A DNA stretch of 64,000 nucleotides, from contig JAHJUE010000029.1 in NCBI GenBank assembly GCA_018829205.1, positions 62,001-126,000 of the forward strand, in the 5' to 3' direction. Shown here in pieces: positions 1 through 64,000 of the stretch; the stretch's first letter is position 1; every line of letters begins with the position of its first letter. A model generated the notes under the pieces. It was not told the origin of the DNA. It did not search any database and saw only the letters and a program-made list of their open reading frames with translations. The position numbers and the translations under genes are program-made. The DNA is from Bacteroidota bacterium (GTDB taxonomy: Bacteria; Bacteroidota; Ignavibacteria; Ignavibacteriales; Melioribacteraceae).

Positions 1-43
1 GTATATTTTTCAATTTTAAAACTGATTATGCAACGATTAAATA

Positions 44-724
44 TTATTTAGTCAATTCAAGAAGAATCAGTTTTTTACCTTTTTGATTTCTGACATTATT
101 AGGTTTATATGAAAGTTCAAACACGGTTGATTTTTTTATATATGCTTTATATTTCATTTCCGCCGTTTGGAATTCAGAGTCAAGATCACCGCCTTTAACC
201 GCAATAATAAATGCTTTATCTTTAATAAGCGGAATTGAATATCTAAAAAGAATTATTAACGGTACGGTTGCCCGGCTGACAATTAAATCAAATGAGTCTT
301 TGTGTTTTTCTTTAAACTCCGGACTTTCTACTCTATTATTTTCAGCAACAACATTGCTTAATCGAAGGTGTTTAATAAATCCTTGAACGGCTTCAATTTT
401 TTTAGCCGTAGAATCAGCCAAAACTCCCCGCATTAATGGACGCATAATTGCAAGAGGAATTCCCGGGAAACCGCCCCCTGTTCCAATATCAAGAAACTTA
501 TTAACTTTTTCGGGGAGATATTCCGAAATTAGAGAAGAAATAAAAATATGATTTTCCACAATTTTTGTTATATCGCGGCGTGAGATTAAATTTACACTTT
601 CATTTTTTTCCGTTACAAGAGATGCAAAATGCGCAAGCCTTTCAATTTGATATTCATCGGGATTAAGGCTGTTTTCCCAAAATAACATTTTCAGTTCGCG
701 TAAATACTGTTCTTGTTGATCCAA
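44..724 (-). CDS. rsmG: 16S rRNA (guanine527-N7)-methyltransferase RsmG
   Basis: This enzyme methylates N7 of G527 in 16S rRNA using S-adenosylmethionine, in the cytoplasm. The 226-residue length is normal for RsmG (GidB). The SAM-binding glycine loop GTGGGFPG is at residues 81-88, and the family stretch NLISRRD lies at about 45-51. The start is TTG, chosen because GAGGT sits about seven bases upstream and no better ATG is near. It lies 16 bp after the mnmG stop on the same strand, so mnmE-mnmG-rsmG probably form one transcription unit, an arrangement common near bacterial origins. The 43 bases beyond its stop hold nothing I recognise. Confidence 0.95.
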   Translation of the reverse strand: MDQQEQYLRELKMLFWENSLNPDEYQIERLAHFASLVTEKNESVNLISRRDITKIVENHIFISSLISEYLPEKVNKFLDIGTGGGFPGIPLAIMRPLMRGVLADSTAKKIEAVQGFIKHLRLSNVVAENNRVESPEFKEKHKDSFDLIVSRATVPLIILFRYSIPLIKDKAFIIAVKGGDLDSEFQTAEMKYKAYIKKSTVFELSYKPNNVRNQKGKKLILLELTK

Positions 725-740
725 AAAAAGACCTCGAAAA

Positions 741-2618
741 TTAGTTTCTTAAATATACTAATAAAATTGAAATATCTGAAGGCGAAACACCTGAAATTCT
801 AGATGCCTGCCCAATTGACCGCGGTTTAATTTTTGATAATTTTTCGCGGCCCTCACGTGAAATAGAGTTTATATTTAAATAATCAAAGCTGCTAGGTATT
901 TCTTGATTCTCTAATTTTTCCATTCTTGCTATTAATTCCATTTGACGTTTTATATATCCTTCAAACTTAAACTCTATTTCTACTTGTTCTAAAGCTTTTA
1001 GATCGGATTTTAAGTTGTTAACTACCGGGTGTTCATTTTCATCAATTCTATCTAAAAGATCGTTAAGATTTATATTGGGTCGTTTTACAAGGTTGTTTAT
1101 AGGCTGCACCTGATCAATTTCTGCAGAACCATTTTCCTGTAAAAGTTGATTTACTTTATTTGGGTGAAGTTTTATTCCGCTTAATTCAGCGGAACTTTTT
1201 ATAATTAATTTTTCCCGTTCAATTAATTCTTCAAAAAGATCTTGTGAAATTAATCCCAGTTCATACCCTTTTTTTAATAATCTTCTATCGGCATTATCCT
1301 GACGTAAAAGGAGTCTATGCTCAGCGCGCGAAGTAAACATTCTATAAGGTTCTAGAGTTGATTTTCCAACAAGATCGTCAATTAAAACTCCAATGTATGC
1401 TTCGCTTCTTTTAAGTATAAAATCTTCTTTTCCCTGTATTTTTAATGCCGCGTTTATTCCGGCCATTAATCCCTGTCCGGCGGCTTCTTCATATCCTGAA
1501 GTTCCGTTTATTTGTCCGGCAAAATATAATCCTTTAATTAATTTTGTTTCCAATGTTAGGTCAACCTGGTAAGGCGGAAAATAATCATACTCAACCGCGT
1601 AGGCAGGACGTACCATTTCGGAATTTTCCAAACCTTTAATTTTATGAAGAGCTTCAAGCTGAATTTCTACCGGCAAAGAAGAAGAAAATCCGTTTAAATA
1701 AATTAATGGATCATCTAAACCTTCGGGCTCAATAAAAAGCTGATGCCGGGGTTTATCTGCAAACCTAACAATTTTGTCCTCTATAGAGGGACAATATCTG
1801 GGTCCGGCGCCATTAATAATTCCTGTAAATAAAGGTGATCGGTCAAATCCTTTTTCAAGTATTTTATGAACCGCTTCATCAGTATAGGTAATATGACAGC
1901 TAATTTGTGGAAGATAAGGGAACAGTTTTTTATCGGTTCTTAAAGAAAATGGCTGAGGATTTTCGTCCCCGGGCTGTTCTTCGAGAATATCAAAATTAAT
2001 AGAATTTTTTAATATACGTGGAGGAGTTCCAGTTTTTAATCTTCCGGAAACAAATCCCATTTTCTGTAGTGATTCCGTTAATCCGGTTGAAGGATTCTCG
2101 CCAAATCTTCCTCCCTTTGTTGCGTTTAATCCAGTATGCATCAATCCGTTCATAAAGGTGCCCGAACATACAACAAGAGCTTTAGTTTTTATCTCTTCCC
2201 CTCTTAAAGTTTTTACTCCGACAATCTTTCTATTTTCCTCAACCGCGTCGATGACCGAGTCTTCAACTATTTCTATATTAGGAGTCGATTGCACTAAACG
2301 TGCAGCTTCTTCGGAGTATAATTTTCTATCGGATTGACATCTGCCGGCCCAAACGGCGGGACCTTTGGATTTATTTAAAATTCTGAACTGTATACCGGTT
2401 TTATCCGCTATGATTCCCATAACGCCGCCGAGAGCGTCTATTTCATGCACAAGGTGACCTTTTGCGCTCCCTCCTATTGCCGGGTTACAGGACATTCGTC
2501 CAATGGCATTTTTATCCATTGTGACCATTGCAACCGAACAACCCATTTTTGCCGCCGCAACTGCCGCTTCAATTCCGGCATGACCGCCGCCAACGACAAT
2601 TATATCAAATTCTCTCAT
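741..2618 (-). CDS. mnmG: tRNA uridine-34 carboxymethylaminomethyl modification enzyme MnmG
   Basis: MnmG (GidA) works with MnmE to add the carboxymethylaminomethyl group to U34 of certain tRNAs, using FAD, NADH and methylene-tetrahydrofolate. The 625-residue length matches the family. The FAD-binding loop GGGHAG is at residues 10-15. The conserved [11 protein letters not shown] segment with its catalytic cysteine, and the [12 protein letters not shown] motif near the second flavin site, are both visible. The C-terminal helical domain that contacts MnmE is present to the end. The partner gene mnmE lies 212 bp upstream on the same strand, separated by a region with two parS-like sites. Confidence 0.97.
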
Positions 2619-2640
2619 TATTCTATTTTATTACCTTTCC

Positions 2641-2659
2641 GGCTTCGATTAACGAAGCC
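2641..2659. repeat. Perfect 7-bp hairpin left of parS-like site 1
   Basis: GGCTTCG and CGAAGCC pair around a five-base ATTAA loop. No U-run follows on either strand, so this is not a classical terminator. It ends four bases before the first parS-like site, and the same hairpin-then-parS order recurs at 2778-2813. Confidence 0.75.
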
Positions 2660-2663
2660 CATT

Positions 2664-2679
2664 GGTTTCACGTGAAACA
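2664..2679. promoter_or_regulatory. parS-like centromere site 1 (ParB binding)
   Basis: The 16-mer GGTTTCACGTGAAACA differs from the ideal palindrome TGTTTCACGTGAAACA only at its first base. The inner 14 bases are a perfect palindrome. This is the conserved chromosomal parS sequence that ParB binds and spreads from in most bacteria. The setting between mnmG and mnmE, genes often near oriC, supports the call. parA and parB are not in the window. Confidence 0.85.
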
Positions 2680-2777
2680 TTTATGCTAATTGCGGGAAAT
2701 TTTGAATGCTCAATTATGAATATTAAATAAAAGTATAAATTTTTTCATTCAACATGTAGCATTTATAATTTAACATT

Positions 2778-2796
2778 CCGCAACCCTTTGTTGCGG
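2778..2796. repeat. Perfect 7-bp hairpin left of parS-like site 2
   Basis: CCGCAAC and GTTGCGG flank a five-base CCTTT loop. The sequence differs from the hairpin at 2641-2659, but the placement is the same, ending one base before a parS-like 16-mer. There is no U-run on either strand. Confidence 0.75.
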
Positions 2797-2797
2797 C

Positions 2798-2813
2798 TGT
2801 TTCACGTGGAACA
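2798..2813. promoter_or_regulatory. parS-like centromere site 2 (ParB binding)
   Basis: TGTTTCACGTGGAACA reads TGTTCCACGTGAAACA on the other strand, a full match to the widely used parS consensus TGTTNCACGTGAAACA. It lies 134 bp from site 1 and 18 bp beyond the mnmE stop. Two sites so close together in a gene-free gap are very unlikely by chance. Confidence 0.9.
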
Positions 2814-2830
2814 ATATTTTTTTACTAAAA

Positions 2831-4192
2831 CTATTTGCCGATACAAAATTTCATAAAAATATTATTTAAAATATCATCAGAAGTAACCTTACCGATTATT
2901 TCCCCCAGAGAGCTTTCCGCATTTCTTAAATCCACGGAAATAAATTCACCGCTCATTTTATCATTTATGGATTGTTTCGCATTAATTAAAAACTCTTTCG
3001 ATTTTTCAAGCGCGTAAAAATGCCGGGTATTAGAAACGACTGCTGTTTTTTCGCTATAAGATTTTGAACCTACTACCATTTCTTTCATTTTAAAAAAAAG
3101 TTTATCAATTCCCTGTCCGGTTAAAGCAGAAATTTTTACATCAGCTTCAAATGAAATATTGTTTTGAATATCAATTTTATTTACAACTGTGAGAATTCTT
3201 TCCTTTTTAGACAACCCTAATAATTCTTCATAAAGATCATTTCCGAATCCGGTTAATACATCATTTATAAAAATTACAATATCAGCGTTTTTCACGGAAT
3301 CCCGGCTTCTGATTACCCCCTCTTTTTCAATTGCATCTTCAGTTAATCTAATACCGGCAGTATCTGAAATTCTGAACAATATTCCGTCTACAGATATTTC
3401 TTCTTTTATAACATCCCTTGTCGTACCTGGAATTTCACTTACAATGGCACGGGATTCTTTTACCAGATAATTTAACAATGATGATTTCCCAACATTCGGT
3501 TTTCCGACAAGAGCAACATTTACACCGTCCCGAATTATTTTGCCGAATGAATATGTTGAAAGAAGAATATCAATTTCATCGATAATAACATTAATATTTT
3601 TAATGATTTGCTGAAGCGACATAAATTCAACATCCTCTTCGGCAAAGTCCAGTTCTAATTCAATTAGAGATGATGTATTTATCAGCATATCCCGCAATGA
3701 ATCTACTTTTTGGGATAAAAGGCCATCCAGCTGATTTCTTGCTCCGCGCAGTGAAGCTTCAGTTCTTGAATTAATTACATCAATTACAGCTTCTGCTTGG
3801 GCTAAATCAATTTTGCCGTTTAAAAATGCCCGTTTTGTGAACTCGCCTGGTTCAGCCAGACGGACATTATGTCTTATTAATAAGGAAATAATTTTTTCAA
3901 CAATTAAAGGACTTCCGTGAGTGCTGATTTCAACCGAATCTTCGCCGGTATATGAATTTGGGTTATGATACACTGAAACAAGTACATCATCAATGACTTC
4001 ATTATTAATGTTTATTTTTCCGTAATGAATAGTATGTGATAACGCATCAGAAATTTTTATTCCGCCCTTAAAAATAGAATCGACCGAATCAAAACTTGCA
4101 GGTCCGCTTACACGAATCACAGAAATCGCACCTACTCCGGCCGGTGTTGCAAGGGCAGTAATTGTATCGTCATTTAAGAAAAGATCAGTCAT
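2831..4192 (-). CDS. mnmE: tRNA modification GTPase MnmE
   Basis: MnmE (TrmE) is the GTPase partner of MnmG in U34 modification of tRNA. The 453-residue protein has the expected order: an N-terminal tetrahydrofolate-binding domain (about 1-120), helical segments, an inserted G domain with GKPNVGKSS (G1), DTAG (G3) and NKID (G4), and a C-terminus ending in FCIGK, whose cysteine is conserved across the family. Translation starts at ATG. It is the first gene of the mnmE-mnmG-rsmG group. Sequence and length are ordinary for the family. Confidence 0.97.
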   Translation of the reverse strand: MTDLFLNDDTITALATPAGVGAISVIRVSGPASFDSVDSIFKGGIKISDALSHTIHYGKININNEVIDDVLVSVYHNPNSYTGEDSVEISTHGSPLIVEKIISLLIRHNVRLAEPGEFTKRAFLNGKIDLAQAEAVIDVINSRTEASLRGARNQLDGLLSQKVDSLRDMLINTSSLIELELDFAEEDVEFMSLQQIIKNINVIIDEIDILLSTYSFGKIIRDGVNVALVGKPNVGKSSLLNYLVKESRAIVSEIPGTTRDVIKEEISVDGILFRISDTAGIRLTEDAIEKEGVIRSRDSVKNADIVIFINDVLTGFGNDLYEELLGLSKKERILTVVNKIDIQNNISFEADVKISALTGQGIDKLFFKMKEMVVGSKSYSEKTAVVSNTRHFYALEKSKEFLINAKQSINDKMSGEFISVDLRNAESSLGEIIGKVTSDDILNNIFMKFCIGK

Positions 4193-4386
4193 TGTAACAA
4201 TCTAAATTATTTAAATTGAATGTTGTTTCTATTAATTAAAAAAATGAAACCCTAAATTTACAAAAAAGAAGTTGTTAAAGCAACTGCGGATAATAGTTAA
4301 CTTATTTTATGGAAATGAGTTAGAGGGATATTGTTTAGTGAGACTCAATAAAAGAAGTTTATTAAAATAAAATTAGAAAATGGAAA

Positions 4387-4402
4387 CTGCCGGCATAGGC
4401 AG
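4387..4402. repeat. CTGCCGGC-type palindromic mini-repeat
   Basis: CTGCCGGCATAGGCAG is a short hairpin (CTGCC/GGCAG) in the gap between mnmE and the glycoside hydrolase. A near-identical core, CTGCCGGCGAGGCAG, is inserted inside the broken tRNA at 57476-57496, so the two are copies of one dispersed element. The rest of the 236-bp gap (4193-4428) is AT-rich with nothing else I recognise. Confidence 0.6.
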
Positions 4403-4428
4403 GTTCTATTTCAGTTCATACTTGATTG

Positions 4429-6273
4429 TTATAATTCTATCTGAAAAACATTAATCCCTGGATTAATCTCTTTATCAAATTCTTTTTCGTTTATAAAAAT
4501 TTTCAAATTAAATTTACTTTTGCTGTTTATTAAAAATTCATAAACATCACTTTTGGGAGTACAGATTAAACTAATTTTTTCTTTCCCGAAATTTATATTT
4601 TTTATTCCGTGTTTATCGCTTCTATGAATTCTCCAAACAATTTCATTAGCAGGAAAATCAATATTAATTCCAATAATATTTTCAATAAGTAATGATATAG
4701 GACCTAATCCCGACCAACCTACAAAATCCTGGCGGCTGTAAAACGTATTATCCCACCGTGTAGCGGGAGTTAAAAACTCAGGAGAGTAGCATTCCCAAAT
4801 TGTTTTGTAATCATCATTATATCTTTCTTCAAACGCAACTTTTTCCTCATCGGGTTTAAAGTTAGAATAAACATAATAGATATTTTTTAAATGATTTTCT
4901 GAAATTTGATATGCCGTTAAGTGTTCATTATATTTTTCCAAACCCTTGACTGCCATATAATTTGTCGGAGCCCAAACACTTCCCCTCCAATAATGCCCTT
5001 TAATATCATATGAAGGATCGTCATAAGATAAAGAAGGAATAAGATGCGGTCTCCAAAACTCGGTCGGATTTATTAAATGTTTTTTTAATTCCTGGAATCT
5101 TTTATTATCCGCGACTTCAGAAACTAAGGTCCAAAATGTTCCGATATGTTTTGTAGAACTAAGTGTTCCGTCCTGTTTAAAGTCGTAATAGAATCCCTCG
5201 TCTTCGTTCCAGCAGTTATAATTAATTATCATTTTTAAGTTCTGATAATTATCAAAAAACACCTGTTTTATTAAATCCTTATTTAATATATCCGCGATCT
5301 CAGAAATGCATTTTGCAGCAAGCGCCTGTTGTGCAGTCATATCAATCCAGCCCCCTTTATCCACACCATCTCTCGGAGTATTGTCCATTCCGCTTCCCAG
5401 CTGGGTATTATAATACAAACCGTTTCCCCATTTCGAGCGCATATTTTTTTCAATCCACGAATAATATTTTACAAGCACTGGAAGTACATTCTCAAGTCTG
5501 TTTTTATCGCCGTTTAATTTATAATTCTTTAATTCAATCCACGCGAATAGAGGCGGGTTTACCATCGGTTCGTCGTTTGTGGGTTCATTAGCAATTTGTC
5601 CGGAGCTTTCCCAATAAACTCTTTGAATATAACCGTCTTCTCTTTGTTTATTATAAAAATTATCCAACGACTGCATAGCAGGAAAAAGATCGGCGGCGTA
5701 AATTCCGAAAGCCGCCATAAAATTTGTATCCCATTGATAAATCAGTTCGTTAAATCCTTCATCCATATAATATTTTGCAAAACCGTTTATATTATTTCCT
5801 CTTGAAATTTTATTCCATGCCGTTTCCCATGCGGCGTAGTATAGCTCAATCCAGTCCGGGTTATTCTCTAATATGGGTTCAGGTAAATATTTAATTGGAA
5901 GTTTAACGCTGTTTCTTTTTCTTTTGGGTATGGGAGGATCACCGACTTTTAAAATTGAGTTAAAACTATTACCGCCATCATTAATTTTCCAATCATTAGG
6001 GGGATCTGGTATCCAATTGCTATCAACAACAAGTTTATAATAATAATAACCGGGATCTAAATAAATATCGGTTTTCCATAAAGAGTCTTTTTTTATTAAA
6101 GGATTTGTCTCGGAATTCCAATTATTAAAACTTCCGGCAACGGATACTTTTTTTGCTTTTGAATCGGTAAATTTGAGTGAGACTTTTACCGGCAGGTATT
6201 GGGCGGATAAATTGATAAATAAACTTGAAGAGAAAATTAAGCATACTGTAAAAATTAAGCTTCTTTTCTTCAT
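4429..6273 (-). CDS. Secreted glycoside hydrolase with N-terminal CBM48-like domain
   Basis: The 614-residue protein starts with a signal peptide (about 1-24, ending LSAQ). Next is a CBM48/AMPK-type glycogen-binding fold (about 27-112) with VAGSFNNWN at 45-53 and a GYYYYKLVVD strand followed by WIPDP. The remainder (about 140-600) resembles the (alpha/alpha)6-barrel of trehalase, GH63 and MGH1-like hydrolases: QWDTNFMAAFG, NPPLFAWIE, GMDNTPRDG, HYWRGSVWAPTNY and the late WDNTFYSRQDFVGWSGLGP are the kind of aromatic and acidic motifs seen there. I infer an exported alpha-glucosidase or trehalase-like enzyme acting on glucans. The exact substrate and catalytic acids cannot be fixed by reading. 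It stands alone on the minus strand, divergent from clpB. Confidence 0.8.
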   Translation of the reverse strand: MKKRSLIFTVCLIFSSSLFINLSAQYLPVKVSLKFTDSKAKKVSVAGSFNNWNSETNPLIKKDSLWKTDIYLDPGYYYYKLVVDSNWIPDPPNDWKINDGGNSFNSILKVGDPPIPKRKRNSVKLPIKYLPEPILENNPDWIELYYAAWETAWNKISRGNNINGFAKYYMDEGFNELIYQWDTNFMAAFGIYAADLFPAMQSLDNFYNKQREDGYIQRVYWESSGQIANEPTNDEPMVNPPLFAWIELKNYKLNGDKNRLENVLPVLVKYYSWIEKNMRSKWGNGLYYNTQLGSGMDNTPRDGVDKGGWIDMTAQQALAAKCISEIADILNKDLIKQVFFDNYQNLKMIINYNCWNEDEGFYYDFKQDGTLSSTKHIGTFWTLVSEVADNKRFQELKKHLINPTEFWRPHLIPSLSYDDPSYDIKGHYWRGSVWAPTNYMAVKGLEKYNEHLTAYQISENHLKNIYYVYSNFKPDEEKVAFEERYNDDYKTIWECYSPEFLTPATRWDNTFYSRQDFVGWSGLGPISLLIENIIGINIDFPANEIVWRIHRSDKHGIKNINFGKEKISLICTPKSDVYEFLINSKSKFNLKIFINEKEFDKEINPGINVFQIEL

Positions 6274-6400
6274 AATAATTTACTATTGTTATTTGGTAAA
6301 GCATAAGATAACAAAATTTTACAAAGAAACTTTTGATTTAAAATAATTGTAATATGCCTTAATTTAATAAAGAGAAAAATGAATATACGGGGTAATAAAT

Positions 6401-9022
6401 ATGGCATTTAATTTTAATAAGCTTACGGTAAAGGCACAGGAAACGATTCAAGACGCGGTAGAAATTGCTCAGAATTATAATAATCAGGTTGTAGAGCCTG
6501 AACATATTTTAGCCGCGATGCTGCAGGACCCTACGAGCGTTGCTGTTTCATTAATTCAGAAAGTAGGAACGGATATAAACAGAATGAAAATAAAAACCGG
6601 CGAACTACTTGAAAATCTTCCCAAGGTAACGGGAGCCGGTGTTGGCAACCAGCAGCTTTCAATGAACAGCGCAAAACTTTTGGATGCATCCTCCGAAGAA
6701 GCTAAAAACTTAAAAGATGAATATGTTTCAGGCGAACATATACTACTCGCTTTTACTTTGGATAAAGGAAATACCGGAAAAATATTTAAAGATAACGGAA
6801 TCACAAAAGAAATAATTTTATCAGCATTAAAAGATATACGCGGCACGCAAAGAGTAACCTCGCAAAATCCGGAAGATACATATCAATCATTAAAAAAGTA
6901 CGGTCGTGATTTAAATGAACTAGCGAAGTCGAATAAACTTGATCCTGTAATAGGACGCGATGAAGAAATTAGAAGAGTACTACAGGTTTTAACTCGAAGG
7001 ACAAAAAATAATCCCGTATTAATCGGTGAACCGGGAGTCGGAAAAACTGCGATTGCAGAAGGCATTGCTCATAGAATTATTTCGGGAGACGTACCGGATA
7101 ATTTAAAATCAAAAAGGATTGTTTCGCTTGATATGGGAGCCCTTGTTGCCGGTACTCAATTTCGCGGCCAGTTTGAAGAACGATTAAAAGCAGTTGTTAA
7201 AGAGGTTCAGGAATCCGCCGGTGAAATAATTTTATTTATTGATGAACTTCATTTGTTAGTCGGGGCCGGGAAAACAGACGGCGCGATGGACGCGGCGAAT
7301 ATTTTAAAACCTGCCCTTGCCCGGGGTGAATTGCATGCGGTAGGAGCAACAACATTAAAAGAATACAAAAAATATATTGAAAAGGACGCCGCGCTTGAAA
7401 GAAGATTCCAGCCTGTAATTGTTCAAGAACCAAACGAAGAGGATGCAATTTCAATATTGCGGGGACTAAAAGAACGTTATGAAGTTCATCACGGCGTGCG
7501 TATAACCGACGGTGCAATTGTTGCCGCTGTGCAATTGTCAAACAGATATATAACCGATAGATTTTTACCTGATAAAGCCATTGATTTGATTGACGAAGCG
7601 GCATCAAAATTAAGAATTGAAATCGACTCAATGCCGGAAGAACTTGATGTTTTAGAACGGAAAATCAAACAGCTCGAAATAGAAAGAGAAGCGTTAAAAA
7701 TTGAAAAAGATGATGACTCGGCAAAACGGCTCGGAGAACTAAAAAAAGAATTAAGCGATTTTGAAGAAGAAAGAAATTCCCTGCGCGGGCATTGGAAACT
7801 TGAAAAAGATAAGATTCAGAAAATCAGGCAAATGAAAAGCGATATCGAAAAAGCAAAATCGGATGCAGAAAAATTTGAACGTGAGGGTAATCTGGGTAAG
7901 GTTGCAGAACTTCGTTACGGTGTAATTAATGAATTTGAAAGAAAGCTGAAAAATGAAACCGACGAATTGAATAAATTTCAAATGACAAAAAGAATGTTAA
8001 AGGAAGAAGTTGAAGCGGAGGATATTGCCGAAGTTGTAGCAAAATGGACAGGCATTCCCGTAAGCAGAATGCTTGAAAGCGAAAGAACAAAATTAGTAAA
8101 ACTGGAAGATGAGCTTCACAAAAGAGTAATTGGGCAGGAAGACGCCGTTTCCGCAGTAGCAAACTCAATTAGAAGATCAAGAGCTGGAATGCAGGATGCC
8201 GACCGTCCGATAGGCTCATTTATTTTTATAGGAACCACGGGCGTAGGAAAAACAGAATTAGCCCGCGCGCTTGCCGATTATTTGTTTAATGATTCACACG
8301 CAATGATAAGAATTGATATGTCCGAATATATGGAGAAATTTTCGGTATCGCGTTTAATCGGAGCTCCTCCCGGCTACGTAGGTTACGAAGAAGGCGGACA
8401 ATTAACCGAAGCCGTTAGAAGAAAACCTTATTCGGTTGTTCTTCTTGATGAAATAGAAAAAGCGCATCCGGAAGTTTTTAATATTCTTCTTCAGGTTTTG
8501 GATGAAGGAAGATTAACCGACAACCAGGGCAGAACTGTAGATTTTAAAAACACAATTATAATTATGACAAGCAATCTCGGTTCGCATTTGATCCAGGAAA
8601 GACTGGAAAACTTTTCCGAAGACAATTTTGAAAGTGTTTTGGGAGAGCTAAGATCAAAACTGAGCGAACTTTTGCGCAATACGATACGCCCCGAATTTCT
8701 AAACAGAATAGACGAAATTGTTTTATTCAAACCGCTTCTAAAATCGGAATTAAAAAAGATAATTGACCTGCAGCTGCAGAGGGTAGGCAAAATGCTTAAC
8801 GATAAAGGAATGTTTTTGGAAGTTACTGAAGACGTAAAGGAATATATACTTCAAATTGGTTACGATGTTACATACGGTGCGCGTCCGCTGAAACGTACAA
8901 TACAAAAGCATCTAATTAATCCTTTGTCAACGGAATTGTTGATGAATAATTATTCTCCCGGTGATACAATTTTAGTTTCTTATCCGGGTGGAGGGAGATT
9001 GGAGTTTTCGAAAAAACAATAA
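6401..9022 (+). CDS. clpB: ATP-dependent disaggregase ClpB
   Basis: ClpB is the cytoplasmic Hsp100 disaggregase that works with DnaK. The 873 residues cover the whole architecture: paired Clp N repeats (1-145), AAA domain 1 with Walker A GEPGVGKT at about 208-215, a long charged coiled-coil middle domain (about 400-530) that separates ClpB from ClpA and ClpC, AAA domain 2 with GTTGVGKT at about 611-618 and the pore segment GYVGYEEGG, and the D2-small domain ending in YPGG. No CIRCE-like inverted repeat is visible upstream. An intrinsic terminator follows at 9047-9084. Confidence 0.97.
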
Positions 9023-9046
9023 TTAATACAGATTAAGAAAAAGATT

Positions 9047-9084
9047 AAGAGTAAGATAAAATTAATGATCTTACTCTTTTTTTT
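9047..9084 (+). terminator. Intrinsic terminator after clpB
   Basis: AAGAGTAAGAT (9047-9057) pairs with ATCTTACTCTT (9068-9078), and a T-run follows directly. It lies 25 bp beyond the clpB stop, facing the convergent gene at 9145. Confidence 0.85.
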
Positions 9085-9144
9085 ATTTTAAATAAATCTG
9101 ATTTTGCAAAAGGTTTTAAATACTTAGAATTTCCTTATTATCAA

Positions 9145-9702
9145 TTAATACTTATATCCTTTCAATTCTTCTTCGCTGTAATCGACTCCCAATCCAAGCA
9201 CAATTCTGTTTACAAAATTGAAATAACTTACAATTAAGTTAATATTCAGAATATTTTCATCCGTAAAATCATGCAGTTTTAAATTCTCAATATCATTTTC
9301 ATTTACAGCGTTTGGCATTGTAGTAAGTTTCACCGCATAACTTAACATAGCCATTTGTTTTACAGAAAGATCAAGCTGTTTATAATCCTCAACAACTTTT
9401 TTTATTTTCTCTTTATCTTTCCAATAATGATTTAAAGCTTCCGCGTGATGATTAATACAATATCCGCATTCGTTAGCAGAAGAAACGACTACTGCAATTA
9501 ATTCGCAATCCTCTCTGCGCAATCCGGATTGACTGAACATAACCGATAAGTACAAATCCATATGTTCTTTCATTGCTTGAGGATTAAGGGAATGAATCTT
9601 CATTATATTTGAAAGTTTTCCGCGCGCAGAAGTTATTTCTTCATAAACTTCTTTTAGTTTACCTTCCGCATGTTGTTCGTCGATAATTTTTATCCAAGCC
9701 AT
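9145..9702 (-). CDS. AhpD-like / carboxymuconolactone decarboxylase family protein
   Basis: This 185-residue helical protein carries the AhpD-type redox centre: C79-G-Y-C82 followed by H86 within NECGYCINHHAEA. In AhpD that Cys pair and His act in peroxide reduction. The length and N-terminal AWIKIIDEQHAEGKL match the peroxidase-related branch of the family. It follows a 70-residue cysteine-containing gene by 28 bp on the same strand, so the two are probably co-transcribed. Its redox partner and substrate are not shown by the sequence. Confidence 0.85.
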   Translation of the reverse strand: MAWIKIIDEQHAEGKLKEVYEEITSARGKLSNIMKIHSLNPQAMKEHMDLYLSVMFSQSGLRREDCELIAVVVSSANECGYCINHHAEALNHYWKDKEKIKKVVEDYKQLDLSVKQMAMLSYAVKLTTMPNAVNENDIENLKLHDFTDENILNINLIVSYFNFVNRIVLGLGVDYSEEELKGYKY

Positions 9703-9730
9703 ATGCCCGCCATTTATAATTTAGAATTAG

Positions 9731-9943
9731 TTAACAGCACCCGCCGCCGTCATAAAAATAAGTAGATTCGGAAATATAAATATCTTCTCCTTTCAAACTC
9801 TTAAATGCCACCGCGGTTTTATCGCAAACTGCAAGCGGTTGGTTTTGCATTAGAATGTGACCTTTATTGTCGTCAAAGCATTCTTTATTACCGAAATAAA
9901 TTGCAGCCTTTCTTGTAAATATGCAAGTGCCGACTTCCGGCAT
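9731..9943 (-). CDS. Small protein ending in GGGCC (unknown function)
   Basis: The predicted product is 70 residues with six cysteines, including a vicinal pair as its last two residues after three glycines. An in-frame stop 27 bases upstream of the ATG supports this start. There is no signal peptide or membrane segment. It lies just upstream of, and on the same strand as, the AhpD-like gene, which suggests a thiol-redox or metal-linked role. I do not recognise the family. Bacterial small proteins with terminal Cys pairs often bind metals or form disulfides, but that is inference. The 183 bp upstream (9944-10126) contain nothing I can name. Confidence 0.65.
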   Translation of the reverse strand: MPEVGTCIFTRKAAIYFGNKECFDDNKGHILMQNQPLAVCDKTAVAFKSLKGEDIYISESTYFYDGGGCC

Positions 9944-10126
9944 TGAGTCTTTTATTGCGAAGATTTTTAATACTTAAAATAGTTAATAATTACCTTGTTT
10001 ATAATTGTGCGGATCCCAAATTCTTCAAAGTCGTTTTGCGCCTATTTCTATTTTTCCAAAACCAAGTGATTTGATTTTCTTAATCTACTCTTATAACTCT
10101 ATTGCATATTACTCTAATAAGATTTT

Positions 10127-10486
10127 TTATTCATTTGGTATTGGTAATTTATGCATTCTTAAAAAAGAAAGTTTATCCCAGTAACCTCTTTGCGTTATTA
10201 TTTTTCCGTTTACAATATGAAAAAAGCCGCATCCTCTTAGTCCTAAAGGATCTTTCCATTCTAATATAGCCCATTGCCCGTCTTCAAAAATATTTTCTAT
10301 AATACAAACCATATCGGCCTGTGCAAATTCCCGGCGGAACATTTCTCTAATAGATTCTTTCCCTATAACAGGGTCATTTGCCACTTGATGGTTTATAGCA
10401 TCATCCCAATAAAGTTCCGCTAATTCATCGGCGTTCCCTTTATTAAATATCTCCACCCATTTATTTATAAGTTCTTTTGGTTTCAT
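10127..10486 (-). CDS. SnoaL/NTF2-like family protein
   Basis: The 119-residue sequence has the cone-shaped alpha+beta NTF2/SnoaL pattern: an N-terminal helix (LINKWVEIFNKGNADELAELY), then YWDDAINHQ, followed by strands ending in HIVNGKIITQRGYWD. Members of this superfamily range from polyketide cyclases to steroid isomerases and many orphan proteins, so no reaction can be assigned. It is a single gene, divergent from the dGTPase gene at 10623. Confidence 0.75.
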   Translation of the reverse strand: MKPKELINKWVEIFNKGNADELAELYWDDAINHQVANDPVIGKESIREMFRREFAQADMVCIIENIFEDGQWAILEWKDPLGLRGCGFFHIVNGKIITQRGYWDKLSFLRMHKLPIPNE

Positions 10487-10622
10487 GAATTCTCGAATTC
10501 TATTAATAAAAAATACATTTAGATGTTCATTAAAACTATCGTCTGTGCGATAAAATTATCCTTCGTAAAAATCTATTAAAATTATTTATATTAGCATATT
10601 ATTAAATAGATTTGATAAAATA

Positions 10623-11900
10623 ATGAAAAATAATTTCTACAACGAATTTGATTTACAGAGAAAAAAAGAAAGTACTCGCGGCGGAAATGATTACCGCTCA
10701 CCTTTTCAAATTGACCGTGACAGGATTATCCATTCATCCGAGTTTAGAAGACTGCAGGGAAAAACTCAAGTCTTTCTGCCCGGTGAATATGACTTTTACA
10801 GAACACGTTTAACTCATTCCATTGAAGTTGCGCAGATTGGACGATCAATATGCAACTATATCGCGCATCAATACAATTCAATTTTTAACGATGAGTATTT
10901 TATTGATCCCGATTTGGTTGAGTCTATTTGTCTTGCGCATGATTTGGGTCATCCGCCGTTCGGGCATGCAGGCGAAAGGACAATCCACAAACTTATGACA
11001 GACTTCGGCGGCTTTGAAGGTAACGCGCAGACATTAAGATTAATGTTGGATATTTTTTATAGGGAAGACGATCACCATAGGGGAATGAATCCAACCCGGT
11101 CCTTAATTGACGGGGTTCTGAAATATAAAGCTTTGTATGAAGATTTGGAAAATCCCGAAAATCATTTTCTATATAATTTTCAAAATGAGGATTTAAAATT
11201 CGTTTTTAATGATAAAGAAATTAAAAATGAATTTGATTCGCCAATAGAGTTAAATAAGTTTAGAAGCATTGAATGTCAGATTATGGATTGGGCAGACGAT
11301 ACCGCCTATTCTGTAAATGATTTAATGGACAGCATTTCCGGCGGATTTATTACTATCGCGAAACTCGGCAAATGGAAGGACAATAATGAAGAACGTTTAA
11401 ACCCGGCGCAGAATAAATATGTTGAAGAAATGATTGATTGGATTAGAAAGGATAAATTTAAACCCAAATTCGGCGCGCAGATAGGCGAATTTATACGTGC
11501 CTGTAAAATTGAGAATCATGAAAATTTCATGAATGAATTTACAAACCGTTATAAGTATAATCTTGTTATTGATGAATCAGTTTCGGAAAAAGTGAAATTG
11601 TTTAAAGATATTTCAGTTGAACTTGTGTTCCGTTCATCACAGCTTCATCAAATGGAATACAAAGGGAATTTTATGCTCACAAAAATATTTAACCTGCTTT
11701 GTGAAAATTATATAGACGCAAAAGGTAAAACAAAACTTCTTCCAGACTTTAACCATAAACTTATAATTAATGAAGATGATAAGTTTAAAAAAGCCAGGTT
11801 GATTTGTGATTATGTTTCGGGTATGACAGATTCTTTCGCAATGAGAAATTATAAACGTTTGTTTGATCCGGATTATAGTTCGCTTGCTGATTTTGTTTAA
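10623..11900 (+). CDS. dgt: Deoxyguanosinetriphosphate triphosphohydrolase (dGTPase)
   Basis: dGTPases of the HD superfamily cleave dNTPs to nucleoside and tripolyphosphate and help balance dNTP pools. The 425-residue protein shows the metal-binding HD signature: TRLTHS with H65, then AHDLGHPPFGHAGE with H106, D107 and nearby histidines. The N-terminal SSEFRRLQGKTQVF stretch is typical of this family, and a DDTAYSVND motif supplies a further conserved Asp. It stands alone, upstream of the AraC-type gene. Substrate preference among dNTPs cannot be told from the sequence. Confidence 0.93.
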   Translation: MKNNFYNEFDLQRKKESTRGGNDYRSPFQIDRDRIIHSSEFRRLQGKTQVFLPGEYDFYRTRLTHSIEVAQIGRSICNYIAHQYNSIFNDEYFIDPDLVESICLAHDLGHPPFGHAGERTIHKLMTDFGGFEGNAQTLRLMLDIFYREDDHHRGMNPTRSLIDGVLKYKALYEDLENPENHFLYNFQNEDLKFVFNDKEIKNEFDSPIELNKFRSIECQIMDWADDTAYSVNDLMDSISGGFITIAKLGKWKDNNEERLNPAQNKYVEEMIDWIRKDKFKPKFGAQIGEFIRACKIENHENFMNEFTNRYKYNLVIDESVSEKVKLFKDISVELVFRSSQLHQMEYKGNFMLTKIFNLLCENYIDAKGKTKLLPDFNHKLIINEDDKFKKARLICDYVSGMTDSFAMRNYKRLFDPDYSSLADFV

Positions 11901-12044
11901 TATAATCAATAATACTTAAACTGCTAATCATACAATAATCCGCTGTGTTAGTTACAATACAAGCTGCATTATTTATATTTTAATCATATGTTTTTTTTTG
12001 TTACTAGTCCGATAAAATTAAACTATTTACTAAAGGCAGTTTGA

Positions 12045-12953
12045 TTGAAATATTCAAAGACAATATACATTGAACGAATTAACAAAGTAACAGATTACGT
12101 TCAAAATAATTTAAGTGAATCCACTTCATTAGATAAGCTCGCCAAGATTTCAGGTTTCTCTTCTTTTTATTTCCATAGGATCTTTACTGCGATAACCGGA
12201 GAGACAGTCAATTTTTTTACCAACCGCCTTCGACTCGAAAAAGCTGCGCGTCTCCTTAAATTTTCAAGTAACTCAACGACACACATTGCGTTTGAATGCG
12301 GATTTTCCTCCTCAGCTACATTCTCAAGATCATTTAAACTGTATTTCGGTACAACTCCTAATAATTATAAAAAAACCGGAGTTATTGAAAATAGCAAGAT
12401 ATGCAAAGAACTTTTTCCAATAGATGAATATATTATTCCAATGACTAGCGAACAATTAAAAGAAAATTTTCCGGTTCAAATAAAGGAATACCCTCAAAGG
12501 CATGTAGCTTTAATCAGGGTGATTGGAGGTTATCAGGAAAATAGAGTGCTTAATGCATTTGAGCAGATGGTTAAATGGGCAAAGGAAATGGATTTGTTTG
12601 ATGCCGGAACAATTTTTGGAATGTCCCTTGACGATCCAATGGTTACTCCGAAGGATAAGTATCGTTATGAAGTCTGCCTTACAATTCCAAGTTCAGTTAA
12701 AATGAATACTGAACTTAATATGTCTGCTATGACTATGCCTAAATGCAAGTACGCAGTTACACGCGTATCCGGAAATATAAATATTGTGGCAACAGCTACA
12801 AATTATCTATTCAATGATTGGCTAATAAATAGCCGATATGAGCCGGAGCATCAGCACGGATTGGAAATTTTCCTGGATAAGAACAATGTTTGCAACTGGA
12901 ATCATTTTGATTTAGACATTTGTATCCCTATTAAACCACTTAATCAATACTAA
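12045..12953 (+). CDS. AraC-family regulator with GyrI-like effector domain
   Basis: Residues 1-110 form an AraC/XylS DNA-binding domain with two helix-turn-helix units, seen in LDKLAKISGFSSFYFHRIF and THIAFECGFSSSATFSRSFKLYFG. Residues from about 140 resemble the GyrI-like small-molecule-binding fold. Rob- and SoxS-like multidrug or stress regulators share this arrangement. The start is TTG: AAAGG lies about nine bases upstream and the protein begins exactly where the family does. The VOC protein gene follows 30 bp later and is probably in the same operon. The ligand is unknown. Confidence 0.88.
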   Translation: MKYSKTIYIERINKVTDYVQNNLSESTSLDKLAKISGFSSFYFHRIFTAITGETVNFFTNRLRLEKAARLLKFSSNSTTHIAFECGFSSSATFSRSFKLYFGTTPNNYKKTGVIENSKICKELFPIDEYIIPMTSEQLKENFPVQIKEYPQRHVALIRVIGGYQENRVLNAFEQMVKWAKEMDLFDAGTIFGMSLDDPMVTPKDKYRYEVCLTIPSSVKMNTELNMSAMTMPKCKYAVTRVSGNINIVATATNYLFNDWLINSRYEPEHQHGLEIFLDKNNVCNWNHFDLDICIPIKPLNQY

Positions 12954-12983
12954 CAATACTAATATATATAGAAGGAGAATATT

Positions 12984-13355
12984 ATGGAACTTGGCGGATT
13001 TTCAGTTAGCCTCGCGGTAAAAGACATAAAAAAATCAAAGGAATTTTACGAAGCTCTCGGCTTTGGTGTATTTCATGGCGAAGAAAGCCAGGGATGGCTT
13101 ATTATGAAAAGCCCTAATTGCAATATTGGACTTTTTCAGGGAATGTTTGATAAGAATATATTGACTTTCAATCCAGGTTGGGATGAAAACGCAAATACAA
13201 TTAATACTTTTACTGATGTAAGAGAAATCCAAAAATTACTTATAGAAAAGGGAATTAAAATAGAAAATGAAATCAATGAAAATAGCTCGGGACCCGGCAG
13301 TTTCATCATTAATGACCCCGACGGGAATCAAATTTTAATTGACCAGCATGTTTAA
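12984..13355 (+). CDS. VOC (glyoxalase/bleomycin-resistance fold) family protein
   Basis: This 123-residue protein has the paired beta-alpha-beta-beta-beta modules of the vicinal oxygen chelate superfamily. It opens with VSLAVKDIKKSKEFYEALGF and closes with the characteristic FIINDPDGNQILIDQH. The family covers glyoxalases, dioxygenases and antibiotic-binding proteins. A single short copy like this usually dimerises to form the active site. GAAGGAG precedes the ATG. Its position directly behind an AraC/GyrI-type regulator suggests joint control, perhaps in a detoxification response. The ligand is not predictable. Confidence 0.85.
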   Translation: MELGGFSVSLAVKDIKKSKEFYEALGFGVFHGEESQGWLIMKSPNCNIGLFQGMFDKNILTFNPGWDENANTINTFTDVREIQKLLIEKGIKIENEINENSSGPGSFIINDPDGNQILIDQHV

Positions 13356-13526
13356 GATAAATTATATTCTGAAATAGTTATTTACATTATCTATTTACTT
13401 GAATAAATGTATTACCAATTAGTTCTAAACATAATTTCACTGTGAAAAGATATAATTGTATATTCCACATGTAGCTGGATTTGCCTGCTAATTATATTTT
13501 ACAAACATTTTTGAATAGTTTATTAA

Positions 13527-14159
13527 ATGAATAAAGCTTTAAACCGTTTCTACGATGTATTGGTATCTATTTACATATACAATGAGTATACAGGCTATAC
13601 TGAGCTTGATAAATTATTATCCGCTATTAAAGTGAAATACCCGGATGAAAAAGAATTTATAGCCACAGTTGAAAAACATACCAACGATGAAAGAAAACAT
13701 TACCGCATGTTCCGGGATTATTTTGAAAAAGCGGGTAAAACTCCTTTCTTTGTCGACGCGACATACGGATACATCGATTTGTTCATAAAACTGGTTTTTA
13801 AAAAACCTATTGAGGATCTTGACAGAGAAGAAATTATTAATAATGATAAGCAGTTTTTTAAGCTATGTCGTTTAATTATGATGACCGAATTTAGAGGAAT
13901 GAAACAGGTTGACAAACTTCTTAAAAATGTTCTGATAAGAAAAAATAATTCATTATTCAAAATTTTTAAAATAATTGAAAGAGACGAACCCACACATTGT
14001 TATCCGTATCAAAACTGGCTTAAAAAAAGAAACAGTCATATGCCGGGTTTTGAAGAAAAGTTTACCGACTTATGGATTCATTATTCAATATTACTAATTA
14101 AATTTCCAATACTGTTTTTTAATTTCCGTCTTGCAAGGATGAACAAGTTTTATGATTAA
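13527..14159 (+). CDS. Ferritin-like di-iron protein, function unknown
   Basis: The 210-residue, largely helical protein places acidic and His residues in a four-helix di-iron pattern: Glu in YNEYTGYTEL, an ExxH-like DERKHY, Glu in MMTEFRGMK, and ERDEPTH. Spacing of E, ExxH, E, ExxH along helices is the ferritin-like/ribonucleotide-reductase-like signature. A hydrophobic helix near the C-terminus (LLIKFPILFF) hints at membrane association. It could be an oxygenase or desaturase relative, but I do not recognise a characterised subfamily. It is a solitary gene. The 171 bp upstream hold no other feature I can see. Confidence 0.6.
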   Translation: MNKALNRFYDVLVSIYIYNEYTGYTELDKLLSAIKVKYPDEKEFIATVEKHTNDERKHYRMFRDYFEKAGKTPFFVDATYGYIDLFIKLVFKKPIEDLDREEIINNDKQFFKLCRLIMMTEFRGMKQVDKLLKNVLIRKNNSLFKIFKIIERDEPTHCYPYQNWLKKRNSHMPGFEEKFTDLWIHYSILLIKFPILFFNFRLARMNKFYD

Positions 14160-14170
14160 GGATTATAAAA

Positions 14171-14191
14171 GCGCGGACATGCAGTCCGCGC
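14171..14191. terminator. GC-rich hairpin between convergent genes
   Basis: GCGCGGAC and GTCCGCGC form a perfect 8-bp stem around ATGCA, placed between two converging genes. It is much richer in GC than its surroundings. A strong T-run is lacking, so it may be a dispersed palindrome that serves as a bidirectional terminator. Confidence 0.55.
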
Positions 14192-14199
14192 CGTCCAAT

Positions 14200-14610
14200 T
14201 TATTTCCAAATACTTAATATTACCGAATAAGCCAATAGAACAGTCAGATGATAGAATATGTTTATAACAAGCAGTTTATTAGGTTTGGCTTCGAATAAAT
14301 TATTTATATAAAAAGTACCTGCGGTAAATCCCAGCCAGCATAAAAGTGCAATCATTAATGCGTCAACAATTGTTGCGGCTCCCGCGTAACCCATAATTCT
14401 TGCCAAGGTATAAGCCACAACAAAATTCGCGATTACAGTAAGTCCGTATGTTTTAGCGGGATTAAAATCTTTTCTAATTTCCTCTTCGGTTTTGCCAACA
14501 GCAGCCATCCACGCTTTTCCGAAAAGCGGTCCGTACCACATGGCTCCTATAAGCATTGGGATAAAAGCGCAAACAAGAACAGCCAAATAGTTTATTTCAA
14601 CATACTCCAT
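14200..14610 (-). CDS. DUF1761 membrane protein
   Basis: The 136-residue protein has four predicted membrane helices (about 7-25, 53-72, 78-100, 113-133) and the family motif GAMWYGPLFGKAWM after the first helix, matching DUF1761. No biochemical role is established for the family. An unusually strong AGGAGGGTGT ribosome-binding site precedes the ATG. The ~100 bp upstream (14611-14716) is a low-complexity run of degenerate ATCTTTATC units between this gene and the isoaspartyl peptidase gene. Confidence 0.85.
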   Translation of the reverse strand: MEYVEINYLAVLVCAFIPMLIGAMWYGPLFGKAWMAAVGKTEEEIRKDFNPAKTYGLTVIANFVVAYTLARIMGYAGAATIVDALMIALLCWLGFTAGTFYINNLFEAKPNKLLVINIFYHLTVLLAYSVILSIWK

Positions 14611-14716
14611 ACACCCTCCTTTTATTAGTTAGGAAATCTTTATTTCAATCTTTATCATAATCTCTATCGTAATCTTTATGTTTATCATTATCCTCACACG
14701 CAGATCGAGATCAAGA

Positions 14717-15751
14717 TTATTCTTTATAAATTTTTACTACAAATTTGCCGTCATCTAAAACAAAAGCGCGGAACATTCCGGCAGTATTAAAAGGCATCGC
14801 AATATTTCCTTTTTTATCAATCGCAATTATACCTCCTGTTCCTCCCATACTTGAAAGCTTCTTGTTGATTACTTCATCAGCGGCATCATTTAAGCTCATT
14901 CCTTTATATTCAATTAATGCCGATATATCATGAGCAATTGTTCCCCTAATAAAAAACTCACCGTGCCCGGTTGCCGAAACGGCGCAAGAATTATTATTAG
15001 CATACGTGCCTGCGCCAATAATCGGGGAATCGCCAACTCGACCGAATTTTTTATTTGTCATTCCTCCCGTTGAAGTACCGGCGGCAAGATTTCCGTTTTT
15101 ATCCAAAGCGGTACAGCCGACGGTTCCAAATTTATAATCTGGATTATACGAATTGAAATTTGCTTGATCTTTATTTATTGCTTTCTTTTCAATTTGAATT
15201 TTTTGTAAATCGTTCCATCTTTTTTCCGTAAAGAAGTAAGACGAATCAACAAGTTTAATTTCGTTTTGTTCTGCGAAAATTTCAGCGCCTTCGCCTACAA
15301 GCATAACATGTTCAGATATATCCATTATTTTTCTAACAAGAGAAATAGGATTTTTCACATGGGTTAATCTTGCTGCCGCGCCGGCATTTAAAGTTCTTCC
15401 GTCCATTATTGAAGCGTCCAATTCATTTATTCCGTTTGCGGTAAACACCGCTCCTTTACCAGCGTTAAACAGCGGCGAATCTTCAAGTATATTAATAACT
15501 TTTTCAACGGCATCAATGCTGCTTCCCCCGGCAATTAATATTTTGTATCCGGTTTCAAGAGCTTCCTGCAGTTTGGTTTCATATTCTTTTTCCTGTTCGG
15601 GTGTTAGACTTCCTTTAATAATATTTCCCGCGCCGCCGTGAATTACCAAACCGAACTCGGAGTTTTTGTTTTGATTTGTTGAACAAGAAAGTGTAATTAA
15701 CAACACAGGTACAGTTAAAATGTTAAGAAATCTTAATAAAATATTCTTCAT
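14717..15751 (-). CDS. Isoaspartyl peptidase/L-asparaginase, lipoprotein form
   Basis: This Ntn-hydrolase of the plant-type asparaginase family splits itself at a threonine to become active and hydrolyses beta-aspartyl peptides or asparagine. T210 in KFGTVGCTALD is the expected autocleavage nucleophile. HGGAGNI, GKGAVFTANG, the later GAGTYA and GTGGIIA are conserved family segments. The N-terminus is a lipoprotein signal with Cys23 in TLSCS, so the enzyme should be membrane-anchored outside the cytoplasm. It lies 21 bp after the S9 peptidase gene on the same strand, suggesting shared peptide breakdown. Confidence 0.92.
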   Translation of the reverse strand: MKNILLRFLNILTVPVLLITLSCSTNQNKNSEFGLVIHGGAGNIIKGSLTPEQEKEYETKLQEALETGYKILIAGGSSIDAVEKVINILEDSPLFNAGKGAVFTANGINELDASIMDGRTLNAGAAARLTHVKNPISLVRKIMDISEHVMLVGEGAEIFAEQNEIKLVDSSYFFTEKRWNDLQKIQIEKKAINKDQANFNSYNPDYKFGTVGCTALDKNGNLAAGTSTGGMTNKKFGRVGDSPIIGAGTYANNNSCAVSATGHGEFFIRGTIAHDISALIEYKGMSLNDAADEVINKKLSSMGGTGGIIAIDKKGNIAMPFNTAGMFRAFVLDDGKFVVKIYKE

Positions 15752-15772
15752 AAGTTTACCTAAAAATTAATT

Positions 15773-18508
15773 TTAATTTCCAATGTAGGCTTCGCCTTTA
15801 GTTATCCATAAAGGCGGCTCTTTTCCTTTTAAATGATAATCCAAATACTCTTTCATTTTAATTGAGTAATCAAGTTTATTCGGATATTTAGTTAAATGAT
15901 GCGGTTCACCTCTATATTGAAGGAACACGCAGTCCTTTTCTAATCTGCGCATTGCTAAATATAATTCAATACTTTGATACCAAGGCACAGCTTCGTCAAT
16001 ATCGCCGTGCATAATTAATAACGGCGTATTTATTTTATCGGCAAAAAACACCGGAGAATTTTCATAATATCTTTCGGGGTATTCCCAAAGACTTCCGCCA
16101 ATTCTGCTTTGAGCTTTTTCGTATTGAAATTGTCTAGCTTTGCCTGATCCCCATCTTATTCCGCTGTATGCGCTTGTCATGTTTGAAACGGGAGCTCCGG
16201 CAATAGCGCATTTAAATATATTTGTTTGAGTTATAACAAATGCCGTTTGATATCCGCTCCATGAATGTCCGTGAAGAGCAATTGCGTTAGGATTGGCAAC
16301 TCCCATATCAATTAATTTTTGAACTCCCGGCACTAAACATTTTGTAGCTGAATATCCGGGCCGGCCTATTTCAAACCTTATATCGGGCAAAAAGACACAA
16401 TAGTTTTCACTTATAAGAACAGGAAATTTCGGGCGGTGATTAATTACAATTTCAGGAAAGTTATACATATTTGGAGTAAAAAATCTGTAATAATAAACAA
16501 ATACTGGGTATTTCTTTTCCGGATCAAAATTATCGGGTTTAATTAATATTCCCTGCAGTTTAATACCGTCAATGCTGCTCCATTCAACAAGTTCAGGCTT
16601 TCCCCATTTATAATCGTTAAACTGTGAGCCCAGGTCGGTTAACTTTTTCCCGTTATTAAAAGCCGGACCGCAAATCCATAAATCGGGATATTCCTGATAA
16701 CTTTCGCGAGTATATAAATAAACTTCTTTGTTCTCTGCTTTCGAAAGAAATTTATATTTTTTCCCGCCGTCGATTAATTTTTCTGTCCCGGGTTTATTAA
16801 CTGACGCCGAATAGATAGCGGTAAATTTTTCCAGGTCGTGATAGGCTGAGATTAATAGTTTTTCATCTTTTCCGAAAGACTCTTTGTCTTTATCGGTTTG
16901 AATAACTCTTAATTGAATTTTATTTGTTCTTCCGAAATTATTGGTAAGATTTGTAGCTTGACCGCTGTTTGTATCAAATTTCCAGATGTCGTATTTATCA
17001 TAAATTAATACGGCTTCGTCATTTTCAATCCAGCCGGCAATATCATATCCGGGAACCTCAATGGGGTAGTCGTGATCTTCGTTGTAAAAAGGCACGGCAA
17101 AATTTTGAGTTAAATTAATAACTGTTTTATTCCGAGTATTATATAAAAACCAGTTTTTCATTTGATAATAAACAAGAAATTTTCCATTTGGAGAAAGACT
17201 GCCGTTATTTCTAACCTTGGAGGCAACTAATGTGTGTTCTCCTGTATTTAAATCTATTATATAATTATCAAATTTCTCATCATCCCAGGTAGATTCTATT
17301 AAATAAGGAACATCGGAATAGCCGAACACAAATTTTGGATTATTGGAGTATTGAATAAAAGGCAAATCCGGATTTGCAAGTTTTACGATTTTATTAACAT
17401 TGATGTGAACAACTGCGGGGAATACTTGATCTTTCTTGTTTTTCCAATCTTCTTTTTCATTTGTTTTAATTTTTGGATCCTTCCAATGCCAAACATCCAT
17501 TTCTTTTTTTGACAGCAGCTTTTCAACATCGTAAATATTCTCGGTAGTATCGTTTTCATCGTCAATAGGATTATTGTTATTCTTTAGTTTATATCCGAAA
17601 AATAGTCTTTCGCCGTCTTTTGACCAATGAAGATTATTTTTTGCGGGGATTATCCAATTTTCACCGCCGCTTCTCTCGGAAGCAAGTAATAAATTTATAT
17701 TATTCCATAAATAAAGTTCGGCGTTTCCCGAATTTCCTTTTTCATCAAATGCCGATTTTAGGAATGCAAGTCCCTTTTCCTTATGCCATGTTAAATGAGT
17801 ATAATATCCGTTTGTTAAAGTATCGGCTGTTATAATTTGTTTTTGAGCATTATTTAAATCCTTTATATAAAGTCCGTTGTGACCGGATGTATCTGCGGAA
17901 TAATACGCCAGATAATTTGAAAGAGAGTCGAACGCGAATTCTGAAACCCAATTAAATATTTGTCTATAATTATTGTTGAGATTTATAAGAAGTAAATTTG
18001 AGCCGATGCTTTTATCCTTATGCGATTCTTCTTTATCCTTTTTACTTTTAACCGAATCGTTTTCTTCTTTTATATAATGAACGGCAATCCAATTTGAGTT
18101 TTCGGAAAAGGAATAATTTTTAATCTGCCGCAAAGTATCAAGAACTCCCAATTCGAGATTAACTAGAATAAGATCATTCTTAATATTATTTTTCTTCTTT
18201 TCTTTTTCCCTTTTAATAAAATCGGGTACTAAAGAAATACCCGCCCATTTTTCATTATTTGAAAAAACAGGATTAATTCCCTTTTCAAATCTGTATTCAA
18301 TTTTTTCTTCGGCGGATATAATTACCGCTTCTTCATTTCCTCTATCCGGATTTGCGTTATAAGCAATCCAATTTCCGCTATACGAGATAATAGGATTTTT
18401 AATTTGTTTAAACTGCATTAAATCAACAAAGGTTACGGGTTTTTTATCTTGGGCGGGCAGCTGAAAGGATACAATAAGGATTAAAATTACCAACTTAATT
18501 CTATTCAT
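15773..18508 (-). CDS. Exported S9 family (prolyl oligopeptidase-like) peptidase
   Basis: A long N-terminal beta-propeller region is followed by a C-terminal alpha/beta hydrolase domain (roughly the last 260 residues). The expected triad is visible: Ser in GHSWSGY, Asp in HGDIDEAVPW and His in EPHHLTKYP. Relatives usually read GHSWGGY, so the last Gly of the GxSxG elbow is Ser here. I place the start at an internal ATG (18508) because it opens a clean signal peptide ending LPAQ and has GGAG about 12 bases upstream. The frame stays open to 18538 (921 codons in all). Likely periplasmic or outer-membrane-linked dipeptidyl or acylaminoacyl peptidase. The isoaspartyl peptidase gene follows. Confidence 0.9.
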   Translation of the reverse strand: MNRIKLVILILIVSFQLPAQDKKPVTFVDLMQFKQIKNPIISYSGNWIAYNANPDRGNEEAVIISAEEKIEYRFEKGINPVFSNNEKWAGISLVPDFIKREKEKKKNNIKNDLILVNLELGVLDTLRQIKNYSFSENSNWIAVHYIKEENDSVKSKKDKEESHKDKSIGSNLLLINLNNNYRQIFNWVSEFAFDSLSNYLAYYSADTSGHNGLYIKDLNNAQKQIITADTLTNGYYTHLTWHKEKGLAFLKSAFDEKGNSGNAELYLWNNINLLLASERSGGENWIIPAKNNLHWSKDGERLFFGYKLKNNNNPIDDENDTTENIYDVEKLLSKKEMDVWHWKDPKIKTNEKEDWKNKKDQVFPAVVHINVNKIVKLANPDLPFIQYSNNPKFVFGYSDVPYLIESTWDDEKFDNYIIDLNTGEHTLVASKVRNNGSLSPNGKFLVYYQMKNWFLYNTRNKTVINLTQNFAVPFYNEDHDYPIEVPGYDIAGWIENDEAVLIYDKYDIWKFDTNSGQATNLTNNFGRTNKIQLRVIQTDKDKESFGKDEKLLISAYHDLEKFTAIYSASVNKPGTEKLIDGGKKYKFLSKAENKEVYLYTRESYQEYPDLWICGPAFNNGKKLTDLGSQFNDYKWGKPELVEWSSIDGIKLQGILIKPDNFDPEKKYPVFVYYYRFFTPNMYNFPEIVINHRPKFPVLISENYCVFLPDIRFEIGRPGYSATKCLVPGVQKLIDMGVANPNAIALHGHSWSGYQTAFVITQTNIFKCAIAGAPVSNMTSAYSGIRWGSGKARQFQYEKAQSRIGGSLWEYPERYYENSPVFFADKINTPLLIMHGDIDEAVPWYQSIELYLAMRRLEKDCVFLQYRGEPHHLTKYPNKLDYSIKMKEYLDYHLKGKEPPLWITKGEAYIGN

Positions 18509-18716
18509 AATTCGTAAACTCCAAAGTTTGGAAGGCATTTAATAATGAAATTATTTTTTGTTCCGATAAAAAGCAAAATATAATTTAAACGTAATAAAAT
18601 ATGGTCAATTATTTATTGCTAAATAAAATCTATTATTCATAAATTGTATAGACTAAATGGTATAAATACATTATAGCCCAAATTATTGTCATATATAAAT
18701 TAACATAGGGGGGATA

Positions 18717-20297
18717 ATGAAGAAAAGATTTATTCAAATTTTTTTCATTTTGATATTTTGTGTTTCAAACGGCTTAGCCCAGAATAGAGAAATATCAATT
18801 CAATATTTGCAATCTAATTTAGAATTTCTTGCCTCAGATGAACTTGAAGGGAGAGAAGTAACAACACGCGGAGAGAAAATCGCTTCTTTATTTATTGCCC
18901 AGGAATTAAAAAAATACGGTATTAAACCTTTCGGCGATAACGGCAGCTTTTATCAGAATTTTAATTTGATGGTTATTACTAACGACAAAAACAATACGGT
19001 ACTAAAAATAGAAAACGGCAAAGACAATAACGAAGAATTAAAATTTAACGATGAATTCTTACTTAGCAAATCGCCAATGCCCCACGAACTTTACTCAAAT
19101 AAAAAGTATAAGGTTGTATTCGCGGGTTTCGGGGTTGAATCGGATAGAGATAATTACAGCAGTTATAAAAATATTGACGTCAGCGGAAAAATTGTTGTTG
19201 TGCTTCCGGGAACCCCGTTGGAAAGCCAAAATCATTTTGGTTTAATGGCTTTAAAAAAACTGAAAGAAAATATAGCGTCTCAAAAAGGCGCGGCGGCAAT
19301 TATTCATTTATTAGGAACAGAAACCGCCCTTAAATGGCCTATGATTAAATTTTATATGACAAGTCCTACATTCAAACTTGAAAATGAATTTGAATCGCCA
19401 AATAAAAAAAATATTCCCTCTATTATTGTTTCAAATAAAGGCGCGGAAAAAATATTCATTAATGAATTATTAACTTATGATAAAATCGACAGTGTTTTCA
19501 AAGTGGATGGAATTAAAGCTTGTTTCGAATTAGATAAAGAAATTTATTTAAGTTATGATTTTATTAAAGAAATAAAACCGGCGCGGAATGTTGTCGGGAT
19601 TTTAGAAGGAACCGACGATATTTTAAAACAAGAATTTGTAACAATCGGCGCGCACTATGATCATCTCGGAGCTTACAACGGAAATGTATTTAACGGAGCT
19701 GATGATAACGGATCGGGTACGGTCTCGGTATTGGAACTCGCCAGATTATTAGCAATTGAAAAAACGAATAAGAGATCGATTGTTTTCGCGTTTCATACCG
19801 GGGAAGAAAAAGGATTATTAGGCGCAAAGTATTTAACAGAACATTCCGATAATCTCATTAAAAACGCGGTTGTAAATATTAATCTAGATATGATAGGAAG
19901 GGAGAGTATTGATACAATTTTCAGCGTCGGGTCGGGAAGAATTAGCTCCGAGTTATTAAGTTTAATAGAAGAAATAAATTCGCAAACTGTTAATTTTGTT
20001 CTTGATTATAAGTTCGATCAACCTAACGATCCGCAGAATATATACAACCGAAGCGACCATAAACATTATGCAGATAAAGGAATTCCGGTCGTTTTCTTTT
20101 TTGATGAAATGAATGAAGATTATCACAAACCTACAGATACAATCGAAAAAATTAATTTTAATAAAATTTATAAGGTTACCGAATTGTCAAAAGCTATTGT
20201 AAATAAAATCGCAAACTTAAATCATAAATTAAAAACAGACAATAATAATGAATTAAATAAAGATAGAACGGAGGGGAAAATTGAAAAGGCAAATTAA
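18717..20297 (+). CDS. Secreted M28 family aminopeptidase with PA-like insert
   Basis: A signal peptide (1-21, ending GLAQ) leads a 526-residue zinc peptidase. The two-zinc site of clan MH is readable: GAHYDHLG, GADDNGSG, TGEEKGLLG, NLDMIG and HKPTDT. Residues about 125-235, starting YKVVFAGFGVE, look like a protease-associated (PA) domain. Such enzymes remove N-terminal residues from peptides outside the cytoplasm. A strong AGGGGGGATA ribosome-binding site precedes the ATG. The 3' end overlaps the C1 peptidase gene by 17 bp, so the two are translationally coupled. It is divergent from the S9 gene, with a 178-208 bp shared promoter region. Confidence 0.92.
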   Translation: MKKRFIQIFFILIFCVSNGLAQNREISIQYLQSNLEFLASDELEGREVTTRGEKIASLFIAQELKKYGIKPFGDNGSFYQNFNLMVITNDKNNTVLKIENGKDNNEELKFNDEFLLSKSPMPHELYSNKKYKVVFAGFGVESDRDNYSSYKNIDVSGKIVVVLPGTPLESQNHFGLMALKKLKENIASQKGAAAIIHLLGTETALKWPMIKFYMTSPTFKLENEFESPNKKNIPSIIVSNKGAEKIFINELLTYDKIDSVFKVDGIKACFELDKEIYLSYDFIKEIKPARNVVGILEGTDDILKQEFVTIGAHYDHLGAYNGNVFNGADDNGSGTVSVLELARLLAIEKTNKRSIVFAFHTGEEKGLLGAKYLTEHSDNLIKNAVVNINLDMIGRESIDTIFSVGSGRISSELLSLIEEINSQTVNFVLDYKFDQPNDPQNIYNRSDHKHYADKGIPVVFFFDEMNEDYHKPTDTIEKINFNKIYKVTELSKAIVNKIANLNHKLKTDNNNELNKDRTEGKIEKAN

Positions 20298-21426
20298 TTA
20301 TAGCATCATTATTATGATGTGCTTATTAACAATAAACAATTTCGCGCAGGAAAATAAAAACGTTCATAAATTTTCAATGCTGTATTCCGTTGAAAATACG
20401 CCGGTAAAAAATCAAAACAGAACAGGAACCTGCTGGTCATTTTCGGCTTCATCATTTCTGGAATCTGAATTAATAAGACTCGGTTTCGGGAATCATGATA
20501 TCTCGGAAATGTTTTTTGTTAGAATGAGCTATCCGCAAAAAGCAGAAAGATATATGCGTTATCAAGGGAATTTTAATTTTGGTCCGGGCGGACAGGCACA
20601 CGATGTAATCAACGTAATAAAAAATTTCGGGATGGTGCCTGAAAGTATTTATCCCGGGATAAATTACGGCGCCGATAATCATGATCATTCCGAACTTGAC
20701 GCCGTACTTGAAGCAATGCTTAATTCGGTAATTAAAACTGCAAAACCAAAAACTACAAAGGTCTGGGATGAGGCTATAAACTCAGTGCTTGATGTTTATC
20801 TAGGCAAGGTTCCCTGCGAGTTCGAATACAACGGTAAAAAATATACGCCAAAAAGTTTTGTAGAGGCTTCCGGTTTTAATCCTGACGATTACATTGAATT
20901 TACATCTTATACAAATTATCCCTTTAATGAAAAAGTAATGCTCGAAGTTCCGGATAACTGGAGCTTTGATTTATATTATAATGTACCGCTCGACGACTTA
21001 ATAAGTATTATGAATAATGCGCTTCAAAACGGTTATTCAATTGAATGGGACGGGGATTCGGGAAAAGATAATTTTTACAGAAAGCAGGGATACGCGGTAA
21101 TTCCCGAAAACGAAAATATCGATATCGACGATATTGAAGAACCTGAAAAAGAAAAAATAATTACTCAGGAAATCAGACAGGAATCATTTGACAACTTTGA
21201 CGTAACCGATGATCATTTAATGCATATAGTCGGACTTGCCGAAAACCAGAACGGCACAAAATTTTATTATACAAAAAATTCATGGGGAACCAAAAGCGGA
21301 AACAAAGATATGAAATATGACGGTTACTGGTATATGTCGGAGTCATATGTAAGACTTAAAACTATAGCATTTATGGTTCATAAAAACGCGGTACCGAAAG
21401 AAATTAAGGAACGTCTTGGTTTTTAA
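20281..21426 (+). CDS. Exported C1 family (PepC/bleomycin hydrolase-like) cysteine peptidase
   Basis: The 381-residue protein has papain-fold catalytic motifs arranged as in PepC/bleomycin hydrolase: C51 in TGTCWSFS, His in HLMHIVGL and Asn in TKNSWGTKSG. Unlike cytoplasmic PepC it starts with a signal-like hydrophobic segment (about 7-22, ending FAQ), so export is likely. The start is TTG, directly preceded by GGAGGGG, inside the end of the upstream M28 gene. An acidic insert (around DIDDIEEPEKEK) precedes the His motif. Together with the M28 gene it forms a two-gene peptidase operon. Confidence 0.88.
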   Translation: MKRQINYSIIIMMCLLTINNFAQENKNVHKFSMLYSVENTPVKNQNRTGTCWSFSASSFLESELIRLGFGNHDISEMFFVRMSYPQKAERYMRYQGNFNFGPGGQAHDVINVIKNFGMVPESIYPGINYGADNHDHSELDAVLEAMLNSVIKTAKPKTTKVWDEAINSVLDVYLGKVPCEFEYNGKKYTPKSFVEASGFNPDDYIEFTSYTNYPFNEKVMLEVPDNWSFDLYYNVPLDDLISIMNNALQNGYSIEWDGDSGKDNFYRKQGYAVIPENENIDIDDIEEPEKEKIITQEIRQESFDNFDVTDDHLMHIVGLAENQNGTKFYYTKNSWGTKSGNKDMKYDGYWYMSESYVRLKTIAFMVHKNAVPKEIKERLGF

Positions 21427-21477
21427 GTAATTAAATTAACAATACATAATTAATACAATAAAATTAACCGGATAAAA

Positions 21478-22314
21478 ATGAACTTAGACATTGTTGCGGC
21501 CGACAAAATTATTGAAAATGCTCTTCTCGAAGATATCGGCACCGGAGATATTTCAACAAATTTTTTAATTGATGAAAACGAGGTTAGATTAGGTTATTTA
21601 AAAGTAAAAGAGTCCGGTATTATTGCAGGACTCCCGATAGCATTTCATGTTTTCAGAAAACTGGATCCTAAATTTTCAGGAATACAAAAAGTTGACGAAG
21701 GTTCAAGAGTAAAAGAAGGAACGGTAATCGCTGAACTTCACGGAACTCTCCGCGCTTTATTAAGCGGTGAAAGAACAGCTCTTAATTTGCTTCAGAGAAT
21801 GTCGGGCATTGCAACAAAAACATTTATTTTCGTTAACGAAATAAAAGGTACAAAAGCTAAAATACTTGATACCCGGAAAACTGCGCCGGGTTTAAGAATT
21901 CTGGATAAATACGCCGTTAAAACCGGCGGCGGCACAAATCACAGGATGGGTTTATATGATATGGTTATGATAAAAGATAATCATATAAAAGCCGCGGGAG
22001 GAATTTACAGAGCTGTTGAGCTCGCGAAAGCTAAAATTAAACCGGGAATTAAAATAGAGGTCGAAACATCAAACATAAAAGAAGTTAACGAAGCCATTGA
22101 GGCCGAAGCTGATATTATTATGCTTGATAATATGTCTGTTGAATTAATGAATGAAGCGGTAAAATTAATTAACGGAAAAGCCGAAGTTGAAGCTTCAGGG
22201 AATATTTCGATTAAAAATGTAAAAGCCGTAGCTGAAACAGGCGTCGATTTTATTTCTGTCGGTGCGTTAACACACTCAGTAAAAGCGTTGGATATTGGGC
22301 AATATTTGCGGTAA
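21478..22314 (+). CDS. nadC: Nicotinate-nucleotide pyrophosphorylase (carboxylating)
   Basis: NadC converts quinolinate and PRPP to nicotinate mononucleotide in de novo NAD synthesis. The 278-residue length fits. Substrate-binding motifs are in place: ERTALNLLQRMSGIAT, DTRKTAPGLR and the following GGGTNHRMGL with MIKDNH, and late EASGNIS and SVGALTHS. It follows the peptidase operon by about 50 bp but is functionally tied to nadA, 164 bp downstream. nadB (aspartate oxidase) is not in the window. Confidence 0.96.
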   Translation: MNLDIVAADKIIENALLEDIGTGDISTNFLIDENEVRLGYLKVKESGIIAGLPIAFHVFRKLDPKFSGIQKVDEGSRVKEGTVIAELHGTLRALLSGERTALNLLQRMSGIATKTFIFVNEIKGTKAKILDTRKTAPGLRILDKYAVKTGGGTNHRMGLYDMVMIKDNHIKAAGGIYRAVELAKAKIKPGIKIEVETSNIKEVNEAIEAEADIIMLDNMSVELMNEAVKLINGKAEVEASGNISIKNVKAVAETGVDFISVGALTHSVKALDIGQYLR

Positions 22315-22360
22315 TTTAAAAAATAATTTTTTGGATTATTTCAAAAGTTGTGAAAACATA

Positions 22361-22393
22361 AAACCTCTGAGGTTTTTAAAACTTCGGAGGTTT
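22361..22393 (+). terminator. Hairpin after nadC
   Basis: AAACCTCTGAGGTTTT and AAAACTTCGGAGGTTT form a long stem with small mismatches, followed by the T-rich CTTATTTT. It sits between nadC and nadA and may limit read-through between them. Confidence 0.7.
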
Positions 22394-22477
22394 CTTATTT
22401 TACAAAATGAAACATATTTATATAAGAGCTTGTTTATAGCTAAACAAGTAATTTATTTTGAAAGGAATGATTAAAAA

Positions 22478-23404
22478 ATGATAAATGAAATTAAAAGATT
22501 AAAAAAAGAAAAAAACGCGGTAATACTGGCTCATAATTATCAAATACCTGAAGTTCAGGATATTGCTGATTTTGTTGGTGATTCCTTGGGTTTATCGCAG
22601 GAAGCAGGCAGAACAAACGCGGATATAATAATTTTCTGCGGCGTTCATTTTATGGCCGAAACCGCTTCAATTATTTCTCCTAATAAAAAAGTATTAATTC
22701 CTGATCTTGAAGCCGGATGCTCTCTTGCGGCAAGTATAAACGCCGAACAGCTGCGCGAATGGAAAGCCGAAAACCCCGAGGCAGTTGTTGTTTCTTATGT
22801 TAATACAACCGCGGAAATAAAAGCTGAAACGGATTACTGCATTACTTCTTCTAACGCTGTAAAAGTTGTAAACTCAATTCCGGCTGATAAAAAAATATTA
22901 TTCCTTCCCGATAAATTTTTAGGGCAGTATGTGCGCGCGGTAACCGGAAGAAATATGGAGATATGGGACGGCGCCTGTCACGTACATGAAAAAATAGGAG
23001 ATATTAATTTTGACGCCGCGAGAGAGGCGCATCCAAGCGCGGATTATTTAATTCATCCCGAATGCGGATGTTCATCTTCATGTATGTTGAAATCAACAAT
23101 GTACGATAACTGCAAAGACATTCATATTTTTTCAACTGAAGGAATGATACATCATGTTGAAACTTCGCCTAAGAATGAATTTGTTGTCGCTACCGAAACA
23201 GGTATATTGCACAGAATGAAAAAACTTGCGCCGGAAAAAGAATTTTATCCCGCTAACGAAAACTCAATCTGCGAATACATGAAAATGATAACAATCGAAA
23301 AGCTTTATAACTCATTATTGAATGATGAGTTTGAAGTGAAAGTCCCCGAAGAAATCGCCGAACGCGCGAGGCTGCCGATTGAAAGAATGCTTGCTATTGT
23401 TTAA
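22478..23404 (+). CDS. nadA: Quinolinate synthase A
   Basis: NadA is the [4Fe-4S] enzyme that condenses iminoaspartate with dihydroxyacetone phosphate to make quinolinate. Candidate cluster cysteines are at about 81 (DLEAGCSLA), 196 (HPECGCSSSC) and 265 (NSICEYMKM). LAHNYQ, GDSLGLS and CGVHFMAETA match the family. The HPECGCSSSC version, with extra cysteines, belongs to the longer-type NadA of about 300-350 residues. AAAGGAATG precedes the ATG. A terminator lies 48 bp downstream. Confidence 0.96.
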   Translation: MINEIKRLKKEKNAVILAHNYQIPEVQDIADFVGDSLGLSQEAGRTNADIIIFCGVHFMAETASIISPNKKVLIPDLEAGCSLAASINAEQLREWKAENPEAVVVSYVNTTAEIKAETDYCITSSNAVKVVNSIPADKKILFLPDKFLGQYVRAVTGRNMEIWDGACHVHEKIGDINFDAAREAHPSADYLIHPECGCSSSCMLKSTMYDNCKDIHIFSTEGMIHHVETSPKNEFVVATETGILHRMKKLAPEKEFYPANENSICEYMKMITIEKLYNSLLNDEFEVKVPEEIAERARLPIERMLAIV

Positions 23405-23451
23405 TTGTTTTTATGAAGTAAAGTTTATCTATATAAACTTTCAAAAATTCT

Positions 23452-23482
23452 AAAAGGGACTAATTTATCAAGTCCCTTTTTA
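23452..23482 (+). terminator. Intrinsic terminator after nadA
   Basis: AAAAGGGACT and AGTCCCTTTT pair around a nine-base loop, followed by T-rich sequence. The A-run before the stem would also let it act on the other strand. Confidence 0.85.
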
Positions 23483-23584
23483 TTATAAAATGACCGTCTT
23501 CTAAATACCCATTAATAAAAAAAACCGTCTTTGTTTAATTCCTATCTTCGTAAAAAACTAAATAAGTAATTAGTGCCGGAACTT

Positions 23585-23797
23585 ATGAAGGACTATCAAA
23601 AAAATAATTTCGAGTTATTAGTAAAATATTACGGCAACGGTCTGTAAGCTAACCATAATTCAACTAATGTAAACAGAGATAAGGTAGCTGCAGTTTCAAG
23701 TTTATCTGCACTTACGTTTTTATCTCACTTGGAAAGTGCCAATATTGTAATAGTAATTTTAGATAAAACATATGGAACCAAAAAAATCACAAAATAG
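23585..23797 (+). pseudogene. Possible gene remnant: reading frame broken by one TAA
   Basis: From the ATG at 23585 the frame runs 20 codons (start MKDYQKNNF), meets TAA at 23645-23647, then continues open for 49 more codons to TAG at 23795. The second part has a hydrophobic stretch (IVIVIL) and reads plausibly as protein. I recognise no family. It could be a decayed small gene or chance. Confidence 0.25.
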
Positions 23798-23929
23798 ATT
23801 TTATTACTTCTGATTTGTCCTGCATAAGATATTTTTTTATTTTAATCACTTAGAAATTTTTTTTAACAATGAAGTTGATACTTATAAAATAATACACCGA
23901 AAATAATTAATAAATTAAGCGGAGTAAAA

Positions 23930-24376
23930 ATGATAAAAATAAATTACCTTTTCATAATACTATTTTCTTTATTATTAATTTCATGCAGCGGTGACGATAA
24001 CCCGACAGAGACCCAATCTCCGTTAAACGGAGAGTGGGAAATTTTTCAATCCGTTGCAGGAGGGTCATCTCCTTATTCCTTAGAGGTTAATCTGAATTTA
24101 ACATTTACCGGAAACAACATAACGGGCACGGGAACTATCATCCATTCAGAAAGCAGCGGGGGCGCTACTTTTACAGTCACAATACAGGATAATATTTCAG
24201 GCACTTATAATGATCCCAGTATAACTGTAACAGCCGCTAATTCTTCCGCGGGAAGCAGTTTTACATATAACGGTAATTGGAATACAAAAAATGTGAACTT
24301 TACGGGAACCGTGACAGTAAATGACGGTAATAATGAATTTACTTATCAAAATGTTTCATTATTTAAAAACGATTAA
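23930..24376 (+). CDS. Small lipoprotein, lipocalin-like beta pattern (unknown function)
   Basis: The 148-residue product has a lipoprotein signal with Cys19 in LLISCSGDD. It then has a run of short beta strands rich in Thr, Ser, Gly and Asn (NGEWEIF, LNLTFTGNNITG, FTGTVTVND). NGEWE-like openings with alternating strands are common in small lipocalin-like lipoproteins of Bacteroidota, but I cannot name a family. It lies 19 bp upstream of another lipoprotein gene on the same strand, likely one operon. Confidence 0.75.
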   Translation: MIKINYLFIILFSLLLISCSGDDNPTETQSPLNGEWEIFQSVAGGSSPYSLEVNLNLTFTGNNITGTGTIIHSESSGGATFTVTIQDNISGTYNDPSITVTAANSSAGSSFTYNGNWNTKNVNFTGTVTVNDGNNEFTYQNVSLFKND

Positions 24377-24395
24377 TAACTAAAGGAACTTCTAT

Positions 24396-25106
24396 ATGAA
24401 TAAATTTAAATATTTTGTTCTGCTGCTGACGGCAATAATTCTTTCATCTTGCGCTCATACCAACGAACTGGCTAAGTATGAAGTAAGAGGAAAGAATATG
24501 TTATATAATCAGAAAGTCGGTCCTCTTGCGCAGATTGTTCAAATAACAACCGTTAGTCAAGAAGATTCAAAAGATGAGGGAAAAAAATCCACAGTCGTTA
24601 GCATACTGGAAGCAGTTGCTTCAATCGGCGCTGATATTATTTCAGAAGATGCAAAGTCAAAATTACAAAAAGATATAAACACGCAAGATATGGTTGGGTA
24701 TGTAACCTCTGGTATGAAAGACGCCCTGCAAAATTATCTTGATATAACTGAAGCGGAATCAATTTCGGATAAACCCGATTTTATTTGCAACATTGTTTTG
24801 GAAACTTGCGAACTTAGAATAAGCAAAAATCAGATTAATGTTTTAGTCAGCGCAACAGGAACAATTATTGACCGTGCTTCCGGCGGAATTGTATGGGATA
24901 ATACCGAAACAATTACAAAACCGGTGAAATCAAATTATAATACTCAGTCTACAACTAAAATTGAAGAAGACGCTATCAATTTACTTCAGCTTACTTCCTT
25001 AAAAGCGGATGAGTTAAACAGAATAATCGGCGCCACTGTCGATGACGCTGGTTATGAAATGGCTGAAACTTTAAGAAAAGATATTGCGGAAATGAATAAA
25101 AAATAA
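24396..25106 (+). CDS. Lipoprotein of unknown function
   Basis: The 236-residue protein has a lipoprotein signal with Cys19 in LSSCAHT. The mature part has a Val/Ile-rich strand region followed by amphipathic helices (ILEAVASIGADIISEDAKSK, and DAINLLQLTSLKADELNRI near the end). The segment with VLVSATGTIIDRASGGIVWDN resembles the strand pattern of outer-membrane-associated lipoproteins that oligomerise, but I cannot assign a family. AAAGGA lies upstream of the ATG. A bidirectional terminator follows at 25114-25160. Confidence 0.75.
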   Translation: MNKFKYFVLLLTAIILSSCAHTNELAKYEVRGKNMLYNQKVGPLAQIVQITTVSQEDSKDEGKKSTVVSILEAVASIGADIISEDAKSKLQKDINTQDMVGYVTSGMKDALQNYLDITEAESISDKPDFICNIVLETCELRISKNQINVLVSATGTIIDRASGGIVWDNTETITKPVKSNYNTQSTTKIEEDAINLLQLTSLKADELNRIIGATVDDAGYEMAETLRKDIAEMNKK

Positions 25107-25113
25107 TTTTAAA

Positions 25114-25160
25114 AGTCGGGATTTGATAAACGTTCAGGGCAATAATATCAAATCCCGACT
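25114..25160. terminator. Bidirectional terminator between convergent genes
   Basis: AGTCGGGATTTGAT (25114-25127) and ATCAAATCCCGACT (25147-25160) form a perfect 14-bp stem between the lipoprotein gene and the convergent cytochrome gene. Confidence 0.85.
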
Positions 25161-25164
25161 AAGT

Positions 25165-26166
25165 TTAATTCCTGAACTCAGCTCCTGCCTCGGTAAATCT
25201 TTCCACCATATGATTAACAGGTTTTAATGTTTTTAAATAAGTGAAAATCGCTTCAAGGTCTTCTTCAGACATTCCCGCGTACATTGTCCAAGGCATCGGA
25301 GTATTAAATTCATCCTTTGCAACCGGAATATATTCGGAACTGTCCGGATCAAAATTCTTAAAACGGGCAATAAAATCATCGCGCGACCAAACGCCGATTC
25401 CCGTTTCTATATCAGGGGTAATATTCATTGAGCGGACAGTACCAGACGGCATTTTAAATTCGAAACCTCCGGCGCAATACATTCCGGGCAGGGGCTCTCC
25501 TTTATCCTGCGGTGTATGGCAATCGGCGCAGCCCGCAATATTTACTAAATACTCCCCGTATTTCACCTTATCAGTTTTGTTAACTTCATCTGCCGGAATA
25601 TACTTTTCCGGCGGGATTGTTTTTACTATAAAATTTAGTGGGAAATTTAAACTGCTTTCGTCCACAGCGTTTTCAATCGGTTGAAGTGATCTAATGTACG
25701 CAACAATAGAGTATAAATCTTCCTGAGTTAAATTATTATAAGAGAGATATGGCATTAAAGGGAAGATTGCTTTATTATCTTTTGTTACTCCGTTTGTAAT
25801 TAATCTCATTAATTCGCCGTCGGTCCATTGCCCAATTCCGGCGGGAGTAATATTTTTCGCGTAAAGCGTTCCGGGTACTCCACCCAAATCTTCACTAAAT
25901 ATTTCACCGCCTTTGCCAAGTGAGCCGGGTACTATCGGTCCGGCGAATTTTGTCCAGTCTCTTTCGGAATGACAATCCATACAAACCGTAACATGATTTG
26001 CGAGATATTCTCCCCGCGCTAGCCTTTCCGGAGTTATTTCTACTTTTACATCTTTGGGCGGCTCTACTTTTGGGTAGGATGAATTAAAATATATAATAAA
26101 AATGATTATGACTAAAATTAATGCTGCTCCCCCGTACAGAAAAAATTTGAGAAATTTTTTCATCAA
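25165..26166 (-). CDS. Membrane-anchored dihaem cytochrome c
   Basis: An N-terminal membrane helix (about 8-28) anchors a periplasmic protein with two haem-binding CxxCH motifs: VCMDCH at 62-66 and GCADCH at 213-217. Each starts a class I cytochrome c domain (about 45-165 and 200-330). The repeated KNITP and MNITPD segments with later Met residues could supply the axial ligands. The pattern resembles the dihaem subunits of alcohol or aldehyde dehydrogenase complexes and other electron-transfer partners, but no dehydrogenase gene is adjacent. 333 residues; ATG start with GGAGG upstream. Confidence 0.9.
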   Translation of the reverse strand: MMKKFLKFFLYGGAALILVIIIFIIYFNSSYPKVEPPKDVKVEITPERLARGEYLANHVTVCMDCHSERDWTKFAGPIVPGSLGKGGEIFSEDLGGVPGTLYAKNITPAGIGQWTDGELMRLITNGVTKDNKAIFPLMPYLSYNNLTQEDLYSIVAYIRSLQPIENAVDESSLNFPLNFIVKTIPPEKYIPADEVNKTDKVKYGEYLVNIAGCADCHTPQDKGEPLPGMYCAGGFEFKMPSGTVRSMNITPDIETGIGVWSRDDFIARFKNFDPDSSEYIPVAKDEFNTPMPWTMYAGMSEEDLEAIFTYLKTLKPVNHMVERFTEAGAEFRN

Positions 26167-26288
26167 TCTTCCTCCATTATTAATAATCCCCGCAGAAAAT
26201 ATCGCATAATTACTAAAAAGACAAGAAGTCCATTGATTTTTTTTATATTTTTATTTGTCCCCGTTTTCAAAACCAAAAAGGAGCTAAA

Positions 26289-27065
26289 ATGAAATTTTTG
26301 CATATTTTATTTATAATTTTTGTTTTTGCATTATTTGCACAAGCACAAAGCAAGAATAAGATAATCGATTTAACATATTCTTTTGATGAGAACACCATTT
26401 TTTGGCCAACCGCGGAGGGATTTAAATTGAATGAAGGATTCCATGGGGTAACCGAAAAAGGTTATTATTATTCTTCAAACGAATTTTCTACGTCCGAGCA
26501 CGGCGGAACTCACCTTGACGCGCCGATTCATTTTTACGAAGGAAAATATTCTTCGGATGAAATTCCGCTTGAGAAATTAATAGGCAGCGCGGTTGTAATT
26601 GACGTTTCCGCAAAATGTGAAAACGATAGAGACTATTTAATCGGCATAAAAGATTTTGAAGAATGGGAAAAAGAAAACGGTAAAATTGCCGAAGGCTCAA
26701 TTGTTTTATTAAAAAGCGGATTCGGAAAATACTGGCCCGATAGAAATAAATATATGGGAACGGACGAACGCGGGGAAGAAGCCGTCGCAAAACTACATTT
26801 TCCAGGTATAAGTGAAGACGGCGCAAAGTGGCTAGTTAAAGAAAGAAAAATTAATGCTGTTGGAATTGACACGCCAAGCATAGATTACGGTCAGTCAAAA
26901 TATTTTAAATCACATGTTGTGCTATGCGGAGCAAACACGCCGATATTTGAAAATGTCGCAAACTTAGATCAGCTTCCGGCAAAAGGATTTAAAGTTATCG
27001 CCCTTCCAATAAAAATTAAAGGAGGCAGCGGCGGTCCGGCTAGAATTGTTGCAATAATTGAATAG
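26289..27065 (+). CDS. Exported cyclase family protein (kynurenine formamidase-like)
   Basis: The 258-residue protein begins with a signal peptide (1-19, ending AQAQ). The body matches the cyclase/kynurenine formamidase fold: it has the metal-binding HGGTHLDAPIHF motif and a later GIDTPSIDYG segment. Known members hydrolyse N-formylkynurenine or isatin, or cyclise small amides, usually with Mn or Zn. Secretion is less common for the family, so its substrate here is open. It is a single gene with AAAAGGAG before the ATG. Confidence 0.87.
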   Translation: MKFLHILFIIFVFALFAQAQSKNKIIDLTYSFDENTIFWPTAEGFKLNEGFHGVTEKGYYYSSNEFSTSEHGGTHLDAPIHFYEGKYSSDEIPLEKLIGSAVVIDVSAKCENDRDYLIGIKDFEEWEKENGKIAEGSIVLLKSGFGKYWPDRNKYMGTDERGEEAVAKLHFPGISEDGAKWLVKERKINAVGIDTPSIDYGQSKYFKSHVVLCGANTPIFENVANLDQLPAKGFKVIALPIKIKGGSGGPARIVAIIE

Positions 27066-27235
27066 ATTAGAGAAATAGATATCATGAATTGACCTCCTTG
27101 AATGCAGGTTTAAAACCAAACTCTAATCATACCAGATCTCTGATTATATTTTAAAAAAATAAATGCTAAAAAATTTTTTTTGTTCGTAGATAGTACATAT
27201 TTTAGTTTCTTATTTTTTAAAACTTAGGTTAGGAA

Positions 27236-28171
27236 ATGACTGATAAAATACTAAAAAAATCACCTGTTATTGATTATATCGCAATCGCATTCGGCGCGTT
27301 TATTATGGCTTTGGGGATTGGGATTTTTCTTGTTGACGCAAAAGTTGTTCCCGGCGGTGTCAGCGGATTAGCTATGGCGTTTCATTACTTATCGGGAAAT
27401 ACACTGCCGGTAGGTTTAATGATTTGGGTTCTTAATGTTCCCCTTTATATATGGGGGGTAAAAGTACTTGGCAAAACATTCGGCGTAAGAACTTTTTACG
27501 GTTTTACATTAAACTCTTTCTTTATCGATTTTCTGCGCGGCGATATTCCGGGTTTTGCGAATATAAGACTTCAGGATTCCGAGACAATGAAGGATTTGGC
27601 ACAAAATGATTTCTTCTTTATGATTCTTATAGGTGCGGTTTTATTGGGAGTTGGATTAGGAATTATTTTTAAATTTAAAGGCACGACTGCGGGATCAGAT
27701 ATTGTTGCGGCAATTATGCAGAAAAAATACGGCGTTAAACCCGGGCAGGCAATTATGTTCGCTGATTTTTTCGTAATTGCTTTTGCAGGGTTTATTATAA
27801 ACCTGAAGGATTTATCTCCAGATAAACCCGCGCTTTCGTTAACTCTTTACGCATTATTTTTATTGTTTGTTTCGGCAAGAATTATTGACATGATTATTGA
27901 CGGGTTTGATTATGCCAGAATGGCTCACATCATTTCCGATAAATATGAAGAAATAGCAAATGTAATTATGGACGATTTAAGCCGAGGTGTAACAATGCTT
28001 AAATCGCGGGGAATTTATAAAAATATTGACCGTGAAGTTATTGTGGCCGTTGTACAACTAAAAGAACTTAGCACATTAATTGAAAAAGTAAAAGCTGTTG
28101 ATCCCGATGCGTTTATTATTGTTAATAATGTACACGAGGTTTTGGGTCAAGGATTCAGAAGAAGAATTTAA
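27236..28171 (+). CDS. YitT family membrane protein (DUF2179)
   Basis: The 311-residue protein has five or six N-terminal membrane helices (about 15-215), with the family's GIFLVDAKVVPGGVSGLAMA and GTTAGSDIVAAIM motifs. A cytoplasmic C-terminal DUF2179 domain of about 80 residues follows (from DYARMAHIISDKYEEI to VLGQGFRRR). Transport is presumed for the family, but the substrate is not established. It is a single gene. Its 170-bp upstream region shows no clear regulatory element. Confidence 0.9.
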   Translation: MTDKILKKSPVIDYIAIAFGAFIMALGIGIFLVDAKVVPGGVSGLAMAFHYLSGNTLPVGLMIWVLNVPLYIWGVKVLGKTFGVRTFYGFTLNSFFIDFLRGDIPGFANIRLQDSETMKDLAQNDFFFMILIGAVLLGVGLGIIFKFKGTTAGSDIVAAIMQKKYGVKPGQAIMFADFFVIAFAGFIINLKDLSPDKPALSLTLYALFLLFVSARIIDMIIDGFDYARMAHIISDKYEEIANVIMDDLSRGVTMLKSRGIYKNIDREVIVAVVQLKELSTLIEKVKAVDPDAFIIVNNVHEVLGQGFRRRI

Positions 28172-28200
28172 CAATTTGAAAAAATAATTTTATAAATTTT

Positions 28201-28311
28201 TCAGTTGTCTGTTTTTTTATCAAACATTACAACTTTATAAAAACAATAAATTGTTAGGCCTATAATCATGCTGCATGCAGAAATAAAAAATATCCATCCG
28301 CCTGTATTCAT
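28201..28311 (-). CDS. Tiny single-pass membrane protein (36 aa)
   Basis: The frame starts MNTGGWIFFISACSM and encodes one hydrophobic helix (about 6-29) followed by a charged tail (FDKKTDN). GGGAG lies seven bases before the ATG, a good ribosome-binding site that supports a real gene. It is short enough to be missed by usual gene callers. Its form (short N-terminus, one helix, aromatic and Cys residues, basic tail) resembles small accessory subunits of transporters or oxidases. I cannot name a family. A hairpin with a T-run separates it from the 38-residue gene upstream. Confidence 0.6.
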   Translation of the reverse strand: MNTGGWIFFISACSMIIGLTIYCFYKVVMFDKKTDN

Positions 28312-28332
28312 TTAAACTCCCGAAATTAAAAA

Positions 28333-28357
28333 TACGGACGGCCTTTAACCGCCCGTA
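28333..28357 (-). terminator. Terminator-like hairpin between two tiny genes
   Basis: TACGGACGG and CCGCCCGTA form a 9-bp stem with one mismatch. On the minus strand TTTTTAATTT follows. It lies just after the 38-residue gene and upstream of the 36-residue gene. Confidence 0.65.
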
Positions 28358-28365
28358 TATATTAT

Positions 28366-28482
28366 TTAAAAAAAAGTAGACACTATAAAAACTATAGCTC
28401 CAACAGCGCCGATTAACATTAACCCGATTAAAACATAAAATGCAATATCTGTTGTTTTATCGTTTTGAGTTGACGTATTCAT
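28366..28482 (-). CDS. Tiny single-pass membrane protein (38 aa)
   Basis: The frame starts MNTSTQNDKTTD. It has a short polar N-terminus and one strongly hydrophobic helix from about residue 13 to the end (ending STFF). GAGGATAAA precedes the ATG at proper spacing. Like the 36-residue gene downstream it fits the pattern of a small membrane subunit, and the two genes share strand, size and the opening MNT. No family is recognised, and no large transporter gene is adjacent on the same strand. Confidence 0.55.
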   Translation of the reverse strand: MNTSTQNDKTTDIAFYVLIGLMLIGAVGAIVFIVSTFF

Positions 28483-28548
28483 TTTATCCTCAATTTTTTT
28501 GAACAAACTTAATTAGCTTTTTAATACTTCGTAGAAACTATTTGCTAT

Positions 28549-28887
28549 TTAAGTACTGGTAGAAAATTGAGATGTAAGAAAGAATTGAAAATTTAATAAG
28601 CTGAAATGCTGAGGGCGAATTTTAATAAAGTTATTAAATTTGACTAAAACGGCTGTGTTATCGGAAATCTCAAACGATGAACTGCAATTGACTTTTTGAG
28701 ACTGGAATTGATTTGTTTTAATTAAAGAAGTTATAACATTTTGAGCAGAGAGGGATTCGCATATCAATGTTTGACCGGCGTTATCCCCGTCAATCTCAAA
28801 ACTATAAGAGTTGTTAAACGCGAACAAGTTGCTCAAAAAAAGAACTATTAAAATTGTCCGCTTTATTTTTTTTCTATTATTTAGCAT
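28549..28887 (-). CDS. Small exported protein of unknown function
   Basis: The predicted 112-residue product has a convincing signal peptide (basic KKIKR, hydrophobic core ILIVLFLSNLF, then NSYS). The mature region is rich in Ser, Phe, Asn and Gln. Two Cys residues (ICES and NCSS) could form a disulfide. No ribosome-binding site is visible before the ATG, which lowers confidence. It lies upstream of the two tiny membrane-protein genes on the same strand. Confidence 0.45.
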   Translation of the reverse strand: MLNNRKKIKRTILIVLFLSNLFAFNNSYSFEIDGDNAGQTLICESLSAQNVITSLIKTNQFQSQKVNCSSSFEISDNTAVLVKFNNFIKIRPQHFSLLNFQFFLTSQFSTST

Positions 28888-29059
28888 GTTCGAAAATATT
28901 TGATAGGAATACTTAAAGGTTTTTCAACAAAGAAACAATAGAAATAATGGTTTAAGACATGAAATCCGAAAATATTTTTGTCATTAAACAAAGTTTAATC
29001 GGATTAAATAAAATCAATTTTTATATTGTATCCTCATTTTATAATCAAAATAAAAAGAA

Positions 29060-30244
29060 ATGAATCCGTGGAAAGGCTTAAATAAGCTGCCGAAAAATAT
29101 TTGGATTATCTCTATCGCTTCGCTGATAAACAGAACAGGTATGATGGTATTGCCGTTTCTTGCATTATACATGACAAATGATATGCACGTTACGGCATCG
29201 GAGGCGGGTACTGTTTTAATGGCTTATGGATTAGGAGCATTAATTTCTGCTCCATTTGTAGGAAAACTTAGCGATAAGATCGGTTCGCTTAATTTAATGA
29301 AAATAGCTTTAGTCGGTTCGGGCATATTTTTATTCTTTTATTCGCTCATTCATAATTATTACTATTTTCTTGTTTTAAGTTTTATATGGGCAATAATCAG
29401 CGAATCATTCCGCCCGGCGGCAATGTCGTTTATTTCCAACGAAACCAAACCCGAAGAGCGTAAACCGTCTTTCGCTCTGTACAGACTTGCAATTAATTTA
29501 GGGATGAGTTTCGGACCTGTTATCGGCGGACTATTAAGTACAATAAATTTTTCTCTTCTTTTTTATTTTGACGGAATAACCTCAATTCTGGCAGGATTAT
29601 ATTTAATTTTATCCCCCATTAAACTAAGTGTTCAGGAAGAAGAACTCCCGAAACATGAATCTTTCCCTCTGTTGAAAAGATTTGGCTTTTTACCGGATAA
29701 GGGATATTTGCTTTTTCTTCTTGCGCTAATTCCATCCAGTATTATTTATATGCAGCATATCGGCGCTATGCCATTATTTATTGTTAACGATTTAGGTTAT
29801 ACTACCGCTACATTCGGAATTGTGACCGCAATTAATACAATATTAATTATTGTAATTGAACTGCCTCTAAACAATGCTATGAAACACTGGCCAAATTGGA
29901 AATCGATGTTCTGGGGCGCTGCTTTAACTGCCGTAGGTTTCGGTGCAATGGCATTTACCGAAAACATTACGGTTCTTGTAATTACAATAATTATTTGGAC
30001 ATTCGGGGAAATGATTTTATTTCCCGCTGCCGCCGCTTTTGCAGCCGAATCATCACCTCAAAAAAAACGGGGCGCGTATATGGGTTTTTATCAAATGACT
30101 TTCGCTATTTCATTTACAGTAGGTCCGTGGTTTGGAACATTTATATACGGTAATTACGGCTCGTTTGTATTATGGATTGGAGTTTTGATCTTTGGTTTGA
30201 TATCCGCTTTGTTAATGCTTACAATGAAACGGCAAAATAATTAA
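29060..30244 (+). CDS. Major facilitator superfamily transporter
   Basis: The 394-residue protein has twelve predicted membrane helices. The MFS loop 2-3 signature GKLSDKIGS is present after the second helix, and helix 5 carries NLGMSFGPVIGGLL, a motif C-like GxxxGPxxGG seen in proton-coupled exporters. This places it among MFS drug or small-molecule exporters (DHA1-like), but the substrate cannot be read. It is a single gene, convergent with the metallophosphoesterase gene 25 bp downstream. Confidence 0.9.
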   Translation: MNPWKGLNKLPKNIWIISIASLINRTGMMVLPFLALYMTNDMHVTASEAGTVLMAYGLGALISAPFVGKLSDKIGSLNLMKIALVGSGIFLFFYSLIHNYYYFLVLSFIWAIISESFRPAAMSFISNETKPEERKPSFALYRLAINLGMSFGPVIGGLLSTINFSLLFYFDGITSILAGLYLILSPIKLSVQEEELPKHESFPLLKRFGFLPDKGYLLFLLALIPSSIIYMQHIGAMPLFIVNDLGYTTATFGIVTAINTILIIVIELPLNNAMKHWPNWKSMFWGAALTAVGFGAMAFTENITVLVITIIIWTFGEMILFPAAAAFAAESSPQKKRGAYMGFYQMTFAISFTVGPWFGTFIYGNYGSFVLWIGVLIFGLISALLMLTMKRQNN

Positions 30245-30268
30245 CGAACCTTAATCTTTTGATTGTAT

Positions 30269-31468
30269 TTATGCTTTAGAAATTGTAATTAATGTAATTT
30301 CTGAAGGCACGCCGATTCTTAGGGGCGGTCCCCAGTATCCCGTTCCCTTGTTTACATATAACCATGTATCATTATGTTTGTGCAGTCCTTTTATATAAGG
30401 CTGATCAAGCTGTACCATAAATGTGTATGGAAAATACTGTCCACCGTGCGTATGTCCGGAAAGCTGAATTTGAAATCCTGCTTTAGAAGCGTCATTAATA
30501 TTTTTAGGCTGATGGGCGAGCAGAATCTTTAAATCGGGTTTATACGCCGCTTCTGCCGCTTTATACGGATCCGATTTATGAGATTTGTAAAACTGTCCGC
30601 CGCTCCAATCGGTTACTCCTGCCATCATTAATTTACTGTTTCCTATTTGAATGCTTTTGTTTTCATTTAATAGAGTAGTAAACTCCAATCTTTCCGCTTC
30701 TTCAACCCATTCAATCGCGCCCGAATAGTATTCATGATTTCCGGTTATAAAATATTTTCCATATTTGCTTTTTAACTTTTTAAGCGGTTCAACATGTTCA
30801 CGAAGCCCTTGAACAGAACCGTCTACCAGATCCCCTGTAAAAGCAATAATATCGGCGTTTAGTTCATTAACCATTTTAACCACTGTTTCAACAAAGGATT
30901 TCTGAATTGTCGGTCCAACATGCATGTCGCTGAATTGTGCTATAGTTAATCCGTTCAGGTCATCGGGAAGATTTTCAATTGGAATTGTAATTCTTTCAAT
31001 TTTCGGTTTACTCATTACATTAAATATTCCCCATCCGGTTAAGCCGGCTGAAGCGGCAAGAATTCCAAGGTTTAATGAATTAATTAAAAATTCTCTTTTT
31101 GATGAGTCGATAACCGCTGTGGATTCTTGTTTTGAGAAAAATGAGTTAGCGAATAAATAGATTTTGTGAGAAACTAACCCGGCAAGCCAAATCAAATCTT
31201 TTATTAAAACAAACGCGAATAATAGTGTTATTAGTCCGAAGCCGGTATAACCAATCCAAGCTATTATTTCGCTGAAGGTGTTTTCAATTTTATTGCCTCT
31301 TAGTATAAATTCTAATACCAAGATTAAAAAAAGAGAAATAATTATAATCCATAATAACCAAGAAGTACTTACAGGTAAATTAGCCGGGACAATCATACGC
31401 CAGCCGACATATCCATAAATACAGCTCATTATAAATACTACAAGTACAATAAAAATAATTGGCGGCAT
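30269..31468 (-). CDS. Membrane metallophosphoesterase
   Basis: Residues 1-160 hold about four membrane helices. The rest is a calcineurin-like phosphoesterase domain with its metal-binding motifs in order: SDMHVG, GDLVDG, GNHEYY, LLAHQP and GHTHGGQ. The twin-metal site is therefore complete. Similar membrane-linked proteins (YkuE-like) act on phosphoester or pyrophosphate groups at the cell surface, but the substrate is unknown. The 262 bp upstream of its start contain a TGTACA-centred palindrome at about 31696-31711. Confidence 0.9.
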   Translation of the reverse strand: MPPIIFIVLVVFIMSCIYGYVGWRMIVPANLPVSTSWLLWIIIISLFLILVLEFILRGNKIENTFSEIIAWIGYTGFGLITLLFAFVLIKDLIWLAGLVSHKIYLFANSFFSKQESTAVIDSSKREFLINSLNLGILAASAGLTGWGIFNVMSKPKIERITIPIENLPDDLNGLTIAQFSDMHVGPTIQKSFVETVVKMVNELNADIIAFTGDLVDGSVQGLREHVEPLKKLKSKYGKYFITGNHEYYSGAIEWVEEAERLEFTTLLNENKSIQIGNSKLMMAGVTDWSGGQFYKSHKSDPYKAAEAAYKPDLKILLAHQPKNINDASKAGFQIQLSGHTHGGQYFPYTFMVQLDQPYIKGLHKHNDTWLYVNKGTGYWGPPLRIGVPSEITLITISKA

Positions 31469-31695
31469 ATAATCTTTTACCTAATTTTTAGAAATAAATG
31501 TGAAATTGAATTTAATAATTATGACGGGGTAGCGCGAAAAATATTTCATAAAATCTATTTTGATAATTAAAACACATAATTCTAAAAATTAGTTCTGGTT
31601 AATTGTTCTGTAAAATACGTTCAATATATATCTCAATTTATAAGAATTAAAATTTTTGATGCTTATTTTTGCCTAAAAACAAATTAATTTATTGT

Positions 31696-31711
31696 TGCAT
31701 GTACAAGCAAT
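31696..31711. promoter_or_regulatory. TGTACA-centred palindrome, possible MarR operator
   Basis: TTGCATGTACAAGCAA is an almost perfect palindrome (one mismatched pair). It lies beyond the marR stop and about 230 bp upstream of the metallophosphoesterase start. Another TGTACA motif occurs at the marR 5' end. Operator function is inference. Confidence 0.3.
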
Positions 31712-31730
31712 TATAATAGAGTGCTAATTT

Positions 31731-32138
31731 CTATTCTAATTTTTTAGATGACTCTTTAACAAGATCGTTTAATACGCCGCTTAATCTTTCACCAAGTTTT
31801 TCAGTATAGGATTCATATAAACTATCCCAGCAAGATTTTATTACAGGCTGAAGATTTATTCCTTTTTCGGTATTGTAAATTTTTGATAATTTTCCCTCAA
31901 TTTCTCTGTAAATCAGTCCTCTTTTCTCTAAAACATCTACAAAACGTGTAACAGTTGAAGGAGCGATCTGAAGTATTTTTGATAACTCATTTGGTCCAAT
32001 TCCTGGATTTTCGTTTATGGTTGTAAGTAAAATTGCGTGCGAGGGAGATAACGCAGTCGGACCGAATGACTCATCAGCTAAACGACCCATAATTCTTGAT
32101 AAAGAATTAACCGAAAAATATAAACATTTATCCAGCAA
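31731..32138 (-). CDS. MarR family transcriptional regulator
   Basis: The winged helix-turn-helix core is plain: SPSHAILLTTINENPGIGPNELSKILQIAPSTVTRFVDVLEKRGLIYRE, followed by the wing and a C-terminal dimer helix. I prefer a TTG start (32138) opening LLDKCLYFSVNSL, because it fits the family length (about 135) and has AGGGAA upstream. The frame is also open from an ATG at 32174 (147 residues). The upstream ATG overlaps a TGTACA element that may be an autoregulatory operator. It is divergent from the large sensor kinase gene. The ligand is unknown. Confidence 0.85.
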   Translation of the reverse strand: MLDKCLYFSVNSLSRIMGRLADESFGPTALSPSHAILLTTINENPGIGPNELSKILQIAPSTVTRFVDVLEKRGLIYREIEGKLSKIYNTEKGINLQPVIKSCWDSLYESYTEKLGERLSGVLNDLVKESSKKLE

Positions 32139-32332
32139 AATAATTTTCCCTAAATTACATGGTTGTACATACAAACATAAATGATATTAATTAAATTGTC
32201 CAGTTTATTTATTTATGATTTCTTTTCAATTATAAATTAAGATACAAAGTTTAATAATTATTATATTTGTTTCGTTAATTACTAATAAGCTATGTCTTTT
32301 TTCCGATAATATATTAACAAAAAACACTACTG

Positions 32333-35300
32333 ATGTTATTAACAAAGAAGATCATAAACAGTCTATTTTTTTTATTTATCTTTTTTTCCTTTTTCATTTC
32401 AACAATTTCCGCACAGGAAAGAAACCTAATAAAGTTTTCGGTCGAGAACGGGTTAAGTTTATCTCAGATTTCATGCATTGATCAAAGCAAGGATGGATTC
32501 CTAATTGTAGGTACATACGGAGGCGGATTCAGTCTTTTCGACGGAATCACTTTCCGAAATTTTAATTCTTCTGACGGTTTGGGCAATAATGTTGTTTATG
32601 ATATAAACGTCGACCTTGAAAATAATATCTGGCTGGGGACATCCAAAGGATTAAGCCGGTTTGACGGCAATACATTTGTCAATTATCAAATTCAGGACGG
32701 TCTGCCGAATGAATGGATTTGGAAATTATTGAGGGATAAAAACAATAACCTTTGGATTGCAACAAATAAAGGAATTTGCAAATATTCTAATAATACTTTT
32801 ACCAGATATGAAGATTCAGAATTAAATGACGAAAGCGTTTATTCTATTTTGGAATCAAAATCCGGCGCCATTTTAATGGGTACTCAAAACGGATTAATAA
32901 GTTATAACGGCAAAAATTTTGAATTGGTAAGTGATCATCCCCTGCTGCAGAATAATAGAATCTATTCTATTTATGAAGATAAAAATAACTCTCTTTGGCT
33001 CGGTACAGAAAAAGGATTAATGCAGATTTCAAATCAAAATGTTCTGCATTACAGCATTCCCGGACTATCAAATAACAATACAATTTGGTCAATAAAAGAA
33101 AATTTTTATGGAAACTTATTGATCGGAACCGACGAAGGTATAAAACTATTTGATTTCCTAAATTTCTCTGACTATACAAATTCAACAATCGGAATTAGCA
33201 ACCGGAAAATTTGGACAATATTTAAAGACCGCGAATCAAATTTATGGTTTGGAAGCGATGATGGTTTATATCTTCAAAACAGCGATATCTTTAAAAGATA
33301 TAACAATAAAGGTAATATTATTTTTGGTTGGAGCTTCATTGAGATTGATAGTAATAATTTATGGATTGGAACCGGCGCCGACGGGATTTTAAGTTTTAAA
33401 AACGGGAAATTCAACAAAGTTAATACCGGCGGCATATTAAAAAGCAATTCGATTACCTACTTTTATAAAGATGTAAATAATGATATTTGGGTGGCAAACG
33501 ACAGTGGTATTATTAAATATGACGGAAAAACATTTTCTAATATTAATGAAAAATTGAAACTGAAAAAAAATATTGTAATGTCCCTTCTTAACGATCAAAC
33601 GAGAGACTGTTTGTGGATTGCTACGTATTATGACGGAATTTATTGCTACAAAGATAATTTGCTTACTCATTATACAGAAGTTAACGGATTATCCAACAAT
33701 ATGGTTTATGATCTGTTAATTGATAATAACGGAGATTTGTGGGCCGGTACTGATCACGGCATAAGTAAATTTGAGGATAATAAGTTTATAACGCCGCAAG
33801 GACTTGAAAAATTTGAAAAATTCGCAATAATGAAAATGCTGAAGGATAAAAAAAATAATATTTGGCTTGGGACATATGAACTCGGATTAATAAAAATTGG
33901 ACAATCTGAAAACGGGCAATACAATGAATTTGATACTGTAAACGTAAAGAATAATTTGAATGATAATTCAGTTCTTTCGATGTCGTTTGATAAAAATGAA
34001 AATATTTGGATAGGTACAAATTTCGGAATAAACAAATTTGACCTGAATAAATATTTTGAATCTGGTGAAAAAAATGTTATTTCTTTTGCGAAGGGCGACG
34101 GATTTCCGGGTGTAGAAACCGTTCAAGGCGGAATATATTCCGACAGCAAAGGTCAAATGTGGTTCGGAACCATAGGCGGAATTATCAAATTTAATCCCGA
34201 TGAAATTAAATTAAATAAAACACCGCCATACGTAAATATTACAAAGGTAGAATCGTTTAATAATAATTTTGAAAGAAATACAACCTATTCAAACATACTG
34301 CACGAAATTTATTATTCCGATTTTAATAATATCCCGTATGAAAACAATAATTTAACAATTCATTTTACGGGAATTTGTTTCGCGAACTCTCAAAAAGTAA
34401 AATACAAATACAGATTAAATAAAGGCGAATGGTCTCCCGCATTCGGTAATCAATCTGTGTCTTTTTCAAATATGAATCCCGGCTCTTATACATTTGAGGT
34501 TATTGCTTCAAATAATCACGGAATATGGAACCAGGCACCGGCGATTATTAAGTTTAAGATTATTTCTCCTTATTATAATACATGGTGGTTTTATACTTTG
34601 TCCGCAGCAATAGTTATTCTTCTTATATATTATTTTATAAAAATAAGATTTAAGAAAATAGAAAAGAAAAATAAAGAGCTGCGTGAGAGGATTAAGGAAA
34701 GATTAAAATATGAGGAAAAACTTAAGCAGTCCGAACAGGAGTTAATAAAAGCCAGAGATAAAGCGGAAAAATCAGACAGGTTAAAATCAGAATTTCTTGC
34801 GCAAATGTCTCATGAAATTAGAACGCCCGTTAATTCAATTTTAAGCTTCACAACTCTTTTGCGTAATGAATTTGAAAATGTTGTTGACGAAGACTTAAAA
34901 GATAGTTTTACAATAATTGAAAGCGGAGGCAGAAGATTAATTAGAACTATCGATTCAATATTAAATATGTCGCAACTGCAGGTCGGTAATTTTGAAACAA
35001 GAAAAGAAAAAATTGATTTGGTAAAAATTGTAGAAAATCTGTTTAGTGAGTTTAATAATACGGCGCTTCAGAAGAAACTTGATTTTAAAATTATAAAAAA
35101 TGGCGAATCATTTATTGAAACAAGGGATGAATATACTGTAACACAACTTATCGCAAATTTAATTGATAATTCTCTTAAGTATACTTTAAGAGGATATGTG
35201 TATATAAATATTTTTAAAAACGAATCCAATAATACTGTAATTGAAGTTAAAGATTCAGGTATTGGAATTTCAAAAGAATTTCAAGAATATCTGTTTACTG

Positions 35301-35461
35301 CTTTTACCCAGGAGGATACCGGATATACAAGGAAATTTGAAGGTTCGGGTTTAGGGCTTGCACTTGTAAAAAAATACGCGGAACTAAACAATATTATTAT
35401 TGAAGTACAAAGCGAAAAAGAAAAAGGCACAACATTCAGTATTGAATTCCTTCCCAAATAA
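32333..35461 (+). CDS. Two-component sensor kinase with periplasmic beta-propeller
   Basis: A signal sequence (to about residue 27, ISAQ) leads a periplasmic region of about 700 residues made of Reg_prop propeller blades (repeating NxxWIGT, GLSNN and FxxYN patterns). A Y_Y_Y immunoglobulin-like domain follows (about 630-755), then one membrane helix (about 757-775), a coiled coil, HisKA with H827 in MSHEIRTP, and an HATPase domain with NLIDNSLKYT, DSGIGI and GSGLGLAL. It lacks the receiver and AraC domains seen in many hybrid relatives, so it must signal to a separate regulator, not seen next to it. In Bacteroidota such sensors often detect glycans. Confidence 0.93.
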   Translation: MLLTKKIINSLFFLFIFFSFFISTISAQERNLIKFSVENGLSLSQISCIDQSKDGFLIVGTYGGGFSLFDGITFRNFNSSDGLGNNVVYDINVDLENNIWLGTSKGLSRFDGNTFVNYQIQDGLPNEWIWKLLRDKNNNLWIATNKGICKYSNNTFTRYEDSELNDESVYSILESKSGAILMGTQNGLISYNGKNFELVSDHPLLQNNRIYSIYEDKNNSLWLGTEKGLMQISNQNVLHYSIPGLSNNNTIWSIKENFYGNLLIGTDEGIKLFDFLNFSDYTNSTIGISNRKIWTIFKDRESNLWFGSDDGLYLQNSDIFKRYNNKGNIIFGWSFIEIDSNNLWIGTGADGILSFKNGKFNKVNTGGILKSNSITYFYKDVNNDIWVANDSGIIKYDGKTFSNINEKLKLKKNIVMSLLNDQTRDCLWIATYYDGIYCYKDNLLTHYTEVNGLSNNMVYDLLIDNNGDLWAGTDHGISKFEDNKFITPQGLEKFEKFAIMKMLKDKKNNIWLGTYELGLIKIGQSENGQYNEFDTVNVKNNLNDNSVLSMSFDKNENIWIGTNFGINKFDLNKYFESGEKNVISFAKGDGFPGVETVQGGIYSDSKGQMWFGTIGGIIKFNPDEIKLNKTPPYVNITKVESFNNNFERNTTYSNILHEIYYSDFNNIPYENNNLTIHFTGICFANSQKVKYKYRLNKGEWSPAFGNQSVSFSNMNPGSYTFEVIASNNHGIWNQAPAIIKFKIISPYYNTWWFYTLSAAIVILLIYYFIKIRFKKIEKKNKELRERIKERLKYEEKLKQSEQELIKARDKAEKSDRLKSEFLAQMSHEIRTPVNSILSFTTLLRNEFENVVDEDLKDSFTIIESGGRRLIRTIDSILNMSQLQVGNFETRKEKIDLVKIVENLFSEFNNTALQKKLDFKIIKNGESFIETRDEYTVTQLIANLIDNSLKYTLRGYVYINIFKNESNNTVIEVKDSGIGISKEFQEYLFTAFTQEDTGYTRKFEGSGLGLALVKKYAELNNIIIEVQSEKEKGTTFSIEFLPK

Positions 35462-35509
35462 TTATTACCTTAAAATTATTAATAACCAAAATAAATAAAG
35501 GAATAACCT

Positions 35510-36046
35510 ATGTCTGAAAATATAGATTTGCTAAAATATCCTATCGGGAAATTTATTTTTCCGGAAATAATAACATTAAACGATATAAAAAAATATGAAA
35601 ATGAAATTAGAAAACTTCCCGTAGAACTTTCCTCGGCAGTGAATAATTTAGATGAAGTACAGCTGAATACTCCATACAGAGAAGGAGGCTGGAGTGTTCG
35701 TCAGCTTGTTCATCATATTGCAGACAGCCACATGAACGGTTATATACGTGTTAAATGGGGACTTACGGAAGACGAGCCATTAATTAAAACTTATGATCAG
35801 GACGAATGGGTAAAATTGCCGGATACATTTAACACTCCGGTTTCAGTGTCTTTGAACTTAATTTCCGAGCTTCATGAAAGATGGGCAAATTTAATCTCGG
35901 TGTTAAATTCAGAGCAAATCTCAAAAAAAATTAAACATCCCGAAAACAGTTACGGAAGCTTAGATCAGGTTATCTGTCTTTATGCGTGGCACGGAAAACA
36001 TCATACAGCTCATATTTCTTCTTTAATAAAAAGAATGAACTGGTAA
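35510..36046 (+). CDS. YfiT/BstA-type DinB-fold metal-dependent transferase
   Basis: The 178-residue protein belongs to the DinB/YfiT four-helix fold. Its three expected metal-binding histidines are visible: H68 in LVHHIADSH, and H161 and H165 in WHGKHHTAH. Close relatives are bacillithiol S-transferases (BstA) that conjugate toxic electrophiles to bacillithiol. Bacillithiol or its methylated form is known in the Bacteroidota-Chlorobi group, which suits the host suggested here. It lies 49 bp after the sensor kinase gene on the same strand, with AAGGAAT upstream of the ATG. Confidence 0.88.
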   Translation: MSENIDLLKYPIGKFIFPEIITLNDIKKYENEIRKLPVELSSAVNNLDEVQLNTPYREGGWSVRQLVHHIADSHMNGYIRVKWGLTEDEPLIKTYDQDEWVKLPDTFNTPVSVSLNLISELHERWANLISVLNSEQISKKIKHPENSYGSLDQVICLYAWHGKHHTAHISSLIKRMNW

Positions 36047-36171
36047 TGTGATTATTTAGAGTAATGTTATAATGCAAAGAATAAATATTTATCAATGATA
36101 AATTTTCCGATGTCTTTATTATTATTCAATCATAATGAAAACAACATTGTACAGCAAAGATACTGCTTAAA

Positions 36172-38091
36172 TTAAAATTCTATATAATTGTTTGATGAAT
36201 CGACGTCGGGAATTTGATCGGTAATAATCTCCGCGCTTTTTAATATTTTATTTTTATCAGTATTAATCTCAAATTCATTTTTTCCGCTTTGCCATATTCT
36301 AATATTTTTAACTATTGTTTCAACAGTTTCATCGTTATAAACTAATTTTACTTTTACGGAAACAGGCTGAGCGCCGATTTTTAGTATCTTTATAACTGTA
36401 TTAGCTTCGTCATTTATACTTGATTCTATTGCTAAATCACAGTTAGCGAAATCGTAAAACCACGGTTTCCAAAACCATGATAAATCTTCTCCCGATACAT
36501 CATTAAATGTAAAAAAGAAATCATATGGAAGAGGATGCTTTCCTTTCCATCTTTCGATAAATTCTATTAAACAATTCTTAAATAACTGATCGCCCAGCAA
36601 ATTTTTTAAGGAATGAATAGCGAAAAATGATCTGGCGTAGGAAAGTATTGTTAAACTTGGACCTCTCAAAGAGTGAGACGATACCATTAAAGGCAAATCA
36701 TTTTCCGATCCGAGTATTCCCCAGTTTTTATAAAAGTTTTTGTACCAATTATAATGGCTGTATCCTTCAATATATTTGGGCGCAAATTCGGTCGGAAAAA
36801 AAGAAGCCCACCCTTCATCCATCCATGAATATCTGCGTTCGTTAGTTCCAGTAAAAAACGGGAAATAAGTATGACCCATTTCATGAATCAGCAATGTTAC
36901 AAATCCTACTTTGTCGTTATACTCCCCGTCGTTAGCCATCATTGGGAATTCCATACCGCCGCCCCATTTTTGAGTATTGTCAAAAGAAGTGAACTTAGGA
37001 TAAGGATATGGATATCCTGGCAATTCATTAGATAAATACTCAATCGCGTATTTTGAAAGTTGTGCCGCTTCGTCAAAATATTTCGCGCTGTCTGGATAGG
37101 CAGCGTCAACAAAAGCGCGCCGGCCTGTTGATTTATCAACAACTGCGCTTACACCGTCCCATAAAAATCTATTACTGCAGCCGAAAGAAAAATCGGGTAT
37201 GTTTTCAGCTTTATAATACCATGTATTATTTTCATTTTTATTAAGTAAATAATTTCCGGCCGCAAGATCTTCTGCTGAAATAATTTTAATTACTTTATCA
37301 GAAGATAACGCGTTGATGTATTTTTTATAAATATTTTCATTAAACAACTCTCCGGCATTTTGCAGAAGTCCCGTAGCCCAAACCATATATTTTTCAGGCA
37401 GAGTAATTTTTACCTCGTAATTTCCGAAATCGCTGTAGAATTCCTGCTCGCCAGTATACTCAAGTTTATCCCATCCGTACACATCATCATAGACTGCAAT
37501 CTTAGGATAAAAATATGCGGCAAAGATAACTCCGTCGTCGTACTTGCCGGTTCTCATAAAAGAAATTTTAGGCAGTTGTGTTTCCCATTCAAAATATAAT
37601 TTTACAGAATCGTTATGAGGAATAAATCCTCCGGGAAGATTACTGATAATCATATTAGTTGATGTAAACTGAACCTCTTCTTCAATATTAATTTCTTTTT
37701 CACCGACAATCAGTTTTTTTATTTTCACTCCGTCGGTTAAGTCTTCTTCTGCAATTTCAAAATCTCTTTCACTTCCTTTGCGGTATAAATTATTAAAAAG
37801 CTGAATAACTAATTTGTCTAGGTCAAACGGACTATTATTAAAATAGTTAATAGTCTCATTGCCTTCAATTACGGCGCTGTCGGGGTTTAATTTTATATTT
37901 ATATTGTAATCAGCGCGGTTAATCCAATATTTATCTCCCGGTTTGCCGTCCCATGAACGGGTTTTGCCGTCGTATAATTTTTTTATTTGATTGGGAATAA
38001 ATATTTTATTTGACTGCGCGTATACAGGCCGATTATTAATTAGCGACGATATAGAAACCATAAATACAAATAAGGCGATAAAAAATTTCAT
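36172..38091 (-). CDS. Secreted M1 family metallopeptidase
   Basis: This 639-residue gluzincin carries the zinc motif H403-E-M-G-H407 with the third ligand E426 in WMDEGWASF, exactly 18 residues further on. GGGMEFPMM takes the place of the exopeptidase GAMEN motif. A signal peptide (1-26, ending VYAQ) indicates export. The N-terminal beta domain (about 60-290) and C-terminal extension fit M1 enzymes of Bacteroidota. It probably trims peptides in the periplasm or outside the cell. It is a solitary gene. Confidence 0.92.
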   Translation of the reverse strand: MKFFIALFVFMVSISSLINNRPVYAQSNKIFIPNQIKKLYDGKTRSWDGKPGDKYWINRADYNINIKLNPDSAVIEGNETINYFNNSPFDLDKLVIQLFNNLYRKGSERDFEIAEEDLTDGVKIKKLIVGEKEINIEEEVQFTSTNMIISNLPGGFIPHNDSVKLYFEWETQLPKISFMRTGKYDDGVIFAAYFYPKIAVYDDVYGWDKLEYTGEQEFYSDFGNYEVKITLPEKYMVWATGLLQNAGELFNENIYKKYINALSSDKVIKIISAEDLAAGNYLLNKNENNTWYYKAENIPDFSFGCSNRFLWDGVSAVVDKSTGRRAFVDAAYPDSAKYFDEAAQLSKYAIEYLSNELPGYPYPYPKFTSFDNTQKWGGGMEFPMMANDGEYNDKVGFVTLLIHEMGHTYFPFFTGTNERRYSWMDEGWASFFPTEFAPKYIEGYSHYNWYKNFYKNWGILGSENDLPLMVSSHSLRGPSLTILSYARSFFAIHSLKNLLGDQLFKNCLIEFIERWKGKHPLPYDFFFTFNDVSGEDLSWFWKPWFYDFANCDLAIESSINDEANTVIKILKIGAQPVSVKVKLVYNDETVETIVKNIRIWQSGKNEFEINTDKNKILKSAEIITDQIPDVDSSNNYIEF

Positions 38092-38279
38092 AAAAAGTTA
38101 CCGTAATAAATTAAAGGAATATTATTCATATTAAGGAATGAAAAATATCGCATAAAATTATGAAAAGAAAGAAGCATTAAGAATTATAATGTCACTAATC
38201 TTTAAATCATGACACTATCATAATATATACTTACGATAGAATAACTTCTATAAGTAAAACCTTTTTTAGAGGAAGCGGA

Positions 38280-38561
38280 ATGAGTATTAAATTAAATAAA
38301 AATCAAAAAAAAACTGTATATGTCGCAATATCGCTTATTACCCTCACTTTAGTAATTTGGATTTTATACGGAGCGGAAATTTTCACAAAAACTGAAGTGC
38401 TTGTAGAAATAGAAGATGAACTTTTTGGCACAACAAAGGAATGGCGGAAAGAGTTTGTATGGGGCCTGGACCTTTCATTAATAATCAGCGCGATAACAGT
38501 TGCGGTTTCATTAGTTGTAATGTACTTTCAAAAAAATAAAAGGGATAAAAATGAATCTTAA
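38280..38561 (+). CDS. Small two-helix membrane protein (unknown function)
   Basis: The 93-residue protein has two hydrophobic helices (about 13-30 and 62-83) around a charged loop with VEIEDELFGTTKEWRKEF, and a basic tail KKNKRDKNES. GAGGAAGCGGA lies directly upstream of the ATG. Its end overlaps the start of the YceI gene by 11 bp, so translation of the two is coupled and the pair probably works together at the membrane. I recognise no family. Confidence 0.75.
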   Translation: MSIKLNKNQKKTVYVAISLITLTLVIWILYGAEIFTKTEVLVEIEDELFGTTKEWRKEFVWGLDLSLIISAITVAVSLVVMYFQKNKRDKNES

Positions 38562-39177
38562 TTTTCAGAATATATTCATAGTGTTTATCATATTAACTGC
38601 AGTATCTTTCGCGCAAACAAAATTTTCATGCGGTCCCGATGATGAACGCAATCAGGCTGTATTTGAATCAAACGCTCCGCTTGAAGATATAGTCGGCGTA
38701 AGCAATAAATTATCCGCGGACGTATCAATTGATTTAAGTGATATATCTAATAATCCCAACGGTTATGTTAAAGTTGAACTTGCGGAACTTAAAACAGGAA
38801 TAGATTTAAGAGACCGTCATTTAAGAAGCGCAAACTGGCTGGATACCGATAATTATCCATTTGCCGAATTTGTTCTTACCGGTATTTCGCAAGCCTCTTC
38901 AAAAGTATTGGAAGACGGAACTGAAGTAACAGCGTCGGCTTCCGGGAATCTTTCCATTCACGGAGTAACAAAAAAAATTACAGCGCAAATAAAGCTTACC
39001 TTTTTTAAGGAAAGTGATAAAACAAAATCAAGAATCGCCGGAAACTTGTTAAGGGTATCAGCTGATTTTAACATAAAATTAAGCGATTATAATATTTCTA
39101 TTCCTTCAATGGTGGCCGGAAAAGTAGATGAGAATATTAAGGTGTCGGCAAATTTTGTGGCTTCTGATTTTAAATAA
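38551..39177 (+). CDS. YceI family periplasmic protein
   Basis: After a signal peptide (1-21, ending SFAQ) the 208-residue protein shows the YceI lipocalin-like pattern: a VELAELKTGIDLRDRHLRS segment, NYPFAEFVLTG, then GNLSIHGVTKKITA. YceI proteins bind long-chain isoprenoid or amide lipids in the periplasm. In some bacteria they accompany electron-transport or stress genes. Here the gene is coupled to the small membrane protein gene just upstream. A shared terminator (39199-39237) closes the unit. Confidence 0.9.
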   Translation: MNLNFQNIFIVFIILTAVSFAQTKFSCGPDDERNQAVFESNAPLEDIVGVSNKLSADVSIDLSDISNNPNGYVKVELAELKTGIDLRDRHLRSANWLDTDNYPFAEFVLTGISQASSKVLEDGTEVTASASGNLSIHGVTKKITAQIKLTFFKESDKTKSRIAGNLLRVSADFNIKLSDYNISIPSMVAGKVDENIKVSANFVASDFK

Positions 39178-39198
39178 GTAATGTAATTTTATAAAAAC

Positions 39199-39237
39199 AA
39201 AAAGCTGTCGGTCTCTAAATTAAACAGACAGCTTTTT
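39199..39237. terminator. Bidirectional terminator after YceI gene
   Basis: AAAAAGCTGTC (39199-39209) pairs with GACAGCTTTTT (39227-39237). The A-run and T-run let it act on both strands, between the YceI gene and the convergent cytochrome gene. Confidence 0.9.
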
Positions 39238-39246
39238 ATATTCAGC

Positions 39247-40017
39247 TTACTTCTTTTTTATTTCTTTATTTAGTTTATCGTAAAACCACATTACGTTTTC
39301 ATTATTTGGTGATATTTCTAAGGCTTTATCATAATTCATTTTCGCTTCATCAAATTTATTTTCACTTGCGTATGCTTTTCCTATTTCAAGATATGCGTTC
39401 CATGAGTTTTTATCGTACTTATTTAAAAAAGCCGTAAAGAAATTTACCAGGTCTTCGCCTTTGTTTTCATTTATTAAAGCATCTGAAAAATTTGAAAGGG
39501 GCTGGAATGTAAAATCATAAACATAAGCGCCGTAATATTTTGCGCGCAGTTCGTCATATTTTTTTAACGCGGCTTCTATTCCGCTTTTTTCATACTGGCG
39601 CGCAAGAATATTTTCTAATTTTTTCGGCGGCTCTGCCATACCCTTGTGGCATGTTACACATTCAACTTTTTCCAAATGGTTCTTTTCTTTAATTAATGTT
39701 AGATGGTCGTTATTTATAGACTGTGTCATTTTCATCATTACTCTTGTAATATCTTTTGCCGGGATTTTATCCGACGCGAAATCTATTTCGGAAAGTTCCT
39801 GCGGGTCGCTTATTCCTTCTTTTCCCGCGTGACAATAGTTGCAGCGCACGCCAAGTGACGAAGTAAAGTTTTTCATTATACCGATCAAATCTTTTTTGCC
39901 GATATCCTTTGGGAGCGCGGTTAAATTTGTAAAGGAATCGGGTATTTGCGCATGAGCCACACTAAAAATAAAAATCAGCATGAAGATGAAATTTATATTA
40001 AAATATTTATTAGCCAT
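39247..40017 (-). CDS. Exported dihaem cytochrome c with TPR C-terminus
   Basis: A signal peptide (1-23, AHAQ) precedes two haem motifs: C59-NY-C-H63 and C120-VT-C-H124, each preceded by an Ile/Met/Val-rich helix as in the photosynthetic reaction-centre cytochrome c family. Non-photosynthetic Bacteroidota use this fold as a general exported cytochrome. Residues about 200-245 read as a TPR unit (NAYLEIGKAYASENKFDEAK). The electron partner is unknown. GGAGGT precedes the ATG. The amidase gene lies directly upstream on the same strand. Confidence 0.87.
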   Translation of the reverse strand: MANKYFNINFIFMLIFIFSVAHAQIPDSFTNLTALPKDIGKKDLIGIMKNFTSSLGVRCNYCHAGKEGISDPQELSEIDFASDKIPAKDITRVMMKMTQSINNDHLTLIKEKNHLEKVECVTCHKGMAEPPKKLENILARQYEKSGIEAALKKYDELRAKYYGAYVYDFTFQPLSNFSDALINENKGEDLVNFFTAFLNKYDKNSWNAYLEIGKAYASENKFDEAKMNYDKALEISPNNENVMWFYDKLNKEIKKK

Positions 40018-40056
40018 ATTATTTACCTCCTTGTTGATTAAAACATATTTTAGTTA

Positions 40057-41748
40057 TTAAAAATTAAGCGGCGGACGCTTTTTGTGAAAATCAGTCGCGT
40101 CTTGATAAGCTTTAGCTACCGCAATTAATTTTCCTTCATCAAACAAATTTCCCATAAATGTTATACTTGTCGGCGTGCCGTCTTTTGAAAAACCGTTCGG
40201 CAATACAACACACGGATGTCCGGTCAGATTTGTCAGCAATTGATTATCGCTGAACGAAGGAGCTAGATAAACATCAACGTCTTTTAATATCTCTGCCATT
40301 TTTTGGATTAGCAATGTTCTGATTCTATTTGCGTTAATATATTCGACCGCAGGAATAAAACGCGATGCGCGGAAAACATTTGGCCACGCGTTTCTGATTT
40401 GCCGTACTAACAAATCATCATTATTTGAACGGGTCAATTCATCAAATGCCGCCGCCGATTCGGCTGAAAGTATAAATGAAATATCGTTAAAAGGAAGCTC
40501 TGGAAGTTCAATCGGGATTAATTCGGCGCCGAGTTCTCTCATTTTAGCTAATGTTAAAGAGTCATTTGTTTTAAATTCGTAATCACTTTCAAAATCTTTT
40601 TTTGTATATGCAATTCTTAATTTTTTGAAATTAACTTTAGGAGAATAATTAAACGGAAGATCATATAAAGTCTGGTCAATTCCCGTTTTATATTCGTTTT
40701 GAATATCGGGTCCGTGTATCACATCAAATACAATTGCTAGGTCTTCCGCGTTTCTGCAGAGCGGACCAATTTTATCCATTGTCCAGCTTAATGCCATAGC
40801 GCCGCTCCGGCTTACTCTGCCGTATGTCGGGCGTAAACCTGTAACACCGCATACAGTCGAAGGAGAAACTATCGATCCCCAGGTTTCCGTGCCGATTGCA
40901 AAAGGTACAAGTCCGGCTGAAGTAGCGGATGCAGAACCCGCCGATGAACCGCTGGAACCCTGAGACAAATCCCACGGATTCCTTGTTTTACCGCCGAACC
41001 AAACATCGCCCCAAGCAAGAGCGCCCATAGTTAATTTTGCGACGAGAACCGCACCGGCTTTTTCTAATTTGATAATTACTTCGGCGTCTTCGTTTATCAT
41101 TTGATCTTTATATGGCATTGCGCCCCATGTTGTTTTGTAATCCTTTGTGGCTAGTAAATCCTTAACGCCGAAAGGGATTCCGTGAAGTTTGCCTTTATAA
41201 TTTCCGGAAGCTATTTCTTCGTCGGCTTTTTGAGCATTTATTAAAGCGCGTTGTTCCGTTAAAGTTATAACACATTCTAACTTTGGTCCGTATTTCTTTA
41301 ATCTTTCCAAATACATTTTTGTTAATTGCGTTGACGTAATTTTTCTTGTTTTTATTAATTCGGCTAGTTCGCCGATTGAGTAAAACGCTAAGTCATCAAT
41401 GTTTTCTGGCATTGTTACGTATGAATATTCGCTATACTGAATTGGTTTTTGTTGGTTGTTAAACTTGGCGCCTGCCGGAATAGGATTAAACTGTATTGCC
41501 GGAACAATATTATTCGGCAATTTAATTTTTCTGATATTATTATAATTGTTTAATTGATCCGCGAGATCTCCAATCATTGAATCTCTTTCCGAATCGGTAA
41601 ATTCCAATCCTATAATTTTTTCCGCGCCGGAAATGTTTTCTTTTGAAATTTTGCTGTCGGCCCCTGTCGAAAATAAAACTGCGCCGAGAATAAAAGATAT
41701 TAATGCTAATATAAAGGAAGGAAATATTTTTCCGGTAATTCTTTTCAT
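40057..41748 (-). CDS. Exported amidase-signature hydrolase
   Basis: The 563-residue protein begins with a signal or anchor segment (about 10-27). The amidase-signature Ser-cisSer-Lys triad is readable: Lys in GVKDLLA, cis-Ser in SQGSSGSSAGSA and the nucleophile Ser in GTETWGSIVSP. Relatives more often read GTDTGGSIR there. A region of about 125 residues precedes the signature core. It may hydrolyse amides or peptides outside the cytoplasm and is probably not a GatA, given the signal sequence and lack of gatB/gatC. The cytochrome gene follows on the same strand. Confidence 0.88.
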   Translation of the reverse strand: MKRITGKIFPSFILALISFILGAVLFSTGADSKISKENISGAEKIIGLEFTDSERDSMIGDLADQLNNYNNIRKIKLPNNIVPAIQFNPIPAGAKFNNQQKPIQYSEYSYVTMPENIDDLAFYSIGELAELIKTRKITSTQLTKMYLERLKKYGPKLECVITLTEQRALINAQKADEEIASGNYKGKLHGIPFGVKDLLATKDYKTTWGAMPYKDQMINEDAEVIIKLEKAGAVLVAKLTMGALAWGDVWFGGKTRNPWDLSQGSSGSSAGSASATSAGLVPFAIGTETWGSIVSPSTVCGVTGLRPTYGRVSRSGAMALSWTMDKIGPLCRNAEDLAIVFDVIHGPDIQNEYKTGIDQTLYDLPFNYSPKVNFKKLRIAYTKKDFESDYEFKTNDSLTLAKMRELGAELIPIELPELPFNDISFILSAESAAAFDELTRSNNDDLLVRQIRNAWPNVFRASRFIPAVEYINANRIRTLLIQKMAEILKDVDVYLAPSFSDNQLLTNLTGHPCVVLPNGFSKDGTPTSITFMGNLFDEGKLIAVAKAYQDATDFHKKRPPLNF

Positions 41749-41850
41749 AAGTTCTCCGGGTTCTTTGTACTATATTTTTTGGTATGCTGGAGACAAACTA
41801 ATCAAAAAAAATATTATTTGCATCAGAGGGTAAAACGAGGATTAAGAATA

Positions 41851-41897
41851 AACGCTTTCTTGTCATAATCTTTTAGCGTGAATGACAAGAAAGCGTT
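41851..41897 (-). terminator. Long perfect-stem terminator of TonB receptor operon
   Basis: AACGCTTTCTTGTCA (41851-41865) and TGACAAGAAAGCGTT (41883-41897) form a perfect 15-bp stem, beginning six bases after the DUF4249 stop on the minus strand, then TTATTCTT. Confidence 0.85.
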
Positions 41898-41902
41898 ATT
41901 AA

Positions 41903-42778
41903 TTATTGACGCGGCACCAAATTAAACGAAACGGTATCTTTTACCGCCGATCCGAAAATTCCGATACCGTCGCCTTTAAAATTAAACGCCGGTTCAATAA
42001 AATTTCCGTCCGGCTGCTGCACGCGATTTACGGTAAGGAGATAGTTCTTAAAATTTTTATCACCGCCGTAAACAATTACCTTATAATTTGTATAAAACCA
42101 TGTATCAAGTTCTCTTATCTCATAATCGGTGACACCGCCGTTTTCCGAATTGATGTTTATTATTAAGTTTAATTGATACAAATAGTTGTCAAATTCTTCT
42201 TCAATATCTTCCCTTTTAAGATTAGGTATAAAAGGATTATCAAAAATAAAATTATCAAGGGTAGCGTTTTCAGCCCTTACGGAAAAGGCATAGAAACCTG
42301 TGCCGGGAGCCGGAACAAAACTAATCACAGCTCTTTCCGTTAAATATTTTACGTCACCAAGTTCTTTTTCTATTACTTGAAATCCGCTTTTGGGAGTAGT
42401 CGTTTCAGATTCTGTATATAAATATATTCCGTCGATTTCGGCGCTTACTTCTAATTTATAAAGCTTGTCATTTTCAATAAGCATGTTTTCGTTGTAATAA
42501 TATCTGCCTGCTTCGTTATACTTTAATTGAACACCGTTGATGCTGGCGCTAAGTGAATTAAAGGAAGGAGTTAAAAATAAATTAAGCGAATCAATAGTAG
42601 TTTCAAGCGGGAAATTTCTGAGCAGTTTTATATTATTTACGGTTTCCCCGGGATATAAATAGCCTTCGACCGTAATTTTAGGTTCATATTTTACCTCTTC
42701 AATTTCAACTGCGGGATCTCCGCAAGAATAAAAAACTGAAGCGTAAATAACGATTAATAAATATTTAATAAACTTCAT
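41903..42778 (-). CDS. DUF4249 family lipoprotein
   Basis: The protein carries a lipoprotein signal ending FYSCGDP and an all-beta body with KITVEGYLYPGE near its start, the hallmark of DUF4249. The family has no known biochemistry, but it is nearly always encoded beside a TonB-dependent receptor, as here: the receptor gene ends about 22 bp upstream. By analogy with SusD-type partners it may serve as a surface lid or ligand-binding lipoprotein. I place the start at ATG 42778, which has GGAA upstream. A TTG at 42790 is the alternative and adds four residues. Confidence 0.85.
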   Translation of the reverse strand: MKFIKYLLIVIYASVFYSCGDPAVEIEEVKYEPKITVEGYLYPGETVNNIKLLRNFPLETTIDSLNLFLTPSFNSLSASINGVQLKYNEAGRYYYNENMLIENDKLYKLEVSAEIDGIYLYTESETTTPKSGFQVIEKELGDVKYLTERAVISFVPAPGTGFYAFSVRAENATLDNFIFDNPFIPNLKREDIEEEFDNYLYQLNLIININSENGGVTDYEIRELDTWFYTNYKVIVYGGDKNFKNYLLTVNRVQQPDGNFIEPAFNFKGDGIGIFGSAVKDTVSFNLVPRQ

Positions 42779-42800
42779 ATAGTATTCCAATTTAATTTTC

Positions 42801-45170
42801 TTAAAATTTTATGTTAACGCCGAGACTTGGAATCAAAGGCAGCATATTTACTTTTTCGATTTCCTGAGTAATCTTTCCGTCTTTTAACTCATCTTTATAT
42901 TCAATAAACCACGCGTTTTTTCTGTTTCCTAAATTAAATATTTGAAGGTACGGGGATAATGACCAGCTGCCGTAATCCTTTGTATAAGTAACACTTAAAT
43001 CCATTCTTATATAGTCGGGAAGATTAAATGAATTTATTGCGCCCGGATACAAATTATATTTATCGCTGCCTATTTCACCTGTACCGACATTGCCCCAATC
43101 CGGCAATGTATTTGTATAATAAGCCGAAGAAGGTGCGGTAATCGGCTGTCCCGTGGCATAAACAAAATTCATTCCCAATTCCCATTTCGAATCAGATTTT
43201 TGATAATTATCTTCGAAAAACATTTTGTTAATATCCATGTTTGCGACAGCATTAATAATTGAGCTTCTGTTATGTCTTGGAGAAAAATAATTCTGCCGGT
43301 TTATATTGTCGAATTTATAATTCGTTTTTGACCATGCATATGAGATCCATCCATTAATTATTCCGATATCTTTCTTTATCAAAAATTCTATTCCGAAAGA
43401 TTCGCCGTCGCCCCGGTTATATACGTTATTTGTATTTGTGTATACCGGTCTGTTTGCTTCATCATAATAGCTGGGTTCAATTGTTGTCCCGACATTATCG
43501 TTATACTGATAAATGTTTTTATAATCTTTATAATATATTTCAGTTTCAAACTGCCAAACCTTCCCTATTTCCCTTTGGTAGCCGAGGATAAAATGTTTAG
43601 AAGATGAAACTTTGTTATACTTGTTAGCCGTGGACCAAATGCTTGAAATAAAAAATCTAGGTAAACGGTTTAAATATTGGTGATATAATCCCGTGGCAAA
43701 TTTTAAACTGCTTTCATCATTCAATTTATATTTTATTGAAAATCTCGGCGCGGCGTTAAAATATGTTGTATCTGCGTTATAATAATCGGCTCTTATTCCA
43801 GCTTGAATATTCCAATCGTTGGAGGGTTTCCACTCGGCTGTGAGATAGCCAGTAGTTAACTGTCTGTTATTATCTATATAGATTCTTTGATTAGTAAAAT
43901 CCTGATCATATAATTCATGAAGCAGTTTTTGTTCGGCCCCGAAACGGATTGTCAGATTCTGGTAGGCGTAATATTCAAGCGATGCTTTAAACGCGTAATC
44001 GCTCAATTTATTTTTTTCGGATAGGTTGATTGCTTCAAAATCAAAATTTGAATTGAATCTGCTTGCGGTTATCCAAAAACTCGCAAATAGATCCGGACTG
44101 AAAATGTGTTTCCAGTTTATGCTGCCTGTTGTATTTCCCCAATCGTATAAAAACTCTAAGGATTCTTTTGCCGTTTTATCGAGTTTAAAATCCAGATCGT
44201 CTCTTCCGTTAAATATACTTATCGAGAATTTATTTTTTCTGTCGAAATCAAAATACGCTTTAAGATTTCCGTCATAAAAATAATAGTCCGGAACTTCGTC
44301 AATCCATTTCGCATATGTCTGATCAATATAGGTTCTGCGCAGCGAACCGGAAATAGATCCTATAGAACCGATTGGTGACTGAAGCGTTGTTGAAGCTGAG
44401 AGCAGACTAACATTTGCGACACCTTCAAATTCATTTCGGTTTCCGTCAAGGTTTGTTACATCGAGTACGGAAGATAAACGTCCTCCGTATTCCGCGCCGA
44501 ATCCGCCTTTTGATACTTCAACTTTTTTAATCGCGTTCGTATTAAAAGTTGAAAAGATGCCGAAAGCATGTTCGGGATTATAAACATCCGTTCCGTCAAT
44601 TAAGTATAAATTCTGATCGGGTGTTCCGCCGCGTATATAAAGGGCTGATGAAAAATCTGAAAGCGAGGTAATTCCCGGCAAAGTCTGAAGGGCTCTCAGA
44701 AGATCGGCTTCAACAAATCTTGGTATATTATTTATCTGAGCTGAATTAAGTTCAATTTTAGAAACAGGTTTTGAGAATAATTTCTCACTTATTTTTTCAT
44801 ATTCATCTGAAATTATAACTTCATCGGTCTTAATTGCTTCAGGCTTTAATTTAACTTCAATCTGATTATCCTCATCTGTTTTGATGACAATTTCTCTTTT
44901 TTCTGTCTGGTATCCGATATAACTGAATAAAAATGTGAACACGCCTGTCGGTAAATCCGGAATTATAAAGTACCCGCTTACGTTTGTAGTAGCGCCATAT
45001 TTAAGCTCATTTATATAAACATTGGCTCCAATTAATGCTTCTCCATTAGACATGTCGTATACAAAACCGCTGGCAGTTGTTCCGCTTTTTTTCGATTTTG
45101 TGATGTTATCAGCATTTATGGATATTGAACCCATAATTAAAAACAATAAAATTACCAGTATTCGATTCAA
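42801..45170 (-). CDS. TonB-dependent receptor with carboxypeptidase-like N-terminal domain
   Basis: The order is: signal sequence, a CarboxypepD-regulatory-like beta sandwich (about 30-115, with GFVYDMSNGEALIGANVYI), a plug domain (about 150-260, with ALQTLPGITSLSDFSSALYIRGG and LYLIDGTDVYNPEH), then a 22-strand outer-membrane barrel ending in ...LGVNIKF with the terminal aromatic. It should import a ligand across the outer membrane with TonB energy. The ligand is not predictable. I choose a TTG start at 45170 because AGGAG stands seven bases upstream and a proper signal sequence follows. The frame stays open to 45236. It is paired with the DUF4249 gene downstream. Confidence 0.93.
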   Translation of the reverse strand: MNRILVILLFLIMGSISINADNITKSKKSGTTASGFVYDMSNGEALIGANVYINELKYGATTNVSGYFIIPDLPTGVFTFLFSYIGYQTEKREIVIKTDEDNQIEVKLKPEAIKTDEVIISDEYEKISEKLFSKPVSKIELNSAQINNIPRFVEADLLRALQTLPGITSLSDFSSALYIRGGTPDQNLYLIDGTDVYNPEHAFGIFSTFNTNAIKKVEVSKGGFGAEYGGRLSSVLDVTNLDGNRNEFEGVANVSLLSASTTLQSPIGSIGSISGSLRRTYIDQTYAKWIDEVPDYYFYDGNLKAYFDFDRKNKFSISIFNGRDDLDFKLDKTAKESLEFLYDWGNTTGSINWKHIFSPDLFASFWITASRFNSNFDFEAINLSEKNKLSDYAFKASLEYYAYQNLTIRFGAEQKLLHELYDQDFTNQRIYIDNNRQLTTGYLTAEWKPSNDWNIQAGIRADYYNADTTYFNAAPRFSIKYKLNDESSLKFATGLYHQYLNRLPRFFISSIWSTANKYNKVSSSKHFILGYQREIGKVWQFETEIYYKDYKNIYQYNDNVGTTIEPSYYDEANRPVYTNTNNVYNRGDGESFGIEFLIKKDIGIINGWISYAWSKTNYKFDNINRQNYFSPRHNRSSIINAVANMDINKMFFEDNYQKSDSKWELGMNFVYATGQPITAPSSAYYTNTLPDWGNVGTGEIGSDKYNLYPGAINSFNLPDYIRMDLSVTYTKDYGSWSLSPYLQIFNLGNRKNAWFIEYKDELKDGKITQEIEKVNMLPLIPSLGVNIKF

Positions 45171-45273
45171 GATTTTTCTCCTATTTACTACTAAAATTAT
45201 TTGTGCTTTGTCTATTAATTTAAGACTATATGTCAATCCTTATGCCAGCCGTATTTTCAAAAACATAATAAAA

Positions 45274-45300
45274 AAGACACAACAAAAAATGCTGTGTCTT
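45274..45300 (-). terminator. Intrinsic terminator of the coiled-coil lipoprotein gene
   Basis: On the minus strand AAGACACA and TGTGTCTT pair around an 11-base loop and are followed by TTTTATT. It lies about 75 bp beyond the lipoprotein stop. Confidence 0.85.
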
Positions 45301-45373
45301 AGTTCTGCAATTTGACATTAATCTGTTAAAAATATTTTACTGTATTTATAAGATTAATTATATCAATGATTTT

Positions 45374-46297
45374 TTAATTTCTAATTCTAAAACCATCTTC
45401 CATTTCTTTTCCGAAATGTTCTTCGTACATATTTTTATATTTTTCAAACGTACTATCGGGAATTTTTTCCCCATTAATAATTAATTCGTTTTTATTGAAT
45501 TCCATATCAAAATCATCTTCACCGTATTCCAGATATCCGTCGTCAACAAGTTCTTCTCTAAGATCCTTCATAAAGCGTTTTATTTTTTTCATTTCAAATT
45601 TTAAATCGCCCATATCCAGATCAAGATTTTTTAACTCATCTTTTAGGTTTGTCATTTCTTCTTTGAAATCCGACCAGTTCTGTTCGTTTAGTTCAACTTT
45701 AATATTGCTTAAGTTTTCTGAAAGTTCTTGCATGTTCGAATTAAAATCATTCATATCGATATCTATTTTTATATTTTTTAATTCTGCCAAATCATCGTGA
45801 AGTTTGTCTAAATCAATATCAGTGCGGAATTTATCATAATCTATATCTTTAAGTTCTCTTTTTAAATCCTTCATAGCATGCCGCAGCTCATTATTATTAT
45901 CCGCATTAAGCGAAGCAAGGTTTTCTCTTAGCTCATCCATGTCTAAATTAAATTCAATTTTTAATTTCGACAAAGAATTATTAAGTTCTTCTCTTTTCTC
46001 GAAAACCAAATCCTCATATTTAGAAATTTCATCATCATCAACACGTTCACCGTTTTTATAAAGCTTATAAATCCTGCCGCCTCTAATTTTTACCTTGAAC
46101 CGGTCGCCCGAATCGTTAAATGAAAACTTACTTGGCCCGTCAGAATAATACTCGCTATTTTTATGGCCGGATTTTGAAATATCTATAACATCTTCGCCGG
46201 AAGAACAAGCGGTTAAAGAAGTAAGTAATAAAGGAATCAACATTAAAAATAGATTTAATCTAATTTTTTCACGGTTGGATTTATTAAAGAATTTCAT
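45374..46297 (-). CDS. Asp/Leu-rich coiled-coil lipoprotein (unknown function)
   Basis: A lipoprotein signal ending TSLTACSS leads a highly charged helical region (about 95-245) of repeating LKNID-, ELKEN- and NLSNIK-like segments that should form long coiled coils. The C-terminal piece with NELIINGEKIPDSTFEKYKNMYEEHFG (split here as NELIINGEKIP then STFEKYKNMYEE) resembles tails found in exported proteins beside regulatory peptidases in Bacteroidota. I set the start at ATG 46297, since GGGGGAC lies just upstream; a TTG five codons earlier is less likely. The family is unknown to me. It is a single gene with its own terminator. Confidence 0.8.
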   Translation of the reverse strand: MKFFNKSNREKIRLNLFLMLIPLLLTSLTACSSGEDVIDISKSGHKNSEYYSDGPSKFSFNDSGDRFKVKIRGGRIYKLYKNGERVDDDEISKYEDLVFEKREELNNSLSKLKIEFNLDMDELRENLASLNADNNNELRHAMKDLKRELKDIDYDKFRTDIDLDKLHDDLAELKNIKIDIDMNDFNSNMQELSENLSNIKVELNEQNWSDFKEEMTNLKDELKNLDLDMGDLKFEMKKIKRFMKDLREELVDDGYLEYGEDDFDMEFNKNELIINGEKIPDSTFEKYKNMYEEHFGKEMEDGFRIRN

Positions 46298-46488
46298 ATT
46301 GTCCCCCGACAATTATTCAAAATAGAAATTAATATTTATTTGATTCTTCCTACAGCCTTGAGACGGAAACATCTAATAAAAAGTTCACAATTATAAATTA
46401 CTTGTTAATTTTACGGTAGATTAAAACAAATCTCATCGCCATATTTCATTAATAAATATTTAATTAAAATGTAAAAAATCGAGTTTTT

Positions 46489-47379
46489 ATGATAATGAAT
46501 AAACTTAAAGAGAGTAAATCCCTGCCGGTGTTTATACTAATTTTATTAGCATTGATATGGGGCAGCTCGTTTATTTTAATAAAGAGGGGATTAGATTCAT
46601 TTACGGCAGTTCAGGTAGGAACAATCAGAGTTTCTTTTGCTTTTCTTGTGATGCTTCCAATTGCGGTTAAATATTTGCGAACAGTATATAAATATAACTG
46701 GAAAAAAATATTAACACTTGGATTTGTAGCTAATCTAATGCCGGCAATCCTATTTGCGGCGGCGGAAACAGGTTTAAGCAGTTCGCTTGCCGGAATATTA
46801 AATTCTTTATCGCCTATATTTACAATAATTATCGGAACGTTGTTTTTTAAAGTGCCGATGAATAATAAACAAATCGGCGGACTTGTTATCGGATTAGCCG
46901 GATCAATTGCGCTGAGTTTTATAGGCAGCGGCGGGCAGCTGGGAAGTTTTAATTTTTACGCCCTGTTTGTAATTCTTGCTACATTGTTTTACGGAATTTC
47001 AGGCAATATGGTAAAAGCATATTTTTCCAATATCAGCTCCGTTACATTAACCTCACTTGCAATGTTTTCAATTGGACCTTTCGGAATAATGTATTTATTA
47101 ACAACTGACTTTGTATATAAATTGCAAACGCTCGACGGCGCATGGGCTTCGCTTGGTTATCTTTTTATTTTGGGTGCGGTAGGCACCGCATTTGCGCTTG
47201 TATTATTTAATAAACTAATTCAAATAACTTCAGCTGTGTTTGCTTCAACGGTAACATATTTAATTCCGATTGCCGCGGTTATTTGGGGTATAATCGACGG
47301 AGAGTCTTTGTTCCTATTACATTTCGCGGGAATGGCCTTGATTATTGCCGGAGTTTATTTGGTTAATAAAAACAAATAA
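46489..47379 (+). CDS. EamA (DMT superfamily) transporter
   Basis: The 296-residue protein has ten predicted membrane helices as two EamA repeats. The first opens ALIWGSSFILIKRGL, the usual EamA motif, and the second begins near YALFVILATLFYGISGN. Characterised members export amino acids or other small metabolites. The substrate here is open. The first ATG or the one two codons later would both serve. It is convergent with the BASS-type gene, the stops being 2 bp apart. Confidence 0.9.
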   Translation: MIMNKLKESKSLPVFILILLALIWGSSFILIKRGLDSFTAVQVGTIRVSFAFLVMLPIAVKYLRTVYKYNWKKILTLGFVANLMPAILFAAAETGLSSSLAGILNSLSPIFTIIIGTLFFKVPMNNKQIGGLVIGLAGSIALSFIGSGGQLGSFNFYALFVILATLFYGISGNMVKAYFSNISSVTLTSLAMFSIGPFGIMYLLTTDFVYKLQTLDGAWASLGYLFILGAVGTAFALVLFNKLIQITSAVFASTVTYLIPIAAVIWGIIDGESLFLLHFAGMALIIAGVYLVNKNK

Positions 47380-47381
47380 AA

Positions 47382-48266
47382 TCATTCATGTCTTGTAGTA
47401 TAATTATCTTTCTTTTGATTGTTGTGGAGCTGCCATGAAATAAAAATATTCTGGGAGAAAATATAAAAAACCGGACCCATTGCCGCTAATGGATTTATAA
47501 ACTCAAGTCCAAGCCACATTGTAAATCCATTGTTTTTTTGTCCGAGCGACTGCATCGCTTCATCGGCATATTTATTTCCTCCAATAATTCTTCCCAATGA
47601 AAAAAACAGAATGCATAAAAACATTGATGTTATAGCGATTACTGCAATCACTAAAAACGAACTATCTAATTCAGTTTGAATAAAATATACCGCTTTTGAT
47701 GTTCCTAAATAAATATTAGTTATAAGAAAATAAAATGACTTGTCCTTGTGCGCGCTAAGTAATTTATGTAAACCTGGTAAATATCCTACAATGATTTTAG
47801 CAAATAACAGAGGTAAAAAGATTATTGATAAAACAGGCAGCAGAACATCATTTGTAGATATGTTTAACTCGCTTGAAAGCAGCATTGGGAAAAGAAATGG
47901 TATGATAAACGCCAAAACAATATTTGTAAATATTAATGATACCGCGGCATATTCAACCTTTCTTTTTAACAGGCTTATTATAACAGGCGAAGCGATTGCA
48001 GTAGGCGCAATTGCCGTAACCAACGCCGCAGGAGCGGCTTCGGGATAAATATTTTTTATCAAATAAAAAACTGATACGGCAATAAATAATTTTGAGAATA
48101 AAATAACAAAATGACTTTTTTGGATAATCTTAAAATCTATTTTAATGTCTAGAAATGCCAATAAAAGCATTATCATAATTAAATAACGGACTAAGAAGGT
48201 AAAATCGTGACCGTAAGGAAATAATATTCCCGTTAAAATTGCCGTAAGAAGAAGAATTGTTTTCAT
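47382..48266 (-). CDS. Bile acid:sodium symporter-like (BASS/SBF) membrane protein
   Basis: The 294-residue protein has eight or nine membrane helices with the pattern of the BASS superfamily: LLAFLDIKIDF early, then TAIAPTAIASPVIISLL, and LGQKNNGFTMWLGLEF late, where the Asn/Thr-rich segment corresponds to the sodium- and substrate-binding crossover helices. It may carry an organic anion with sodium. The exact substrate is unknown. Upstream lies a repeat-bearing gap before the pantothenate operon. Confidence 0.8.
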   Translation of the reverse strand: MKTILLLTAILTGILFPYGHDFTFLVRYLIMIMLLLAFLDIKIDFKIIQKSHFVILFSKLFIAVSVFYLIKNIYPEAAPAALVTAIAPTAIASPVIISLLKRKVEYAAVSLIFTNIVLAFIIPFLFPMLLSSELNISTNDVLLPVLSIIFLPLLFAKIIVGYLPGLHKLLSAHKDKSFYFLITNIYLGTSKAVYFIQTELDSSFLVIAVIAITSMFLCILFFSLGRIIGGNKYADEAMQSLGQKNNGFTMWLGLEFINPLAAMGPVFYIFSQNIFISWQLHNNQKKDNYTTRHE

Positions 48267-48410
48267 TGACTTAAATTATGCGAAAATTAAATAATAGTAA
48301 AATTTTAATATCCTTAATGTTATAAAGTTCATTCATTTGCATTTATTTGGCAAAATTGTTTTATATTTATAGATGTAATTCGAGTCTATCTTTAAAGAAG
48401 GCTACGAACT

Positions 48411-48428
48411 TTCCCGCAAATGCGGGAA
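48411..48428. repeat. TTCCCGC palindrome, copy 1
   Basis: TTCCCGCAAATGCGGGAA is a near-perfect palindrome in the gap upstream of the pantothenate operon. A second copy of the same kind is at 48476-48495, and a small hairpin, TCCTG/CAGGA (48431-48446), lies between them. Confidence 0.7.
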
Positions 48429-48475
48429 TCTCCTGCTTAAACAGGATACATTATTTTATAAAAATAACAAAATGG

Positions 48476-48495
48476 ATTCCCGCATACGCGGGAAT
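48476..48495. repeat. TTCCCGC palindrome, copy 2
   Basis: ATTCCCGCATACGCGGGAAT is a GC-rich palindrome ending 14 bp before the first gene of the pantothenate operon. Translated, the repeat gives the IPAYAGM-like string known from many spurious ORFs, which marks it as a dispersed intergenic repeat and not coding sequence. Confidence 0.75.
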
Positions 48496-48509
48496 GAAGG
48501 ACTTGATCC

Positions 48510-49241
48510 ATGGGACAGGTACCGGCAGCAAAAGCGGCTACGTATTTAATAATCGGAAACGGAAAGCTTGCAAAACATATCTCTCATTACTTCGATCTTT
48601 TAGGAATCCCATATTTAAATTGGTTTCGGAAAAGCAGCGAATCGTTAAATTCACTAATTGCTAAGTCAGAAAAAATTCTTGTATTAATTAATGATGATGA
48701 AATTGAAAATTTTATTTCTCGTAATAACAATAATAACAGTGGTAAATTTTTTATTCATTGTTCGGGATTGCTTTCGACTCCCCTGGCTGAAAGCGCCCAT
48801 CCTTTAATGACTTTTTCAACTGAACTTTACGATTTAACAACTTACGAACAAATTCCGTTTATAACGGAAAAAGGGAGAAAAAGTTTTATAGAACTTTTTC
48901 CGGAAATGCGTAATTCCTCTTTTGAAATTGATCCCGGTTTAAAACCTTTTTATCACGCCTGGTGTGTAATGAGCGGAAACTTCACAACAATTCTCTGGCA
49001 GAGATTTTTTGAAATTATTGAAGTTCAATTCGGTATAAATAAAAAGTATGCGATTCCATATTTAAATAAAGTTTCCGAAAATTTAATATCCGACAAATTT
49101 CCCCTAACAGGACCATTAGCAAGAGGTGATAATAAAGTAATAGAAAAAAACATGTTAGCTTTAAAAGATGAACCGTTTGCCGAAATTTACGGGGCTTTCG
49201 TCAATGCATATAACAAAATGAAAGAAGGCATAAAGAAATGA
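48510..49241 (+). CDS. Rossmann-fold DUF2520 protein, candidate ketopantoate reductase
   Basis: The 243-residue protein starts with a Rossmann strand and loop (YLIIGNGKLAKHI, about 12-24), followed by HCSGLLSTPLAESAHPLMTF and a helical DUF2520 C-terminal domain. Such two-domain proteins are built like NADP-dependent reductases (ketopantoate reductase, pyrroline carboxylate reductase). It is the first gene of an operon and overlaps panB by 4 bp. Since PanE and IlvC are not seen here and panB, panC, panD and CoA genes follow, reduction of ketopantoate to pantoate is its most likely job. That is inference from context. The ATG at 48510 has AAGGA upstream. Confidence 0.75.
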   Translation: MGQVPAAKAATYLIIGNGKLAKHISHYFDLLGIPYLNWFRKSSESLNSLIAKSEKILVLINDDEIENFISRNNNNNSGKFFIHCSGLLSTPLAESAHPLMTFSTELYDLTTYEQIPFITEKGRKSFIELFPEMRNSSFEIDPGLKPFYHAWCVMSGNFTTILWQRFFEIIEVQFGINKKYAIPYLNKVSENLISDKFPLTGPLARGDNKVIEKNMLALKDEPFAEIYGAFVNAYNKMKEGIKK

Positions 49242-50026
49242 AAAATATAAATGAGTTTCAGAAATATAAAAACGACAATAAACCGATTTCCGTAATTACA
49301 TGCTATGATTACTGGTCAGCCAAAATTGTTAATGAAACCGATATCGACGCCGTACTGGTAGGCGACAGCGCGGCAATGGTAATGCACGGGTACGGTACTA
49401 CAGTTAATGCTGATATGCAGATGATGGTTTATCACATTGAGGCGGTAAAAAAAGGGATAAAAAATAAACTTGTAATCGGTGATATGCCCTTTCTCTCTTT
49501 CAGAAAAAGTTTGATAGAAACAATGAACAACGTAGAACAATTTATGAAAGCCGGATCAGACGCAGTTAAAATTGAAGGCGCGAATGGAAATCTTGAATAT
49601 ATAAAACATATTGTTGATTCGGGCGTGCCCGTAATGGGACATCTCGGATTAACTCCTCAGTCTGTTCATCAGCTCGGCGGTTATAAAGTACAGGCAAAAG
49701 ATAAAATTACTGCTGATAAATTAAAAATTAATGCGAAAAAACTTGAAGAGGCCGGATGCTTTTCAATAGTGCTCGAATTAATTCCGGCAGAACTTGCAAA
49801 AGAAGTTACGGACGGTTTAACAATTCCAACAATTGGAATCGGCGCGGGAAAATTTACATCGGGACAGGTTTTAGTCCTTCAGGATATGCTGGGAATGAAC
49901 ATTGAATTTAACCCGAAGTTTTTAAGAAAATACTTAAATGGTTTTGAACTTATTAAAGTCGCATTAAACAGTTTTAATAATGATGTGAAAAATAAAAACT
50001 TTCCGAATATTGATGAAAGTTTTTAA
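49238..50026 (+). CDS. panB: 3-methyl-2-oxobutanoate hydroxymethyltransferase
   Basis: PanB makes ketopantoate from 2-oxoisovalerate and methylene-tetrahydrofolate. The 262-residue TIM-barrel shows family motifs: VITCYDYWSA, VGDSAAMVMHGY, GDMPFLS, KIEGA, MGHLGLTPQS, and IGIGAG. The ATG overlaps the DUF2520 gene by 4 bp, so the two are translationally coupled. panC starts 30 bp after the stop. Confidence 0.97.
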   Translation: MKNINEFQKYKNDNKPISVITCYDYWSAKIVNETDIDAVLVGDSAAMVMHGYGTTVNADMQMMVYHIEAVKKGIKNKLVIGDMPFLSFRKSLIETMNNVEQFMKAGSDAVKIEGANGNLEYIKHIVDSGVPVMGHLGLTPQSVHQLGGYKVQAKDKITADKLKINAKKLEEAGCFSIVLELIPAELAKEVTDGLTIPTIGIGAGKFTSGQVLVLQDMLGMNIEFNPKFLRKYLNGFELIKVALNSFNNDVKNKNFPNIDESF

Positions 50027-50056
50027 CAATACGGTGTCACTAATAGGAAATTAATT

Positions 50057-50812
50057 ATGACTGAAGTAATTACAGTATTAAAAGATTGGTTTAAAATTAG
50101 AAAAGGATTAAAAGGTTCACTTGGATTTGTGCCGACAATGGGCGCCTTGCATAAGGGGCACAAATCATTGTTTGAAAAAAGTGTAGAAGAAAATGAATTT
50201 ACTGTCGCTAGTGTTTTTGTAAATCCGACACAGTTTAATAATCCAAACGATTTGCAAAAGTACCCTAAAACTTTTGAACAAGATTTAGAAATGCTGAATG
50301 AAATAAATGTTGATTTTTTAATTTTCCCGGAATACGAAACATTATATCCCGATAATTATGTTTATAAAGTAACCGAAACAGATTACAGCACAATATTGGA
50401 AGGCGAACACAGGCATGGACATTTTGACGGTGTGCTGACAGTAGTTATGAAATTATTAAATATTGTAAACGCAGATAAAGCATACTTCGGTGAAAAAGAT
50501 TTTCAGCAGTACAAGTTAATTGAGGGAATGACGAAAGCGTTTTTTATGAAAACTGAAATCATTTCATGCCCGACAATTAGAGAAGAAGACGGACTTGCTT
50601 TCAGCTCGCGAAACGTAAGATTAACGGAAGCTAAAAGAAAACAAGCGCCTTTGTTTTTTAAATTATTAAAGTCAAATAAAACACCGGAACAAATAATAAA
50701 CGAATTAACAGAAAACGGATTTAAAGTGGATTATATAACCGATGTAAACAAACGCCGTTACGGTGCTGTTTATCTCGGAAACGTGAGGTTAATAGACAAT
50801 GTCGAATTATAA
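50057..50812 (+). CDS. panC: Pantoate--beta-alanine ligase
   Basis: PanC joins pantoate and beta-alanine with ATP to give pantothenate. The 251-residue protein has FVPTMGALHKGH (the HxGH-type nucleotidyl site), FVNPTQFN, GVLTVVMKLLN, FGEKDFQQ and SSRN in place of KMSKS. It is shorter than the ~280-residue E. coli enzyme because the C-terminal dimer domain is compact, as in some Bacteroidota. The last 14 bp overlap the coaBC start. Confidence 0.95.
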   Translation: MTEVITVLKDWFKIRKGLKGSLGFVPTMGALHKGHKSLFEKSVEENEFTVASVFVNPTQFNNPNDLQKYPKTFEQDLEMLNEINVDFLIFPEYETLYPDNYVYKVTETDYSTILEGEHRHGHFDGVLTVVMKLLNIVNADKAYFGEKDFQQYKLIEGMTKAFFMKTEIISCPTIREEDGLAFSSRNVRLTEAKRKQAPLFFKLLKSNKTPEQIINELTENGFKVDYITDVNKRRYGAVYLGNVRLIDNVEL

Positions 50813-52022
50813 AATATTATTTAAAATTTCAGGATCAATAGCCGCTTATAAAAGCGCTTATTTAATTTCTAAACTTGTGCAGAATGGCTGCGAAGTACAG
50901 ACTGTAGCAACCGAATCCGCGCTCGAGTTTATAGGCAAAGCAACGCTTGAAGGATTAACCGGTAAACAGGTAATAACTGATACGTTCGTAAGCGGCGGAA
51001 TGATGAGCCACATTAATTTAGTCAAGTGGGCGGATTTAACAATTCTTGCTCCCGCGACAGCGAACACAATAAATAAATTAGCGGCGGGAATTGGCGACAA
51101 TATATTAACGTCATTGTTTCTCGCACACACGTGGGAAAAACCATATTTAATTGCCCCCGCAATGAATATGTGGATGTTCGATCATCCCGCAACTAAATCT
51201 TCCCTCGAAAAATTAAAAAGCTGGGGAGTTGAAATTCTTCCTACCGGGGAAGGTTACCTCGCTTGCGGAGATATGGGAAAAGGCAAACTTCTTGAACCGG
51301 ATTTAATTTTTAATAGAATCGAAGAATTATTAGAAAACAAAAAGAAGCCCAAAAATAAATTGTCAATATTAATAACCGCAGGAGGAACACGCGAAGATAT
51401 TGACGGCGTACGATTTTTAACAAATCTAAGTACCGGTAAAACGGCAGCCGCAATAGCAGATCATTTTATAAGTGCCGGTTATAATGTTACATACCTTCAC
51501 GCGCCGGATATAATTTTACCGAAGGGCAATTGTGAAAAAATAATTTTTACTTCATATAAAAGTTTGGACGAAGCCGTTAAAAAAGAATTGAGTTCAAAAA
51601 AATATAACGCGGTAATTCATAACGCGGCAGTGAGTGATTATTCGGTTGAGAGTGTTGTTGTGGCGGATAAAATATATAATGTTCCGTTCAGCGAAAAACT
51701 TCCTTCATCGGAAGAAAATATTTCTCTTAACTTAAAACGGAATGAAAAGATTGTTAACAAAATAAAAAGCTACTCGAAAGATATTTTATTGACCGCTTTT
51801 AAACTTACGGCAAATCAAAACGAAGAAAGAAAACTTGAACAGGTAAACAAATTATTTCATGATTCATCTGCCGACTTTGTTGTACAGAATGATATATCGA
51901 ACAGAATGGGTGGAAACGTTCAGCAGATGTTTTCTGTTTACGGGAAAGAAAAGTTAACAGAAGTAAAAAATGTAGGTGAGCTTGCCGTTGAGCTTGAAAA
52001 ATTATTTTTAAGTAAAAAATAG
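50799..52022 (+). CDS. coaBC: Bifunctional phosphopantothenoylcysteine synthetase/decarboxylase
   Basis: CoaBC couples cysteine to 4'-phosphopantothenate and decarboxylates the product to 4'-phosphopantetheine. Residues 1-180 are the FMN-binding decarboxylase half: KISGSIAAYKSAYL, SHINLVKWAD with the catalytic His, APAMNMWMF and the flexible flap Cys in YLACGDMG. Residues about 185-405 are the synthetase half with ITAGGTREDIDGVRFLTN, STGKTAAAIA and HNAAVSDY. The 407-residue length is standard. It overlaps panC by 14 bp. Confidence 0.96.
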   Translation: MSNYKILFKISGSIAAYKSAYLISKLVQNGCEVQTVATESALEFIGKATLEGLTGKQVITDTFVSGGMMSHINLVKWADLTILAPATANTINKLAAGIGDNILTSLFLAHTWEKPYLIAPAMNMWMFDHPATKSSLEKLKSWGVEILPTGEGYLACGDMGKGKLLEPDLIFNRIEELLENKKKPKNKLSILITAGGTREDIDGVRFLTNLSTGKTAAAIADHFISAGYNVTYLHAPDIILPKGNCEKIIFTSYKSLDEAVKKELSSKKYNAVIHNAAVSDYSVESVVVADKIYNVPFSEKLPSSEENISLNLKRNEKIVNKIKSYSKDILLTAFKLTANQNEERKLEQVNKLFHDSSADFVVQNDISNRMGGNVQQMFSVYGKEKLTEVKNVGELAVELEKLFLSKK

Positions 52023-52116
52023 CTTGTGACCGTTGAGTTTTCTTTGAGAGCTTTGTGGTAAATCAAAGTTTTTATTAACCGCAAAGGTCACGAAGATTTT
52101 CGCAAAGAACACTAAG
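52023..52116. repeat. CGCAAAG-type imperfect palindromic repeat, copy 1
   Basis: The gap between coaBC and coaX holds an imperfect inverted repeat: inner arms CTTTGTGGTAAA (52051-52062) and TTAACCGCAAAG (52075-52086), and outer CTTGTGACC with AACACTAAG. The right arm has CGCAAAG twice. A clear second copy is at 62655-62740. Confidence 0.65.
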
Positions 52117-52129
52117 AAAGGAATTATAA

Positions 52130-52900
52130 ATGATACTCTGTCTCGACGTAGGTAATACGCAAATACACGGCGGTGTTTTTGAAAATAATGAATTGATACT
52201 TCAATTCAGAAAATCGTCGCTAAGTACCGGTTCATCGGATGAAACAGGAATATTCCTAAAATCAGTTTTAAGAGAAAACGGAATTGACCCGGTTAAAATA
52301 AGTGAAATCGCAATGTGCTCGGTTGTACCCGGCGCGGTATATTCAATACGAAACGGATGTATAAAATATTTTAATATAGATCCGTTTATTCTGCAGGCCG
52401 GCGTAAAAACAGGATTAAAAATAAAATACAGGAATCCGCTTGAGGTAGGAGCAGACAGAATAGCAAACGCAATTGCAGGTACGCAGATTTACCCAAACAA
52501 AGATTTAATAATTGTTGATTTCGGAACAGCTACAACGTTTGATGTAGTAACAAAAGAAAAAGATTATTTAGGCGGAGTGATTCTTCCCGGAATAAAAATT
52601 TCCGGCGAAGCTCTTGAAAATAAAACATCAAAACTTCTTTCGGTTGAAATTGTTGTACCAGAAGAAACTGTTGGAAGGTCCACAAAAGAATCAATTCAAT
52701 CCGGACTTTATTTTTCACAATTGGCGGTTGTAAAGGAATTAAAAGAAAGAATAAAGAATGAATCGTTCGGGGGCAAAACTCCTTTTGTAATCGGCACAGG
52801 CGGGTTTGCAAATCTGTTTGAACATGCGAAATTATTCGATGCCGTTCACCCCGATCTTGTTTTAAAAGGATTATTATTCTCACTAAAAATAAATAGATAA
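52130..52900 (+). CDS. coaX: Type III pantothenate kinase
   Basis: CoaX phosphorylates pantothenate, the first committed CoA step. It is the type not inhibited by CoA and unrelated in sequence to CoaA. The 256-residue ASKHA-fold protein begins with the phosphate loop [12 protein letters not shown], has [30 protein letters not shown] and a late GTGGFA. The ATG follows AAGAAAGGA. With panB, panC, coaBC and panD in the same run, the operon covers 2-oxoisovalerate to phosphopantetheine. Confidence 0.95.
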
Positions 52901-52912
52901 AAAGGAAATATC

Positions 52913-53269
52913 ATGCAGGTAACACTTCTCAAATCAAAAATACATAGAGCTACTGTAACTGACGCGGATTTAAACTATGAGGGTTCAATAGGTATTGACC
53001 CTGGTTTATTAAAACAGACAAAAATACGTGAGTTTGAAAAAGTAGATATATATAATATTACAAACGGAGCGCGTTTTTCAACTTACGCTATTAAAGGGAA
53101 TCCCGGCGATATAACTTTAAACGGAGCCGCGGCGAGAATGGTACACAAAGGCGACCTTATTATTATAGCCTGCTTCGCGAATTACTCGGAAGAAGAAGCG
53201 GATAATCACAAACCAATTATTCTTTTAATGGATAAGAATAATAAGGTTAAGAAAAAGATTTCAAAATAA
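52913..53269 (+). CDS. panD: Aspartate 1-decarboxylase
   Basis: PanD makes beta-alanine from aspartate with a pyruvoyl cofactor formed by self-cleavage. The 118-residue proenzyme shows the cleavage site G24-S25 in YEGSIGID, the N-terminal KSKIHRATVT, the substrate-binding YNITNGARFSTYAI and GAAARM. It lies 12 bp after coaX and is the last gene of the operon, supplying beta-alanine for PanC. Confidence 0.97.
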   Translation: MQVTLLKSKIHRATVTDADLNYEGSIGIDPGLLKQTKIREFEKVDIYNITNGARFSTYAIKGNPGDITLNGAAARMVHKGDLIIIACFANYSEEEADNHKPIILLMDKNNKVKKKISK

Positions 53270-53307
53270 ACGGTTCGTATGTTTTTCAGGAATAGAAGAG
53301 TTACATT

Positions 53308-54333
53308 TTAAAATCTTTCTTTCATATTAACCAATTCCCATGCTGTGTGAAAAATTAATATTGTTCTTTTTGAAAGTCCGCTGAAATTAATTTTGTCAAT
53401 TGTATCAGAAGTTCTATGATAATCGGAATGATATCCGCCGTAAAAGAAAACGGCCGGAATACCAAACCGGGCAAAATTATACTGGTCGGATCTTTTATAA
53501 AGACTTGATGGAGTTGATCCTTCGTCAAGGGAATAGTCAAGCCGTAGATCAACATACAAATCATTCACGTTTTCAATTAACTCTTCAAGTTTTGGAGTAA
53601 TTATCGAAGCGCCGATAACATTAACAAACTCATCGCCGTTTCTTCCAATCATATCAATATTTAGATTGGCCGCAATTTTTGTCGACTCAATTGTTGGATA
53701 TTCCATAAAATACCTTGAACCGAGAAGTCCTTTTTCCTCCCCTGTAAACGCTGCAAAAATAACAGATCTTTTGAATTTATAATTTTCTTTCAATGCAATT
53801 GAAAAAGCTTCTGCTATTTCAAGCAGAGCCGAAGTCCCTGAAGCATTATCATCTGCACCGTAAAATATTTTATCTTCATATCTGCCCAAATGATCATAAT
53901 GTGCTGAAATAATTATGTACTCGTTTTCCTTTTCCGAACCTTTTATATATCCTAAAACATTTTCAGTCTCCACATAATTGGATAACTCGTCCTCGTCAAC
54001 TTCTTTTTCATTCCATAAAAACATAGGTAGATCGAAAGGTTTCTTGATCCCTTTTTTATGCATTTTAAATTCCTGAAAATAACTATTTCCGTTTTTAGTT
54101 TTAATCCATGGAAGTAAGCCGAACTTCTCAAATTTGTTCTTAATAAAAATTGCCGCGGATTTTTGCCCCTTTGTTCCGGTTCCCCTTCCTTCAAGTGAAT
54201 CAGACGCTAATACGGAAATGTAATTATACAAATCATCCTGTTTTATTGTATTAGCATATTTTTCTGGAATGCTGTTTTGCGACCTGCAGGAAACAAATAA
54301 AACTAAATATAAAAAGACAACAACTCTTTTCAT
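53308..54333 (-). CDS. M28 family peptidase, lipoprotein form
   Basis: This second M28 peptidase has the two-zinc motifs SAHYDHLG, GADDNASG, FTGEEKGLLG, NIDMIG and YHRTSDT. It starts with a lipoprotein signal (MKRVVVFLYLVLFVSC). I place the start at ATG 54333, since GGGTGAAA precedes it and the lipobox lies at the proper distance. The frame extends 17 codons further upstream without a signal. It lacks the PA domain of the paralogue at 18717. It probably works at the cell surface. The gene converges with panD. Confidence 0.92.
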   Translation of the reverse strand: MKRVVVFLYLVLFVSCRSQNSIPEKYANTIKQDDLYNYISVLASDSLEGRGTGTKGQKSAAIFIKNKFEKFGLLPWIKTKNGNSYFQEFKMHKKGIKKPFDLPMFLWNEKEVDEDELSNYVETENVLGYIKGSEKENEYIIISAHYDHLGRYEDKIFYGADDNASGTSALLEIAEAFSIALKENYKFKRSVIFAAFTGEEKGLLGSRYFMEYPTIESTKIAANLNIDMIGRNGDEFVNVIGASIITPKLEELIENVNDLYVDLRLDYSLDEGSTPSSLYKRSDQYNFARFGIPAVFFYGGYHSDYHRTSDTIDKINFSGLSKRTILIFHTAWELVNMKERF

Positions 54334-54496
54334 TTTCACCCTGGAATGAAATAAATAATTATTTTGACGTTTCTGCCAGACCAAATGTTATAATGAATTT
54401 ATTAATAATATATCATTTAACTTAGAATAAAATAATACGATAATAACCAGTTAATATTTCTTAATATCCGTTTATGTAATATTCTTCGGGAATTTT

Positions 54497-56524
54497 ATGA
54501 ACTTTCAAAGTATAAAATCATCAATATTAAAAAAAACTTCTATAAGTGTTATTGTTGCCTTAGTTTCTAGTTTTGGACTCTCATTAATAATACTTCTCTA
54601 TTTAACCGAATCAGCAAGCATAGAAAATAAAAAAAATGAACTGAAAGAATTTTCAATCTTAATGAGTGAATCGATTAGTTTCGCTATGTCCGAAGGAACT
54701 ACAGAAGTTGAACCGTTTATCGAAAGAGCTTCAAAAATTCCCAATATCATTGATCTAAGAATTATTCCTTCGGACAAAATTTCCGAAGGAAATGAAACCG
54801 AAATGGATAAGGATGAAAAGAGAGTTCTAAATAATTCCGAATCCGTTTACTTAAACGAAGATTATAATAATACAACAGTATTTAGATTAATTGAACCGAT
54901 AATGGCAGATAAATCATGCACAAGCTGTCATGATGCAAACGAAGGAGATGTATTAGCTACAATGAGCATTAGGTATTCAATGGTTGATACTTTCGGGAAT
55001 ATATCGGTACAACGATATACAGCTGCAATACTTGTTTTTCTTAGTACCGCACTGGTAATATTTATTATTATATATATTATTAAAAGCAAAATATTGTCGG
55101 ATCTTTTTAATTCAATAAATTTTATTGAACAGCTGGCAACAGGTGATGTAACAAATAAACTTGAAGTAAAAAGAACCGATGAAATCGGCAAACTTGTTAA
55201 CTCATTGATGAAATTAAAAGATAACAGAAAAACTCAGGCTGAAATTGTATGTAGAATGGCTGAAGGTAATTTAGACGTTAATGTAAGTATTCTATCTGAT
55301 AAAGATGTTCTCGGTAATTCAATTTTTACAATAAAAGAAAGTCTAAGTTCTCTTTCGGATGATATGATAATGCTTTCAAAAGCAGCTAAAGAAGGAAGAT
55401 TAAATTTACGAGCCGACTCCGACAAACATCGGGGAATTTATAAAGAAATTGTGTCGGGATTCAATGATACATTCGGAAGTCTTACCGAGCCTATAAATGA
55501 AGGTGCCGATGTACTAGGACAAATGGCAGATGGTAATCTTACGGTTAGAATGCAAGGCAGATATTTAGGAGATCATCAATTAATTAAAAACAGTGTAAAC
55601 AAAGTAGCCGATTCATTTAACAATATTTTAAGTGAAGTTTATTCTTCGGTAGAAATCACAAGAAATTCATCTCAGCAGATTTCTAAATCTGCCGAACATA
55701 TTGCAGCAGGTGCAATTCAGCAAAGCGAACAAACGACAGATATTGCAGGCGCGGTTGAAGAAATGGCAAAAACTATTATTGAAACTGCGGGCAATACAAT
55801 TAATGCATCTGATTCAGCGAGAGATGCCGGCGGACAAGCTAAGACCGGGGTTGAAAAAGTTCTTAAATCAAAAGAAGGCATGCAGAAGATTGTTGAATCA
55901 GCAAAAAATACGGAATCTATTATTTCTTCATTAGCTAATAAAACAGGTCAAATTGGTGAAATAACACAGGTAATTAATGAGATAGCGGATCAGACTAATT
56001 TGCTGGCATTAAACGCTGCAATTGAGGCCGCAAGAGCAGGAGAACACGGAAGAGGATTTGCCGTGGTAGCGGATGAAGTAAGAAAATTGGCAGAAAGAAC
56101 ATCAAAAGCTACAAAAGAAATTGCAGATACAATTACGTCAATTCAAAAAGAAGCTATTGACGCTAATGAATCGGTTCGTGAAGCAGGAGAATCCGTAAAG
56201 TCCGGCATGGAAATGAATGAAGAACTAGCCTCCTCTTTAAGAAATATTTTAGACAGCAGCGAAGGAGTAATAAGTCAAATTGAAATAGTAGCCGCGGCAA
56301 GCGAGCAGCAATCAACAACTGCAGAAGAAATAAGCAGAAATCTTGAGTCTATTACAAATGTAACAAACAATACCACCGCTGGAATTCAGGAAGTTGCAAG
56401 ATCTTCAGAAGAACTTCACATGCAGACTGAACATTTGCTGCAATTAGTTATGAACTTTAAACTTACAAACAACCTATCAAAAATAAATTCATCCGGTAAA
56501 CAAAGGGTGTTATTTAATAACTAA
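54497..56524 (+). CDS. Methyl-accepting chemotaxis protein with haem-binding sensor
   Basis: The 675-residue chemoreceptor has a first membrane helix (about 18-37), a periplasmic domain (about 38-172), a second helix (about 174-197), HAMP and further HAMP-like linkers (about 198-375), and an MCP signalling domain with the hairpin tip [29 protein letters not shown]. The periplasmic domain carries C141-TS-C-H145, a c-type haem attachment motif, as in redox-sensing chemoreceptors of Geobacter. It would sense oxygen, redox state or gaseous ligands. No other che genes are in the window. Confidence 0.92.
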
Positions 56525-56537
56525 TTAAAATTGTTTG

Positions 56538-57269
56538 CTAATCAACACTTATTTTTTCTTTTTTGAAAAAATAAGTGTGTTTTGTGCTGTCAAAAGGAAT
56601 AATTATTTTTAAGTATTCCGCATCACGAGACGCGGGAATAAATACGAGTCCGCCTATATCGTCCTGAGAATTAAGCTGAATTTTTGGAAGTACATCATAT
56701 TCCCACATACTTTTCTGAGATTTTAAATAATCAACATCCGCAGAATAATCAATTTCTTCTATTACCTGTTTTTCGGCGAAAATTGCGGCGTTTTCAAAAA
56801 CTTCAGCAACATCATTTTTGTTATTGTTTGATAAATCCACGGCGGTATTAATAAGCGCGAAAATAAAATTAAATCCTGTTGAAATCGCATGCTCAGTTTT
56901 ACGGTTATTAATATTTTCTTCCAGTTCTCCAATCATTAAGGCCGGATCTATAGCATAAAAAGTATTTTTTTTAGGAATTAGTTTTTTGTTTTCATCGAAA
57001 GCGATCATTTTAATTTCGGCTGGGTCAATATTAATTTTTTCATCGGACTTGTTAAAAACAAACAGGTAAAAAATGTATTTTTCGTTGAATTCATCAACGA
57101 ATTCAATATTTGAATACACCAATTCATCTTCTAGGAAAGCTATTTCTGTTCCATCCTCAGTATCTGTTTTTTCCTTATCCGGCGCTAAAGTAAATAATTC
57201 GGAACTTGAACAGCCTGCTGAAAGGAGAATCGGAAATAAAATAATTATAAATTTTAAAAATAAACGCAT
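56538..57269 (-). CDS. Lipoprotein of unknown function
   Basis: The 243-residue protein has a lipoprotein signal with Cys20 in LLSAGCSSS. The body starts with two beta strands (VYSNIEFVDEF, KYIFYLFVFNKSDEKINIDP), which suggest an immunoglobulin-like fold. A helical middle and a strand-rich end (EYLKIIIPFDSTKHTYFF) follow. I recognise no family. A perfect 14-bp hairpin (56545-56578) lies within its last codons and may terminate the convergent chemoreceptor transcript. Confidence 0.7.
   Translation of the reverse strand: MRLFLKFIIILFPILLSAGCSSSELFTLAPDKEKTDTEDGTEIAFLEDELVYSNIEFVDEFNEKYIFYLFVFNKSDEKINIDPAEIKMIAFDENKKLIPKKNTFYAIDPALMIGELEENINNRKTEHAISTGFNFIFALINTAVDLSNNNKNDVAEVFENAAIFAEKQVIEEIDYSADVDYLKSQKSMWEYDVLPKIQLNSQDDIGGLVFIPASRDAEYLKIIIPFDSTKHTYFFKKEKISVD
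56545..56578 (+). terminator. Hairpin in the overlap of convergent gene ends
   Basis: ACACTTATTTTTTC and GAAAAAATAAGTGT form a perfect 14-bp stem with a six-T loop, 20 bp after the chemoreceptor stop. It is made of coding sequence of the convergent lipoprotein gene. Confidence 0.6.
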
Positions 57270-57454
57270 TGTTCTCTCATTATTTATTAAACTATCAGGA
57301 ATATCATCAAAAAAAATGCCGATTTAAATCGACGAAAATATAATTCATTCAAACAATCAAATTAAATTTGTGTTCTAAAAAACAAATAGATGTATTTATT
57401 TTTATACAGGAAAGAAAATCATCAATTGAAATGTTATATTAGGAAATCAATTTT

Positions 57455-57510
57455 GCCCCCGTAGCTCAGTGGATACCCGCCTGCCGGCGAGGCAGGGAGC
57501 AGTGGTTTCC
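57455..57510 (+). pseudogene. Truncated tRNA-Arg(CCG) copy split by a palindromic insert
   Basis: Bases 57455-57475 and 57497-57510 match positions 1-21 and 22-35 of the intact tRNA at 57803, without a mismatch. Between them lies a 21-nt GC-rich insert (57476-57496) containing the CTGCCGGC hairpin, placed at the end of the D loop. The copy stops inside the anticodon, after TTCC. It cannot fold as a tRNA. Confidence 0.85.
57476..57496. repeat. 21-nt CTGCCGGC-type insert inside the broken tRNA
   Basis: The core CCTGCCGGCGAGGCAGG is a hairpin. It interrupts the tRNA copy with no loss of tRNA bases. A relative is at 4387-4402. The insertion ends may shift by one or two bases because of shared G residues. 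Confidence 0.7.
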
Positions 57511-57563
57511 AGACATTGTTCAAGTGGCTAAATGTGCAAATTAGTGAGAGAAAATATTTTTGC

Positions 57564-57812
57564 ATGACACATTTTGTATACATTTTATATAGTAAAAAAT
57601 ATAATAAATATTATACAGGAACTTCAAAAGAATTAGAAAGAAGACTCAAAGAACATAATTCCGGAAAAACTAAATCAACAAAACCTTATAAACCTTGGGA
57701 AATTATTTATATTGAAGAATATAATTCTGAAGCGGAAGCTTATAAAAGAGAAAAATATTTAAAAAGTGGAAGCGGACGTGAGTTCATAAAAGGTTTAATT
57801 TTGCCCCCGTAG
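57564..57812 (+). CDS. Small GIY-YIG nuclease between tRNA copies
   Basis: The 82-residue product is a minimal GIY-YIG domain: VYILYSKKYNKYYTGTSKEL with the paired Tyr motif (YIL and YYTG in place of GIY-YIG), then RRLKEHNSGK with the catalytic Arg, and the conserved Glu in EAEAYKREKYLKSGSGREF. I choose ATG 57564; the frame is open from a TTG at 57516, but family members start with short leaders. Its last codons and its TAG stop lie in the tRNA-Arg gene, so gene and tRNA overlap by 10 bp. It is flanked by direct repeats of the tRNA 5' half. Confidence 0.85.
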   Translation: MTHFVYILYSKKYNKYYTGTSKELERRLKEHNSGKTKSTKPYKPWEIIYIEEYNSEAEAYKREKYLKSGSGREFIKGLILPP

Positions 57813-57874
57813 CTCAGTGGATAGAGCAGTGGTTTCCGAAGCCATGTGCGCAGGTTCAATTCCCGCCGGGGGTA
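57803..57874 (+). tRNA. tRNA-Arg (CCG)
   Basis: The full cloverleaf can be drawn: acceptor GCCCCCG with CGGGGGT, D stem GCTC/GAGC, anticodon stem GTGGT/GCCAT around TTCCGAA (anticodon CCG), and T stem GCAGG/CCCGC with loop TTCAATT. CCA is not encoded. There is a G:U pair at the acceptor end and one A:C mismatch in the T stem. The 5' end overlaps the GIY-YIG stop codon. Terminator-like hairpin follows at 57891. Confidence 0.88.
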
Positions 57875-57890
57875 CAAGTTTTATTTATAT

Positions 57891-57910
57891 AAGGGCTTTT
57901 CTAAGCCCTT
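57891..57910. terminator. Hairpin after tRNA-Arg
   Basis: AAGGGCTT and AAGCCCTT pair perfectly around TTCT, 16 bp after the tRNA and 12 bp before the stop of the convergent acidic-protein gene. It probably ends both transcripts. Confidence 0.75.
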
Positions 57911-57922
57911 TAAAAGCATAAA

Positions 57923-58426
57923 TTAAAACCCGTCATCCACAAAATATTCGTCATCATCTTCAAAGATATCGTCAGTATTTAAGTCAATATCTTTTATATT
58001 ATCGTCAAAGCCGTCCACTTCATCATTGTCTTTTTCTGCAGCGGCTTCGCTGATATAATAACTTTCACCCTCATAATAATTTGTTGTGTGGGAACTTGAA
58101 TCAAGTTTATCCAATACCAGGTTTAATATTTCTTCCTTTAAGTCAAGTTTAACCTTATCCGCATTCAGTTCGCTTCTTTCGGCAAAGTTTTCCGATGCGG
58201 CTTCGGATTGCTCCCATAAATCAAATAATTTTTCGTCATTTAATTTATCTAAATGAATGGTAATTTGTTCTTTTGCGGAATTAAGAAGTTGTTCATCCCA
58301 AACTCCTTCTTCTTCGGCCTGTTCGGATATTAATTGCCAGTAAGTTTTTTTTGATTTTCCGGGAGCCTGTAATTTTTTGAAAATTTTTTCAATTTCTCCC
58401 GCGGTTTTTGTTAATGATGCTGCCAC
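57923..58426 (-). CDS. Acidic-tailed protein of unknown function
   Basis: The 167-residue soluble protein has a helical N-terminal two thirds (LTKTAGEIEKIFKKLQ, YWQLISEQAEEEGVWDEQ, EEILNLVLDKLDS) and a very acidic, probably disordered tail (from about 130, DDNIKDIDLNTDDIFEDDDEYF). There is no signal or membrane segment. Such tails are found in binding partners of basic proteins or nucleic-acid-binding factors, but I recognise no family. The upstream 361 bp are AT-rich and gene-free. Confidence 0.75.
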   Translation of the reverse strand: MAASLTKTAGEIEKIFKKLQAPGKSKKTYWQLISEQAEEEGVWDEQLLNSAKEQITIHLDKLNDEKLFDLWEQSEAASENFAERSELNADKVKLDLKEEILNLVLDKLDSSSHTTNYYEGESYYISEAAAEKDNDEVDGFDDNIKDIDLNTDDIFEDDDEYFVDDGF

Positions 58427-58787
58427 TTTCTTCCTCTAAAAAAATATTATTTACAAACAGAAAAAAATAGTAAAATGGTTTTAAAAGCAACAATAATTTT
58501 TATTAAAAATTTTTTTAAAATTTGATTGTTACAATTAATGATATTATAATAATCGAAATTTATTCTTATTTATTAAATTCTAATTTCCGTAAATATTTTT
58601 CTCTTCTTTTATCCATAATCTAATAAAATGACTTACAAATATTTATTAATACAGATATCGGACAATCGCTCCCGTTAATAAATTTATATTCTTAAGAAGC
58701 AATTAACAGGTTAAAGAATATTATTAAATATTATTACAACCTTTTGTATGCCTCCTTAGTCTAACACATTGAACATATAAAATAAAT
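58427..58787. other. 361-bp AT-rich gap between divergent genes
   Basis: This region separates the acidic-protein gene from the sigma-factor operon and must hold both promoters. It is very AT-rich with many A and T runs. I see no tRNA, repeat family or strong inverted repeat. The sigma gene ATG has no purine-rich ribosome-binding site, only an A-rich leader, as is common in Bacteroidota. Confidence 0.5.
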
Positions 58788-59366
58788 ATGCAAGACGATA
58801 ATACACTAATTCAAAAAGCAAGGTCGGGCGACACGGGAGCCTTTGAGCAGCTGTTATACAGGTATGACAGGCATGTTTTAAACATCGCATATTCATTTAG
58901 AAATAGTGAGGATGACGCTAAGGATATTTATCAGGAAGTTTTTATAAGAGTCTTCAGAGGATTAAAAAACTTTCAATTCAGAAGCGAGTTTTCGACATGG
59001 CTTTATAGAATTACAACAAACGTATGTATTTCGTATAAAAGGAAAGAAAACCGTCATAATTTAGATTCATTGGATGAATCTGTTTTTGAAGACGAAGGAG
59101 CTTCGGTAAAACTCTCGGATTTAATTGAGGGGGACAGCTCTGCCGATAATTTGGCAATCAGTTCTGATTATTCAAAATATATAAACAGCGCAATAGAAAC
59201 GCTTCCGGCTCAGCAGAAAATGGCGTTCACGTTAAAATATTATCAAGGTTATAAAGTAAAAGAAATTGCGGATATGATGCAGTGCGCCGAAGGCACAATA
59301 AAAAGATATTTGTTTAACGCAGTAAATAAATTGCGGGAAGAATTAAAAGGAATAATTAATAATTAA
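58788..59366 (+). CDS. RNA polymerase ECF-type sigma factor
   Basis: The 192-residue protein has sigma region 2 (about 20-90, LLYRYDRHVLNIAYSFRNSEDDAKDIYQEVFIRVFRG style with DIYQEVFIRVF) and region 4 (about 130-188, LPAQQKMAFTLKYYQGYKVKEIADMM then GTIKRYLFNAVNKLR), and lacks regions 1.1 and 3. It should direct RNA polymerase to a small regulon. The anti-sigma-like gene follows 4 bp after the stop, then two DUF4097 genes, so the target is probably the cell envelope or this operon itself. Confidence 0.93.
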   Translation: MQDDNTLIQKARSGDTGAFEQLLYRYDRHVLNIAYSFRNSEDDAKDIYQEVFIRVFRGLKNFQFRSEFSTWLYRITTNVCISYKRKENRHNLDSLDESVFEDEGASVKLSDLIEGDSSADNLAISSDYSKYINSAIETLPAQQKMAFTLKYYQGYKVKEIADMMQCAEGTIKRYLFNAVNKLREELKGIINN

Positions 59367-59370
59367 GTAA

Positions 59371-60351
59371 ATGAGCTTTAGAATGAACGAAAAGAAATAT
59401 AATGAATTAATGCAGATATATTTTTTAAATGAAATTACCGAAAAAGAAAAAATTGAACTTGAAAATTATCTGCTCGAAAATAATTGGGCTAAAAAACAAT
59501 TTGAAGAAATGAAAAAACTTCAAAGGACTCTCTCGGAAAATCGTCCCGCGCCACTAAGTGATAAAGTTCTTGATGAATCAAGGCAATTGTTATTAAGAAA
59601 ATTAAAAGAAGAAGTATCAAAGAAAAGCCGGATAGTTCAAATGGCGGACTCATTAATTAACTTCTTTTCCTTGAATTATAAATATGCCGTAAGCGGTGCT
59701 TCAATGATGGCAATAGGTTTTTTAATCGGGTATTTATTTTTTGCGCCTGGTAATTTGCAAACCCCTTTAAAACTCAAAAACCAAAATCAATTTGATCTTG
59801 ATAAAATTAGAGAAGGCGGAGTAGATATATCAAACATTCGTTTTAATGATCAATTCGGCGAAAGCGGAAAAATAGAATTCAGCTTTAACGCCGTAAAACC
59901 GGTTACTTATGAAGGGAATTTAAAAGATGAACTTACATTAAAACTTTTAGCAATGGCTCTTGTTTCATCTGAAAATCCGGGTGTACGATTAAGGTCATTA
60001 AATACAATCGCTTCGCAGACTATTAAAAACATAAAGCCCGATATTAAAGTTAAAAGCTCGATGATTACCGCGGTAAAGACAGATCCTAATGCCGCCGTAA
60101 GAAAAGAAGCTTTAAATGTATTAATGAAATATCCTTACGACGATCAAATAAGAGACGCGTTTCTATTTGTTCTTCAAAAGGACAAAAACTCGGGTATGCG
60201 GGTATCTGCAATAAACGCGCTGGCGGATTTAAAACAACAGGGCAATTCAATTGATGATGAAATTAAAAATGTACTTAACAAACAGGCGGAAACGGCTGAA
60301 GATAATTTTATAAGATTGCGCGCCGCTTCCCTGCTTCAGGAGGTTAGATAA
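59371..60351 (+). CDS. Membrane anti-sigma-like protein with HEAT-repeat C-terminus
   Basis: Residues 1-55 form an anti-sigma-type helical domain (YNELMQIYFLNEITEKEKIELENYL then NNWAKKQFEEM) without the zinc-binding His/Cys motif. One membrane helix (about 104-126) follows. The exported C-terminal part (about 190-326) reads as HEAT repeats (NPGVRLRSLNTIAS, AAVRKEALNVLMKY, SGMRVSAINALADL, FIRLRAASLL). It should hold the ECF sigma factor at the membrane and use the HEAT part to sense or bind something outside. It lies 4 bp after the sigma gene and 1 bp before the first DUF4097 gene. Confidence 0.85.
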   Translation: MSFRMNEKKYNELMQIYFLNEITEKEKIELENYLLENNWAKKQFEEMKKLQRTLSENRPAPLSDKVLDESRQLLLRKLKEEVSKKSRIVQMADSLINFFSLNYKYAVSGASMMAIGFLIGYLFFAPGNLQTPLKLKNQNQFDLDKIREGGVDISNIRFNDQFGESGKIEFSFNAVKPVTYEGNLKDELTLKLLAMALVSSENPGVRLRSLNTIASQTIKNIKPDIKVKSSMITAVKTDPNAAVRKEALNVLMKYPYDDQIRDAFLFVLQKDKNSGMRVSAINALADLKQQGNSIDDEIKNVLNKQAETAEDNFIRLRAASLLQEVR

Positions 60352-60352
60352 G

Positions 60353-61504
60353 ATGAAAACGGAAAAAATAATTTTAATGATATTTTTATTGTCCGCTTTT
60401 ACTTTTTTAGGTGCCCAGGACAAAATCAAAAAAACTCATTCATTCCAGGTTTCTAAAGACGGCGAGTTGGAACTTTACGCCAATCCGGGTGAAATTACCG
60501 TGGATACATGGGATAAAAATGAAGTCGTTGTTAAATTAAGGGGCGATGAAGAAGATTATGATTTACGTAATGTAAAAATTGAACAGAGGAATAATAAAGT
60601 AATTGTAAAATATGATTCGCATTGGGGATGGTCAGAAGGAATCGACTTGGTAATAACTCTTCCTAAAAATTTCAACGCTTCAATAAATACAACCGGGGGC
60701 GATGTACAATTCAGAAACGATATTAACGGTAAAATAACTATAAGTACTTCGGCTGGAGATATTTCAATGGCAAACGTATCGGGTGATCTTTCGCTTAATA
60801 CTCAAGGCGGGGATATTCGGCTTAGAGATGTAAACGGAAATATTGATGTTAATACACAAGGCGGTGAAATTCGAATTGGGAAAATCAACGGCAAGTCAGC
60901 TCGCATAAACACAATGGGAGGAGATATTGATATTTCAAGCATCGGTTCCGATGCAAAAGTAAAAACTTACGGCGGTGAAATACGTATCGGAGATGTTGAC
61001 GGGAATGCGGAAGTAATAACATTCGGCGGCGATATTGAGCTGGGTAATGTAGGAGGAAGCGTGAATATGGAGACCTATGGCGGAAATCTTTCTCTTAAAA
61101 GCGCCAAAGGCGATGTTGAAGCTAGCACTTATGCCGGAGATATAAATCTTAGAAATATTAAAGGCAGCATTAAAGCAAAAACTAATGCAGGGAATATAAC
61201 GGCAGAATTATTTCCAACTGGAAAAAATAGAAGCGTATTAAAAACTTCAAACGGAGAAGTTACGCTTTACCTGCCGGAAAACGCTAAAGCAGATATTGAA
61301 GCTGCAATTAGAGTCCGCGGATGGTGGAAACAAATGAAGGATGATTTTCAAATCAAATCAGATTTTCCGGGCAGTACCAATAAATTTAATGAAGATGAAA
61401 AAGAAATATCCGCTCATTATTCAATTAACGGAGGCGGCGAAAAAATTACAATATCTACTTTTAATTCAAGTATAAAAATTAAAAAAATAAGAAGCGGAAA
61501 TTAA
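60353..61504 (+). CDS. Exported DUF4097 beta-solenoid protein A
   Basis: After a signal peptide (1-20, TFLGAQ) the protein is built of about ten short repeats of the form T-x-G-G-[DE]-I, for example NTTGGDVQF, NTQGGDIRL, NTQGGEIRI, NTMGGDIDI, KTYGGEIRI and METYGGNLS. They should stack as a right-handed beta-solenoid (DUF4097 family). It probably has an envelope or surface role, but no biochemistry is known. It shares an operon with the sigma and anti-sigma genes and with paralogue B 10 bp downstream. Confidence 0.88.
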   Translation: MKTEKIILMIFLLSAFTFLGAQDKIKKTHSFQVSKDGELELYANPGEITVDTWDKNEVVVKLRGDEEDYDLRNVKIEQRNNKVIVKYDSHWGWSEGIDLVITLPKNFNASINTTGGDVQFRNDINGKITISTSAGDISMANVSGDLSLNTQGGDIRLRDVNGNIDVNTQGGEIRIGKINGKSARINTMGGDIDISSIGSDAKVKTYGGEIRIGDVDGNAEVITFGGDIELGNVGGSVNMETYGGNLSLKSAKGDVEASTYAGDINLRNIKGSIKAKTNAGNITAELFPTGKNRSVLKTSNGEVTLYLPENAKADIEAAIRVRGWWKQMKDDFQIKSDFPGSTNKFNEDEKEISAHYSINGGGEKITISTFNSSIKIKKIRSGN

Positions 61505-61514
61505 GGGGGCGGGG

Positions 61515-62648
61515 ATGAAAATTTTAAAATCATTAAAACTATTTGTTTTATTATTGTTTGTTGTTCCGGTTTATTTATCGGCTCAAAAAACCTTTGAAAA
61601 ACAATTTGATGTTAAGGCAAATGAAAAACTTGTAATTGATCTTGAAACAGGAGCATCAATTAAGGTAGAAGGCTGGAATAAAAATATTGTAAGCGCCGTT
61701 GCAGAAGTCGGCGGTAGAAATAAGGAAGAAGTAGAATTTAATTTTGAAAAAACATCATACGGAGTTGAAATTACTTCCGAGTATCTGTACAGGGACGAAA
61801 ATTATAATTCAAAAATTGAATTAAAAGTTATGGTTCCCAATAAGTTTAATGTTGACTTTAAAACAATGGGAGGAAACGTTGAATTATTGGGTGTTGAAGG
61901 CAAACTCGAAGGAACTACAATGGGCGGCTCAATTGATCTGAAAAACCTTAAGGGATATTTGGATATTAAAACTATGGGAGGAAGTATAGAACTGACCAAT
62001 TCCGAAGTTGACGGAAATGTTGAAACAATGGGCGGTTCAATACTTGTTGAGGATGTAATCGGTGATGTAAACGCAAGTTCAATGGGCGGGAAAGTAATTC
62101 AAAAAAATGTAAAGAGCAGTAAAAAATCGGTAGGCAAAGAGATTGATATAAGCACAATGGGAGGAAGTATTAATATTGATGAAGCGCTTCATGGAGCAAA
62201 TATAAAAACCATGGGGGGCAAAATAAGTGTGAATAAAGTAAAACAATTTCTGAAAGCTGAGACCATGGGAGGAGACATTTATGTAAAAGAAGCGGATGCA
62301 TGGATAAAAGCAAAAACCATGGGAGGCGATGTTGAAGTAAAGTTAAATTGCGATCCAAAAACAGATGACAGAGACGTTGAACTTATTTCAATGCACGGCG
62401 ACGTTACTTTATATGTTCCGTCAAATTTTTCTATGGATTTAGATATTGAAATAAGATATTCTGAAGATGATGAAGACGAAGTGGACATTGTAAGTGATTT
62501 TAATATAAAAGAAGAAGTAACCGAAGACAGTAAAAAAAGTCATTGGAATAAAACAATGATTCTTCACGGCAGCGCAAGTTTAAACGGCGGCAAAAATAAA
62601 GTTGAAATAAAAACAGTAAACGGCAGAGTTTATCTTAAAAAAATATAA
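61515..62648 (+). CDS. Exported DUF4097 beta-solenoid protein B with TMGG repeats
   Basis: The signal peptide (1-23, YLSAQ) is followed by a solenoid with nine [TS]MGG units (KTMGGNV, TTMGGSI, KTMGGSI, ETMGGSI, SSMGGKV, STMGGSI, KTMGGKI, ETMGGDI, KTMGGDV), spaced about 13-28 residues apart. Its C-terminal part is acidic (SEDDEDEVDIV). It resembles protein A in fold and position but has replaced the variable residues before GG with Met nearly throughout. GGGGGCGGGG lies before the ATG. It is the last gene of the sigma operon and is followed by a long inverted repeat. Confidence 0.88.
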   Translation: MKILKSLKLFVLLLFVVPVYLSAQKTFEKQFDVKANEKLVIDLETGASIKVEGWNKNIVSAVAEVGGRNKEEVEFNFEKTSYGVEITSEYLYRDENYNSKIELKVMVPNKFNVDFKTMGGNVELLGVEGKLEGTTMGGSIDLKNLKGYLDIKTMGGSIELTNSEVDGNVETMGGSILVEDVIGDVNASSMGGKVIQKNVKSSKKSVGKEIDISTMGGSINIDEALHGANIKTMGGKISVNKVKQFLKAETMGGDIYVKEADAWIKAKTMGGDVEVKLNCDPKTDDRDVELISMHGDVTLYVPSNFSMDLDIEIRYSEDDEDEVDIVSDFNIKEEVTEDSKKSHWNKTMILHGSASLNGGKNKVEIKTVNGRVYLKKI

Positions 62649-62654
62649 TTCTTA

Positions 62655-62740
62655 CTTTGCGGTGTTTTTCTTTGCGTCCTTTGCGTGAAATAATAATTCA
62701 CGCAGAGTACGCTAAGTTTTAATACGCAAAGATCGCAAAG
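62655..62740. repeat. CGCAAAG-type imperfect palindromic repeat, copy 2
   Basis: CTTTGCG (62655-62661) and CGCAAAG (62734-62740) are outer arms. Inner arms TTTGCGTGAA and TTCACGCAGA flank TAATAA. CTTTGCG or CGCAAAG recurs five times. It shares its unit with the repeat at 52023-52116. Confidence 0.75.
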
Positions 62741-62846
62741 ATATTTTCTCATCATAAATTTTCTCGCACCAATAGTTTAACTTTCCGTGATAGTTTTGCA
62801 ATAATTATAAATTATATTAAATTCGTCTAATTACGGAGTTAAACGA

Positions 62847-63554
62847 ATGAAAAAAGTATTAGTAATTGAAGACGATAAGGATATTTCTGATTTGCTCGAA
62901 ATTCATTTGCTCGATCTCGGCTATCAAGTTTCAAAATTATATAACGGAAGCGCAGGTTTAGCGGCAGCATTAAGCAGTAAATTTGATTTTATTGTCTTGG
63001 ATATTATGCTTCCAGGAAAGGACGGATTTGAAATATGCAAGGAAATTAGAAAACAGGATGAATATACGCCAATACTTATGCTGACTTCAAAATCAGAAGA
63101 GTTTGATAAAGTTCTCGGTTTGGAATTCGGCGCTGATGATTATTTAACTAAACCGTTTGCAATAAGAGAGTTTATCGCGCGCGTAAAAGCTATATTAAGA
63201 AGAGTAGATGCTGGGAAAAAATCCGGCGGCGAAGAAAAAGAAATTAAGTTCGGTGAAATATTAATTGAACCGACATTAAGAAAGGTTACTCTTGCCGGCA
63301 ACAGAATTGAACTTACGCCCAAAGAATTTGAGTTGATCTACTTACTTGCCTCTCACCCGGGAAGAACCTATACAAGAGAACAATTGCTAAATACAATTTG
63401 GGGTTACCAGTTCAACGGATATGAACATACGGTTAATTCACATATAAACAGGCTCCGTAGCAAAATCGAAAAAGAAATATCTAATCCCAAATATATTTTA
63501 ACCACATGGGGAGTCGGATATAGATTTGTCGAAGAAGAAGAATTAAACCAATAA
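62847..63554 (+). CDS. OmpR-family response regulator
   Basis: The 235-residue protein has a receiver domain (1-120) with acidic pocket EDD at 8-10, phospho-acceptor D52 in VLDIMLPG and the switch Lys in DYLTKPF, followed by a winged-helix DNA-binding domain (about 135-230) with ELTPKEFELIYLLASHPGR and HINRLRSKIE. The sensor kinase gene starts 13 bp downstream, so the pair forms a two-component system. ACGGAG precedes the ATG. It is placed after the sigma/DUF4097 operon, beyond a palindromic repeat. Confidence 0.95.
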   Translation: MKKVLVIEDDKDISDLLEIHLLDLGYQVSKLYNGSAGLAAALSSKFDFIVLDIMLPGKDGFEICKEIRKQDEYTPILMLTSKSEEFDKVLGLEFGADDYLTKPFAIREFIARVKAILRRVDAGKKSGGEEKEIKFGEILIEPTLRKVTLAGNRIELTPKEFELIYLLASHPGRTYTREQLLNTIWGYQFNGYEHTVNSHINRLRSKIEKEISNPKYILTTWGVGYRFVEEEELNQ

Positions 63555-63567
63555 GATAGGTTATGAA

Positions 63568-64000
63568 ATGAAAACAAAATTTTTTAATTCTTTATTCTGG
63601 AAATTATCGGCTGCCTTTGCTGTAATATTAATATTATTGTCCGGAATTTTTGTTTATGTGGCCGTATTTTCAGCTGAAATGTATTTTCAGGAAACCCGTC
63701 AGAAACTTGATACAGATATTGCCGAGCATATAGCCCAGGAAAATCAATGTTTCATAAACGGCGAAGTTAATACGGAAATCTTAAAAAATGTTTTTCACGA
63801 TGTGATGGTAATTAATCCCAGCATCGAAGTTTATCTTCTGGATACGGGCGGAAAAATTCTTTCTTATTACGCGCCTGATAAAACTGTAAAAGTAACACAT
63901 GTTCCGCTTGAGCCTATTGAAGAATTTATAAACGCGGGAGAGGAAAAATTTTTAATGGGGCTCGATCCCAAAAATCCTCAAAATAAAAAAGTATTTTCTG
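63568..64000 (+). CDS. Sensor histidine kinase, N-terminal part (cut by window end)
   Basis: The frame opens MKTKFFNSLFWKLSAAFAV with one membrane helix (about 12-31) and continues for 144 codons to the window edge without a stop. The visible part is a periplasmic sensor domain (ETRQKLDTDIAEHI, DVMVINPSIEVYLLDTGGKI). This is the usual layout of OmpR-partner kinases. The HAMP, HisKA and ATPase parts lie beyond 64000. The kinase identity rests on the preceding response regulator and this topology. Confidence 0.8.
   Translation, partial: MKTKFFNSLFWKLSAAFAVILILLSGIFVYVAVFSAEMYFQETRQKLDTDIAEHIAQENQCFINGEVNTEILKNVFHDVMVINPSIEVYLLDTGGKILSYYAPDKTVKVTHVPLEPIEEFINAGEEKFLMGLDPKNPQNKKVFS

Follow-up and report, generated by a model that had tools for sequence, protein, structure and literature searches.

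Free-standing GIY-YIG homing nucleases are already known, including a phage-encoded one that acts at tRNA genes. SegB from phages T4 and T6 is a free-standing GIY-YIG homing endonuclease that cuts inside tRNA genes (PMC13096335; PMC2988022), and its nuclease activity is required for the tandem amplification, by recombination, of tRNA-Tyr together with its own gene (PMC13096335). Its cleavage motif, RAWTSGAAC, which reads GTTCSAWTY on the other strand, corresponds to the tRNA T-loop (PMC13096335). Few landmarks of a genome are as conserved as tRNA genes, which are also known docking sites of large elements: prophages, ICEs and satellites that restore the 3' end of the tRNA occupy the gene and keep it functional through a partial duplicate, while group I introns bearing a GIY-YIG endonuclease reside in tRNA anticodon loops. 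Ssn from Neisseria is a site-specific single-strand GIY-YIG nuclease, which the family described here resembles in its small size and in the hairpin-like repeats that go with it; Ssn is not known to be associated with tRNA relics or isotype tracking.

The locus under study lies in a window of 64 000 nucleotides, the whole stretch of DNA that was analysed (positions 62001-126000 of contig C24), from a 4.59 Mb genome of the order Ignavibacteriales. The sole tRNA in the window is an intact tRNA-Arg(CCG) at 57803..57875 on the + strand (ARAGORN; Rfam RF00005, 61.8 bits). As the first-pass annotation had recognized, its 5' half is present twice in direct orientation with identical bases: bases 1-21 recur at 57455..57475 (+) as an exact match to 57803-57823, and bases 22-35 recur, again exactly, at 57497..57510 (+). 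The description of this first copy as a 5' half ending inside the anticodon was accurate as regards its end, since the CCG anticodon comprises bases 34-36 and the copy stops at base 35, but had overlooked a 21-bp palindromic hairpin insert, CCCGCCTGCCGGCGAGGCAGG (57476..57496, +), which splits its D-loop at GGATA^GAGC and was recognized by split alignment and from the palindromes of relatives. When bases 1-21 were searched with at most two mismatches, two matches were found in the window, against none expected from shuffles.

The gene between the two copies was correctly read as that of a GIY-YIG nuclease (57564..57812, +; Pfam PF01541, E 8.7e-18), which is 82 amino acids long from its ATG, or 98 from an upstream TTG at 57516. 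Its frame ends within the intact tRNA at a TAG (57810-57812) formed by tRNA bases 8-10, also as proposed, although this is particular to the window copy: in the closest relative (L048) the nuclease has its own TAA ahead of the tRNA, and a tRNA-supplied stop was rejected as a general trait. Besides the nuclease, the unit is overlapped only by antisense open reading frames of 45 and 49 amino acids. No integrase was found in the unit, Pfam returning GIY-YIG alone for the nuclease gene, and no group I intron was detected by Rfam in 56500-59000, ruling out such an intron as the identity of the unit. The nuclease is a stand-alone reading frame outside introns and inteins. In contrast to group I introns, which likewise bring a GIY-YIG gene into a tRNA gene, a complete tRNA is kept alongside instead of being spliced, and, in contrast to integrative elements, the nuclease is the only gene of a unit of about 290-450 bp.

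The predicted protein scores 64.8 bits against PF01541 (cut-off 22.6), and Tyr6, Tyr17, Gly19, Arg27, His31, Asn32 and Glu63 are invariant across nine relatives; on the strength of this domain and these conserved catalytic residues, it can be assigned to the GIY-YIG superfamily. Comparison of its profile with the PDB retrieved 1YWL (1.8e-11) and 1ZG2 (6.9e-10), with nearly the whole profile covered. These structures, deposited as hypothetical proteins, represent the UPF0213/YhbQ-like single-domain GIY-YIG proteins, which belong to the same sequence family and are of equal length, and for which no connection to tRNA genes was found in the literature searched. A phage origin was rejected: IMG/VR held no relatives of the nuclease, and tblastn against annotated phages gave weak matches only. 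As regards a homology to SegB that extends beyond the domain they have in common, no PHROGs family was matched at E 1e-3, and none of the phage matches listed was in a T4-like coliphage. A role in anti-phage defence was likewise discarded, the marginal PADLOC match to UzuA (31 residues, 3.4e-4) being taken to reflect a shared domain.

A search of 164 genomes of the order detected the nuclease in 148. Among 90 loci examined, which were chosen as those most similar to the window protein and so do not form a random sample, a tRNA lies within 250 bp at 82 (median distance 23 bp), compared with a chance expectation of about 1% derived from 42 tRNAs per 3.5 Mb, and all 82 nucleases are encoded on the strand of the tRNA. 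The family is thus linked to tRNA genes elsewhere too; a lack of such linkage is what the first-pass annotation had named as refuting its proposal. One of the eight remaining loci adjoins a tmRNA and another a tRNA cut by the contig end; at four more, L054, L111, L126 and L127, the contig stops within 1 kb on one side. A cross-phylum search with a hand-made consensus protein as query yielded 80 loci in named genomes, of which 55 have a tRNA within 250 bp, in every case (55/55) on the same strand, and three further loci lie near tmRNA. The hosts include Patescibacteria phyla, Bacteroidota (with arrays in Flavobacterium), Ignavibacteriota, Omnitrophota and Chlorobiota.

Two mirror-image forms are found in the order, with the broken copy and the intact tRNA on opposite sides of the nuclease reading frame. 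At 30 loci, those of the 5' form, a broken 5' half is followed by the nuclease and the intact tRNA; these supply the further tRNA/GIY-YIG pairs with partial 5' duplicates that the first-pass annotation had suggested looking for. The other 52 loci are of the 3' form, which begins with the intact tRNA and continues with the nuclease and a broken 3' part. The target tRNAs include those for Ser, Asn, Arg, Leu, Cys, Pro, Glu, Gly and Ala. On their outer side, 31 of 32 broken copies of the 5' form stop at the 5' terminus of the tRNA itself, and 38 of 51 broken copies of the 3' form stop within the 3' acceptor strand; the inner ends of the 5' form cluster in the anticodon arm, 13 of 32 falling in the anticodon loop itself. 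With an alignment method that leans somewhat towards own-host matches, broken copies matched the tRNA of their own host in 1662 of 1751 informative comparisons, that of another host in 30 and neither in 59.

At 33 of the 90 loci there are at least two nuclease matches, with a maximum of six (L080, at a spacing of 450 bp). A clear example is L027 from G034, a single-contig genome of the same order, in which three tandem units of about 350 bp, each consisting of a half tRNA-Arg(CCT) with a 61-62-nt D-loop hairpin (GGATA^GAGC) followed by a GIY-YIG gene, precede the intact tRNA. Arrays are also present in the single-contig genomes G023, G036 and G008.

Occupied and empty orthologous sites, the same tRNA with and without the nuclease that the first-pass annotation had suggested searching for, were found in three genera (g24, g34 and g36); the window's own genus has no second species among the genomes searched. 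In g24, three genomes (G074, G075 and G077) have tRNA-Ser(tga) without any interruption, while the site is filled by three units in G023 and by one in G073; the upstream flank, common to both groups, leads to the intact tRNA in the empty genomes and to the broken copy in the filled ones. A further genome, G076, carries a hairpin-bearing relic without an open reading frame. In g34, the site is occupied in G034 and G078 but not in G081; no convincing alignment was obtained between the downstream flank of the 3' form and the empty G081, and flank continuity for this form was therefore taken from g36, in which tRNA-Asn is followed by the nuclease and a relic in G036 and by a terminator in G069 and G070, with the same gene downstream. 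In all three genera, insertion inside the tRNA and right beside it would leave flanks that look alike. Relatives do not always carry both copies; that they always would, with no empty site, had been named in the first-pass annotation as refuting its proposal. The idea that the tRNA is altered where the hairpin sits so as to protect itself, suggested by T16 in the filled and C16 in the empty tRNA-Ser(tga) of g24, was rejected as inconsistent across the order.

On a tree of 108 nucleases, which, being built from 86 columns of an 82-amino-acid protein, contains many weak forks, the tRNA isotype changes 13 times, compared with 51.0 times when shuffled (none of 200 shuffles being as low). With one row per genome and isotype, the isotype again requires 13 changes against 38.9 shuffled, while the host family requires 22 against 26.1 (lowest shuffle 21). 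As judged from this tree, nuclease clades follow the tRNA isotype and hardly the host family.

Taken with the empty sites, this tracking gives good support to the earlier proposal of a minimal tRNA-targeting mobile unit that leaves its tRNA functional, and the window locus is likely to be one copy of a widespread group of selfish, free-standing, homing-type GIY-YIG cassettes specialized on tRNA genes. We infer that the nuclease would cut or nick, within a loop region, a tRNA gene that is of its own isotype and still uninterrupted, and that repair from a cassette-carrying copy would bring in the nuclease gene along with some tRNA sequence. The outcome would be one functional tRNA, kept or regenerated, and one broken half left behind, a 5' half upstream or a 3' half downstream according to the form, and tandem arrays would arise when the intact tRNA is cut repeatedly. 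The presence of both occupied and empty target alleles in g24, g34 and g36 is what is expected of a free-standing homing element.

SegB is the nearest precedent, with its GIY-YIG gene beside tRNA genes and its tandem amplification, and the window family is alike in its arrays and its tRNA neighbourhood. Moreover, the insertion point of the 3' form in the T-loop, GTTC^GAATC, is contained in the SegB motif, a match in both motif and position. SegB, however, is phage-borne and has been described in tRNA arrays without hairpin-laced half-tRNA relics, whereas the present nucleases are of about 80-100 amino acids, chromosomal, placed at single tRNA genes, isotype-tracking and found in two mirror forms. 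No description of chromosomal, isotype-tracking cassettes of about 350 bp with hairpin-laced relics and nuclease-free derivatives was found in the open-access papers searched, and what is probably a widespread selfish element living in tRNA genes has apparently gone undescribed. As a chromosomal counterpart of phage SegB, such a cassette would account for many tRNA pseudogenes and 'orphan' GIY-YIG genes, the family would offer a naturally occurring collection of nucleases that are candidates for tRNA-gene specificity, and the question of how a nuclease may target an essential gene without killing its host becomes testable.

Homing of this kind nevertheless meets with difficulties. In the occupied allele the broken copy is interrupted by hairpins and the adjacent tRNA is intact; since the latter still holds the presumed target, the occupied allele shows no evident immunity of the classical kind. 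RecA would have to work with homology arms of 20-40 bp, which are short for it, and IMG/VR offered no relative that might point to a vehicle between hosts. Simple homing, moreover, does not predict recurrent hairpins in several loops. Counted once per locus and region, 55 of 63 inserts fall in tRNA loops, against 42% of the junctions exposed (binomial p 1e-13). The D-loop is the site in 5' forms (23 cases) and the T-loop in 3' forms (19), with the anticodon loop used in some. The clustered inner ends of the 5' form would suit the cut in the anticodon loop that the first-pass annotation had expected, but with the recurrent hairpins in the D- and T-loops, and the T-loop insertion point at the SegB motif, such a cut is no more than a candidate. 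The inserts fold with a mean z of -2.8 relative to shuffles (RNA parameters) and often consist of two consecutive hairpins, such as TCCCGAAGGGA-CTCCTATGGAG. Near-identical D-loop palindromes are found in the relatives L048, L062, L076, L161, L170 and L171, and one of these palindromes, CCTGCCTGCCGGCAGGCAGG, is located in the D-loop of 5' halves from Ignavibacteria (L062, L076), Bacteroidales (L171, one base shorter), Shapirobacteria (L161) and Yanofskybacteria (L170). In the 3' tmRNA relic of L069, a double hairpin, TGCACAGCA-TCCCTTTGGGA, is placed at GTTC^GA of the T-loop. Our leading guess is that the hairpins serve either to abolish the nuclease's target within the relic or as a marker of the element's end.

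Broken copies are also found without a nuclease. When the flanks of all tRNAs found were scanned, 6 of 41 tRNAs in the window genome and 15 of 42 in G034 were flanked by broken copies, compared with none in an antisense control and 0/155 with mismatched tRNAs. Most of the G034 copies lack a nuclease, and the T-loops of those of Arg, Glu, Thr, Val and Ser(tga) bear a common hairpin pair resembling TGCAAAGCA-TCCTTCGGA. Nuclease-free tRNA-Arg(CCG) relics were likewise observed in G009 (L009) and G031 (L007); they comprise a 5' half whose D-arm holds a long insert, and repeated 3' parts whose T-loop contains TGCCACTGGCA. In the window genome, a degraded cassette downstream of tRNA-Met (L039, G000:C16:104597-105070) combines a relic having D- and T-loop palindromes with a GIY-YIG pseudogene containing three stops.

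These features could tentatively be accommodated by a two-part parasite of tRNA and tmRNA genes in several phyla, a possible but not the favoured reading, in which isotype-specific nucleases would be combined with hairpin modules that have been set into half-tRNA relics at the D-, anticodon and T-loops, and in which non-autonomous relics would outnumber the nuclease loci in some genomes. The nuclease would recognize stem-loops of tRNA genes, perhaps in single-stranded form, while the hairpins would have an active part in recognition, in protection or as end markers. If true, this would be a type of mobile element distinct from homing endonucleases, RAYT/REP systems and integrases.

It is unlikely, on the other hand, that the hairpin module is itself the mobile unit, with palindromes entering the loops of tRNA copies, GIY-YIG genes mobilizing them and nuclease-free halves being non-autonomous, much as RAYT transposases serve REP palindromes. 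The broken copies at 15 of the 42 G034 tRNAs, most of them nuclease-free and with one T-loop hairpin pair across isotypes, the preference of the inserts for loops and the similar hairpin pair in the T-loop of the tmRNA relic would all fit, as would the CCTGCC palindrome found within an apparent coding gene of the window genome; yet nuclease clades track isotype while hairpin sequences are common to several isotypes, and arrays repeat whole units of half tRNA and reading frame, not hairpins alone. The coding-gene case comprises two CCTGCC...GGCAGG palindromes 1.2 kb apart, apparently inside one Tex-like gene (L041, G000:C3:124754; L042, G000:C3:125924), in the manner of Rickettsia-type palindromic elements. 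The same palindrome also lies inside another dispersed repeat (CTCGACTCCGCT / CGGGATGACA) at L043, L044 and L045 (G000 C8, C19), so that palindromes are nested in repeats.

Two other small GIY-YIG genes of the window genome, at L033 (G000:C19:74908) and L034 (G000:C20:39215), are not at tRNAs but beside dispersed hairpin repeats such as GATTCCCGC...GCGGGAATGACA, an arrangement resembling that of Ssn and NTS. This abutment, and a superfamily and size class equal to those of Ssn, would suit a non-selfish, Ssn-type nuclease specific for single strands and acting on transformation DNA, the recognition hairpins of which happen to sit in tRNA relics; such a function is very unlikely, as it leaves isotype tracking, same-strand placement, relics, arrays and empty sites unexplained.

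The nuclease is under strong purifying selection, with a median dN/dS of 0.085 over 16 pairs from different loci, in some of which synonymous sites are saturated; this counts in favour of the selfish cassette. It would also be expected of a domesticated or regulatory gene serving the host, for instance by controlling tRNA gene copy number or expression, as would the position of the 5'-form reading frame between the ancestral upstream region of the tRNA and the intact tRNA, owing to which the two may share a transcript. Domestication is, however, highly improbable, given the patchy presence of the nuclease between species of one genus, the degraded copies (L039 with its stops; L150, from which the nuclease reading frame is gone) and the lack of a fixed tRNA partner within a lineage.

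A chance tandem tRNA duplication later joined by an unrelated nuclease, or an assembly artefact, can be practically discounted, and as an account of all loci it is refuted by the recurrence of the layout across phyla. Duplications are indeed frequent in the vicinity of tRNAs and several draft-genome contigs end within such arrays, but arrays are present in the four single-contig genomes, and both controls of the relic scan were empty, which speaks against an effect of base composition as well.

The favoured reading of a homing-type cassette leaves a few minor observations to be recorded. Draft contigs often end 50-400 bp from a family member (for example G058:C224, G096:C134 and G131:C207), which suggests that arrays break short-read assemblies and are under-counted. 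GIY-YIG genes of the nuclease family also adjoin tmRNA genes at L069 (1121-1808), L186, L204 and L231, and on an Omnitrophota contig (L202, 1504-2090) a family member immediately precedes a group I intron (Rfam RF00028).
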